Positions 1 through 43,050 of a stretch of 43,050 bases of DNA are shown piece after piece (the stretch's first letter is position 1; each line of letters begins with the position of its first letter). Under the pieces are notes generated by a model. It was not told where the DNA came from and searched no databases. It saw nothing but the letters and a program-made list of their open reading frames with translations. The DNA is from Candidatus Aquidulcis sp. (GTDB lineage: Bacteria; Chloroflexota; Anaerolineae; Anaerolineales; UBA4823): contig DYIZ01000039.1 of NCBI GenBank assembly GCA_020723385.1, positions 1-43,050 on the forward strand. Reading direction: 5' to 3'. The position numbers and the translations under genes are program-made.

Positions 1-312
1 GCCACGCTGGCTGCCTCACAAGTCCCGCTGGAAACGGCCCGCAAAGCGGTAGATGTGCTGGCGTTGGCAGTCGAAGCAGCCGCGTTCGGCAACCTCAACG
101 CCATCACCGACGCCGGGACAGGCGCGGCGCTGGCGCGGGCGGCGCTCACCGGCGCCGGGCTGAACGTGCGCGTCAACACAGTGTCGCTGCAAGACCGCGC
201 CGCAGCAGAAGCGCTGCTGACTGAGCTGCACGCCATCGAGGCCCGCGCCGCCGAATTGGAAGGCCAGTTAACGGCGCAACTGCGCGAGCGCGGGGGGCTG
301 CCGCTGGCGTGA
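1..312 (+). CDS. fchA: Methenyltetrahydrofolate cyclohydrolase / cyclodeaminase family, 3' end only
   Basis: The reading frame is open from base 1 to the TGA at 310-312, so only the C-terminal 103 residues are present. They carry the pattern typical of the FTCD_C (formiminotransferase-cyclodeaminase C-terminal) family: VPLETARKAVDVL, then GNLNAITDAGTGAALARAAL, then GLNVRVNT. The family includes stand-alone FchA enzymes that hydrolyse methenyl-THF to formyl-THF and the cyclodeaminase half of FTCD; the fragment cannot separate these. A formate-THF ligase lies about 26 kb away in the same window, which fits one-carbon folate metabolism but is not operon evidence. The stop overlaps the GTG of the next frame by four bases (GTGA), suggesting translational coupling. 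Confidence 0.85.
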   Translation, partial: ATLAASQVPLETARKAVDVLALAVEAAAFGNLNAITDAGTGAALARAALTGAGLNVRVNTVSLQDRAAAEALLTELHAIEARAAELEGQLTAQLRERGGLPLA

Positions 313-2060
313 ATCGAAAAGATCAACCACAAAGGGCACAAAGGACTCGAAAGAGCACGAAGTATTATTTAAAATACTTCGCGCCCTTCGTGGTTATGAT
401 TTGCTTTGCGCTGGCAGCGTGCGGGCAGGCGGCTACGGCAGAACCGACTGCGGTTGGGATAGGCACGCGTGTCTATCCCACACCGACTTGGATAGACACA
501 CAGGTCTATCCCAACACGCAGGTCTATCCCAACTCGCCCACCGCTACCCGGGTAGACACGCCCACCGCCCATCGCCCCTCACTGACGCCTACCCCGCCGC
601 CATCTCTCTACGTCGCGCCGTATCTGCCGGAGGCGCTGCGCGCCGCAGTGATACTGCCCGAGGGTTGGGTGCTGACCGGTAACCCCGAGGGCGCGACCGA
701 AAAGATCGAGGCTGGCGGCGAGAATCCGGTCAGCCGGTGGGTGTACGCTCTCGTCGCCCCGTTCCCGACGATCACCGATGAGGTAACCTCCACCGAGCTG
801 CGCGACGCCTGGGGCGGGCAACCCCTGGCAGCCATGCCCGTTTCTATCTTCGTGGACGAGAGCACCTATGGGACGCTGTCGGCCCTGTGGGGCCAGCCAT
901 CCGCCGAAGGCGTCAAAATCCTCCCCAGCGATCAACTGCTCGATGCCGCCTGGGATAACCGCCCGGCGTGGGCCATCGTCCCGTTCGAGGCGCTGGAGCC
1001 GCGCTGGAAGGTGCTGACGGTGGACGGCCAATCGCCGGTGCGGAAGGATTTCGACCCGGCGGGTTATGCGTTGAGCGTGCCATTCTCCGCGCCGGAGGCG
1101 GGACTGCCGGCGACGAACCGCGACCCATCGAAGATGACGACGGTGGCGATGACGGGTGTGACGGCGCTGGTGCGGGCGACAGCGTGGATGATGGAAGAGA
1201 AGGGGGTGCTGTACCCGGCGGTGGACATCCGCGACTGGCTGCGAGCCGCCGACATCACCCACATCAGCAACGAGGTGCCGTTCGACCCGGACTGCCCGCG
1301 CCCCAACCCCGGCCAGCCGGAGCTAGTCTTTTGCAGCGATCCGAAATACATCGCGCTGCTGGAAGATATTGGCACCGATGTTGTGGAGCTGACCGGCGAC
1401 CATTTCATTGATCCGGGGCCGGAGGCGACTCTGTTCACAATGGATCTCTACCGGCAGGTAGGGTGGTTAACCTATGGGGGCGGGGCTAATCTCGACGATG
1501 GTCTCAGCCCGGCGAAGTTCGAGCACAACGGGAACAAGATCGCCTTCGTGGGCTGCAACGCCAAAGGCGGCGGGTATGCCACGGCCAGCGACACCTACCC
1601 TGGCGCGGCCGCCTGCGGGTATGATACGCTCCACGCGGAGATCGCCCAACTGGTGAGCGAGGGCTATCTCGTCATCGCCACGTTCCAGCACCAGGAATAT
1701 TACTCGTACAAAGTCAAGCCCGAATACCGCCCGGATTTCACCGGCATGGCCGACGCCGGCGCGGTGATCGTGCAGGGCAGCCAGGCGCACCAGCCGCAGA
1801 ATTTCGAATTCTATGATGGATCGTTCATCCATTACGGGCTGGGCAACCTGTTTTTCGATCAAATCAAGGAACTCGGCGGCGATGGCTTGCCGCTCGACCG
1901 CGCCTTTATTGACCAGCACGTGTTTTACGATGGACGCTATATCAGCACAGAGGTGCTGACCATCCAATTTGTAGATTTCGCCCGCTCGCGCCCGATGACC
2001 CCGGAGGAACGGGAGGCTTTTTTGACGGTGATTTTCAAGGCGAGTGGGTGGGGCAGGTAG
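309..2060 (+). CDS. CapA-like (PGA_cap fold) lipoprotein with repeat-derived N-terminus
   Basis: This 583-residue frame starts at a GTG overlapping the fchA stop. Residues 19-38 look like a lipoprotein signal (Lys/Tyr-rich start, hydrophobic stretch, LAAC with Cys38), so the product is probably exported and lipid-anchored. A Thr/Pro-rich linker (about 45-100) with repeated VYPN units follows. The C-terminal half matches the CapA/PGA_cap metallophosphatase-like family: a second strand-turn block around 276, ISNEVPF, VVELTGDHFIDPG near 358, an HQEYY block, a QGSQAHQPQ block and IHYGLGNLFFDQ. The family is linked to poly-gamma-glutamate capsule synthesis, but no capB or capC lies nearby. Oddities: the usual GDV metal motif reads TGV, and the N of the NH motif is D. 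ATG at 396 is an alternative start but would leave a very short signal. Confidence 0.72.
   Translation: MNRKDQPQRAQRTRKSTKYYLKYFAPFVVMICFALAACGQAATAEPTAVGIGTRVYPTPTWIDTQVYPNTQVYPNSPTATRVDTPTAHRPSLTPTPPPSLYVAPYLPEALRAAVILPEGWVLTGNPEGATEKIEAGGENPVSRWVYALVAPFPTITDEVTSTELRDAWGGQPLAAMPVSIFVDESTYGTLSALWGQPSAEGVKILPSDQLLDAAWDNRPAWAIVPFEALEPRWKVLTVDGQSPVRKDFDPAGYALSVPFSAPEAGLPATNRDPSKMTTVAMTGVTALVRATAWMMEEKGVLYPAVDIRDWLRAADITHISNEVPFDPDCPRPNPGQPELVFCSDPKYIALLEDIGTDVVELTGDHFIDPGPEATLFTMDLYRQVGWLTYGGGANLDDGLSPAKFEHNGNKIAFVGCNAKGGGYATASDTYPGAAACGYDTLHAEIAQLVSEGYLVIATFQHQEYYSYKVKPEYRPDFTGMADAGAVIVQGSQAHQPQNFEFYDGSFIHYGLGNLFFDQIKELGGDGLPLDRAFIDQHVFYDGRYISTEVLTIQFVDFARSRPMTPEEREAFLTVIFKASGWGR
325..395. repeat. 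Inverted-repeat element inside the signal-peptide coding region
   Basis: Outer arms 325-337 and 383-395 are complementary at 12 of 13 positions. Inner arms 355-366 and 373-384 are complementary at 11 of 12. The whole 71-bp block therefore folds as one long hairpin. It resembles the ACCACAAAGG-type dispersed repeats often found between genes, but here it encodes most of the first 29 residues of the CapA-like lipoprotein. Confidence 0.7.
456..537. repeat. Palindromic and tandem TCTATCCC repeats in a coding linker
   Basis: 456-479 is a 24-bp near-perfect palindrome (11 of 12 pairs). 490-497 and 504-511 form a second, 8-bp inverted repeat. 502-519 and 520-537 are an 18-bp tandem repeat with one mismatch. 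All contain the half-site GTCTATCCC or its complement. They are translated as QVYPNT/QVYPNS units of the Thr/Pro-rich linker. Confidence 0.7.
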
Positions 2061-2065
2061 GCAGG

Positions 2066-2146
2066 GAAACAAGTAAACAGGTAGACAGGTAGACAACAGG
2101 GATTTACTTGTGTACCTGTGTACTTGTATACTTGTATACTTTTTCC
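2066..2146. repeat. Intergenic short repeats upstream of dcd
   Basis: Units of the type AGGTAGAC and AAGTAAAC are followed, in inverted orientation, by units of the type TTGTGTACC and TTGTATAC. The block can form an imperfect hairpin between the CapA-like gene and dcd. No T-tract follows, so I do not call it a terminator. Confidence 0.5.
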
Positions 2147-2174
2147 CCTCACACTTCTTCACAAGGAGCAGACC

Positions 2175-2729
2175 ATGGGACTCAAACCCGATCATTGGAT
2201 TCGCAAGATGGCCCACGAGCAGCGCATGATCGAGCCGTTCGTCGAGGCGCAGGTGCGCAACGGCGTCATTTCGTACGGCGTGTCGTCGTATGGCTACGAC
2301 ATCCGCGTGGCCGACGAGTTCAAGATTTTCACCAACGTCTTTTCCGCCACGGTGGATCCGAAGCACTTCGACCCGCGCTCGATGGTGGATTTCCAGGGCG
2401 AGGTGTGCGTGATTCCGCCCAACTCGTTCGCTCTGGCGCGGACGATCGAATATTTCCGCATTCCGCGCAAGGTATTGACGGTGTGTTTGGGAAAAAGCAC
2501 GTATGCAAGATGCGGAATCCTGTGCAATGTGACTCCCTTCGAGCCAGAATGGGAAGGTTTCGTCACCCTGGAAATCTCGAATACCACCCCGCTGCCCGCC
2601 AAAATCTACGCCAACGAGGGCATCGCCCAGGTGCTGTTCTTCGAGGCCGATGAGGAATGCGAGGTGTCGTACGCCGACAAGAAGGGGAAATACCAGGGGC
2701 AACAAAGTATCGTGCTGCCGAAGTTGTGA
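2175..2729 (+). CDS. dcd: dCTP deaminase
   Basis: Deaminates dCTP to dUTP (some relatives go on to dUMP) in pyrimidine nucleotide synthesis in the cytoplasm. The 184-residue protein is a normal length for the family. It shows the conserved blocks in order: [13 protein letters not shown] (35-47), the phosphate-binding [10 protein letters not shown] (106-115) and the catalytic-Glu block VTLEISNT with Glu133, then a C-terminal [10 protein letters not shown] strand. The chosen ATG has AAGGAG seven bases upstream. An in-frame ATG 57 bases earlier would add a repeat-encoded N-terminus and lacks a comparable site. Whether the enzyme is mono- or bifunctional cannot be settled from the motifs alone. 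Confidence 0.95.
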
Positions 2730-2746
2730 TTTTGGGGATGAAAGTT

Positions 2747-2789
2747 GCAGGTTGAAGGTTACAAGTTACGAGACGAACCTTCAACCTGC
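2747..2789. repeat. 14-bp inverted repeat of GGTTGAA heptamers
   Basis: Arms 2747-2760 and 2776-2789 are perfectly complementary, with a 15-nt loop. It belongs to the GTTGAA(R) heptamer family that recurs near 7275, 11158, 31820, 38750 and 41560. It lies just upstream of the ribosome-binding site of the next lipoprotein gene. Confidence 0.7.
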
Positions 2790-2809
2790 ACGGTTGGAGG
2801 AGGGTTTCG

Positions 2810-5299
2810 ATGAACAGCAAACTTCGTTTCTTGATTGGGTTGCTGATCCCGCTGGGATTGGCGTTGTGTCTCGCCGGATGCAGCGCGACCGGCGACGGGA
2901 GAACGAAGACCGCCACCGCCGACCACAGACCGACGACCGCCGCGCCGGCGCTCACGACGACGCTCGCCCCTTCCGCGACGGCGACGGAATACCTTACCAC
3001 CACGCCGCGGGCCACGATAACCCCTCGGCCGACCGCGACCAGAACGCCCACGGTTATTTCGCCCGAGCCGCTGAAATTGACCTTACCCACCACCGATGCG
3101 GCGAGCTACCAACTGCGCGCCTGGTCCGAAACCGACTGCCTGGCAATGGCAGATCGAATCGCGCAAAGGAATTTTGCCAACCCGACAGAGTTCTATGATG
3201 TGTCGGATTACGCGGCTGCGCTCCAGGCCGAGTGCTTGCTGCGCTATCGCGCTTCGCCGGATTGGATCGAGATGGCCTGGGAAATGGCAAGCATTGATCC
3301 CTCCTATTCCATGCTTCCTGAATTGCGTCCGAGGCAGGGTTTGTTTGCCTATCTGGTGGAAGATTTGCTGAACAATAAGAAAGTCAGCCTTTCGAATCTG
3401 CTCGACGAATTGAAAATACGCGGCTTTAGCTCTCATGAGTCCATAGGCATAGAAAACTTGTTTGGCGATGGACAAACAGCGCTTGTTTTCGAGACGCGTG
3501 TTTTCAACATGGCGAGCAGTGTGCAGTGCGGGATAAATTCCGTGCGACAGATCAATGGCAGGTATCAAGTGCAAATCATAGTGGATTGGATGCAATGCGA
3601 AGGGGTCATGTTTGGTGTCGAGTATGATTTTTACTCGCCTGACGATACGAATGCTAACAGCTTGCCGGAATTGAAAGTTGTAAGTAACAGTGCAATTGGC
3701 GGGCCTGCTTATAGCACCCAAACTCTATGGCTCTACGAATGGAATCCGTCGAATGAGAGTTTCAACACGTACCACTTCGACATTCTCAGCGGTTATTATT
3801 ACTCGGATCAGATGCACGATGGTGATTGGAATTTCAGTCAACCGGATGAGCATGGGTTACAAAAATTGACTGTAAATGTGTATTTCTTTATAAAAGATGG
3901 CTGCCCGGATTTAACCCGCCAGCGCACCTATCTCTGGGATGGCGCCGTCTACGCTCTCGAAGATGACATCATCCTTCCGCCGCCAGACGGCCCACTCGAA
4001 TGCCGGATTGACTGGGCCTATTCGGCGGGCCAGAACGACCAGGCTATCGGCATCCTGGCGGAGGCGCTCGACCACTGGCCGGAAGCGATGAACCAGGAGT
4101 GGGGGCCGGCCAGCCTCGACTATTTCCGCCTGCACTTGGGTATCTGGCGCGATCTGCGCGGCGAGAGCAGCCAGGCCCTGGCCTTGCTTCAAGCCCTGGC
4201 AGGCCATCCGAGCGACCCGCAGTTCGATTTACCGGCGCGCCTGGCTTCCGAATACCTCGATATGCGGGCAAAAGCAGGCATAGCCGGAGCCTGCTATAAG
4301 GTAGAGCAAACCTGGGATGCGGAGTACAACGCCCTGGAACAGGCAGTTTACCCTTCATCGGTTTACCTTAACGATCTCCGTGAACGTTGGGGCTTTGCCA
4401 ATCCCTTCTGGTTTCATGCTTTTGGCGGCGTCATCCTCGACAACCTGTGCGAACCATACATAGACTTTACCAACGCCCTTTCCACACTCCAAGTGACTTC
4501 ACCTGCCCAATTGGAATCCTGGTTCGAGACGGTGGGTATCGCCTGGCTGGCGATCGAACCCGCCGACCTCGACGGTGACGGAGCGGACGACTGGCTGGCG
4601 TTGATCCCGGGCTACCGGCAAGACATATCCCAGCTTTGGGCGTTCGTAAAGACGCCCAATGGCGCCCGCGCCAGCTACATCGGCCGATTGGAGGCATCCC
4701 CCGATCTGACCTTGCGCTCTTTTCGCCTGGCGAGCGGTGGGCCGCTGATTAACATAGCCTCGACGCCCGGCGAACTCAAAGCATTCTACGTCGCCCCTGA
4801 TGGGAAGGTGAACGGGCTCTTAAGCTCATCATTCATCGTTTACTGGGTTGACACAGCCCAAAGCCAGATAATCATCGTGCGGAATAAGCCGGGATGGGAT
4901 ACACGCGAACAAGTATTTGTTTACACCTGGAACGGCTCAGACGATCTGACGAAGCGGGAAATCGGCTATGAGTACGATTACGATGGAGTCGAGCTGGAGG
5001 CCGGGCGGCTGTTGTTCGTGGAGCAGGATTTCCCCGCCGCCATCCAGTTCATCACCGACAAGCTAGACCAGGCCCCGCCGGAATCGCGCGATGGCATCTC
5101 CTGCGGCGATGCGCTTGGGTGCAATTACAACGTCCAGGATTGGCACGCTCCCTATTTACGTTATCTACTCGCTCTTGCTTATGAGATGGACGGCCAGCCC
5201 GATCAGGCCAGTCTGGTCTACTACGGCTTGTGGCTCGATTATCCCACCCACATTTTTGGCATGGTCGCCGCGGCCAAATTGGAGCCTCGTAATCCGTAA
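2810..5299 (+). CDS. Large lipoprotein with Thr/Pro stalk, FG-GAP-like and TPR-like segments (family copy 1)
   Basis: This 829-residue protein starts at an ATG preceded by GGAGGAGGG. Residues 1-24 are a lipoprotein signal ending in LAGC (Cys24). Residues 25-90 are a Thr/Ala/Pro-rich stalk. The body has calcium-loop or VCBS-like turns such as LDGDGADDW and IENLFGDG, then helical TPR-like stretches (AYSAGQNDQAIGILAEAL, YLLALAYEMDGQPDQA). It ends in KLEPRNP. It is a paralogue of the gene at 11195: same signal length, same stalk and matching C-terminal block. The gene at 41611 has the same architecture. I do not recognise a named function; location is probably the outer face of the cytoplasmic membrane. 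The last codons and the stop lie inside an inverted repeat. Confidence 0.78.
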   Translation: MNSKLRFLIGLLIPLGLALCLAGCSATGDGRTKTATADHRPTTAAPALTTTLAPSATATEYLTTTPRATITPRPTATRTPTVISPEPLKLTLPTTDAASYQLRAWSETDCLAMADRIAQRNFANPTEFYDVSDYAAALQAECLLRYRASPDWIEMAWEMASIDPSYSMLPELRPRQGLFAYLVEDLLNNKKVSLSNLLDELKIRGFSSHESIGIENLFGDGQTALVFETRVFNMASSVQCGINSVRQINGRYQVQIIVDWMQCEGVMFGVEYDFYSPDDTNANSLPELKVVSNSAIGGPAYSTQTLWLYEWNPSNESFNTYHFDILSGYYYSDQMHDGDWNFSQPDEHGLQKLTVNVYFFIKDGCPDLTRQRTYLWDGAVYALEDDIILPPPDGPLECRIDWAYSAGQNDQAIGILAEALDHWPEAMNQEWGPASLDYFRLHLGIWRDLRGESSQALALLQALAGHPSDPQFDLPARLASEYLDMRAKAGIAGACYKVEQTWDAEYNALEQAVYPSSVYLNDLRERWGFANPFWFHAFGGVILDNLCEPYIDFTNALSTLQVTSPAQLESWFETVGIAWLAIEPADLDGDGADDWLALIPGYRQDISQLWAFVKTPNGARASYIGRLEASPDLTLRSFRLASGGPLINIASTPGELKAFYVAPDGKVNGLLSSSFIVYWVDTAQSQIIIVRNKPGWDTREQVFVYTWNGSDDLTKREIGYEYDYDGVELEAGRLLFVEQDFPAAIQFITDKLDQAPPESRDGISCGDALGCNYNVQDWHAPYLRYLLALAYEMDGQPDQASLVYYGLWLDYPTHIFGMVAAAKLEPRNP

Positions 5300-5350
5300 A
5301 ACGTAATCCGTAAAAATCCCTTACGTTTTACGGATTACGGATTACGTTTT
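5288..5350. repeat. 19-bp inverted repeat of CGTAATCC units over a stop codon
   Basis: Arms 5288-5306 and 5321-5339 are perfectly complementary over 19 bp. The unit CGTAATCCGTAAAA recurs at 13706-13754 after the paralogous lipoprotein gene. The upstream stop codon and the Arg-Asn-Pro codons before it lie in the left arm. It could act as a transcription end between convergent genes, but there is no clear T-tract. Confidence 0.75.
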
Positions 5351-5361
5351 ACTTCCTACTT

Positions 5362-7221
5362 TCAACCTTCCTCCACCCCCAATTTCGCCAATTTCGACAA
5401 CCGCCCGCGCTCGTGGGTATCGAGGATACGCTTGCGGATGCGGTAATTATCCGGGGTGACCTCCAGCAGCTCGTCCTCGGCCAAATATTCGATGGCCTCG
5501 TCCAGGCTCATCTGGCGCGGCGGGGTCAGGCGGATTTCCATATCCCCGTGCGACGAGCGCATGTTGGTGAGATGCTTCTTCTTGCACACGTTGACGTTCA
5601 AATCGCCGGGACGCTGGTGCTCGCCCACCACCATGCCCTCGTACACCGGTACGCCCGGCCCGAAGAACAGGCTGCCGCGCTCCTCGGCGTTCTTCAACCC
5701 GTAAGTGACCGTCTCACCCGATTCCCAGGACACCAGCGAGCCAGACGTGCGGGTGGCCATCGCCCCCGCCATCGGCAGATAATCGTGAAACAGGGTGTGC
5801 ATGACGCCATTGCCGCGCGTGGCGGTCAGGAACTGGTAGCGGAACCCTAACAGGCCGCGCGTCGGAGCCAGGTAGACCAACCGCACACTATTGTCGGCAT
5901 TGTCGGTCATATCCAGCATCCGCCCGCGGCGTGAACCGAGCATTTCCACCACCACCCCCACCGTCTCGGGGCTGGTCTCGATGTGGACTTCCTCGAACGG
6001 CTCCAGCATCTCGCCGTCCTCGCCCTGGCGGAAGATCACCTCCGGGCGGGAGACCTGGAATTCGTAGCCCTCGCGGCGCATCGTCTCGATGAGAATGACC
6101 AAATGCAGCTCGCCGCGCCCGGAGACGGAAAAGGCGTCCGGGGTCTCGGTCTCGGCCACACGCAGCGCCACGTTGGAACGCAATTCGTCGAACAGGCGCT
6201 CGCGCAGCTTGCGGGAGGTATTCCAGCGGCCTTCACGGCCGGAGAAGGGCGACGTGTTGACCCCGAAGGTCATCCGCACCGTGGGTTCCTCGATCTTGAT
6301 GGTGGGCAGAGCGACGGGATTCTCCGGGTCGGCGAGGGTCTCACCGATAGCGATGCCCTCCAGCCCGGCGATGGCGACGATCTCACCCGCCTGGGCATCC
6401 TCCACCTCGACGCGATTCAGCCCCTGGTGGATGTACAAATAACGGGCGCGCTCGGGCAGGTTTTCACCCGCCAGGGTGAGCCGCGCCACCGGTTGGCCGG
6501 CCCTCACGCGGCCAGCAAAGATGCGCCCTACGGCGGTCACGCCCCGGTAGTCATCGTAGCCCAGCGTCGTCACCAATATTTGCAGCGGCGCGTCCACGTC
6601 AACTTTGGGGGCCGGGATGTGGCGCAGGATGGCGTCGAACAGCGGTTTGAGATCCGGCCCCAGTTCGGAGGTCAGGCTGGCTTGCTGTGTGACGGCGTTG
6701 GCGTAAATGATGGGGAAATCAGCCTGCTCGTCAGTCGCGCCCAGCTCGATGAACAAATCGAAAGTCTGGTTCAGCGCCCGGCTGGGTTCGGCGTCTTTGC
6801 GGTCCACTTTGTTGATGACGACGATGGCGCGGTGGCCCATCTCGAGGGCTTTCTTGAGCACGAAGCGGGTCTGCGGCATGGGGCCTTCGGCGGCGTCTAC
6901 CAGGAGCAGCACGCCGTCCACCATGTTCATCACGCGTTCCACCTCGCCGCCGAAATCGGCGTGGCCGGGGGTGTCCACGATATTGATTTTGACGGTCTGC
7001 TCGGAGACCGCATCCCAAATGGAAATGGCGGTGTTCTTGGCGAGGATGGTGATGCCGCGTTCGCGTTCGAGGTCGTTTGAATCCATCACGCGCTCGGCCA
7101 CGCGCTGGTTGTCGCGGAAGGTGTGCGCCTGGCGCAGCAGGCCGTCTACCAGCGTGGTTTTGCCGTGGTCAACGTGTGCAATGATGGCGATATTACGGAG
7201 GTCGGTGCGGGGGGTGAGCAT
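5362..7221 (-). CDS. typA: Ribosome-associated translational GTPase TypA/BipA
   Basis: A translational GTPase of the EF-G-like group that binds 70S ribosomes and supports ribosome assembly and stress or low-temperature growth. The 619-residue length is normal. G1 is [10 protein letters not shown] near residues 15-24. The switch II/G3 block is [17 protein letters not shown]4 is INKVDRKDA. The BipA-specific C-terminal region includes [22 protein letters not shown] and the C-terminal-domain block [26 protein letters not shown] (read in parts). The start is fixed by the family N-terminus ([13 protein letters not shown]). No Shine-Dalgarno sequence precedes it; a repeat array abuts the ATG. It is transcribed away from the methionine unit and converges with the lipoprotein gene at 2810. 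Confidence 0.96.
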
Positions 7222-7223
7222 AG

Positions 7224-7316
7224 GTAATCAGGTATCAGGTAATTAGGTAATTAGGGATCAGGTAATCTGGGGCGGTCAACTTTCAACTTTCAACGGTCAA
7301 CCGTCAACCGTCATCA
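7224..7316. repeat. Two adjoining short-unit repeat arrays upstream of typA
   Basis: 7224-7267 is an array of GTAATCAG/GTAATTAG units. 7277-7316 is an array of TCAACTT and GTCAACC heptamers. Together they fill the space where the ribosome-binding site and leader of typA (minus strand) would be. They have the same 7-nt periodicity as arrays elsewhere in the window. Confidence 0.65.
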
Positions 7317-7320
7317 CAAC

Positions 7321-7352
7321 AACGACCCCGGCCTTTAGGGACCGAGGTCGTT
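7321..7352. other. Strong 13-bp hairpin between typA and the methionine promoter
   Basis: Arms 7321-7333 and 7340-7352 pair over 13 bp with two G-U wobbles and a 6-nt loop. On the minus strand it would be in the typA leader and is followed by TTGTTGTG, which is only weakly T-rich. It could be a weak terminator or a leader structure. No leader peptide with a run of identical codons is visible upstream on the minus strand. Confidence 0.45.
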
Positions 7353-7438
7353 CGGCTTGCGGGCGGTATGTTACCAGAGACGGTGAAATTTGGGAAGAGG
7401 CAGAAACTCAAAGTTGACTAATCAACCCGCCAAAACCA

Positions 7439-7467
7439 TTGACAGCCCGCCTGCTTTGCGGTATAAA
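7439..7467 (+). promoter_or_regulatory. Sigma-70-type promoter for the SAM riboswitch and metY
   Basis: TTGACA at 7439-7444 and TATAAA at 7462-7467 are separated by exactly 17 bp. Transcription would start near 7474, about 33 nt before the riboswitch P1 stem. No comparable promoter lies between the riboswitch and metY. Confidence 0.75.
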
Positions 7468-7506
7468 CCCGCCCAATACTTGACAACTGAATAGATAACT
7501 GAGTTT

Positions 7507-7698
7507 GCGCTCTTATCCAGAGAGGCGGAGGGACCGGCCCTGTGAAGCCTCGGCAACCGATCGGTTGATGGTTAACGGTTGACAGTTGGCAGAAATTACT
7601 ACCAACCGCCAACTGTCAACCACCAACCAACACGGTGCCAATTCCGGCAGTAGGGATAACCCCGCAAGGGTTGTCCGATCTGGAAGATGAGAGGACGC
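7507..7698 (+). ncRNA. SAM-I (S-box) riboswitch with repeat-extended P3
   Basis: The conserved core is present in order: CTCTTATCCAGAGAGG at the P1/P2 start, GGAGGGACCGGCCC, TGTGAAGCCTCGGCAACC, then GGTGCCAATTCCGGCAG, a P4 hairpin (7653-7673, AACCCCGCAAGGGTT) and the closing GATGAGAGGACGC that pairs with 7507-7518. The aptamer binds S-adenosylmethionine and typically turns off methionine genes; here it precedes metY-metX-metW. The P3 arm is longer than usual because a heptamer palindrome is built into it. Downstream lies an intrinsic terminator, so transcriptional control is likely. Confidence 0.95.
7577..7621. repeat. Heptamer palindrome inside riboswitch P3
   Basis: 7577-7590 (GGTTGACAGTTGGC) and 7608-7621 are perfectly complementary over 14 bp around a 17-nt loop. 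Further GGTTGATGGTTAAC and ACCAACCAAC units lie outside these arms. The units match the GTTGAC/GTCAACC heptamers seen at 7290, 33770 and 38765. The insert falls where SAM-I riboswitches tolerate length change, the distal P3 helix. Confidence 0.8.
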
Positions 7699-7713
7699 GT
7701 CTTTTGCCATACG

Positions 7714-7750
7714 CCTCTTCCTTCTTTCAGAACGAAGAGGTTTTTTTATT
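7714..7750 (+). terminator. Riboswitch expression-platform terminator
   Basis: CCTCTTC (7714-7720) pairs with GAAGAGG (7734-7740), followed at once by TTTTTTTATT. The GAGAGGACGCG strand of P1 can alternatively pair with the ACGCCTCTTCC side, giving a plausible antiterminator that SAM binding would prevent. Confidence 0.85.
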
Positions 7751-7816
7751 TACTCAACTGCCCCGGTCAAGCGTCAAATTCTGGCTCTTGGGATTTACCG
7801 TGATACGCCGCCATCA

Positions 7817-7843
7817 GTAGGTCGGATTGGCAATCCGACCTAC
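7817..7843. repeat. Perfect 27-bp palindrome GTAGGTCGGATT...
   Basis: Thirteen complementary base pairs flank a single central base. It lies between the riboswitch terminator and metY. It looks like a REP-type dispersed palindrome; no second exact copy was seen in this window. Confidence 0.7.
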
Positions 7844-7917
7844 CCCGCGCTGCCGGATATGCTGGCCTGTCACGGCGATGCCCAATGAACCCAAATTCTT
7901 ACATAGGAGACTCCACC

Positions 7918-9207
7918 ATGCCCACCCCTCACCCCTTCGGCTTCACCACCCGCCAGCTTCACGCCGGGCAGCAACCCGACCCCGCCACTGGCTCGATGGC
8001 GCCGCCCATCTTCCAGACCGCCGCCTACGCCTTCCCCGATACCGACTACGCCGCCCGGTTGTTCGCGATGGAAGAGAAAGGCCACATCTACACCCGCATC
8101 AGCAACCCCACCAACGAGGGCTTCGAACAGCGCCTGGCCAACCTGGAGGGCGGCTCGGGGGCGATTGCAACCGCCTCGGGTCATGCCGCCCAAATGACGG
8201 CCATCCTGGCGATCTGCCAGGCGGGCGACCACATCGTCTCGGCGCAGACGCTCTATGGCGGGACGTTCAGCCAGTTTGCCTACACTTTCCCACGGCTGGG
8301 GATCGAGGTGACGCTGGTGGACCCGCGCCACCCCGAGGAATTCCGCCGCGCCATCCGGCCCAACACGAAGCTGCTCTACGGCGAGTCGCTCGGCAACCCG
8401 CTGGTCAACGTGTTTCCCTTCGAGGCGGTCGCGGCGATTGCACGGGAGGCGCGTCTCCCGCTGATGATTGACAACACCTTCGCCACGCCCTACCTGTGCC
8501 GCCCGTTCGAGTGGGGCGCGGCGATCGTCACGCACTCCACCACCAAATTCATCTGCGGGCACGGCACGACCATCGGCGGAGCCATCGTGGACGGCGGCAC
8601 CTTCGATTGGGCAGCCAGCGGGCGCTTCCCCAATTTCACCACCCCCGATCCATCCTATCACGGCGTGGTGTACGCCGACCTGGGACCGCTGGCGTTCGTC
8701 ACGAAGGCGCGTGCCCAGATTTTGCGCGACCTGGGAGCGTGCCAGGCTCCCTTCAATTCGTGGCTGATGCTGCAAGGGCTGGAGACGCTCAGCCTGCGCA
8801 TGGATCGGCACGTGCAGAATGCCCAACGGGTGGCCGAATTCCTCGAGGGGCATCCCCGCTCCGGGTGGGTCAAATATCCCGGCCTGCCCAGCCATCCCGA
8901 TCACGCCGCGGCGCAGCGTTATCTGCCCAAGGGGCCGGGGGCGATCCTGGGCTTCGGCGTCAAAGGCGGGCGCGCCGCGGGGGCGAAGTTCATCAACGAT
9001 CTCAAACTCATCACCCACCTGGCGAACGTCGGTGACGCCAAATCGCTCGCCATCCACCCGGCCAGCACCACCCACAGCCAGCTTTCGGAGGATGAGCAGC
9101 GCCGCGCCGGGGTCACGCCCGATTTCATCCGCCTGAGCATCGGCATCGAGGATATCGAGGATATTTTGTGGGATTTGGGTCAGGCGCTGTCAGTGAGCAG
9201 TGAGTAG
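7918..9207 (+). CDS. metY: O-acetylhomoserine sulfhydrylase
   Basis: A PLP enzyme of the Cys/Met metabolism family that makes homocysteine from O-acetylhomoserine and sulfide. It has 429 residues, the usual length of the long MetY group. Visible blocks are GFTTRQLHAGQQPDP at the N-terminus, YTRISNPTNEGFEQRLA, ASGHAAQMTA, the aspartate-containing IDNTFATPYLCRP, the PLP lysine in HSTTKFICGHG (Lys210), and the C-terminal STTHSQLSEDE and RLSIGIEDIEDI. The ATG at 7918 has AGGAG nine bases upstream; an upstream in-frame ATG at 7885 lacks one. It is the first gene after the SAM riboswitch and, with metX and metW, completes homocysteine formation from homoserine. Confidence 0.96.
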   Translation: MPTPHPFGFTTRQLHAGQQPDPATGSMAPPIFQTAAYAFPDTDYAARLFAMEEKGHIYTRISNPTNEGFEQRLANLEGGSGAIATASGHAAQMTAILAICQAGDHIVSAQTLYGGTFSQFAYTFPRLGIEVTLVDPRHPEEFRRAIRPNTKLLYGESLGNPLVNVFPFEAVAAIAREARLPLMIDNTFATPYLCRPFEWGAAIVTHSTTKFICGHGTTIGGAIVDGGTFDWAASGRFPNFTTPDPSYHGVVYADLGPLAFVTKARAQILRDLGACQAPFNSWLMLQGLETLSLRMDRHVQNAQRVAEFLEGHPRSGWVKYPGLPSHPDHAAAQRYLPKGPGAILGFGVKGGRAAGAKFINDLKLITHLANVGDAKSLAIHPASTTHSQLSEDEQRRAGVTPDFIRLSIGIEDIEDILWDLGQALSVSSE

Positions 9208-9211
9208 TAAT

Positions 9212-9272
9212 CAGTCATCAGTCATCAGTGATCAGTGATCAGTGACCAGGAAACACTGATGACTGATGACTG
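9212..9272. repeat. CAGTCAT heptamer inverted repeat, 19-bp arms
   Basis: Arms 9212-9230 and 9254-9272 are perfectly complementary. Each arm is two CAGTCAT heptamers plus CAGTG. The same layout with CAGTTAT units occurs at 41605-41651. It sits between metY and metX and leaves the metX ribosome-binding site (AAGGAAG) intact. Confidence 0.8.
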
Positions 9273-9296
9273 ATAACTGGTTAAGGAAGAAACCCA

Positions 9297-10436
9297 ATGA
9301 ACAATCACTCTGTCGGCATCGTTCAGCGCCAAACCTTCACCTTCGCCGAGAAGGAGCCGATGCGGCTAGACAGCGGGGAGATGCTGGGGCCGGTGACGCT
9401 GGCTTACGAAACCTATGGCCGCCTCAATGCCGAACGCAGCAACGCCATCCTGATCTGCCACGCCCTGTCGGGCGATTCGCACGTGGCGGGATATTACTCT
9501 GCGGAGGATCAATCTCCCGGCTGGTGGGACGAGTGCGTGGGGCCGGGCAAAGCCTTCGACACCGAGCGGTATTTCGTGATCTGCTCGAACGTGATCGGCG
9601 GCTGCCAGGGTTCCACCGGGCCGGGGACGATCAACCCCCAAACCGGCGATCCCTACGGGCTGCGCTTCCCGGTGATCACCATCGGGGACATGGTGCGCGC
9701 CCAGCGTCATCTGATTGACCATCTGGGCATCGAGCGCCTGCTGGCGGTCGCCGGGGGCAGCATGGGCGGGATGCAGGTTCTCCAATGGGCCGCCAGCTAC
9801 CCCGAGCGGGTACGCGCCGCCCTGCCCATCGCCACGACCGCCCGCCACTCGCCGATGCTGATCGCTTTCGGGGAGGTGGGCCGCCAGGCGGTCTACGCCG
9901 ACCCCAACTGGCAGGGCGGCGATTACTACGCCGGGCCGCGCCCCGCCGCCGGGTTAGCCGTCGCCCGCATGGTCGGGCACATCACCTACCTGTCCGAGCA
10001 GTCTATGCACCACAAGTTTGGCCGCCGCTTGCAGGCACGCCAGCGCTTCGGCTACGACTTCGGCGCCGACTTTGCTGTGGAGGGCTATCTGCGCCACAAG
10101 GGCAGCCGCTTCACCGAGCGCTTCGACGCCAATTCGTACCTGTACGTGACCAAAGCCATGGATTACTTCGATCTGGCGAACGGGAACGGCAGCCTGGCGG
10201 CGGCCTTCTCGCAGAGCAAGGGGATCGCCTACCTGGTGGTTTCGTTTACATCCGATTGGCTGTACCCGCCCTATCACTCGAAGGAGCTGGTCAGCGCCCT
10301 GACCGCCGCCGGGGCCGACGTGACCTACTGCAACCTCGAATCCACCTGGGGCCACGACGCCTTCCTGCTGGAGGTGGAGACGATGACGGGGCTGGTCTCG
10401 AATTTCCTGGAGCGGGTGGAGAAAACTGTCCGCTAA
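9297..10436 (+). CDS. metX: Homoserine O-acetyltransferase
   Basis: Transfers an acyl group, usually acetyl, to homoserine, giving the substrate of MetY. The 379-residue alpha/beta-hydrolase protein has the nucleophile elbow AGGSMGG (Ser155), the acid in SFTSDWLYPP (Asp320) and the histidine in STWGHDAFLLE (His353). Other family blocks are LAYETYGRLN, CHALSGDSH and GGCQGSTGPGT. Acetyl versus succinyl specificity is inferred from the neighbouring metY and not read from residues. AAGGAAG precedes the ATG. It lies 89 bp after metY across a repeat and upstream of metW. The stop codon lies inside the next inverted repeat. Confidence 0.95.
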   Translation: MNNHSVGIVQRQTFTFAEKEPMRLDSGEMLGPVTLAYETYGRLNAERSNAILICHALSGDSHVAGYYSAEDQSPGWWDECVGPGKAFDTERYFVICSNVIGGCQGSTGPGTINPQTGDPYGLRFPVITIGDMVRAQRHLIDHLGIERLLAVAGGSMGGMQVLQWAASYPERVRAALPIATTARHSPMLIAFGEVGRQAVYADPNWQGGDYYAGPRPAAGLAVARMVGHITYLSEQSMHHKFGRRLQARQRFGYDFGADFAVEGYLRHKGSRFTERFDANSYLYVTKAMDYFDLANGNGSLAAAFSQSKGIAYLVVSFTSDWLYPPYHSKELVSALTAAGADVTYCNLESTWGHDAFLLEVETMTGLVSNFLERVEKTVR

Positions 10437-10503
10437 TCTGCGCTAATCTGCGCGAATTTATCCCTCACCAACGGATTAGCGAAGATTGGCGGAGATTAGC
10501 GGA
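10429..10503. repeat. CGCTAATCTG inverted repeat over the metX stop
   Basis: Arms 10429-10449 and 10483-10503 match in 18 of 21 positions as an inverted repeat. The left arm contains the metX TAA. The unit CGCTAATCTG is tandemly doubled at 10431-10450. Confidence 0.7.
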
Positions 10504-10543
10504 TTCAACCCATTGCTTGCGCACTGGCAATTTTTGGAGAGTT

Positions 10544-11140
10544 ATGACTATTACAACAATTCGCCCCGATTTGCTCGCTATCGCCGAGTTGATCCGGCCC
10601 GCCGAGACCGTGCTCGACCTGGGCTGCGGGGATGGGTCGCTGCTGCGCTGCCTGATAGACACCCGCCGCGTGACCGGGCGCGGTGTGGAGCTTTCGCAGG
10701 AGGGGGTGCTGGCCTGCGTGGAGAAAGGGGTCAGCGTGCGCCAGGGCGACCTGCACGAGGGGCTGGGCGACTATCCCGATGGCGCGTTCGACACGGTGAT
10801 CCTGAGCGATACCATCCCCTACCTGAACGACCCGGCCTTCGTCATCCGCGAGATGCTGCGCGCCGGGCGGCGGGCCATCGTCAGCTTCCCGAACTGGGGA
10901 CACTGGCGCTGCCGGTGGGATTTCCTGCGCCGCGGGCGCGCGCCGGTCACTCCGGGGCTGCCGCAGCCGTGGGACGCCGCCCCGCGCGCCCGCCCGCTGA
11001 CCATGGCGGACTTCGAGGATTTCTGCGTCCGCAACGGGTTCCATATCGCCAGCCGAGTCTGCCTGCGGGGAGGGCGGCGGCTGGACTGTCGTTACGCGGC
11101 CAATTTGCGGGCGGAGGGGGTGATATTTGAGCTAAAATAG
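10544..11140 (+). CDS. metW: MetW family methyltransferase-like protein
   Basis: A 198-residue Rossmann-fold SAM-binding protein of the MetW family, usually encoded next to metX and thought to support methionine synthesis. Motif I is VLDLGCGDGSLL near residues 22-33, followed by RGVELSQEGV, QGDLHEGL and the family block DTVILSDTIPYLNDP. SFPNWGHWRCRWDFLRRGRAP is the characteristic MetW segment (read in two parts). The ATG has GGAG seven bases upstream. A longer open frame begins inside metX, but it is only the metX +1 shadow. With metX, it forms the second half of the SAM-controlled unit. Confidence 0.92.
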   Translation: MTITTIRPDLLAIAELIRPAETVLDLGCGDGSLLRCLIDTRRVTGRGVELSQEGVLACVEKGVSVRQGDLHEGLGDYPDGAFDTVILSDTIPYLNDPAFVIREMLRAGRRAIVSFPNWGHWRCRWDFLRRGRAPVTPGLPQPWDAAPRARPLTMADFEDFCVRNGFHIASRVCLRGGRRLDCRYAANLRAEGVIFELK

Positions 11141-11194
11141 GTGGCAGGTAGCGGGTTGCAGGTTGAAAGTTAGTTCGGAGCGAGGAAGGCGTGA

Positions 11195-13708
11195 ATGAAC
11201 AAGAAACTGCGGATATTGAGTGGGATACTTGTTGCCGCGGGGTTGGCGTTGGGGCTGGCCGGGTGCGGGAAGACGGTGGACGGTGGACGGGAGACCAGCA
11301 CGGCGACCGCCGACCGCAGGCCGACGACTGCCGCGCCGACACGGACGGGGACGGCGGTTCCGTCGGCGACGGCGACTGTACAACCGTCGCCGACGGCATC
11401 ACCTTCGCCGGTTTCAACACTGACGCAAACAGTTACACCTGCGCCAACCGAGACCCAGATTCTCCCATTCTACTCCCAGCCTCAACCAGCTTTTGCTACC
11501 CCGACACCGATTTTTACACCTGAATCGGGGGCTTTATCATATCGTCTCAAAACCTGGACAGAAGAACAGGCTTTTGATCTTATTTGGCTCCTGGATCAAT
11601 ACGCACATGATAACGATATACGAGAGATCGGAGATAACCGGTTTGCATTCCAAATCGCGCAACAACCAATCCACCTGGCTCTCTTAGAATTTCTGTACCG
11701 GTTTCCTCATTCGACTAATAATGAATTAGCTAAATGGCGGCTTACATATACCAATGCGATCATCGGTAACTCCGAAAGTGACGCGTGGCTTTTGGAAACC
11801 TTGCAAACGGGGTTAAATGATGAGCGTTTTACGCCTAGCGACATGAAAAATGTGCTTGGAAAGTACGGCTTCACAATCTTCAATGGGTTCCATAGTGAGG
11901 ATTTTATCCAAGCGCCCAATCTATTTGGTGATGGTCGAGATGTTCAAGTATTTCGTATCACAACGCAAGAATCTTGGGGCGGGGACGGGCTGTTTGTGGC
12001 TATGACAGAAGATAATACAGGCCACTATACTTTGACACCGATATACAGCGATTGGCACTTCAGTGTGGGCAGCGATTCAATTCCCTTCATTGGAGATAAC
12101 AACCACAATGGTATTCCTGAAATCGTTTTATACATTGGGATACATATCAGCTTTGATTGTTTAGGGAATTTACTGATTTATGAATGGCGTGGCGATCACT
12201 TTATTGATTTGACCCGGCAGCAAATTGGGTTTGACGATTGCGGCTCGGAATGGAAATACGATACCCTTGATGAGAATGGCATTCCGACTATTCTCGTAGA
12301 AAACAGGCCATTCGAACCAGATGCACGTTTCAAATGGACCGGCCAATTCTACGAGCTATTGGAGACAATCAGGCCCAAACCAGAAGTACTCACTACTGAT
12401 TCAGAGAGTCTCGATTGGCTGGCGAATGCGCTTGAGCAAGGCCAATATCAATTGATCAGTGAGCAAATCGAACAGTCGTTATCACAGCCTCTGCAGAATT
12501 ACGGCGATTCTGGCCCAAGCGCGCCAGATTACCTGCGCTTTCAGTTAGGGATGAGTTATGCTTTACAGGCAAAAATCCCCGAGGCAAGAGACGTTCTTCG
12601 GTCATTGGTAGTCTCGCCAGTTAACCCATCGGTAACCGCACTCTCTACCGCAGCGCAGGCATTCCTGGACAACTACACTAGCGACCAAGACGTTTATACC
12701 GCCTGCTTAGGTGCTTTGGACGTGATGGAACAGGTTATTGCCCCTTATCGCGATGACAATGGATTCGTTGATTGGGATGTGTACCCCCATTATTGGGGTT
12801 ACACACCTGGCTATCAACCCGATGTCCCAATATGCAGCCTGGAGGCTGCTTTAAAATTCATGGTGAGCAATTGGGAAGGGCCACACAACCTGAATATCCC
12901 TGTCGTTTTGCACGATTCTGGTGTAACGCTGTTCTATTCGTCTGAAACAGACGTAGATGGAGATGGCAACGAGGATTGGATTATTGCTACATCCACACCA
13001 TGGAAAAACGAAGCGGGACTTTGGATTATGTTGACTACAGATAGTGGCTTTACACCGATTAGAATTGCTCCTTCAAACGACAATTCTCATAGAATGTCTG
13101 CTCAAGCTCAGATTAAAAGCGAGGTAATCAATCTGCCAGGGAGCGATCGTCCAGTTGTTTTCCTGCAAATAGGCGAAAAACTGTATGCGTTTCAACTTGT
13201 CATTGGGCAGATCAGACCGTATTTGCAATGGATTGTCAATCTATCGCACGTGGATGGTTACTCCATTCATGAAAACAACAATCCCCCAGAACTTCAAGTG
13301 ACTTTCACCGCGGATGAATACACTCCAAACTGGCGCAGATACCAATGGAATGGAGAAAACAACGATTTTGATTTGGTGGATGAACAACCATCCACTGCTC
13401 AACTGCAAAATGAAGGCCCACACTTTGCCGCTCAACAAGCCGAGGCGAAATTGCTCGAAGACTGGAATCTGACCGAAGCAATTCCAATGCTTAAAACCGT
13501 GTTGTCTTACCATCAAACAAGTGGAGAGACTCCCAATTGGTACGAAAGCAATACACGTCCCCGCCTTTTCTACCTCCTCGCCCTCGCCTACGAACTGACC
13601 GGCGACGAAACCAACGCCGTCCAAACCTACTGGCAGCTCTGGCGCGATCACCCCGACAGCCCCTACGCCCTCATGGCGCGGGCCAAGCTGGAGCTGCGTA
13701 ACCCATAA
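11195..13708 (+). CDS. Large lipoprotein with Thr/Pro stalk (family copy 2)
   Basis: This 837-residue paralogue of the gene at 2810 has AGGAAGG just before its ATG. The signal ends in LAGC with Cys24, the same position as copy 1, and a Thr/Ser/Pro-rich stalk runs to about residue 105. The body shows LFGDGRDVQ, DNNHNGIPEIVLY and DVDGDGNEDWII (FG-GAP or VCBS-like acidic loops) and TPR-like helices (YLRFQLGMSYALQAKIPEA; YLLALAYELTGDETNA). It ends in KLELRNP. Function is unknown; probably exported and membrane-anchored. The body (about 11470-13540) is visibly richer in A and T than the stalk, the last 150 bases and the neighbouring genes. The stop lies in an inverted repeat. Confidence 0.78.
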   Translation: MNKKLRILSGILVAAGLALGLAGCGKTVDGGRETSTATADRRPTTAAPTRTGTAVPSATATVQPSPTASPSPVSTLTQTVTPAPTETQILPFYSQPQPAFATPTPIFTPESGALSYRLKTWTEEQAFDLIWLLDQYAHDNDIREIGDNRFAFQIAQQPIHLALLEFLYRFPHSTNNELAKWRLTYTNAIIGNSESDAWLLETLQTGLNDERFTPSDMKNVLGKYGFTIFNGFHSEDFIQAPNLFGDGRDVQVFRITTQESWGGDGLFVAMTEDNTGHYTLTPIYSDWHFSVGSDSIPFIGDNNHNGIPEIVLYIGIHISFDCLGNLLIYEWRGDHFIDLTRQQIGFDDCGSEWKYDTLDENGIPTILVENRPFEPDARFKWTGQFYELLETIRPKPEVLTTDSESLDWLANALEQGQYQLISEQIEQSLSQPLQNYGDSGPSAPDYLRFQLGMSYALQAKIPEARDVLRSLVVSPVNPSVTALSTAAQAFLDNYTSDQDVYTACLGALDVMEQVIAPYRDDNGFVDWDVYPHYWGYTPGYQPDVPICSLEAALKFMVSNWEGPHNLNIPVVLHDSGVTLFYSSETDVDGDGNEDWIIATSTPWKNEAGLWIMLTTDSGFTPIRIAPSNDNSHRMSAQAQIKSEVINLPGSDRPVVFLQIGEKLYAFQLVIGQIRPYLQWIVNLSHVDGYSIHENNNPPELQVTFTADEYTPNWRRYQWNGENNDFDLVDEQPSTAQLQNEGPHFAAQQAEAKLLEDWNLTEAIPMLKTVLSYHQTSGETPNWYESNTRPRLFYLLALAYELTGDETNAVQTYWQLWRDHPDSPYALMARAKLELRNP

Positions 13709-13754
13709 AACGTAATCCGTAAAGCGCCCATTACGTTTCACGCATTACGTTTTA
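13706..13754. repeat. CGTAATCC inverted repeat over a stop codon
   Basis: TAAAACGTAATCCGTAAA at the left pairs, with minor mismatches, with TTTCACGCATTACGTTTTA at the right. It is the same family as 5288-5350 and occupies the same position relative to a paralogous gene, including its stop codon. Confidence 0.7.
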
Positions 13755-13784
13755 CTTCCCACCTTTCACATACTCGGAGCCGCT

Positions 13785-14945
13785 ATGACTTTTGCCCAAC
13801 GCATCCAACACCTCGAAGAAGAGGGCGCATACGCCGTCCTCGCCCGCGCCCAGGCGCTCGAAGCGCAGGAGCGTGAGATCATCCATCTCGAAATCGGCCA
13901 GCCGGATTTTCCTACCTGGCCCAACGTCAGCCTGGCGGGCATTCGCGCCATCGCCTCCGGGCAGACGCGCTACAACCCGCCAGCCGGACTGCCCCGGCTG
14001 CGGGAGGCCATCGCCGAAACCAGCGCCCGGCAGCACGGCGTCGCAATTCGGCCATCGCAGGTGATCGTCGCGCCGGGAGCCAAGCCGGGGCTGTTCTTCC
14101 CCACCCTGGCGCTGGTCGAACCCGGCGACGAAGTGATCTACCCCGATCCCGGCTTCCCCACCTACGCCGCGATGATCGGCGTGGCGGGCGGCGTCCCCGT
14201 GCCTGTGCCGCTGCGGGAAGAGAACCAATTTTCCTTCGACCTTGACCTATTCGACCAGCGGCTGTCTGACCGCACGAAACTGATCATCCTGAACTCCCCC
14301 GCCAACCCCACCGGCGGCGTCATCCCCCAGGCCGACCTCGAGCACATCGCCGCCGCGGCCCAAAAACACAACGCCTGGGTGCTCTCCGACGAAATCTACG
14401 CCCGGCTGGCCTACGACGGGCTGCACGTGCCCTCCATCGCTTCGCTGCCGGGAATGCTCGACCGCACCGTGATCTGCGATGGCTTCTCGAAAACCTACGC
14501 CATGACCGGCTGGCGGCTGGGCTGGATGATTGCGCCCGAGGCGCTGGCGAAGCGTCTCGAACTGCTGATGACCCACTCCATCGGCTGCACGGCGACCTTT
14601 ACCCAATTGGCCGGGATCGAAGCCCTGTTGGGTGATCAATCCCCGGTGGAGGCCATCGTCGCCGGGTACCAGCGCCGCCGCGACCGCATCGTCGCCGGGT
14701 TGAACGCCATCCCCGGCGTCACCTGCCAATCGCCGCAGGGTGCGTTCTACGTCTTCCCTAACGTAAAATCCTTCGGGCTGACCTCCCGCGAAATCCAGAA
14801 TCGCCTGCTTGATAAGGCCGGCGTGGCCGTACTGGCCGGGACGGACTTCGGTGCGGGCGGCGAAGGCTACCTGCGCCTGTGCTACGCCACCTCTATCGAG
14901 ACGATTGACCGGGCGCTGGAGAAGATGGCGGAGGCGCTGAGGTAG
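13785..14945 (+). CDS. Class I aminotransferase, aspartate aminotransferase-like
   Basis: A PLP-dependent fold-type I aminotransferase of 386 residues. Visible blocks are LEIGQPDFPT, YNPPAGLPRLREAIA, the NSPANPTGG loop, LSDEIYARL and the PLP lysine in CDGFSKTYAMTGWRLG (Lys236). The C-terminal YLRLCYATS carries the arginine that normally binds the substrate carboxylate. The family includes aspartate aminotransferases (AspC/Ib group) and related enzymes. Aspartate supply would suit the neighbouring lysC-thrC and met genes, but substrate is inferred from context only. The ATG has GGAG eight bases upstream. A strong terminator follows six bases after the stop, so it ends its own transcript. Confidence 0.85.
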   Translation: MTFAQRIQHLEEEGAYAVLARAQALEAQEREIIHLEIGQPDFPTWPNVSLAGIRAIASGQTRYNPPAGLPRLREAIAETSARQHGVAIRPSQVIVAPGAKPGLFFPTLALVEPGDEVIYPDPGFPTYAAMIGVAGGVPVPVPLREENQFSFDLDLFDQRLSDRTKLIILNSPANPTGGVIPQADLEHIAAAAQKHNAWVLSDEIYARLAYDGLHVPSIASLPGMLDRTVICDGFSKTYAMTGWRLGWMIAPEALAKRLELLMTHSIGCTATFTQLAGIEALLGDQSPVEAIVAGYQRRRDRIVAGLNAIPGVTCQSPQGAFYVFPNVKSFGLTSREIQNRLLDKAGVAVLAGTDFGAGGEGYLRLCYATSIETIDRALEKMAEALR

Positions 14946-14950
14946 ACTCA

Positions 14951-14981
14951 GACCCCTGGGGTTTTAAAAACCCCAGGGGTC
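14951..14981 (+). terminator. Rho-independent terminator after the aminotransferase
   Basis: GACCCCTGGGGTTTT (14951-14965) pairs fully with its complement ending at 14981, then TTTTACT follows. On the opposite strand there is no T-tract after the stem, so it mainly serves the plus-strand gene, although it also separates the convergent minus-strand unit. Confidence 0.9.
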
Positions 14982-14983
14982 TT

Positions 14984-16117
14984 TTACTCTCCGACCGCGT
15001 GCGTCAGCGCCCGGTGGATCGGCAGATACCCCTGCGCGGCCAGCTCCGGCGTGGGGGTAGCCGCCTCGTCAGGTTTATCCGATAGGCCGAACAGCAGCGC
15101 CCCCTGCCGCCGCCAGCCCAGCGCGGCCGCCCGGACTTCCTGCGTGACCAGGATTTCCTCGTTCAGCCGCGTTTCGAGCGGCGCGTCATCATCCAAATTC
15201 CCAAAACAAGCAATCGTGCGCTGGTATTCGTTGCGCCGGAACGGCTTGAACGGCGTCGGATCGCCGCGCTGCACGTTGGCGTAGATTTCGGCGTGGATTT
15301 CGGCCAGCGCGGGCGGCAGGTCGGCGCGGCGGGCGTCCACCCCGGCGATGAACGCATCGAACGTCGCCAACTGCCCTCCGCGAACCGCCTCCACCACCGA
15401 CTCCAGCCGGTACAGCCCGCTGCCCAGCATCAGGCACACGTAAGCCAGGTAATCCTGGTTGTCAGCGGTGAAGGGGTGAAATTCGGGCTGGTTGAGCCGG
15501 TCGTAGGCGGCGCGGAACGCCCCGGCATCGTAGGCGCTTCCCAACAGCGCGGCGACCGTGTCTTCCACGGCCTGCACCCGCGCCGCGTCAATCACCTGCC
15601 CGTTGCGCCCGCGCGCCCCCAGGGCAGTTTTGTCAATGTCCACGATGACCATGGTCGCTTCGTCAACTGCAAACCCGTGGGAAGCCGCGTAGGCAGCAAA
15701 ATCGGCCAGCGCCGGCCAGCGGTTCGCGAGGTAAAGGGATTGCCCGGACTCGTGAGGGATGATCTCGACCGCGGGCGGTTTACCATTCTCCGAGCCGATA
15801 AAAGCCAGACCCGGCCAGCCGCCCGCGATGCAGATGTTGCCGAAGGCGGTCGCGTCGAGCAGGCGGGTGTCGCCAACGAACAACAGCCGCCGCAGGGGGG
15901 ATGCGAGACCCCGCTGGGTTTGCGCGGCCCGCAAGAGGCGGACGATCACCCGGGCGTAGTTGCTCTCGCTTTTTCGTGGGATCCCTTTTGGCCCAAGCCC
16001 GATCTCGGCGCGTAAATCATCGAGGGTTGGCAAATCCCGGTCGGCGGGAATCAAATTCCGGTAAACCACCCAATCACCTAAAAATTCAGCGAGTGACGTT
16101 CGTCCGTAAAGGTTCAT
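14984..16117 (-). CDS. HAD-like protein of unknown function, third gene of the thrC-lysC unit
   Basis: A 377-residue cytoplasmic protein without signal or membrane segments. VIVDIDKTALGARG (near residue 160) fits motif I of haloacid dehalogenase-superfamily enzymes (DxDxT), and LLFGLSDKPDEA near the C-terminus fits a later HAD motif, with a long helical cap-like insert between. LLFVGDTRLLDATAF earlier is a weaker, DxD-like stretch. Substrate is unknown. The start at 16117 is preferred: GGAGG lies just upstream, and the ATG follows the lysC stop by one base (TGAGATG), which implies translational coupling. An in-frame ATG at 16129 would remove that site. Co-transcription with thrC and lysC suggests a role linked to aspartate-family metabolism, but this is inference. 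Confidence 0.7.
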   Translation of the reverse strand: MNLYGRTSLAEFLGDWVVYRNLIPADRDLPTLDDLRAEIGLGPKGIPRKSESNYARVIVRLLRAAQTQRGLASPLRRLLFVGDTRLLDATAFGNICIAGGWPGLAFIGSENGKPPAVEIIPHESGQSLYLANRWPALADFAAYAASHGFAVDEATMVIVDIDKTALGARGRNGQVIDAARVQAVEDTVAALLGSAYDAGAFRAAYDRLNQPEFHPFTADNQDYLAYVCLMLGSGLYRLESVVEAVRGGQLATFDAFIAGVDARRADLPPALAEIHAEIYANVQRGDPTPFKPFRRNEYQRTIACFGNLDDDAPLETRLNEEILVTQEVRAAALGWRRQGALLFGLSDKPDEAATPTPELAAQGYLPIHRALTHAVGE

Positions 16118-16118
16118 C

Positions 16119-17627
16119 TCAGCCTCCATTCAAGATCAGCGCATGGATCGCCATCACAGCCGCCTCGGCATCGCCGGAAGCTACCACCAGGCTGACCGAG
16201 ACCTCCGACGATCCCTGGGCGATGGCAATCACGTTGACGCCGCGCTGCCCGAGGGCGCTGAAAATCCGCCCGGCCACGCCGGGAGTGTGGATCATCCCGG
16301 CCCCCACGGCGGTGATGATCGCTACGTCGCCGGTAGCCCACACCCGGTCAATGTCAGCTACGGATAGCTCGATAGCGAAGGCTTTTTCGAGCGCAGCCAG
16401 TACCTGTTCGGCAGCGTCGGACGGCACCGCGAAGCAGATGGACTGTTCGGAGGAGGCCTGGGTGATGAGCGGCACGCTGGTTCCGGTGGAGGCCACCGCC
16501 CCGAAGGTGCGCGCCGCCACGCCCGGCACACCCAACATGCCGCGCCCCTCGACAGTCACCAACCGCTGCCCGCGAATAGCGGTGACGGCTTTGACAATGT
16601 TATGCCCGTTCCCCCTATCCCCTTCTTTCGAGGGGAAAGGGGATAGGGGATAGGGGTCGTCATTCCCCTTTCCCTTATCCCCTATCCCCTGTTCTGCCTT
16701 CAGCCATGTGCCAGGGTGGGCCGGGTTGAACGTGTTGCAAATGCGCAGGCCGATGCCGGCATCCACCACCGGGCGGATCGTTTTGGGATGCAGCACTTTG
16801 GCCCCGAAGTAGGCCAGCTCGGCAATCTCGCGATAGGTGATCTCCGGGATGGTGCGGGCGTCGGGCACGAGGCGCGGGTCGGCGCTCATCACACCGTCCA
16901 CGTCGGTCCAGATCCACACCTCGTCGGCGGGGAGCGCCGCGCCGAGGATGCCCGCTGAGTAGTCGCTCCCGCCGCGCCCGAGGGTGGTGGCGACCCCGGC
17001 GGGCGTGGCGGCAATGAACCCGGTCACAACCGGCGTGCTGCCCTGGGCCAGGATCGGCTCCAAAACCTGGCGCGTTTTCTGCGTGGTGGCGGTGAAATCG
17101 GGGTGGGCGTTCTGGAAGCAGTCGTCGGTGACGATGAGCTGCGTGGCCTCGACGAATTGGGCTGGCGTCCCCAGGCTTTCCAGCCCGGCCGCCATCAGCC
17201 GCACCGACAGGCGCTCGCCGAGGCCCGCTACCGCGTCCAGGGCGCGCGGCGTGGCCTCGCCCAGCACGGCGATGGCGTGGCATAACCCCGTGAAATCGGC
17301 GATCAGGTGGTCAACTTCCTGTTTGACCTGGGCGCGGCGCGCCAGGTCGGTCACCACGGCGTCGGCGATGGCGTGGTGCATCTGGCGCAGGCGGTTCTCA
17401 GACTGGTAGAAGGTCTGCGTGTCGCCGCGCGCCGCCTTCGAGGCGCTGTCGAGCAGCAGGTTGGTGACGGTGGACAGTGCCGAGGCGACCGCCACCACAC
17501 GCGGCCACTCGGCGCGGCTTTGGCGCACGATGGCGATAGATTGCGCCATCGCTTCGGGCGTGCCAACCGATGTCCCGCCGAATTTCATGACGAGGGTTTT
17601 CGTTGCAAAATCATCATTGGTTTTCAT
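16119..17627 (-). CDS. lysC: Aspartate kinase with tandem ACT domains and an in-frame repeat insert
   Basis: Phosphorylates aspartate, the first step to lysine, threonine and methionine. The start at 17627 is chosen because GGAGG lies upstream and the kinase motif MKFGGTSVG follows within 14 residues (Lys15). Other kinase blocks are TLGRGGSDYSAG, WTDVDGVMSADPR and YFGAKVLHPKTI. Residues about 342-502 form two ACT domains (KAVTAIRGQRLVTVEG, GVPGVAAR; AIITAVGAGM, GVNVIAIAQGSSE), the usual site of feedback control. Residues about 313-340 ([22 protein letters not shown]) are encoded by a palindromic repeat element lying exactly between kinase and ACT parts. The total of 502 residues is longer than typical for this reason. 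It is the second gene of the attenuator-controlled unit. Confidence 0.94.
   Translation of the reverse strand: MKTNDDFATKTLVMKFGGTSVGTPEAMAQSIAIVRQSRAEWPRVVAVASALSTVTNLLLDSASKAARGDTQTFYQSENRLRQMHHAIADAVVTDLARRAQVKQEVDHLIADFTGLCHAIAVLGEATPRALDAVAGLGERLSVRLMAAGLESLGTPAQFVEATQLIVTDDCFQNAHPDFTATTQKTRQVLEPILAQGSTPVVTGFIAATPAGVATTLGRGGSDYSAGILGAALPADEVWIWTDVDGVMSADPRLVPDARTIPEITYREIAELAYFGAKVLHPKTIRPVVDAGIGLRICNTFNPAHPGTWLKAEQGIGDKGKGNDDPYPLSPFPSKEGDRGNGHNIVKAVTAIRGQRLVTVEGRGMLGVPGVAARTFGAVASTGTSVPLITQASSEQSICFAVPSDAAEQVLAALEKAFAIELSVADIDRVWATGDVAIITAVGAGMIHTPGVAGRIFSALGQRGVNVIAIAQGSSEVSVSLVVASGDAEAAVMAIHALILNGG
16609..16692. repeat. CCCCTATCCCC palindromic element inserted in frame in lysC
   Basis: The block contains two overlapping inverted repeats built from CCCCTATCCCCTT and AAGGGGATAGGGG (first pair about 16611-16623 with 16637-16650). 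Bases 16665-16690 are identical over 26 bp to 40226-40251 in guaA, in the same orientation. The length keeps the reading frame open. Confidence 0.85.
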
Positions 17628-17648
17628 GGATGCCTCCAAAAAAAATCG

Positions 17649-17720
17649 AGCCACAGAGTCCACAGTGAACGCAGAGAATCTATTCGCCATTTCTCTGAGA
17701 ACTCTGTGATCTCTGTGGCT
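17649..17720. repeat. CCACAGAG inverted-repeat element between thrC and lysC
   Basis: Outer arms AGCCACAGAG (17649-17658) and CTCTGTGGCT (17711-17720) are complementary. Inner CAGAGAATC and TTCTCTGAGA stretches add pairing. It fills most of the thrC-lysC gap, upstream of the lysC ribosome-binding site, and belongs to the same broad class as the element at 325-395. Confidence 0.6.
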
Positions 17721-17729
17721 GAAATCAAC

Positions 17730-18782
17730 TCAAACTAAAATTGCATCTTCTAGCGCCTCGATTTCGGCGGGGAGCACGACCGGGGCGGGCATGGATTGGG
17801 TGATGATGCCGGGGTCCTTCAGCCCGTGGCCGGTGCAGACACCCACCACGCGCAAGCCGCGCGGGTTCAGCTTCCCGGCGCGGACTTCGGCGGCCAGGCC
17901 GGCCAGCCCGGCGGCGGAAGCTGGCTCGACCCACAACCCTTCGCTCGCCAGGGTACGCTGCATTGCCAAGATGTCTTCGTCGCTCACAGCGATGATCTTG
18001 CCGCCCGATTCTTCGGCGGCTTGCAGCGCCTGCTCGCCGCGCGCCGGCTTGCCGATGCGGATGGCGGTGGCGACCGTCTCCGGGTGCTCCACCGGGTGAC
18101 CGAGCACCAGCGGAGCTGCGCCCACCGCCTGCACGCCGAGGATACGCGGCAGCCCCGAGGCATGAAGATCGTTGTATTGCCGAAATCCCATCCAATAGGC
18201 AGTGATGTTTCCGGCGTTGCCCACCGGCAGGCAGAACAAGTCCGGGGCGCTGTCCAGCGTGTCGCAAATCTCGAAGGCGGCGGTCTTCTGGCCCTCCAGG
18301 CGGTAGGGGTTGAGCGAGTTGACCAGCGCAATTGGCTGTTTCTGCGTGATCTCGACCACCAGCGCCAGGGCGTCGTCGAACGAGCCGTCAACCTGGATGA
18401 CCTGCGCCCCGTAAGCGACCGCCCCCGCCAGCTTGCCCGCCGCTACCTTGCCCTGCGGGATGAGCACGATACAGCGCAGCCCGGCGCGTGCCGCGTAAGC
18501 TGCGGCAGAAGCCGCCGTGTTGCCGGTCGAAGCGCAGATCACGGTTTTGACGCCGCGCCCGACCGCCTCGCCGATGGCGACGGTCATCCCCCGGTCTTTG
18601 AACGACCCGGTGGGGTTCAGCCCCTCGAATTTGGCAAACAGATCGAACCCGCCGCCCAGCGCATCAGCCAGTCGCGGCAGCGGGATGAGCGGCGTGTTCC
18701 CCTCGAGCAGGGTGATGGCGACGGTGTGGGCGGGGATGTCGAGCAGCGAGCGGTAACGTTGAAGAACTCCGGCGTAGGTCAT
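17730..18782 (-). CDS. thrC: Threonine synthase
   Basis: Converts O-phosphohomoserine to threonine with PLP. The 350-residue protein has the fold-type II pattern: LLEGNTPLIPL, KFEGLNPTGSFKDRGM with the PLP lysine Lys62, ASTGNTAASAAAYAARAG, the phosphate loop LPVGNAGNITAYW, and the C-terminal EPASAAGLAGL and CTGHGLKD. The ATG at 18782 has GGAG six bases upstream; the in-frame ATG at 18794 overlaps that site and is less likely. It is the first enzyme gene of the unit thrC-lysC-HAD, downstream of a threonine-rich leader peptide and terminator. The usual partners hom, thrB and asd are not in this window. Confidence 0.95.
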   Translation of the reverse strand: MTYAGVLQRYRSLLDIPAHTVAITLLEGNTPLIPLPRLADALGGGFDLFAKFEGLNPTGSFKDRGMTVAIGEAVGRGVKTVICASTGNTAASAAAYAARAGLRCIVLIPQGKVAAGKLAGAVAYGAQVIQVDGSFDDALALVVEITQKQPIALVNSLNPYRLEGQKTAAFEICDTLDSAPDLFCLPVGNAGNITAYWMGFRQYNDLHASGLPRILGVQAVGAAPLVLGHPVEHPETVATAIRIGKPARGEQALQAAEESGGKIIAVSDEDILAMQRTLASEGLWVEPASAAGLAGLAAEVRAGKLNPRGLRVVGVCTGHGLKDPGIITQSMPAPVVLPAEIEALEDAILV

Positions 18783-18801
18783 GGGAAACTCCATTCTATT
18801 C

Positions 18802-18846
18802 GTAGTTGGCGCTTCAGCGCCACATGTGCGCTAAAGCGCACACTAC
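18802..18846. repeat. Twin GCGC palindromes flanked by GTAGT/ACTAC
   Basis: GGCGCTTCAGCGCC (18808-18821) and GTGCGCTAAAGCGCAC (18826-18841) are each perfect palindromes. GTAGT at 18802-18806 and ACTAC at 18842-18846 form an outer inverted repeat. A degraded relative is at 26555-26595. It lies in the thrC 5' untranslated region, downstream of the attenuator. Confidence 0.7.
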
Positions 18847-18858
18847 AAGCCTAATAAA

Positions 18859-18884
18859 AACGCCCCGTTGGAGAGCGGGGCGTT
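18859..18884 (-). terminator. Attenuator terminator (3:4 hairpin) of the thr leader
   Basis: On the minus strand AACGCCCCG pairs with CGGGGCGTT around an 8-nt loop and is followed by TTTTATTA. It lies 28 bases after the leader-peptide stop and about 76 bases before the thrC ATG. The 5' arm ACGCCCC can instead pair with GGGGCGT inside the leader-peptide coding region. Confidence 0.9.
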
Positions 18885-18912
18885 GGGTCGAACAAGTCGA
18901 GACAGATACAGA

Positions 18913-18993
18913 TCAACCGCCGACGCGCCGACGCCCCAGGAGGGCCTGGGTAGTTGTGGTAGTGGTCGCGGTGAAGGTGATCTGGGCTGACAT
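18913..18993 (-). CDS. Threonine-rich leader peptide of the thrC-lysC unit
   Basis: A 26-codon frame begins MSAQITFTATTTTTT and ends with QALLGRRRVGG. It holds eight Thr codons, six of them consecutive, plus one Ile. Just after the Thr run the RNA can form CCCAGG-CCCT-CCTGGG (plus-strand 18935-18950), and the next bases GGGGCGT (18931-18937) can pair with the 5' arm of the downstream terminator. This is the order expected for ribosome-mediated attenuation: stalling at Thr codons would cover arm 1, free arm 2 to pair with arm 3 and prevent termination. The layout parallels the enterobacterial thr leader, but the peptide sequence is different. No Shine-Dalgarno site is visible; the promoter position predicts a leaderless start. 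Confidence 0.88.
   Translation of the reverse strand: MSAQITFTATTTTTTQALLGRRRVGG
18931..18950 (-). promoter_or_regulatory. Attenuator 1:2 hairpin and antiterminator strand
   Basis: Minus-strand CCCAGG and CCTGGG (plus 18945-18950 and 18935-18940) form a 6-bp stem with a 4-nt loop directly after the Thr codons. The overlapping GGGGCGT (plus 18931-18937) is complementary to ACGCCCC at plus 18877-18883, the terminator 5' arm, giving a mutually exclusive antiterminator of 7-8 pairs. Confidence 0.8.
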
Positions 18994-19001
18994 TGGGCGC
19001 A

Positions 19002-19030
19002 ACTATACCACCGGCAAAGGGGATGGTCAA
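19002..19030 (-). promoter_or_regulatory. Promoter of the thr leader
   Basis: On the minus strand TTGACC (plus 19025-19030) and TATAGT (plus 19002-19007) are separated by exactly 17 bp. The -10 box ends eight bases before the leader-peptide ATG, so transcription should start at or next to that ATG. Confidence 0.8.
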
Positions 19031-19047
19031 GGAAAATCCGTAAGCCG

Positions 19048-19056
19048 TGATAGAAT
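19048..19056 (+). promoter_or_regulatory. Extended -10 promoter element for uvrC
   Basis: TGATAGAAT fits an extended -10 (TGnTAnnnT). It ends eight bases before the ATG at 19065, again predicting a leaderless start. No good -35 box is seen; the divergent thr promoter occupies that stretch. Confidence 0.5.
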
Positions 19057-19064
19057 CCCCCACG

Positions 19065-20927
19065 ATGAACCTCTCCGAACATCTCCAGGGTATCCTGGAT
19101 TCTCTTCCCACCAAACCCGGCTGCTACATCATGAAAAACGCCGACGGCAAGATCATCTATGTCGGCAAAGCGGTCAATTTGCGCAACCGGGTGCGCTCCT
19201 ACTTCCACACCAACCTGCCGGACGCCAAAACGCGCCAGCTCGTGCGGCACATCGCCGATATCGAGTGGATCCTGGTTGGGTCGGAGCTGGAAGCGCTCAT
19301 CCTGGAGATGAACCTCATCAAGCGCCATCGTCCGATGTACAACATCCGCATGAAGGACGACAAGCGCTACCCATACATCAAAGTCCACTGGGGGGAGCCT
19401 TTCCCCAAGGTCACCGTCACCCGGCAGATCGTCGAGGATGGCAGCCGTTATTACGGGCCATACACCAGCGCCTGGGCTGTTTACCAATCGCTCGATGTGC
19501 TGCGGCGCGTCTTCCCGTTCCTCACCTGCGACCGCGACATCACCGGCAAAGACGCCCGCGCCTGCCTGTACTACGACATCAAGCTGTGCACCGCCCCGTG
19601 CATCGGCGCGATCAACCAGGCCGGCTACCGGCAGATGATTGACGACCTGTGCCATTTCCTGGAAGGCCATTCCGAGGGGATCGTCGCCCGCCTGCAGGAG
19701 CAGATGACCCAGGCCGCGGAGGGTCTGCAATTCGAGCGGGCCGCGGCGCTCCGTGATCAGTTGCGCGCCATCGAGCAGATCATCTCCCGGCAGAAAGTGG
19801 TCTTTTCCAGCGATTACGTCGATTCCGACGTGATTGCGATGGCGCGCACCAATGGAGAAGCCTGTATCCAGGTGTTCTTCATCCGGGGCGGCAAGCTCAT
19901 CGGGCGTGAGTATTTCATCATGGAAGGCGCCGACGAGACCCCCGACGCATCGGTGCTGACCGAGTTTCTCAAGCAATTCTATGACGAGACGCCCACCGTG
20001 CCTGGGCAACTGCTGCTGCCCACCGACATCGAGGAGGCGCAGATCATCCGCGAGTGGCTCAACACCCGGCGCGGCGGCGAGAAGGTGGAGATTCGCGTGC
20101 CCCGTGAGGGCCAGCAGTCCGAACTGGTGAAGATGGCTGCCGAAAACGCGGCTGAGACCCTCACGGCGCTCAAAGCCCAATGGGAAAACGACACCCACCG
20201 CCAGGAACAGGCTCTGGCTGACTTGCAGTCAGCCTTCGGGCTGGCCGAGCCGCCCAACCGCATCGAGTGCTACGACATCTCGAACACGCAGGGCGTGATG
20301 GCGGTGGGCAGCATGGTCGTCTTCGAGCAGGGCGCGCCGAAGAAGGGCCACTACCGCCGCTTCAACATCCGCACCGTGCAGGGGCCGGACGATTTTGCCA
20401 GCATGGAGGAGGTGCTGCGCCGCCGTTTTGGGCGCTGGAAGCTGCTCAATGACCCGGAGACGATCCAAAGCAAAAAGGCCGATCCATCCTTTGCCCGCCT
20501 GCCGGATCTGCTCATTGTGGATGGCGGCAAAGGCCAGTTGGGGCGCGCTGTTAAAGTGCTCGAAGAATACGGGCTGCTCGGGCAGATCCCGGTGACAGGG
20601 CTGGCCAAGCAAAACGAGGAGTTGTTCGTCCCACTGCGGGCCGAGCCGATCATCCTGCCGCGCCAATCCCAGGGATTGTATCTCGTGCAACGAGTGCGCG
20701 ACGAAGCCCACCGGTTTGCCATCACCGCCCACCGGGCGCGGCGCGACAAGCAGGGCGTCGCCTCCCGGCTGGACTCGATCCCCGGCATCGGCCCATCGCG
20801 CCGCAGGGTGCTGCTGAAGCACTTCGGCTCCATCGAAGATATCCGGGAAGCGACATTGGAAGAGCTGCAACGAGCGCCAGGGATCACAAAAAAGCTGGCA
20901 GAGACGATCAAGGAGCAGTTGGCGTGA
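19065..20927 (+). CDS. uvrC: Excinuclease ABC subunit C
   Basis: The nuclease subunit of UvrABC nucleotide excision repair, which cuts both sides of a DNA lesion. It has 620 residues, a normal length. The N-terminal GIY-YIG nuclease domain shows PGCYIMKNADGKIIYVGKA. A UVR-type helical segment with LQFERAAALRDQL lies near 220. The C-terminal RNase H-like nuclease part shows NRIECYDISNTQG and LLIVDGGKGQLG. A helix-hairpin-helix end has LDSIPGIGPSRRRVLLKHFG. A GTG at 19047 is an alternative start in the same frame, but the -10-like element overlaps it. Its stop overlaps the receiver gene by four bases (GTGA). Confidence 0.96.
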   Translation: MNLSEHLQGILDSLPTKPGCYIMKNADGKIIYVGKAVNLRNRVRSYFHTNLPDAKTRQLVRHIADIEWILVGSELEALILEMNLIKRHRPMYNIRMKDDKRYPYIKVHWGEPFPKVTVTRQIVEDGSRYYGPYTSAWAVYQSLDVLRRVFPFLTCDRDITGKDARACLYYDIKLCTAPCIGAINQAGYRQMIDDLCHFLEGHSEGIVARLQEQMTQAAEGLQFERAAALRDQLRAIEQIISRQKVVFSSDYVDSDVIAMARTNGEACIQVFFIRGGKLIGREYFIMEGADETPDASVLTEFLKQFYDETPTVPGQLLLPTDIEEAQIIREWLNTRRGGEKVEIRVPREGQQSELVKMAAENAAETLTALKAQWENDTHRQEQALADLQSAFGLAEPPNRIECYDISNTQGVMAVGSMVVFEQGAPKKGHYRRFNIRTVQGPDDFASMEEVLRRRFGRWKLLNDPETIQSKKADPSFARLPDLLIVDGGKGQLGRAVKVLEEYGLLGQIPVTGLAKQNEELFVPLRAEPIILPRQSQGLYLVQRVRDEAHRFAITAHRARRDKQGVASRLDSIPGIGPSRRRVLLKHFGSIEDIREATLEELQRAPGITKKLAETIKEQLA

Positions 20928-21307
20928 AAACCGCCTGGTTAGTAGACGACGATGACGAGATGGGCCGCGCTCTGAAGCTGATGCTCAAGCTGCTTGGCTA
21001 CCAGATGCGCGCCTTTCTGAACGCCCGCAATGCCGTCAAAATTCTCCAATACGGCGAGCGTCCCGATGTGCTCATTCTCGACATCAACATGCCCGAGGTC
21101 AGCGGTATGGATATGCTAGAATTCGTGCGCCGCAACAATGACTGGCGCGAGATTCCGGTGGTCATGCTCTCCACCGAGTATTCACCCCCTCTGATTGATA
21201 AGGCGCTGGCCATGGGCGCCGATTCCTACGTTTGTAAGCCGGTGACGCTGGATGAGTTGGAAACAGCCATCGGCCTGGCAATCGAAAAACGAAAAACCGA
21301 TCAATAG
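20924..21307 (+). CDS. CheY-like single-domain response regulator
   Basis: A 127-residue stand-alone receiver domain starting at a GTG within the uvrC stop (GTGA overlap), so it is probably co-translated with uvrC. Conserved residues are the acidic cluster Asp8-Asp11, the phospho-acceptor Asp53 in VLILDINMPE, Ser83 in the Thr/Ser position and Lys105 in the VCKP motif. No output domain follows, so it should act by protein contact or phosphotransfer. The large hybrid kinase encoded on the opposite strand 0.5 kb away is a candidate partner but carries its own receiver. Confidence 0.9.
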   Translation: MKTAWLVDDDDEMGRALKLMLKLLGYQMRAFLNARNAVKILQYGERPDVLILDINMPEVSGMDMLEFVRRNNDWREIPVVMLSTEYSPPLIDKALAMGADSYVCKPVTLDELETAIGLAIEKRKTDQ

Positions 21308-21320
21308 CAGGAGATTTGTT

Positions 21321-21440
21321 ATGTCACCTAAAAAGACTTCATCCGAACAACGCCGCATGAACATCATGCAGATTCTATTTGCCTTGCTGTGCTTGATCGT
21401 TATTGCTTCGATGGTTTTCGCTGCATTTGCTAAATTTTAA
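21321..21440 (+). CDS. 39-residue single-pass membrane protein
   Basis: This short frame has AGGAG seven bases before its ATG and follows the receiver gene by 13 bases. The sequence is a charged N-terminal half (MSPKKTSSEQRRMN) followed by one hydrophobic helix (ILFALLCLIVIASMVFAAF). It has no recognisable domain. Position and ribosome-binding site support a real gene in the uvrC-receiver unit. Topology would be N-in by the positive-inside rule. Function unknown. Confidence 0.7.
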   Translation: MSPKKTSSEQRRMNIMQILFALLCLIVIASMVFAAFAKF

Positions 21441-21448
21441 CGATTACA

Positions 21449-24400
21449 TCATCCCCGCAGCAAACCCTGGATGGCGTTGCTGAAATCGCCGACAGAAAAC
21501 GGTTTTTGCAGCCAGTGGACTGCGCCCATCTCGAGCAGGGCGCGGTCTTGCATTTCCAGCGGGTGCCCGGTGATCAACAATACTTTGACCAACGGCCAAC
21601 GCGGCTGAATCGTGCGGAGCAGGCTGACCCCGCCCATCTCCGGCATCACCACATCGCTGACCACGAGGGCTATCGAGCGGCCTGCCTGGTTGAGGATACG
21701 CAGCGCCTCGATCCCGTTCGAGGCAGTCAAAACCCAGAAATTATACGCCCGGAGCAAGGTTTGCAGCGCATCACGGGTGGTCGCATCGTCTTCAACCACT
21801 AACACCGTTCGACCTGCGCCGTCGAAGTGTGCGGGAGAAGGTTCCTGACCAGGAGGAATTTCGGGAACCGCCAGGGCAGGCAGGAAGATCGTGAATTTCG
21901 TCCCTTCCTTCATCCGGCTTTCGACGTCAATGTAACCCTGGTGCTGTTTGACGATCCCATACACTTGCGACAAGCCCAGCCCTGTACCTTGCCCAACCGG
22001 CTTGGTGGTGAAAAACGGCTCGAAGATATGATTCCGCACATCGAGCGTCATACCTACTCCCGTATCCTCAGCCGTGATACGAATCCAATCCCCGTAAGGC
22101 ATATCAGGCAAGGGCAGGGGATCGCCTGGCCGGAAATTCACGTGATTCAAAGTAAACCGGATGGTTCCCCCCTCGGGCATCGCATCGCGGGCATTGAGCG
22201 CCAAATTCATGAAGGCCTGCTGCAAGCGTGTTGGATCGGCGGTAATCAGGTAGCTATCCGAATGGTAGGTCAATTCGAGATGGATGGTCTCGGGTAAAAC
22301 CCGCCGCAAGAGTTTGTTCAACTCCTTGAGGAAGGGCAGCAAGTCAATGGGGGTTTGCTCCATCACCGAGCGGCGGCTGAAATCCAAAATCTGGCGAATA
22401 AGGCTGGAAGCGCGTTTTATCTGCTGTTCGATGATGCCCAATCGTTCGCGGCTGGTGGGCAGCAGGCTCGTATCTGCCAGCAGCAAATCGGTATACACCA
22501 TGATGGCAGCCATGATATTGTTGAAATCGTGGGCGATGCCGGCTGCCAATTGTCCGACCGTCGCCAGCCGTTCCTGCATCTGAATGCGCGCCAGATTTTC
22601 CCGCTCGCGGGTGACCTCGCGGACGGTTAAGACCCATTGGTGAGATTCTCCCGCAATAGGACGCGTCTGCGCCTCGAAGAGACGGCGGGGCGTGCTCTCC
22701 AAGATGATCTCGGTCGGGAGAGGATCATCGTGACGAGCCATCAATTCAGATAATGAGCACGAGCCGAGGGTGCTCAAAACGTCACCCGGCTCTCCGCTGC
22801 CAAGCGCTACCAGTATTTCGCGCCCCAGCGGGTTGGCGGTCTGAATGCGATAGTTGTTGTCGAGCAAAATCACGCCTACCGGCAAGTATTCGATCAGGCT
22901 CTCCAACCGGTATTGTTCCGCCGCCAGGAGATCCACCAGGCTCTGCACTTGTTGGTAACGCTCGGCGTTGATTAAGGCCAACCCGACTTGTTTGCAAATT
23001 GCTTGCAACAACTCCAAATGATCTTTTGAAAAAGCCGCTGGCAGGCGATGCAGAACCAATATCACCCCCAGCAAGCGTTCGCCATCCACAATGGGAGCTG
23101 CCACCACCGAATGCGCATCCTGATTTAGTACAGCAATATGCAGCCAGCGCGGATCTTCGTCAACTTCTGGAACGCTGACCGCTTCACGGTTTTCAGCGAC
23201 CCAACCGGCCAGGCCTCTTCCGGGTTTAAGCGCAACCTTGGGGTCCAGTTCAGCCGGGGAAACGCCATCCAGGCCAGTGAGGGCGCGCAAGCTCAATTGT
23301 CCTGTCTCCGGCACATATAAGAATGCCTCCCCGACCATGCCATCCATCGCCTGGCAGGTGAGCCGGGTAGCAATATCGAGAATCGAATCGGCATCCAGGT
23401 TGACGACAAGCGCCTGACCGATATCGTAGAGCAGCCGGACGTGGCGGCGCTCGGTGGCCGCTTCCTGAAACAGGCGAGCATTTTCAATGGCAATCGCGGC
23501 CTGGTCTCCAAGAAATTGGATCAGGCGCTGCTCCGCTTCAGAGAAGTTGCGCGGCTTCGGGAAAGAGACATTCATCACGCCGACCACGCCCTGGCCGATT
23601 TTGAGCGGGATGCCGATGATCGCTCCCTGCCAGTTTGGATCATGGATTGGCGCCGACTGGAACAAAGGATGCGTCAACATATTCGAGACGACGATGGGCT
23701 GTCCCGTCCGGGCAACGGAATACGTCAGCCCAGATGAACGCGGTTGAGCCACTGGAAAACCTCGCCGCCCAATCGACCACAACGCCGCGCCAAAGGCCAA
23801 TCGTCCATCGTCTTCGTCGGGATGGTAAAGAAAGATATGGGCGTTCTGCGCCCCTGGCAGCAGCTTGAGGGTGCTTTCCAGGATGGCATAGAGCACAGCT
23901 TCCAATTCCAGGCTGGCTGTCAGGCTCAAACTGGCCTGGCGCAGGGCTTCAAGCTCGGCGGCGCGCTTCTCGGCGGCCTCGAACAGGCGGGCATTGGCAA
24001 TGGCAATGGCGGCCTGGTTGGCAAAAGCCATCACCGTATCCGCTACCGAAATATCATAAGCATTGATCGAACGGCTATCCACGTTCAAGGAGCCAATCAT
24101 CTGGCCCTTGACCAGCAGCGGCGCGCCGACCCACGAACGGATATACGCCGAATCGGGAGTCACAGTCCAGCGTGGATCGTTGTACGTATCCGGCATGACC
24201 AGCCGCTGCTGGTCAGCCCACTGAACTGCCAGGATATTGACGCTCAATGTACGCACTGTCTGGCGCGCCTGTTCGATATCTGGGAACCCACGCCCGGCAG
24301 CCAGATAAAGCTTCCCCATCTCGTCTATCAAATGTACAGATACACTGTCGTAATTGACCACCCGCCCCAGCAGATCGAGGATGCTTTCAAGCACGTCGTC

Positions 24401-26419
24401 CAGCCTCAGCTCAGAGGTCAACACCGCAGCCACTTCTTGCAAGGTGCGCGCCAGCAGCAACTGGGCGCGTTCGGCTTCGAACAGGCGCGCATTCTGTATG
24501 GCAATTGACATGTGCTGCGCCAAAGCCTGCGCCACCCGGGCATCCTCGCTGCGGAAGAAGCAGGTGTTCGTATTATCCGCCATCAACACGCCGATCATGC
24601 GATCACGGGAGACAATCGGCACGCCCAAAAAGGAACGCACATGCTCAGCGCCGGGCACCCAAATCCATCCGGGATGCTCACGCACATCCGGGATAATCAC
24701 CGGCTCCAGAGAACGCGCCATCTCTGCCAGAATTGGGCTGCTCTTCAGCAGGTCGCCGGTCACCTGGCTGGTTGCCTGCTCGTCTGAATAACCAATTCCG
24801 GTGGCAATGGCCGGCTTGTCTTGTTCGTTGTACAACAACACCGAGGCCGTATCGAAGGTAAGCACACGCTTCAGTTGTTCAAGGATCAACCGCAGAACTT
24901 CGTCCAGTTTCAAGCTGCGGTTCATGGCCTGGCTCACATCCCGCAATGTCTCAGCCTGGGCGCGGATGGCACGTTCTGCTTCCAGCAAGCGGGCATTCTC
25001 GGCAGCGATGGCAGACTGCTCTTCGGCGCGGCGGCGGGCGGATTCCTCGGCGCGCTTGCGGTCGGTAATGTCGGTAAACGCCACCAGCGTGCCGACGAAC
25101 CGCCCGTTCTCGAAACGCGGCGCGCCGCTCACCTGCACGGAAATGCGCGTGCCATCCTTACGCATCAATTCCAGTTCATAACGGTCGGCCACGCCATGTT
25201 TACGCCGCTGGTCAGCAGAATAGATCGCCGCCCGCTGGTCTTCGGGCACCGTTTGTGACCAGTGTTGGCCGACCATCTCCTCGGGCGTGAAACCCAACAT
25301 GGCGGCAGCCGCCGGATTGACAAACTTGAAATAACCGGCTTCGTCTTGCAGCGCGATCCCCTCGAAAACACTTTGGACGATACCCTCATTGAACTCATTG
25401 ACCCGGCGAAGCTCTTCCTCTGCCCGTTTACGCTCGGTGATATCGAAGGCGGTACCCAACCCGGCGGGGCGGCCTTCGACCTGGATGATCTCACCCGTGA
25501 AATCAACCCAGTGGACATCTCCGCTTTTCATGACGATCCTGAGCTCGTATCGCTTTGGCGGCGAGCCGCCCTGCTGCCGCTCCATTCCTCGCTCTCGTAC
25601 CATATTCGCATCGTCAGGATGAACAATGTCCCAAAAATTCATACTGAGAAGCTCATTGTGCGAGTAACCGGACAGAGCCTCCATCGCCGGGTTGACGTAA
25701 AGGAACTTGGCGCCCTGGTAGATGAAAATGGCTGAGGCGGTTGTTTCTGCCAAAGCCCGAAAACGGGTTTCACTCTCCTGCAGAGCATTCTCGATCCGCT
25801 GGCGCTCATCAAGCTCCTGGCGCATCGAGGCAATCAGACGAGCATTTTCGAGGGCCACCGAAACCTGGTTGGCAAACGCTTCGATGGCCGGTACATCCTG
25901 TGTGGTTAATCCGGGGCCATTAATGCCGATCAATCCCTGGGTTTGACCTTCTATCGTCACCGGTGAATAAATACCCGGCTGCCCGCCAAAAGCGCCAAGA
26001 AGCACATCCACCGAGGGTCTGGCGATCTCGGGCAAGACTTCAACAATGATAGCATTGTTGTTTTCGACGTATTCCGATTGCCCACTATCTATAACCCGCC
26101 CATAAATACCTGAATTTTTGCGATCGAAGCTGAAACCCACCATCTTCAAACCGGTGAGTTTCTCCATCCGAGCCAGGAGTTGTGAGCGATCAGGATAGGC
26201 CGCCGCCCGGACAACAATACGGCGGCCTGTCTCGTCCAGCATAGCGATTCCCCCGACCAATCCGGCAAGCGAAATTTGCTCACTGAAATTTTGATAGACC
26301 AATTCTTCAGAACGTGCTGAGCGCTGCAGCCGGGCGGCAGAGGCGTTCAGCACGTGCAGCAATTCGACTTTCCGACCCTGAGTGGGATGCTGTTCCTTGC
26401 GAGCAGGCCGTTTTCCCAT
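21449..26419 (-). CDS. Hybrid histidine kinase with multiple GAF and PAS domains
   Basis: A 1656-residue, apparently soluble sensor kinase with no membrane segment. Approximate order: GAF (20-195), PAS (215-335), PAS (340-460), GAF (490-650), GAF (655-815), GAF (830-995), GAF (1000-1155), PAS-like (1165-1275), HisKA, HATPase and a C-terminal receiver. The phospho-acceptor is His1297 in GIAHDFNNIMA. The ATP site has MNLALNARDAMPEGG (N box), DTGVGM and GTGLGLS. The receiver has VVEDD and Asp1589 in VVSDVVMPEMGG. The HDFNN type matches NtrB-like hybrid kinases. Ligands of the GAF domains cannot be read. The -10 element TATAAT ends seven bases before the ATG, predicting a leaderless mRNA. Confidence 0.93.
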   Translation of the reverse strand: MGKRPARKEQHPTQGRKVELLHVLNASAARLQRSARSEELVYQNFSEQISLAGLVGGIAMLDETGRRIVVRAAAYPDRSQLLARMEKLTGLKMVGFSFDRKNSGIYGRVIDSGQSEYVENNNAIIVEVLPEIARPSVDVLLGAFGGQPGIYSPVTIEGQTQGLIGINGPGLTTQDVPAIEAFANQVSVALENARLIASMRQELDERQRIENALQESETRFRALAETTASAIFIYQGAKFLYVNPAMEALSGYSHNELLSMNFWDIVHPDDANMVRERGMERQQGGSPPKRYELRIVMKSGDVHWVDFTGEIIQVEGRPAGLGTAFDITERKRAEEELRRVNEFNEGIVQSVFEGIALQDEAGYFKFVNPAAAAMLGFTPEEMVGQHWSQTVPEDQRAAIYSADQRRKHGVADRYELELMRKDGTRISVQVSGAPRFENGRFVGTLVAFTDITDRKRAEESARRRAEEQSAIAAENARLLEAERAIRAQAETLRDVSQAMNRSLKLDEVLRLILEQLKRVLTFDTASVLLYNEQDKPAIATGIGYSDEQATSQVTGDLLKSSPILAEMARSLEPVIIPDVREHPGWIWVPGAEHVRSFLGVPIVSRDRMIGVLMADNTNTCFFRSEDARVAQALAQHMSIAIQNARLFEAERAQLLLARTLQEVAAVLTSELRLDDVLESILDLLGRVVNYDSVSVHLIDEMGKLYLAAGRGFPDIEQARQTVRTLSVNILAVQWADQQRLVMPDTYNDPRWTVTPDSAYIRSWVGAPLLVKGQMIGSLNVDSRSINAYDISVADTVMAFANQAAIAIANARLFEAAEKRAAELEALRQASLSLTASLELEAVLYAILESTLKLLPGAQNAHIFLYHPDEDDGRLAFGAALWSIGRRGFPVAQPRSSGLTYSVARTGQPIVVSNMLTHPLFQSAPIHDPNWQGAIIGIPLKIGQGVVGVMNVSFPKPRNFSEAEQRLIQFLGDQAAIAIENARLFQEAATERRHVRLLYDIGQALVVNLDADSILDIATRLTCQAMDGMVGEAFLYVPETGQLSLRALTGLDGVSPAELDPKVALKPGRGLAGWVAENREAVSVPEVDEDPRWLHIAVLNQDAHSVVAAPIVDGERLLGVILVLHRLPAAFSKDHLELLQAICKQVGLALINAERYQQVQSLVDLLAAEQYRLESLIEYLPVGVILLDNNYRIQTANPLGREILVALGSGEPGDVLSTLGSCSLSELMARHDDPLPTEIILESTPRRLFEAQTRPIAGESHQWVLTVREVTRERENLARIQMQERLATVGQLAAGIAHDFNNIMAAIMVYTDLLLADTSLLPTSRERLGIIEQQIKRASSLIRQILDFSRRSVMEQTPIDLLPFLKELNKLLRRVLPETIHLELTYHSDSYLITADPTRLQQAFMNLALNARDAMPEGGTIRFTLNHVNFRPGDPLPLPDMPYGDWIRITAEDTGVGMTLDVRNHIFEPFFTTKPVGQGTGLGLSQVYGIVKQHQGYIDVESRMKEGTKFTIFLPALAVPEIPPGQEPSPAHFDGAGRTVLVVEDDATTRDALQTLLRAYNFWVLTASNGIEALRILNQAGRSIALVVSDVVMPEMGGVSLLRTIQPRWPLVKVLLITGHPLEMQDRALLEMGAVHWLQKPFSVGDFSNAIQGLLRG

Positions 26420-26426
26420 GTGAGGA

Positions 26427-26456
26427 ATTATAGACGAATTTTATCAAAACGGGCAA
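26427..26456 (-). promoter_or_regulatory. Promoter of the hybrid kinase gene
   Basis: On the minus strand TTGCCC (plus 26451-26456) and a perfect TATAAT (plus 26427-26432) are 18 bp apart. The -10 box ends seven bases before the ATG at 26419, so the transcript would begin at or very near the start codon. Confidence 0.65.
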
Positions 26457-26471
26457 AGTTTCCCGGTTTCG

Positions 26472-26512
26472 CCAAAAACTCCCGGAGTTTGGGAAACTCC
26501 GGGAGTTTTTGG
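26472..26512 (-). terminator. Terminator hairpin downstream of the formate-THF ligase gene
   Basis: Arms 26472-26490 and 26494-26512 are perfectly complementary over 19 bp with a 3-nt loop. Runs of A and T at the outer end make it usable in either direction. It lies 110 bases past the ligase stop and upstream of the kinase promoter on the same strand, so it insulates the two. Confidence 0.8.
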
Positions 26513-26554
26513 CATTGCCGATAGTTTTGTGCGGCACTCCACTGGTTGGCCTGC

Positions 26555-26595
26555 GTGTGCGCGTTAGCGCAGATCAAGACGCTAAAACGTCTACG
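26555..26595. repeat. Degraded GCGC palindrome pair
   Basis: TGCGCGTTAGCGCA (26558-26571) and GACGCTAAAACGTC (26578-26591) resemble the twin palindromes at 18802-18846 (GTGCGCTAAAGCGCAC type), with extra mismatches. It lies between the ligase stop and the terminator. The rest of 26513-26622 shows nothing further. Confidence 0.45.
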
Positions 26596-26622
26596 ACAAA
26601 CAGAATTCGCGATTTACTGAAT

Positions 26623-28551
26623 TTAGAACAATCCCACGACCCGGCCCGTGGTAAGGTCGAGGTCAACATCGTAGAATACCGGGCGGGTGGGCAAACCAGG
26701 CATCGTACGCATCTCACCCAGCAGCGGGTACAGGAAACCTGCCCCCACCGAGGCGCGAATATCCCTGACGGGGATGCGGAATCCTTTGGGTACGCCTTTC
26801 AGATTCTGGTCATGGCTCAAGCTGAGGTGGGTCTTTGCCATGCACAGGGGCAGTTTATCGAAGCCCAGGCGGGTGTAAAGCTCGATCTTGGCTTCAGCCT
26901 CGGGCAGGTAATCCACCCCATCGGCTCCGTAGATTTCCTTGCAGATGATCTCGATCTTATCCTTGATGGGCAAATCCAACGGATAGAGGAATTTGAAATC
27001 GCCCGGTTTCTCGCAGGCTTTGATCACCGCTTCGGCCAAAGCCAGCGCGCCCTTGCCGCCTTCCATCCAATGGGTGCAGACCACTGCGTCTTCTGCGCCA
27101 GACTCGATAGCTGCCTGGCGCACCAGATCGCATTCCGCCGGGGTGTCGGTGGCAAACGAGTTGACCGCCACCACCACCGGGATACCAAAGCGGCGTGCAT
27201 TCTTGATGTGATGCTGCATGTTAGGCAGGCCGGCGCGCAGCAGATCGAGGTTCTCGTCGGTGTATTCGGGTGCGAGCGGCTTCCCGGCAACCACCTTCGG
27301 GCCGCCGCCGTGCATTTTCAGCGCTCGCACTGTTGCGACCAGCACCACGCAGTTGGGGATCAGCCCGGAGTAGCGGCACTTGATATCCATGAACTTTTCC
27401 ATGCCTATATCAGCGCCGAAGCCAGACTCGGTCACCACGTAATCGGCCAGCTTGAGGGCAATCCGGTCGGCGATGATGGAACTTTGGCCGTGGGCAATGT
27501 TGGCAAACGGCCCGGCGTGGACGAAGACCGGCGTACCTTCGAGAGTTTGCATCAACGTGGGTTTGATGGCATCCTTCATAAGGACCGTCATCGCCCCGGC
27601 GACGCCCAAATCTTCGGCGGTGACAGCTTCGCCCTTCGTGTTCGTGCCGATGACGATGGCGCCAAAGCGGCCACGCATATCTGCCAGATCAGTGGTCAGC
27701 GCCAGGATCGCCATGACTTCGCTGGCAACCGTGATATCGAAGCCCGTCTGGCGGGTCATGCCCTTCTCTTCGGGGCCTTGCCCAATGGTGATATCGCGCA
27801 GGAAACGGTCGCTGGTATCCATCACCCGGCGGATGGTGATGCTGGCGGGGTCAATATTCAACCGGGCGAACAGGCTGCGCTCTTCTTTGGTCAGCTCGGC
27901 CGGATCGTTCTTCTCGATGCCCAACCGCTTGAGGCGGCGCAGCATGGATGGCGAGAACTTTCGCTTACCTTGTTTATCGGGCGGGCAGAGGGCGTTGAAC
28001 AACTTCTCATCATCAGGCTGAGAAGCTTCATGGAAATAGCGGACATCTATGGCTGCGGCCAATAGATTATTGGCAGCGGTAATGGCGTGAATATCGCCAG
28101 TGAGGTGCAAATTGAAATCTTCCATCGGGATCACCTGGCTGTAACCGCCGCCCGCCGCGCCGCCCTTGATGCCGAAGGTTGGCCCTTGCGAGGGTTGGCG
28201 GATACAGGTGAAGACGCGTTTGCCCAGGTGCGCTCCCAGGGCCTGCGAGAGACCCACGGTGGTGGTGGTCTTGCCCTCGCCGAGCGGGGTGGGCGTGATG
28301 GCCGTTACGTCAATATATTTGCCATCAGGAACCTCTTTGAGGCGCTCCAACGCTTCCAGCCGGACTTTAGCCTTGTAATTGCCATACAATTCCAATTCGG
28401 CGGGCAGCAGGCCGACCTCATCCGCTACATCGGCAATTGGCTTCAGGTCGGCTTCTTGCGCAACCTCGATATCGGATGGAACGGGGAAATGGAGTTTCAA
28501 AGGTACGGGTCTGAATTTACGCAATCCTGGAAAATCATTGGATGTGTTCAT
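26623..28551 (-). CDS. fhs: Formate-tetrahydrofolate ligase (formyl-THF synthetase), long form
   Basis: ATP-dependent joining of formate to THF to give 10-formyl-THF. The ATG at 28551 has AAAGGA upstream and is followed by the family N-terminus; an ATG 126 bases earlier would add repeat-like sequence. The P-loop-like block is [19 protein letters not shown] near residue 85. It is followed by [19 protein letters not shown], by [12 protein letters not shown], and later by [21 protein letters not shown] and [14 protein letters not shown] (read in parts). At 642 residues it is longer than the common bacterial form of about 555. The fchA fragment at the left edge acts on the product in the same folate route. 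No adjacent acetyl-CoA pathway genes are seen. Confidence 0.95.
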
Positions 28552-28654
28552 TTGGACGGTCCTTTCTTTGGCGTTTCTGGGTGGATGCTGATATTCTATT
28601 GTGGCAAATTTCCGGGATAACTTCAAGAGACGCTTATCCTGACTCGCCGCGCTG

Positions 28655-28720
28655 AGTGTCACAAAGCAAATGGGCAAATCAGCAAAAGAGCAAATGAGCG
28701 AATCGGCGAAGGAGGAGGAG
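28655..28720. repeat. AGCAAATGNG short tandem repeats
   Basis: Eight- to nine-base units of the AGCAAATG type (AGCAAATGGGCAAATCAGCAA and onward) repeat degenerately and grade into an A/G-rich stretch ending at 28720. It lies between the mobA stop and the ligase promoter region. The rest of 28552-28741 holds nothing I can support. Confidence 0.5.
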
Positions 28721-28741
28721 AGCCGAGTGGGGGTCAGATTT

Positions 28742-29347
28742 TCAGCTTGCGGGGGATTCGGCGGCGAGGCGGAGAGCGGTTTCGAGGTCGGCGGGGGTGT
28801 TGACGTTGAGAAAGGCCAGGTCGTTCGGATCGAGAGGGGCGGTTTCTTCGGGCGTCAGGTAATGAATTTGGGCTGCTGCATACCAGGCATCGGCGCGCCA
28901 TTGACCAGTCTGGAGGGCAGCTTCCACCATCGGAAGGCAGGTCTCCCGGCGGTAGACAGCGTGGAACGGCTCCAGCCCGTTGGGGGTCTGCGGAATGACC
29001 GCGTCAGCGGGCGTTTCGAGGAGCAAGTCGCGCCCGGCGGCGAGCAGCGCGGCGCTGACGAAAGGCATGTCGCAGGCGACGATTGCGACCACCGGGTGTC
29101 GCGATACCTTCAGGGCTGTATACAGACCCCCCAAGGCCCCGCGCCCCGGTATCACATCCGAGGCGAGCGGAACCCCCAGGAAGCGATAACCCTCCGGGTG
29201 GTTGGTCGTCACAATCGTTTCATCAGCCATGGAAGAAACCCGGCGCAGCACACGGGCGATCAATGTCTCGCCCAAAAATGGGATCAACGCCTTGTCTTGC
29301 CCCATGCGGCGCGAGCCGCCGCCCGCCTGGATCACAACTGTCAACAT
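28742..29347 (-). CDS. mobA: Molybdenum cofactor guanylyltransferase-like nucleotidyltransferase
   Basis: A 201-residue MobA-type NTP transferase. In molybdenum cofactor synthesis MobA attaches GMP to molybdopterin. The signature [20 protein letters not shown] begins at residue 5 (nucleotide-binding G-rich loop with the conserved Lys). Further blocks are [25 protein letters not shown] (metal-binding Asp) and [11 protein letters not shown] near the C-terminus, all typical of the family. It follows the CpaF-like gene with a 3-base gap. No other molybdopterin genes are present in the window. A CoxL-type cytidylyltransferase (MocA) is a less likely alternative. Confidence 0.88.
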
Positions 29348-29350
29348 CGC

Positions 29351-30637
29351 TTACCGGAAATTGGTCCCGGCCCCAAAGATTTCGCCGCGCAGCTTGTACC
29401 CCACCACTTCCAGCTTGGGTGTGAACATCGGGCGAATACCGGTTGGCCGCAGGTTACCCAGGATCTTGCCTTCCGCGCTGACGCCAGTCTGATCGAATTT
29501 AAAAATGTCAGACATGGTGACAACATCGCCTTCCATGCCGGAGATTTCGGTGATCGAAGAGATGCGGCGGCTGCCGTCGGAGGAACGGTTGTAATGGATG
29601 ACCAACTGGATGGCGGCGACAATTTGGCGGCGGATCGCCAGCAGCGGCATATCCAGGTTAGCCATCATCGCCATCGTCTCCAGGCGGGCAACGGCATCAC
29701 GCGGCGAGTTGGCGTGTACGGTGGTCATCGAGCCGTGATGCCCGGTGTTCATGGCTTGCAGCATATCCAGGGTTTCGCCGGTGCGCACCTCGCCGACGAT
29801 GAGGCGGTCGGGTCGCATCCGCAAAGCGTTGCGCACCAAATCGCGGGTCGTCACCTCGCCGGCGCCGTCCATATTGGGCGGCCGGCTCTCCAGGCGGATG
29901 ACATGGCGCTGCTTGAGCTGAAGCTCGACGGCATCCTCGATGGTGACGATGCGCTGGTTGCCGGGAATGAAACCGGAGAGGATATTCAAAAAGGTGGTCT
30001 TGCCGGAGCTGGTAGGGCCGGAAATGATGATGTTCAAGCGGGCAACGACGCAGGCCTCCAAAAATTCGGCCATGTGCGGGGTCAGCGAACCGGTGGCGAC
30101 CAACTCGTCAACCGTCATGCGGTTCATCAAAAATTTTCGGATGGAGATCGAGGGGCCATCCACCGCTGCGGGAGGGATAATGGCGTTGACGCGTGACCCA
30201 TCCGGCAGGCGCGCGTCCACCATCGGGTGATCGGCGTCCACCCGCCGCCCCAGGGGGTGAATAATGCGGTCAATGATGCGCAGCACATGGGCGTCATCAT
30301 CGAATTTGACATCCGTCTCGATCAACTCGCTGTTGCGCTCGATGTAGACCGACTTCGGCCCATTGACCATCACTTCGCTGATGGAAGGATCATCGAGCAG
30401 GGGCTGGATCGGGCCGAGGCCAACGAGATTATCCAGAATCTCGCGGAAGAGCTGATTCTTCGTAAATTCATCGAGCTGGAGCTTGGTCTGGGTGTAGAGG
30501 CTCTCCAGCCAATGGGAGGCCACCATGCGGTGGTTGACCTTTGGCGGATGCGTCTCGAGTTGCTGGGCGAGGGCCGAGGTCAAGTAATCGCGCAGCTTGA
30601 GCAAGACAGGGTGATCGGGTGGCGGCTGTAGGGTCAT
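29351..30637 (-). CDS. CpaF/TadA-type secretion ATPase
   Basis: A 428-residue hexameric-type ATPase of the VirB11/TadA/CpaF family, which powers Tad pilus assembly or related secretion. It has the N-terminal helical part, [24 protein letters not shown], the arginine-containing [14 protein letters not shown] and ISIRKFL blocks, Walker [11 protein letters not shown] (207-216), [13 protein letters not shown] (Asp box), Walker B-like [11 protein letters not shown] and the His box [18 protein letters not shown] precedes the start. No inner-membrane TadB/TadC, pilin or secretin gene is next to it; its partner on the strand is mobA. It could serve a pilus system encoded elsewhere or a signalling role. 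Confidence 0.9.
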
Positions 30638-30702
30638 GGCATCCTCCTCAAGTACGATTATAATTGCTATTGGCGAACCTGTCGCCGGAAAGGAAGGAAG
30701 TT

Positions 30703-31815
30703 ATGACGACAGTTGCCGATACGCTGGATCAATTGACCCGCGAAGGCGAGTTGTATGAAAAACTGCCCGACCAGTCGGTGCGCTGTTACGCCTGCGGGCA
30801 CCGCTGCCTGATCCGTGAGGGGCGGCGCGGCATCTGCAAAGTGCGCTTCAACCAGGGGGGTGTGTTGCGCGTGCCCTGGGGATATGTCGCCGGGCTGCAA
30901 GCCGACCCGATCGAGAAAAAACCATTCTTCCACCTGCTCCCCGGATCTGACGCGCTGACATTCGGGATGCTGGGCTGCAATCTCCACTGCATTTACTGCC
31001 AGAATTGGCTCTCATCTCAAACCCTGCGCGACTCGGAATCGGATATGTCGGCGGAGAACATCCGCATCGCCACGCCGGAGCAAATCGTCACTTACGCCAA
31101 ACACACCGGCTCGAACGTGATCGCGTCATCCTACAACGAGCCGCTGATCACCTCCGAGTGGGCGGTGGCAATCTTCGAGCGGGCGAAAGAGGCCGCCATC
31201 AAGTGTGTGTACGTCTCGAACGGCAATATGACCCCCGAGGTATTGAAATATCTGCGCCCGTACCTGGTGGGTTACAAAATTGACCTAAAAACCATGCAAG
31301 ACAAACACTACCGCCAGTTGGGCGGTGTGCTGCAAAATGTTTTGGATGGGATTAAGCTGGCTCACGAGATGGGGCTGTGGGTGGAGATCGTCACCCTGGT
31401 GGTGCCGGGCTTCAACGACAGCAACGAAGAGCTAATGGAGGCTGGGCGGTTCATCGCATCCGTCTCGCCCGACATTCCGTGGCACGTCACCGCTTTCCAC
31501 CCGGATTACAAAATGACTGGCCCGCCCCCCACCTCGGTGGCCACGCTGATGCGGGCGGTGGAAATCGGGCAGGAGGCGGGTTTGCATTACGTGTACGCTG
31601 GCAACCTTCACGGGCGGGCAAAGAGCTACGAGAATACCGTCTGCCCGAAATGCCAGACGACGCTCATCGAGCGGGCGGGCTTTACGATTTACAGCTATCA
31701 CCTGACCGCAGAGGGTCGCTGCCCAAAGTGCGGCACAGCGATCCCCGGCGTGTGGCCCGACGAGCCGGAGGCCGTGAGAGTCGGCGGGTGGGGGATGCCG
31801 AGGTGGGTGAGGTGA
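30703..31815 (+). CDS. amrS: AmmeMemoRadiSam system radical SAM enzyme
   Basis: A 370-residue radical SAM protein of the AmrS group (PflA-like), usually found with AMMECR1 and Memo homologues, which are not in this window. The [4Fe-4S] motif is GCNLHCIYCQNW with Cys92, Cys96 and Cys99. An N-terminal CYACGHRC with Cys45 and two C-terminal CPKC pairs (CPKCQTT, CPKCGTA) suggest added metal sites. Family blocks include VIASSYNEPLI, YVSNGNMTPEVL, YKIDLKTM and WHVTAFHPDYKM. Its chemistry is not settled. The ATG at 30703 follows GGAAGGAAG; an ATG-like start at 30664 would include the promoter-like TATAAT at 30659. It is divergent from the CpaF gene. Confidence 0.92.
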   Translation: MTTVADTLDQLTREGELYEKLPDQSVRCYACGHRCLIREGRRGICKVRFNQGGVLRVPWGYVAGLQADPIEKKPFFHLLPGSDALTFGMLGCNLHCIYCQNWLSSQTLRDSESDMSAENIRIATPEQIVTYAKHTGSNVIASSYNEPLITSEWAVAIFERAKEAAIKCVYVSNGNMTPEVLKYLRPYLVGYKIDLKTMQDKHYRQLGGVLQNVLDGIKLAHEMGLWVEIVTLVVPGFNDSNEELMEAGRFIASVSPDIPWHVTAFHPDYKMTGPPPTSVATLMRAVEIGQEAGLHYVYAGNLHGRAKSYENTVCPKCQTTLIERAGFTIYSYHLTAEGRCPKCGTAIPGVWPDEPEAVRVGGWGMPRWVR

Positions 31816-31817
31816 GG

Positions 31818-31878
31818 AAGGTTGCAGGTTGAAAGTTGAAGGTTATTGTGTGGAACTTTCAACGTTCAACCTTCAACC
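31818..31878. repeat. GGTTGAA heptamer inverted array over a gene end
   Basis: GGTTGCAGGTTGAAAGTTGAAGG units at the left are answered by TTTCAACGTTCAACCTTCAACC on the right, with a 7-nt period in both arms (sequence read in parts). The right arm contains the stop codon and last five codons of the convergent acyltransferase gene. Confidence 0.7.
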
Positions 31879-32881
31879 GAATGATCCTGCGGTCAATCGC
31901 CCCGAAGCGGTATTTATAATCCTCGTCGCCGCGCATGAAATCGAAGCGCGTCCGCTTTGCTTCGTTAGCCCATTGCAACAAATGGCCGAGCAGCACCCAG
32001 CCCGGCGACCACTCGCGGAACTCGAAATCCAGCCCGGAGTTGTAGACCCATATCACGTTGTCGTAGTCGAAGTTGAGGTAAGCAGCGGCTTTCTTCCCGC
32101 CGATCTCGATGAATGCCAGTTGCAGCCACCCTGCGCGGAAGGCGGCATGGACAGCCGTGCGCATTTGGGTGCGCATCACATCGGTGAGGAAACGCGCTTT
32201 TTCGGGATCGTAGGCCATCAGGCGTAAAAAATCGTCCATCTCGGCGTCCAGGGTGGACTCGTCGGCTGCCATGTACCAGCGCACGGGCAGCCCGCCTTCC
32301 TCGATACGGCGCATCTTGCGGCGGATTTCGTGGCGCTGTTTCTTGTCCACCTGCGCGGCCAGGTATTGCTCCCAATCGCCGGGGAGGGGGATGTAGGGAC
32401 AATGTTGGAGGTCTTGGCGGGCGACGCGCCACCCGCGGGATACAGCGGCCCTCTCCAATGCCAGGATCGTCGGGGAAGAATCCAGCAAGTTATAGAGATC
32501 CAACACCCGCCAGGCGGGCGCCTGCGGGCCGTCCAAAAATCCCAACAGCTCATCCACGAAAGCGGGCAGGCGCTCCGGCGAGGCCATCAGATCGAGATAA
32601 TCCGAAATCTCGACGCTGCCCAGCAGCATCAGCGCCGGTTCGCCATCCCGGTTGAGGGTGGAAAACAGCGGGGCGACACCGGCCAGCGCACCATCCTGCC
32701 GGGCGGTGACGATAGCCAGCTCGCCGCTCGGCCACTCGCCGCCTCCGAGCGTTCGCTGCCAGGCGCGCAGGTATTCGTGCCGCAAAAACGGCACGTGACT
32801 TGCACTGTTTGCCAGCAGTTCGTTCCATTCGCCGGCCAGAGCGTCGAATTCGGGTAAAGTGCGGATGAGGTCGAGGTGCAT
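31859..32881 (-). CDS. BioF2-like GNAT acetyltransferase-family protein
   Basis: A 340-residue protein resembling the Acetyltransf_6 / BioF2-like (CelD, FemAB-related) group of GNAT-fold enzymes. Visible parts are a first GNAT-like half (EWNELLANSASHVPFLRHEYLRAW), the basic helix QRHEIRRKMRRIEE and the second half AFIEIGGKKAAAYLNFDYD with FDFMRGDEDYKYRFG at the end, which is typical of this group. The acceptor is unknown; relatives act on polysaccharide or lipid-linked substrates. The start at 32881 has AAGGAC upstream and lacks the basic extension of an earlier ATG at 32917. The C-terminal residues RLKVER and the stop are read from a heptamer repeat. Confidence 0.78.
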   Translation of the reverse strand: MHLDLIRTLPEFDALAGEWNELLANSASHVPFLRHEYLRAWQRTLGGGEWPSGELAIVTARQDGALAGVAPLFSTLNRDGEPALMLLGSVEISDYLDLMASPERLPAFVDELLGFLDGPQAPAWRVLDLYNLLDSSPTILALERAAVSRGWRVARQDLQHCPYIPLPGDWEQYLAAQVDKKQRHEIRRKMRRIEEGGLPVRWYMAADESTLDAEMDDFLRLMAYDPEKARFLTDVMRTQMRTAVHAAFRAGWLQLAFIEIGGKKAAAYLNFDYDNVIWVYNSGLDFEFREWSPGWVLLGHLLQWANEAKRTRFDFMRGDEDYKYRFGAIDRRIIRLKVER

Positions 32882-32989
32882 GGTTGTCCTTTTTATTACG
32901 AATTTCGCTTTCCACACGCAACTCGCATTTTACCAGTATAATTCCTTTCATACCCTATCAGACTATTTGTCTATCAAACTACGCGACTT

Positions 32990-35332
32990 ATGTCCCTTGA
33001 TCTCAACCTCCTCCCTCTCTCCCGCGCCGACGGACTCGACCAGAGTGAGCTGCCCGGCCTGTACGCGGCAGCACCGCCCCGGCGCACGGCGCGCGGGCGC
33101 AACGCCGACCGGCTGATCCTGCACTTCAGCATGACGGGCAATGCGCCGCTTTCCGCCGAACAGCAAGGCCAGATTCTCGCCCGGCTTGCCGAAACTTACT
33201 TTCAGACTCCCGGCGCGGTCACCGCCGCCACGCGGGCGGTGGCCGAGGCGCTCAACCAATTCCTGCTCGACCGCAACCGGCGCACCACCAGCAATGGGCG
33301 GCAGGGAATCGGGATGCTGTCTGTGGCGGTTGTGCGGGATGAGACTCTCATTCTTGGGCAGAGCGGCCCGACTCACGCCTTCGTCATCACCCCGCGCGGC
33401 GTCCAATACCTGTACGATCCTGAGTTGTCGGGAAGAGGGTTGGGGGTCAGCCGGACGGCGCCGATCCGGTATTTCCAGGCGCAACTGCACCCCGGCGACC
33501 TGCTCCTGCTCACCTCTCAGCTTGCCCCCGGTTGGAGTGAAACTTCGCTGAACAATGTCTACAGCCTGGGGTTAGAAAGCCTGCGCCGGCGGCTCATCAG
33601 CCATTCTGAAGAGTCGCTGGATGCCCTGGTCGTTCAGGCCCAGCCGGGGAATGGCAAGCTGCGCATCCTGCGCCCGAAAGCGGGCAGCGGTCAGCAGTCA
33701 GCGGTCAGCGATCAGCAATCTGCGGTCGGTGATCAGCAGTCAGCAGTCAGCGATCAGCAATCTGCGGTCGGCGGTCAACCGTCAACCGTCAACCGTCAAC
33801 CGTCAACGGTCGGTGATCAGCAATCTGCGGTCGGCGGTCAACCGTTAACCGTCAACCGTCAACAGTCAACCGTCAACAGTCAGCCGCCAGTTGCCGCATC
33901 ACCGCCTGGACGCTGGATACGCCAGCCGTCGCCGCCGCTTGATGAGCGCCGCAGGCCATCCGGGGCTGAAAAAGCCAGCGAGACGGCCAAACCCGCCCGG
34001 CCGCGCCCATCCCTGCCTAAGCTCAATCTCGACCCGCTCAAAAATGCAGTCGCCTCCATTGGACGCGCCCTGGGCAATACCCTGCGGGCGGTTTCGGCGA
34101 GTGTGAACACGCTCATGCGGCGCGTCCTGCCCGATGAGAGTTTGCTGCAAATTCCCCCTTCGACGATGATTTTCTTCGCCATCGCTGTCCCGGTCATCCT
34201 GGCCGTTATCGGCGGGTTCGTTTATATACGCCGTGGGCGCGCCGAGCAATTCCAATTGCACTATCACGAAGCAGCCATTGCCGCTGTCGGCGCAAGGCAA
34301 ATGACCGATATGGCTGAACAACGTACCGCTTGGAACAACGTGCTCTCCTTACTGGACGATACTGAAACTTATGGCAAATCCGCTGACTCGCAGGCGCTGC
34401 GAGGCGAGGCTAATGCCGCCCTCGATCAAATCCAATGGATTCAACGGCTGGATTACCAACCGGCCATCACCGGCATCGGCTCGCCGGATGCTTCGATGCT
34501 CATCACCCACATGGCCGCCACCGCCGATGAATTGTTCTATCTCAACAGCACCCAGGGCAACGTGCGGCGCGCCACTTTCAACGGTTCCGGCTACGATGTG
34601 GATACCCGCTTCTTCTGCAATCTGCCCACCGGCAGCGATCCCATCGTGGACATCATCGCCCTGCCAAGGGGCAACACACAAAACGCGGTACTGATGGGCA
34701 TGGATGCCAACGGGATGTTGATTTTCTGCGCGGAAAACGGTGAAGCGCCGCGCTCCCAGCAAATGGCTCCCCCGCACACCAATTGGGGTTCACCCAACGC
34801 CTTTACCCTCGACACCGGCGATTTGTTCGTGCTCGACCCGCCAACCAACGCCGTCTGGATTTTCCGCGCTATGAGCATTGATGTGCAGCCGCAGTCGTTC
34901 TTCAGCGAAGAGATCCCGGCCAACATGCAAAATGCGGTTGACCTGGCCGTCAATCGCGACGATCTTTACCTGCTGCACACCGACAGCACACTGACCTTTT
35001 GCACCTTCAGCGGATTCGAAGTCGCCCCCACTCGCTGCACTGATAACACCGTCTACAACGATCCCCGGCCGGGCTACACCAGCGGGCCATTCGTTGACGA
35101 TGCGCTGTTCAGCCAGATTCTATATACGCCACCCCCTGAGTCATCGCTGTACCTGCTCGACGCCAAACATCAAGCCATCTACCGGTTCAGTATGCAGCTC
35201 ACCCTGCACAGCCAGTACCGCCCGGTCGAGGAATTGTCAGGCGGCGCAGAGGTCACTGCCTTCACGGTCACTCCCAACCGCAGGCTGATCATCGCCATCG
35301 GCAATCAAATCTTCTATGCCAATCTTCCTTGA
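32990..35332 (+). CDS. Membrane protein with degenerate PP2C-like domain, heptapeptide linker and propeller-like ectodomain
   Basis: A 780-residue protein. Residues about 1-230 resemble a PP2C phosphatase fold (ALNQFLLDRN, GIGMLSVAVVRDETLILGQSGPTHAFV, PGDLLLLTSQLAPGW) but lack the metal-binding aspartates (no NEDR, DGxGG, GDSR or TDGL). Residues 235-297 are nine heptapeptides of the type QQSAVSD, encoded by heptanucleotide repeats. A basic stretch and one membrane helix follow (about 391-413, FFAIAVPVILAVIGGFVYI). The outside part (about 440-780) has repeated strand-rich segments suggestive of a beta-propeller (SPDASMLITHM, LYLLDAKHQAIYRFSM). It converges on a PP2C-FHA pair, so a signalling role is inferred. 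No clear Shine-Dalgarno is seen. Confidence 0.75.
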   Translation: MSLDLNLLPLSRADGLDQSELPGLYAAAPPRRTARGRNADRLILHFSMTGNAPLSAEQQGQILARLAETYFQTPGAVTAATRAVAEALNQFLLDRNRRTTSNGRQGIGMLSVAVVRDETLILGQSGPTHAFVITPRGVQYLYDPELSGRGLGVSRTAPIRYFQAQLHPGDLLLLTSQLAPGWSETSLNNVYSLGLESLRRRLISHSEESLDALVVQAQPGNGKLRILRPKAGSGQQSAVSDQQSAVGDQQSAVSDQQSAVGGQPSTVNRQPSTVGDQQSAVGGQPLTVNRQQSTVNSQPPVAASPPGRWIRQPSPPLDERRRPSGAEKASETAKPARPRPSLPKLNLDPLKNAVASIGRALGNTLRAVSASVNTLMRRVLPDESLLQIPPSTMIFFAIAVPVILAVIGGFVYIRRGRAEQFQLHYHEAAIAAVGARQMTDMAEQRTAWNNVLSLLDDTETYGKSADSQALRGEANAALDQIQWIQRLDYQPAITGIGSPDASMLITHMAATADELFYLNSTQGNVRRATFNGSGYDVDTRFFCNLPTGSDPIVDIIALPRGNTQNAVLMGMDANGMLIFCAENGEAPRSQQMAPPHTNWGSPNAFTLDTGDLFVLDPPTNAVWIFRAMSIDVQPQSFFSEEIPANMQNAVDLAVNRDDLYLLHTDSTLTFCTFSGFEVAPTRCTDNTVYNDPRPGYTSGPFVDDALFSQILYTPPPESSLYLLDAKHQAIYRFSMQLTLHSQYRPVEELSGGAEVTAFTVTPNRRLIIAIGNQIFYANLP
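33692..33880. repeat. Translated heptanucleotide array (27 units, nine heptapeptides)
   Basis: The array mixes GTCAGCA/GTCAGCG, ATCAGCA, GTCGGTG and GTCAACC heptamers. Three 7-nt units make 21 nt, so each trio encodes one heptapeptide: QQSAVSD, QQSAVGD, QPSTVNR and variants. The array runs open in frame through all 189 bases. Similar heptamers occur between genes elsewhere in the window. Confidence 0.9.
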
Positions 35333-35372
35333 GCCGACTTATAGAGAAAACGCCTAGAAATTGCACAACTGC

Positions 35373-35487
35373 GTCATTCTGAGGGTGCGAAGCACCCGAA
35401 GAATCCCCCAAGCGCGGCGTGAATTCATGCCTGAAGTGGCTCGAATTTGCCTCTGCATCAGGGATTCTTCGCTTTGCTCAGAATGAC
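35373..35487. repeat. MITE-like inverted repeat with GTCATTCTGAG ends
   Basis: Left end 35373-35407 starts GTCATTCTGAG and ends GAAGAATCCC. Right end 35461-35487 is GGGATTCTTC to CAGAATGAC. The ends are complementary apart from a short extra hairpin (GGGTGCGAAGCACCC) in the left arm. About 53 bp of unrelated sequence lie between. It sits in the 238-bp gap between convergent genes. No transposase frame is inside. Confidence 0.7.
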
Positions 35488-35515
35488 AGTTTTCAACGTC
35501 TATTGATGAATACAA

Positions 35516-35562
35516 AAAATGGGTGTGCAACTGGGACATTACCCCGGTCGCACACCCATTTT
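35516..35562 (-). terminator. Terminator downstream of the PP2C gene
   Basis: AAAATGGGTGTGC (35516-35528) is perfectly complementary to GCACACCCATTTT (35550-35562). On the minus strand the stem is followed by TTTTTTG. It lies eight bases after the PP2C stop and can also end plus-strand transcripts. Confidence 0.85.
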
Positions 35563-35570
35563 CCGGTATT

Positions 35571-36779
35571 CTATGGCCTGGGCGGGGTGATCTGAATCAG
35601 GGTCGGCGAGGGGGATGACACGACCAGCGGGGTAATCACCGGAATTTGGGTGGAGGTATCCCGGAGGCGAATGGTAGGGGATGGGATCGTCGGCGACGAT
35701 GTGGGTGACGGCAGCGGACTGGGGGATGGCGTGATAGTCGCCTTAGGCGGGGGCGCAAAAGCCGGGCGCGTCATCGTGATCGTCGGGGAAACTGTAGGCG
35801 TTGGCGTGGGACGCCGCAGGTAGCTTACTGCGAAGATTCCCCCAACGACCAACGCCGCAATCACCGCCAGGATCGTCGCTGCTGCCAGGCAGGTCAGCGC
35901 CAGGGGCCAGGGTTTCCTGGGGATTACCGGAAGCATATCTTTGACGATCAACCGCCGTGTTTCTGGACGGCCAACCGGGGCTTCGAGCGTGACAATCGTG
36001 ATATTATCGTGACCGCCGCGCTGATTCGCCAGGTTGATCAACTGCTCCAGGGCCGCCGTGCGCTCCAGGGCCGTCATGGCTCCCTGGATTTCATTGTCGT
36101 CCACCAGATCGGTCAACCCATCGGTACACATCAACAGCCGGTCGCCGGGGATCAGACTCAGGCCCTGGTTGGCCTCGGATTGCTCTGAAGTCTCACCGGG
36201 GACCAGCTTCAACCGGAAGTCGGGAACCACCGGGGTTTGCGACCCCAAGTGGCGGCGGATGACGTGCGCATTGGGATGTTTGCGCGCCTGCTCGGGGGTC
36301 AACGCGCCATACTCGACGGCTTCCTGCACCCAGGTGTGGTCAATCGTCAACTGGCGGATGGTATCCCCGCGCAGCAAATACAATCGTGAATCGCCCACTG
36401 AGGCGGCGAACAACCGGTTGCCAATCACCAACACGCATACGCAAGTCGCCCCCATGCCTTTTTGCGCCGTGTTGCGCTGCGCCTGCTCACGGATGGATTG
36501 GCTGGCCTGGCCGATGGCGTCTCGCAGGGCGCTGACCGGCTGGGTTCCGTCGCTCTGCGCGATGAGGTTGCTGATTTTCTCGACTGCAATCTCGGCGGCG
36601 ACTTCGCCGGCGCGATGCCCGCCGATGCCGTCGCAAACGATGGCAAACACTGCCGGGGTGACATCATCCACACCGAGGCGGTACGCCGAGACCGAGAAGC
36701 GGTCTTCGTTGTTCTTGCCGCGCATCCCGGCATGGGTAGCGGCGGCGATGTAGAGGTGGGCGCGCTCCTGGCGGATCAT
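35571..36779 (-). CDS. PP2C-family Ser/Thr phosphatase with membrane anchor and Pro/Thr tail
   Basis: A 402-residue protein. The cytoplasmic PP2C domain (about 1-255) has an intact metal site: KNNEDRFSV (Asp26), AIVCDGIGGHRAGE, GMGATCVCVLV, ASVGDSRLYLLRGD, LMCTDGLTDLVDD and GGHDNITIVTLE. It should remove phosphate from Ser/Thr residues, using Mn or Mg. A membrane helix follows (about 300-322, ALTCLAAATILAVIAALVVGG region), then a Pro/Thr/Ser-rich external tail to the end. Its ATG overlaps the stop of the FHA gene by four bases (ATGA), so the two are co-translated: a phosphatase and a phosphothreonine-reading protein. No Ser/Thr kinase gene is in the window. Confidence 0.93.
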   Translation of the reverse strand: MIRQERAHLYIAAATHAGMRGKNNEDRFSVSAYRLGVDDVTPAVFAIVCDGIGGHRAGEVAAEIAVEKISNLIAQSDGTQPVSALRDAIGQASQSIREQAQRNTAQKGMGATCVCVLVIGNRLFAASVGDSRLYLLRGDTIRQLTIDHTWVQEAVEYGALTPEQARKHPNAHVIRRHLGSQTPVVPDFRLKLVPGETSEQSEANQGLSLIPGDRLLMCTDGLTDLVDDNEIQGAMTALERTAALEQLINLANQRGGHDNITIVTLEAPVGRPETRRLIVKDMLPVIPRKPWPLALTCLAAATILAVIAALVVGGIFAVSYLRRPTPTPTVSPTITMTRPAFAPPPKATITPSPSPLPSPTSSPTIPSPTIRLRDTSTQIPVITPLVVSSPSPTLIQITPPRP

Positions 36780-38713
36780 GGTTTTTGCCCCTCCATGATC
36801 ACCGGCCTGCGTACCCGACCCGGCTCACGCAGCGTGAAGCGAAAGCCGACCCGCCCGATGTGGATCAAATCGCCGTTTTCCAGCGATGCGCCTTCGGTCG
36901 AGACAGGCGTGTAATTGACCCATGTGCCTGCCACAGAACCGGCATCCGAAATGCGGTAGCCAGTCCCATCGAAACGCAGCCGGGCGTGCAGCGGCTCGAC
37001 CGAGGGGTCGTCCAGCGATTGGCTGGCCTTGTCGGGGTCGCGGCCGAAGGTCATCTCGCCGGCGGTAATCGGGATCGGCGGGCTGAGGGGTTCTTCTTCT
37101 GGCTCGACAATGGGCATGAGATACCCCACCGGCTTGACATCCTGCCGTGGGGCTTGCGGGAACCGCCGCCAGCCGGAAAGCCGCCGCACCGCCGGCTCGG
37201 ATCTGATCTCCACCGGCTGGGTTACGGGGTCATGAGGGCGCTTTGGCTCGGCAGTTTTCTTCGCAGGTTTTCCATCACCGGGGGATTTGGCCTGTCCGAA
37301 CGTGCGCGGGCGAATGCGCCCGCCGAGGATGAGCACCAATCCGAGCACCGCGCCCGCCACCAATACCGCCGCACCCGCTAGTTGCAGGCTGCGCCGCGAA
37401 AGCGTCGCCAGCACGCCGGTTTGCGGGCGCTGGATGATGATCTGCACCGGCGCTTCGACGCTGAACCCGCTCAACCCCAACGTGTCCACCACTTCCACCC
37501 GCAGGAGATGACTCCCGCTGTCGGCGTACTGGCTCAAATCCCAGGTGAACTCGTCGAACGGCGGAGCGAGATTAGCGGCGACTGCCAGGTTGTCCACGTA
37601 TAAAATGGTCTGCGAGATGGCACGCGTAAAGCCATCGGGGAATTCGATGTGGACTTTGAGAGACTGCTCAGCGGGGAAGTAAACCGGCTCTGCCTGCTCA
37701 TCTTCTTCGAGGATGGCGGCGCGGTTGATGGTGGTAGGCGGCGAGATGAAGATCGGGTTAGGCGGCTGGATGGTCAAGCCGAAGGCTTGCGGCTCCGAGC
37801 GGACTGCCGCGCCGCCCACAGTGACCTCGACCGACAGTTGGTGCGTGCCGCTGGTCACGATCTGGGATTCATAAACCAACCGGTAAATGCTGCGATGCGG
37901 GCTGAGATAAGATTCTACGGACGGGATGGTCTCGGTGTTGGCGAAAGCAAAGAACTGGCCCCCGGTTTCATTGGCGAGGGTTTGAAGCTGGAGGGTACCG
38001 GGAGCGGTGAAGAAATCAGTGGAGGCCAGCAGCCACACACAGATGCGCACTCCCGCCTGGCGGGCGCGCGCCCCCAGGGTTTGCAAGCCCACGGCGAGGT
38101 CGCCGCCCTGGGGAGGGGTGAGGAACAGGACGACGCGCTCCATCCCCTCACGCGGCGGCGTCTCGGCGGCGATCTCGACAGCGCGCGCCAGCGCAGACAG
38201 GGTCGGCTCGGCGCTGGCGGCGGGAAGCTGGTAGGCTTCGAACGCGTCCAGCCATGCCTGGCGTGTGGCAAGGTGCAGTGTCTCGGGCGCGCCGTCAGCA
38301 ATGAAGCTCAGGTCGTCGCCGTCGAAATCAGGATTCTCCCGGCCCCAGGCGCGCAGCGCATCGGCGATGTAGTCGTAACGGGCGACGCCGCGCGCATCCC
38401 GGATGGCGAAGGAATCGCCAGGGGCGATTGCCAAAACAAATTGGACGCCCGGAGTCAACTCGGTCAGCCCGACGTTTGTAAGAAGCAGGTCATCTTCGAA
38501 AACCCGGATGTCTTGCAACTGAAGACCCGCCACGAAGCTGCCCTGGGCGTCATGTACATCCAGAAACGTGGTGATATTCGGGAATTCGCCGGTGATGGGC
38601 GGAAAAACTGTCACCTCGATGGGCGACTGCGCGCCAACCGGGTACACGCTAACCGTCAGAATACTCACACAGCAAAGTATGATAAGTGCAAGCTGAATTG
38701 CCCGCTTGTGCAT
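36776..38713 (-). CDS. Secreted VWA-like / membrane-anchored FHA protein
   Basis: A 645-residue protein with a signal peptide (1-28, ending VGAQ). An external part follows with a VWA-like region (about 70-285; GVQFVLAIAPGDSF, MERVVLFLTPPQGGD, TLANETGGQFFAF) and a strand-rich Ig-like region (about 290-430). A membrane helix at about 448-468 (AGAAVLVAGAVLGLVLILGG) leads to a basic linker and a cytoplasmic FHA domain near 555-635 (TFGRDPDKASQSL, DPSVEPLHARLRF, GTWVNYTPV, LENGDLIHIGRVGFRF). The FHA domain should bind phosphothreonine. Co-translation with PP2C suggests a signalling pair across the membrane. A MIDAS motif (DxSxS) is not evident. A TAAAAT box six bases before the ATG predicts a leaderless start. 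Confidence 0.88.
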   Translation of the reverse strand: MHKRAIQLALIILCCVSILTVSVYPVGAQSPIEVTVFPPITGEFPNITTFLDVHDAQGSFVAGLQLQDIRVFEDDLLLTNVGLTELTPGVQFVLAIAPGDSFAIRDARGVARYDYIADALRAWGRENPDFDGDDLSFIADGAPETLHLATRQAWLDAFEAYQLPAASAEPTLSALARAVEIAAETPPREGMERVVLFLTPPQGGDLAVGLQTLGARARQAGVRICVWLLASTDFFTAPGTLQLQTLANETGGQFFAFANTETIPSVESYLSPHRSIYRLVYESQIVTSGTHQLSVEVTVGGAAVRSEPQAFGLTIQPPNPIFISPPTTINRAAILEEDEQAEPVYFPAEQSLKVHIEFPDGFTRAISQTILYVDNLAVAANLAPPFDEFTWDLSQYADSGSHLLRVEVVDTLGLSGFSVEAPVQIIIQRPQTGVLATLSRRSLQLAGAAVLVAGAVLGLVLILGGRIRPRTFGQAKSPGDGKPAKKTAEPKRPHDPVTQPVEIRSEPAVRRLSGWRRFPQAPRQDVKPVGYLMPIVEPEEEPLSPPIPITAGEMTFGRDPDKASQSLDDPSVEPLHARLRFDGTGYRISDAGSVAGTWVNYTPVSTEGASLENGDLIHIGRVGFRFTLREPGRVRRPVIMEGQKP

Positions 38714-38719
38714 GGATGA

Positions 38720-38748
38720 ATTTTAGCACAGGTGGGGGGAAAGGTGAA
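38720..38748 (-). promoter_or_regulatory. Putative promoter of the FHA-PP2C pair
   Basis: On the minus strand TTCACC and TAAAAT (plus 38720-38725) are about 17 bp apart. The -10 box ends six bases before the ATG at 38713. The -35 box lies next to the heptamer array. Confidence 0.45.
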
Positions 38749-38790
38749 AGTTGAATGTTGAAGGTTGGTAGTTGACAGTTGGCGGTTGGG
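38740..38790. repeat. GTTGAAR/GTTGACA heptamer array
   Basis: Units GTGAAA, GTTGAAT, GTTGAAG, GTTGGTA, GTTGACA, GTTGGCG and GTTGGGA follow each other with a 7-nt period. The array lies between the membrane-protein stop and the FHA gene promoter. Confidence 0.7.
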
Positions 38791-38799
38791 AGTAAAGGA

Positions 38800-39768
38800 T
38801 CATTCGACCGGAGCGGGCAGGGACTCGGATTCGATAGGCGCGGCAGGTCTGGCGGTCAGGCGCAGATAGGTCAGTGTCCAGGCTGCCTGAGAGTAAACAT
38901 TGATCACGCCGCTCAAGACGACGAGCACCGGCAGATAAGCCAGCAAACACAGTCCGCCGATGAGCAACTGATTCCAAAGCGAGCTGTATCCAACCCCGCT
39001 GGAAACGTTATAGGACATGCTGAATGTCATCGGCATCATCACGACGAGCATGGGCAAAGCGATAATGACTCCGACAATCATGCCAATTCCCAGGAGGACG
39101 ATAAGGGACATCAAGAAAAGATTGCCAGCATTGGCTTTCGAGACTTCCCACCCACGCCGGATCGCAGCAAAGACGCCTAAATCTTCGATGACCAATGCAT
39201 TGATGGCTTGTAGAATGATCACGCCCAATACATAACTGAATGGAATAAGCAAGCAAAATAACGGGAAGATGCATAACATGCCCAGGCCAAAAGTGACAAT
39301 ACTGAGCAGGATTGCTGGCAGCATGATGAGGAGCATCACCACGAACACTGTCAGTGACACCAGCAAATTCAGGCCCAATACCCGCCAGAAAAACGGCATG
39401 CTGTCGCGGAGCAAACCGCCGAATGTGAGCCGGTCAGCATCCAGGTCTGCTCGCCGCACACCCAGGATACAGGCGATCTCGCCAATGGCGCTAAAAACCA
39501 TCGTGGCGATCAGAAAAACGAGAAAAACAAGCACCCCCGCCACAATGACCACTTCGAATGGAAAATCGCGCAGATCGCCAAATATGCTTCTCAGTTCTGG
39601 GGGCGTCGGGCCAAAGGCGACCATCTGAATCCCCCGGTTGACGAACTGGTTGACGATATTGAAACCCTGGGAAAAGCCAACTGCCAGAATTCCAAACAGC
39701 CAGAGCACTTTGTATTTCCAGGTTATGCGCCAGGCGCGTGATAAAACTTCACCGAAATCGAGGGTCAT
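38800..39768 (-). CDS. Polytopic membrane protein of unknown function
   Basis: A 322-residue protein with AAGGAG before its ATG. It has about six hydrophobic helices: LWLFGILAVGF (25-35), VVIVAGVLVFLVFLIATMVF (75-95), LVSLTVFVVMLLIMLPAILLSI (135-157), a pair across 160-195, LMSLIVLLGIGMIVGVIIALPMLVV (225-250) and LLIGGLCLLAYLPVLVVLSGVI (273-295); ranges are approximate and read in parts. The N-terminal AWRITWKYKVLWLFGIL is amphipathic. The layout recalls glycerophosphodiesterase-membrane-domain (DUF975-like) proteins, but no catalytic motif is seen. Its own ribosome-binding site and flanking repeats suggest a single-gene transcript. Confidence 0.75.
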   Translation of the reverse strand: MTLDFGEVLSRAWRITWKYKVLWLFGILAVGFSQGFNIVNQFVNRGIQMVAFGPTPPELRSIFGDLRDFPFEVVIVAGVLVFLVFLIATMVFSAIGEIACILGVRRADLDADRLTFGGLLRDSMPFFWRVLGLNLLVSLTVFVVMLLIMLPAILLSIVTFGLGMLCIFPLFCLLIPFSYVLGVIILQAINALVIEDLGVFAAIRRGWEVSKANAGNLFLMSLIVLLGIGMIVGVIIALPMLVVMMPMTFSMSYNVSSGVGYSSLWNQLLIGGLCLLAYLPVLVVLSGVINVYSQAAWTLTYLRLTARPAAPIESESLPAPVE

Positions 39769-39805
39769 GGCAGATCTCCTTAGAAAACTAATATTTTGAA
39801 CAGGG

Positions 39806-39862
39806 ATGAGCAGGATACACAGGATAAAGGGATGTCATCCTGAAAATCCTGTCTATCCTTGG
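39806..39862. repeat. CAGGAT-type direct and inverted repeats
   Basis: GGGATGAGCAGGATACACAGGATA (read in parts) on the left faces TCATCCTGAAAATCCTGTCTATCC on the right, so AGGAT half-units occur in both orientations. It fills part of the 193-bp gap between guaA and the membrane-protein gene. Nothing else is supported in 39863-39961. Confidence 0.55.
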
Positions 39863-39961
39863 TGATTTTCACTCACCGATGATGAGCATCCGGTCATCAA
39901 CAACTCCATCCCAATTCTGTTTACGAAAAATCACCTTCACCGTTTCACAACGCGACTATCG

Positions 39962-41557
39962 TTATTCCCACTCAATGGTCGCGGGGGGCTTGCTGGTGAT
40001 GTCGTACACCACCCGGTTAACGCCCGGCACCTCGTTGACGATGCGGTTGGCAACCCGCGCCAGCAGATCGTGGGACAGGCGCGCCCAATCGGCGGTCATA
40101 AAATCGTCGGTGGTGACGGCGCGCAGGGCAATCGTCTCCTGGTAGGTGCGGAAGTCGCCCATCACGCCCACCGAGCGCACGGGGAGCAGGACGGCGAAAG
40201 CCTGCGAGGTACCTTCTCCGCTCGACCCCTTTCCCTTATCCCCTATCCCCTCGGGTGAGGGGGTAGGGGATAGGGGATTAAGGGTTAGCAACCCGGCTGC
40301 CGCAAGCTCACCGGTGAAAATCGCGTCGGCGGATTGCAGGCGGGCGATGCGCTCGGGGGTCACCTCTCCCAGGCAGCGCACGGCCAGCCCGGGGCCGGGG
40401 AACGGCTGCCGCCAAACGAGATCGGCGGGCAGGCCGAGCGCCTCGCCCACGGCGCGCACCTCGTCTTTGAACAGGTAGCGCAGCGGCTCGACCAGCGCGA
40501 ATTGCATGTCTTCCGGCAGGCCGCCCACGTTGTGATGGGTTTTGATGCGGGCGGCCTTGGCCCGGTCAGGGGCAGCGGATTCCACCACATCGGGGTAGAT
40601 GGTGCCCTGCACGAGGAATTTCGGTTGGCCGAGGGCGCGCGCCTGCGTCTCGAAGATGCGGATAAACTTCTCGCCGATGATGCGGCGCTTCGTCTCGGGT
40701 TCGGTCACCCCCCGCAGGGCGGCGAAATACTCGTCGGCGGCGTCCACGGCGATCAACTCGGCTCCCAGCACGCCGCGGAACGCGCCGATCACCTGCGCCG
40801 CCTCGCCCTGGCGCATCAGCCCGGTATCCACGAACACCGCCACGAGCTGGTCGCCCACGGCCTTTTGCACCAGCGCCGTCGCCACCGATGAATCCACACC
40901 GCCGGATACCGCGGAAAGCACCTTCTCGCCGCCGACCTGCTGACGGATGTTGTTGATGCTCTGCGAGATGATGGACTCCGGCGTCCAGTCGGGCGTGACG
41001 CCGCAGATGTCAATCACGAATCGGCGCAAAATCTCGGGGCCGAGCGGGGTGTGGCGCACCTCGGGGTGGAACTGCACCCCGTAGTAACGCCGCCCCTCGT
41101 CTCCCATGGCCGCCACCGGGGAGCTGCCGCTGCGTGCGAGCGGGGTAAATCCCGCGGGCGGCGTCTCGATCCGGTCGCCATGTGACATCCAGGCTTGAAA
41201 GGAAGTAACAGGGGTGAGGGGATTAGGGGATAGGGGTTCGACGATGGCGGAGCCGTATTCCCGGTGCGCGGAGGGGTTGACTTTGCCGCCCAGGGCTTGG
41301 GTGAGGGCCTGCATTCCGTAGCAGATGCCGAGGATGGGCAGGCGGCTGTCGAGCACGTAGGGCAGCAGGTGAGGCGCGCCCGGCTCGTAGACCGAGGCCG
41401 GCCCGCCGGAAAGGATGAAACCCTGCGGCTGGAGCGCCAGCACTTTCTCGGCAGGCGCGTCCCAGGGGAACAATTCGCAGTACACGTGCAGCTCACGCAC
41501 GCGGCGGGCGATCAGTTGGGCGTATTGGGAACCGAAGTCGAGGATGGCAATGTTCAT
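39962..41557 (-). CDS. guaA: GMP synthase (glutamine-hydrolysing) with two repeat-derived inserts
   Basis: Converts XMP to GMP using glutamine and ATP. The N-terminal class I amidotransferase domain has the nucleophile in LGICYGMQ (Cys79) and the His164/Glu166 pair in VQFHPEV. The ATP-pyrophosphatase domain has [12 protein letters not shown] (218-224 region), and the C-terminal dimerisation domain has [12 protein letters not shown] and KPPATIEWE at the very end, as usual. Compared with the E. coli protein from memory, about 25 extra residues ([20 protein letters not shown] and on, about 425-449) interrupt the dimerisation domain, and [15 protein letters not shown] (about 107-121) replaces a normal stretch before WMSHGD. 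Both derive from a GGGGATAGGGG-type repeat. No Shine-Dalgarno is seen; a heptamer array abuts the ATG. Confidence 0.95.
40221..40287. repeat. CCCCTATCCCC palindromic element inserted in frame in guaA
   Basis: CTTATCCCCTATCCCCTC pairs with the following GAGGGGGTAGGGGATAGGGG stretch around a short loop. Bases 40226-40251 are identical over 26 bp to 16665-16690 in lysC. The insert keeps the guaA frame open and encodes the shared GIGDKGKG residues. Confidence 0.85.
41209..41237. repeat. Short GGGGATTAGGGGATAGGGG stretch in the guaA amidotransferase domain
   Basis: A third, shorter segment of the same G-rich type lies inside guaA. It encodes [11 protein letters not shown], similar to the [10 protein letters not shown] encoded by the larger element. 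It has no complete palindrome, so it may be a remnant or a chance match. Confidence 0.55.
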
Positions 41558-41559
41558 AA

Positions 41560-41600
41560 GTTGAAGGTGGGAAGGTTGAAAGTTGAAAGTTGGTTGTCAG
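41560..41600. repeat. GTTGAAR heptamer array abutting the guaA start
   Basis: Units GTTGAAG, GTTGAAA, GTTGAAA and GTTGGTTG lie directly next to the guaA ATG on the side where a ribosome-binding site would be. Confidence 0.65.
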
Positions 41601-41604
41601 TTTT

Positions 41605-41651
41605 CAGTTATCAGTTATCAGTGATCAGTTTCCACTGATAACTGATAACTG
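41605..41651. repeat. CAGTTAT heptamer inverted repeat, 19-bp arms, overlapping a gene 3' end
   Basis: Arms 41605-41623 and 41633-41651 are perfectly complementary: two CAGTTAT heptamers plus CAGTG, then the inverse after a 9-nt loop. It is the same design as 9212-9272. The last residues of the lipoprotein (DQLSVISYQWKLITDN) and its stop codon are read from it. Confidence 0.8.
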
Positions 41652-43050
41652 ATAACTGATCGAATGGGCAGACATCTTCCGGCTCATAGTCGAGGCTTTG
41701 CTCGCCAAAATAGGCGATTGCGTAATCGCCATTACCGAGATAGGCCAGGATTTCGACCGGGTGGGCGGTCGCATATTCGATGGCTTTCCCGCAGGCGAGG
41801 CCCATACTCTGCGAGGTTTGGTATTCATCCCAGAAGGCGGTGGCCATCTCAGCGTAAGCATGTCCCGGCTGGCTGGCGGGAAACTCGGACTGGAGGGTGT
41901 TGTAGACTGTCTGCGCGTCGGACAGGTAGCCGCGCAGAAGATGCAGCAGCATGATGCGGTATTGCGCATACGCGGCGAGGTTCGGGTATTCGATCGGGTC
42001 AGAAGCAGGCGGAGTAGGATATTGTTGACAATTCGGCTTGGTCGCCCAACAAATAACTTCATAGCGATTGCGTTCGCTCGACCACCAATCGAGTTTATCG
42101 CTAAATATCGCGTCTTGATAAAATGCAAGCGCCTTTTCGTAATTTCCAGCAAGGGAATACCGGTCGCCATCCTGAATGGCCTCAAAACGGAACTGTGGAG
42201 GAGAATATTCCAAAGAGAAATAAGCAAAAATTTCTCCATTCCACATATAAGTGTATTCTTCTCCGCGGCTAGGAAGACCGTTTGGGAATGGATCATACCC
42301 ACGAATGACAAGCTCAACCGTCCTATTACTATCCGTATCTTGGAGGGTCATTTCCCCCATTTCCGCAGCAGCAACGTCGGGATAATAGAAAAGATGATTA
42401 TCAGGCCGGGTTACCAAAAGACTTTTATAACCATCCGCACTCCATTCAAAAACCCTATAAAGCGCCCATAGTTTTAGAGCGAATGATTTGACTACGATTT
42501 CTGGTATTCCATCCAAATTCATATCAGATGTTGCAACTATCCATGGCGATGCAGCACGGTTCGACCAATCATCATTTTCTTGACTGAGTAAAGTTTTGTA
42601 TTTCCCCTCGCCGCAACCAAAAATATAGAGGTTGACTCGACTGACAATCAACTCTGAAACGCTATCTCCTGTCAGATCAGCCTCATAAAGGTGGGTTCGG
42701 TTGAATTCCGCCTTGCTTGTTATTGCAGAATCGTAAGAATAATCCGGCTCCAATCCCTGTTGATCCGTCCACTCCAAGGCTTTTATTACAGCTTGTGGCA
42801 TACCGCCGGCATTGAGAAAATCCAAAATAGGTTCCTCCAGGCGAGGAAATTCGACAGACAACACTTCCTGGAAATCTGGCGTCAGGTTGGGATCACCCTC
42901 CGGGCACACCGCCGGCGGCGCAGGCGTGCGCTTGACCACGCTGGCCGCGTCGAAAGTCGGGGTGATCGAAGGCAATCGCGTCGCCGTTGGAACCGGCGTT
43001 TGGGTCGCTGTTGGACGGGCTGTATTCGATGGTCTCATCGTTGCGCTCGG
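41611..43050 (-). CDS. Large lipoprotein family copy 3, N-terminus beyond the window
   Basis: The frame is open through the right edge, so the signal peptide is missing. What remains is 479 codons: a Thr/Pro/Ala-rich stalk (PTATQTPVPTATRLPSITPT), then acidic-loop segments typical of FG-GAP/VCBS-like repeats (ADLTGDSVSELIV, SDMNLDGIPEIVV, QDTDSNRTVELVI) and TPR-like helices (GNYEKALAFYQDAI, LLHLLRGYLSDAQTVYNTL). The order matches the genes at 2810 and 11195, though it is shorter and lacks the RNP ending. The body (about 42000-42830) is A/T-richer than the flanks, as in copy 2. The C-terminal 16 residues come from a heptamer inverted repeat. Function unknown. Confidence 0.72.
   Translation of the reverse strand, partial: PSATMRPSNTARPTATQTPVPTATRLPSITPTFDAASVVKRTPAPPAVCPEGDPNLTPDFQEVLSVEFPRLEEPILDFLNAGGMPQAVIKALEWTDQQGLEPDYSYDSAITSKAEFNRTHLYEADLTGDSVSELIVSRVNLYIFGCGEGKYKTLLSQENDDWSNRAASPWIVATSDMNLDGIPEIVVKSFALKLWALYRVFEWSADGYKSLLVTRPDNHLFYYPDVAAAEMGEMTLQDTDSNRTVELVIRGYDPFPNGLPSRGEEYTYMWNGEIFAYFSLEYSPPQFRFEAIQDGDRYSLAGNYEKALAFYQDAIFSDKLDWWSSERNRYEVICWATKPNCQQYPTPPASDPIEYPNLAAYAQYRIMLLHLLRGYLSDAQTVYNTLQSEFPASQPGHAYAEMATAFWDEYQTSQSMGLACGKAIEYATAHPVEILAYLGNGDYAIAYFGEQSLDYEPEDVCPFDQLSVISYQWKLITDN

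Follow-up and report, generated by a model that had tools for sequence, protein, structure and literature searches.

We propose, with a probability of about two in three, that the genome of this Candidatus Aquidulcis sp. carries dispersed, genome-specific inverted arrays of a 7-bp unit, which were added without regard to the reading frame and have been kept in genes only where they leave the frame open and add a loop that the protein tolerates. The evidence comes from two genes of the window (the whole stretch of 43,050 nucleotides analysed), from array loci sampled across the same genome, from protein relatives of the host genes, and from a second, unrelated heptamer family.

Heptamer arrays in lysC and guaA

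The aspartate kinase gene lysC (16119-17690, minus strand) encodes 523 aa from its first ATG, with the Pfam domains AA_kinase (residues 31-319) and ACT_9 (459-517) and with matches to aspartokinases of the PDB and to the NCBIfam family asp_kinases. It contains an in-frame inverted heptamer array of 85 bp (16605-16689) that encodes a 32-residue peptide. The initial annotation had described here a single palindrome; inverted arms are indeed present, but there are three of them, in alternation. Read on the forward strand, these are a first C arm at 16605-16622 (CCCGTTCCCCCTATCCCC), a 25-bp G arm with four G runs at 16632-16656 (GGGGAAAGGGGATAGGGGATAGGGG) and a second C arm, also of 25 bp and with four C runs, at 16665-16689. 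The location of the insert between the kinase and ACT parts of the protein, as originally claimed, was borne out both by the Pfam domains (AA_kinase 31-319, ACT part 455-517) and by alignment with the archaeal aspartokinase structure 3c1m, which has zero residues between its two aligned halves at the place where the LysC insert sits. When LysC was aligned with relatives, these cleanly lacked about 25 residues in this linker, and the net gain produced by the array was 24 aa. Folded as RNA, the array gave a hairpin of -44.9 kcal/mol (z -2.7).

The GMP synthase gene guaA (39962-41557, minus strand; 531 aa; Pfam GATase and GMP_synt_C; NCBIfam PRK00074) harbours two arrays. The first one, at 40226-40284, is in frame and two-armed, with a 25-bp C arm (40226-40250) separated by an 8-bp spacer from a 26-bp G arm (40259-40284); it encodes a 21-residue peptide, represents a net gain of 8 to 15 aa over the relatives and folds as RNA into a hairpin of -42.1 kcal/mol (z -5.3). 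The second one, at 41211-41236 (minus strand), had been overlooked previously; it consists of one arm encoding a 10-residue peptide and brings no net change in length with respect to two of three relatives, whose loop is equally long. In total, three arrays of the same unit, with three, two and one arms, lie in two genes of the window, where CCCCTATCCCC was matched 11 times with at most one mismatch against 0.85 expected. A short repeat of the GAAAGTTGAAAGTTG type was also seen at 41560-41600, just upstream of the guaA start.

The presence of palindromic DNA in frame in these two unrelated housekeeping genes was thus confirmed, as was the finding that both share 26 identical bases, CCCCTTTCCCTTATCCCCTATCCCCT, which span the second C arm of lysC plus the next base (16665-16690) and positions 40226-40251 in guaA, with the frame open and both copies read as GIGDKGKG. 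The identity is nothing special. Among 64 arms with four runs we found 3 identical pairs, while 3.4 are expected when the units are shuffled; the lysC/guaA match is therefore what random unit order yields and does not support direct copying between the two genes.

Copy number, anatomy and distribution of the CCCYTWT family

The genome comprises 6.43 Mb in 239 contigs of a single draft assembly (95.6% complete, 4.5% contamination). The unit of the family can be written as CCCYTWT / RGGGAWA (for example CCCCTAT), and its arrays are inverted, typically with two arms of about 25 bp, each containing four G or C runs. Genome-wide there were 106 matches for CCCCTATCCCCT, the seed with which the sample of loci was drawn, and 286 for CCCYTWTCCCYT, so that the search for further copies revealed a family larger than the initial annotation had it. 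From about 2.6 matches per site in the part of the matches listed, we estimate some 110 array sites in the genome.

In the fetched loci, 64 of 116 arms had four runs, more than any other number, and 24-26 bp was the commonest length; the spacers belonging to the unit were CTAT (135), TTAT (33) and CTTT (30). Neighbouring arms were inverted in 41 of 46 pairs (24 C-to-G and 17 G-to-C), with a spacer mostly of 8-10 bp in the C-to-G pairs and of variable length in the G-to-C ones, and examples of both orders gave strong RNA hairpins, with folding energies of -42 to -50 kcal/mol and z from -4.6 to -5.3. The two arms of one element resembled each other no more (0.696) than arms of different elements (0.707), unit order varying independently between arms and sites.

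Arrays of period 7 are nearly the only perfect arrays in this DNA. We counted 37 of them in 484 kb, along with four of period 8 and zero of periods 4-6 or 9-12, although the period-7 count is inflated, as the loci had been picked for the two heptamer families; ten of the arrays consisted of other units. No perfect arrays of period 7, 4-6 or 9-12 were found in 400 kb from three relatives. One array of another unit, a perfect (GTCAACC)n, lies in the window at 33774-33807 inside an ORF (32990-35332) without Pfam match that reads as repeated DQQSAVGGQPSTVN segments, and long intergenic (CGTAAAA)n / (TTTTACG)n arrays occur in two other loci of the same genome (L291, 186-246; L037, 1594-1626).

Relatives have few or no copies of the arrays. 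Each of 37 family genomes gave 0-23 matches of CCCYTWTCCCYT, in most cases at or below the level of the reversed control. The hairpin pattern CCCCTATCCCN{4,30}GGGATAGGGG is present at 32 places in this genome, and a search of 395 others from the class returned no occurrence. A scan of 84,980 named species for the exact hairpin returned 85 scattered stretches, those inspected being compact palindromes of other kinds, and a comparable expansion in none of the other genomes scanned. Related arrays do occur, one or two each, in two further members of the family (G002, G017) and two of the order (G051, G056); the CCCYTWT unit is thus not strictly confined to this genome. At a locus of G056 (L084) there is moreover an inverted array of other 7-8-base words, GTGATTG ... 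TGATCCCTTATCCC, which hints at lineage-specific units with the same layout. Repeated palindromes of separate kinds were noticed in two Nocardioidaceae MAGs, MGR_bin201 and MGR_bin226, which have in common a palindrome pair, GGGCACTTCCAATGGGTTCGAACCC... adjoining GTGCCCCTATCCCACGTTCACGTGGGATAGGGGCAC (L171, L187, L203, L220), and in the Prevotella MAG RUG759, with at least 3 copies of the palindrome GACCCACCCCTATCCCCTCCCT...AGGGAGGGGATAGGGGTGGGTC (L204, L207, L241). In the open-access literature we found no description of this CCCYTWT array family.

Arrays inside genes leave the frame open and free of stops

Genes were called with a codon model trained on the sampled loci, which gave a coding fraction of 0.85. 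Of the larger elements (at least 3 unit pairs), 26 out of 41 lay inside genes, and 46 elements did so when the small ones were counted. All in-gene elements were open, in frame and stop-free; it should be considered that our own gene calls require an open frame and so bias this set, the counterweight being the alignments with relatives, in which both flanks are homologous to one protein, and the absence of broken genes. Among elements whose two flanks were clearly coding, 37 kept strand and frame, and the 10 frame changes all fell between distinct genes. No gene split by an element was detected among the flanking and intergenic neighbour genes scanned. Intergenic copies often filled narrow intervals between genes, with only a few bases left on either side before a stop or a start codon. 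The host genes include lysC, guaA, elp3, uvrA, dnaG, mutS, valS, ligA, metH and recD2, and on our reading of the sequences addA- and addB-like genes probably belong to the same list.

A pure four-unit G arm has a stop codon in each frame, and gene copies therefore depend on variant units. In sense-strand G arms within genes, the spacer triplet was TAG in 0 of 29 cases in reading phase, where AAG, CAG, GAG or ATG stood instead, compared with 43 of 67 in the other two phases (p = 3.7e-10); in intergenic arms TAG accounted for 53 of 115.

Presence or absence in relatives was determined for 32 elements with orthologues, at the protein level and with relatives of other genera, so that the exact ends are approximate. 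The two-arm elements (n=20) added a median of about 15 residues, with 8 aa or more in 18 of the 20, and the one-arm elements (n=12) a median of about 1 residue. Element sites coincided with loops whose length differs among the relatives. Each two-arm copy probably arose by insertion of new DNA, and some one-arm arrays, rather than being insertions, may have changed the sequence of loops already there. To judge by the reading frames, translation of the in-gene arrays is most likely and would give extra surface loops of the PLSPIP / GIGD(R,K)G type, some 15-25 residues long, and the two-arm inserts are presumably neutral or mildly harmful.

A stop-laden family behaves differently

The TNACTGA family provided a control for these observations. 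Its seed ACTGATNACTGATNACTGA had 203 matches in this genome and 0 in 36 of 37 family members, and its neighbouring arms were inverted in 24 of 29 cases, always in one order. None of the three frames is free of stops in the right arm, and just 5 of 41 arrays lay in genes, versus 26 of 41 for the CCCYTWT family (p = 2.8e-6). Both inverted arrays of this kind in the window, at 9210-9274 and, a short way past the 5' end of guaA, at 41610-41660, were called intergenic. At one locus (L042, 454-539), a TNACTGA inverted array sits in a DEAD-box helicase gene and is read in frame, with the peptide QLSVISDQLSVISDQ... The window also contains a SAM riboswitch (RF00162, 74.7 bits) at 7510-7693. Since the stop-laden TNACTGA arrays are mostly intergenic and the readable CCCYTWT arrays mostly lie in genes, arrays seem to arrive blind to the frame, with selection deciding which persist.

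Origin and persistence of the arrays

We considered several ways in which such arrays could have come about. A non-autonomous transposable element of the MITE, REP or Rickettsia-palindrome kind, mobilised in trans by a hairpin-recognising transposase, would account for the dispersed inverted pairs, the fairly fixed arm of 24-26 bp, the C-to-G spacers mostly of 8-10 bp and the strong hairpins, and the genome does have six matches to Y1 transposases (PF01797). None of these six places was flanked by array arms, however: five lacked any arm in their vicinity, and for the sixth the only one was short, unpaired and about 1.3 kb away. No target-site duplication was detected at the elements (mean 2.56 versus 2.59 for random pairing), with ends fuzzy enough for short duplications to escape, and the copies lack a common unit order, arms being no more alike within an element than across elements. 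We regard this origin as rather unlikely. A maintained functional element, be it a G-quadruplex or i-motif, an RNA hairpin or a protein-binding site serving regulation or chromosome organisation, is more doubtful. The predominance of four G runs suits an intramolecular quadruplex, the hairpins are strong, and the heptamers of Xanthomonas and Nostoc form quadruplexes in vitro (PMC4692102); against this, the elements sit in genes of unrelated kinds, arms within an element match no better than chance, the family is lacking or scarce in relatives that carry the same genes, and the TNACTGA family has the matching inverted layout without G runs. Its arms are similarly multi-unit, and the quadruplex was rejected as the main cause of the four runs.

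Local replication slippage, by which heptamers would grow in place from chance seeds with the help of a heptamer-specific slippage tendency of the polymerase, agrees with the near exclusivity of period 7 across several unrelated units, with the polymerase-footprint idea cited in PMC4692102 and with the one-arm patches that often show no net length gain. It would give neither one unit at about a hundred sites, nor the excess of inverted neighbour pairs, nor the peak of four runs per arm, and we consider it a slightly poorer prospect than a functional element. That the inserts are removed or bypassed rather than translated (intein-like, by splicing or by ribosome hopping) is very improbable: hairpins within coding regions could permit bypassing, but the frame and stop-free state kept in all gene cases would be needless under it.

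Frame-blind addition followed by selective survival remains our preferred reading. Arrays would be added at many sites irrespective of the reading frame, and copies in genes would persist only when they are of a length and phase that keep the frame open and when the extra loop is tolerated. As to how they spread, our guess is that recombination or template switching during replication copies arms from existing arrays as inverted pairs with no dedicated transposase, a route we prefer because fixed ends, duplications and a linked transposase are not evident. More tentatively, and we would sooner bet against it, an active, sequence-tolerant process might write inverted arrays, each of some four 7-bp units, into scattered sites, from at least two unrelated units, and might recently have given dozens of housekeeping proteins new loops in frame.

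Relation to known repeats and significance

The nearest described DNA is that of the heptameric G-rich repeats of Xanthomonas (GGGAATC) and Nostoc (GGGGATT), of which 7-11% and about 32%, respectively, are intragenic (PMC4692102). The present arrays resemble both in having a G-run heptamer (with three or four G), mostly at least 4 units and a dispersed location on both strands, and resemble the Xanthomonas repeats in their inverted pairs, which are common there. They differ in that about two thirds of the larger elements lie in genes, in frame and in many housekeeping enzymes, whereas those repeats are mostly intergenic, and in that both array orders, C-to-G and G-to-C, occur.

A likeness to the Rickettsia palindromic elements had been proposed, and it stands for behaviour only. 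Like these and the Wolbachia elements, for which cases in addA, addB and priA are known (PMC4224334), the arrays are palindromic and stand in frame in numerous unrelated genes, which they do not seem to inactivate, and similar peptides recur. The Rickettsia elements, however, are of about 150 bp and form families with their own conserved sequence (PMC10969869); the arrays found here span about 55-60 bp, are built of a 7-bp unit and are not copies of one palindrome conserved over its whole length. REP/RAYT and MITE-like palindromes (PMC3733652, PMC10969869) are likewise short, abundant, palindromic and dispersed, but no fixed ends, target duplication or linked transposase were seen here. The TAACTGA repeats of Beggiatoaceae, Cyanobacteria and Bacteroidetes are almost all direct and near starts, with one inverted case (PMC4679880); the TNACTGA family shares their unit and a location limited by the stops it carries, but inverted pairs dominate.

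In-frame palindromic inserts have been described chiefly from Rickettsia and Wolbachia, and here similar behaviour is seen with different DNA, G-rich heptamers, in a 6.4-Mb genome. Two families in one genome amount to a natural experiment in which insertion and survival can be told apart. With dozens of proteins that have known relatives and carry lineage-specific inserts, the spread of such DNA and the tolerance of enzymes for new loops become directly testable. If such array writing does take place, it would be a process of an undescribed kind, selfish or genome-writing, whose defining traits are the length of the unit and the layout and not the sequence.
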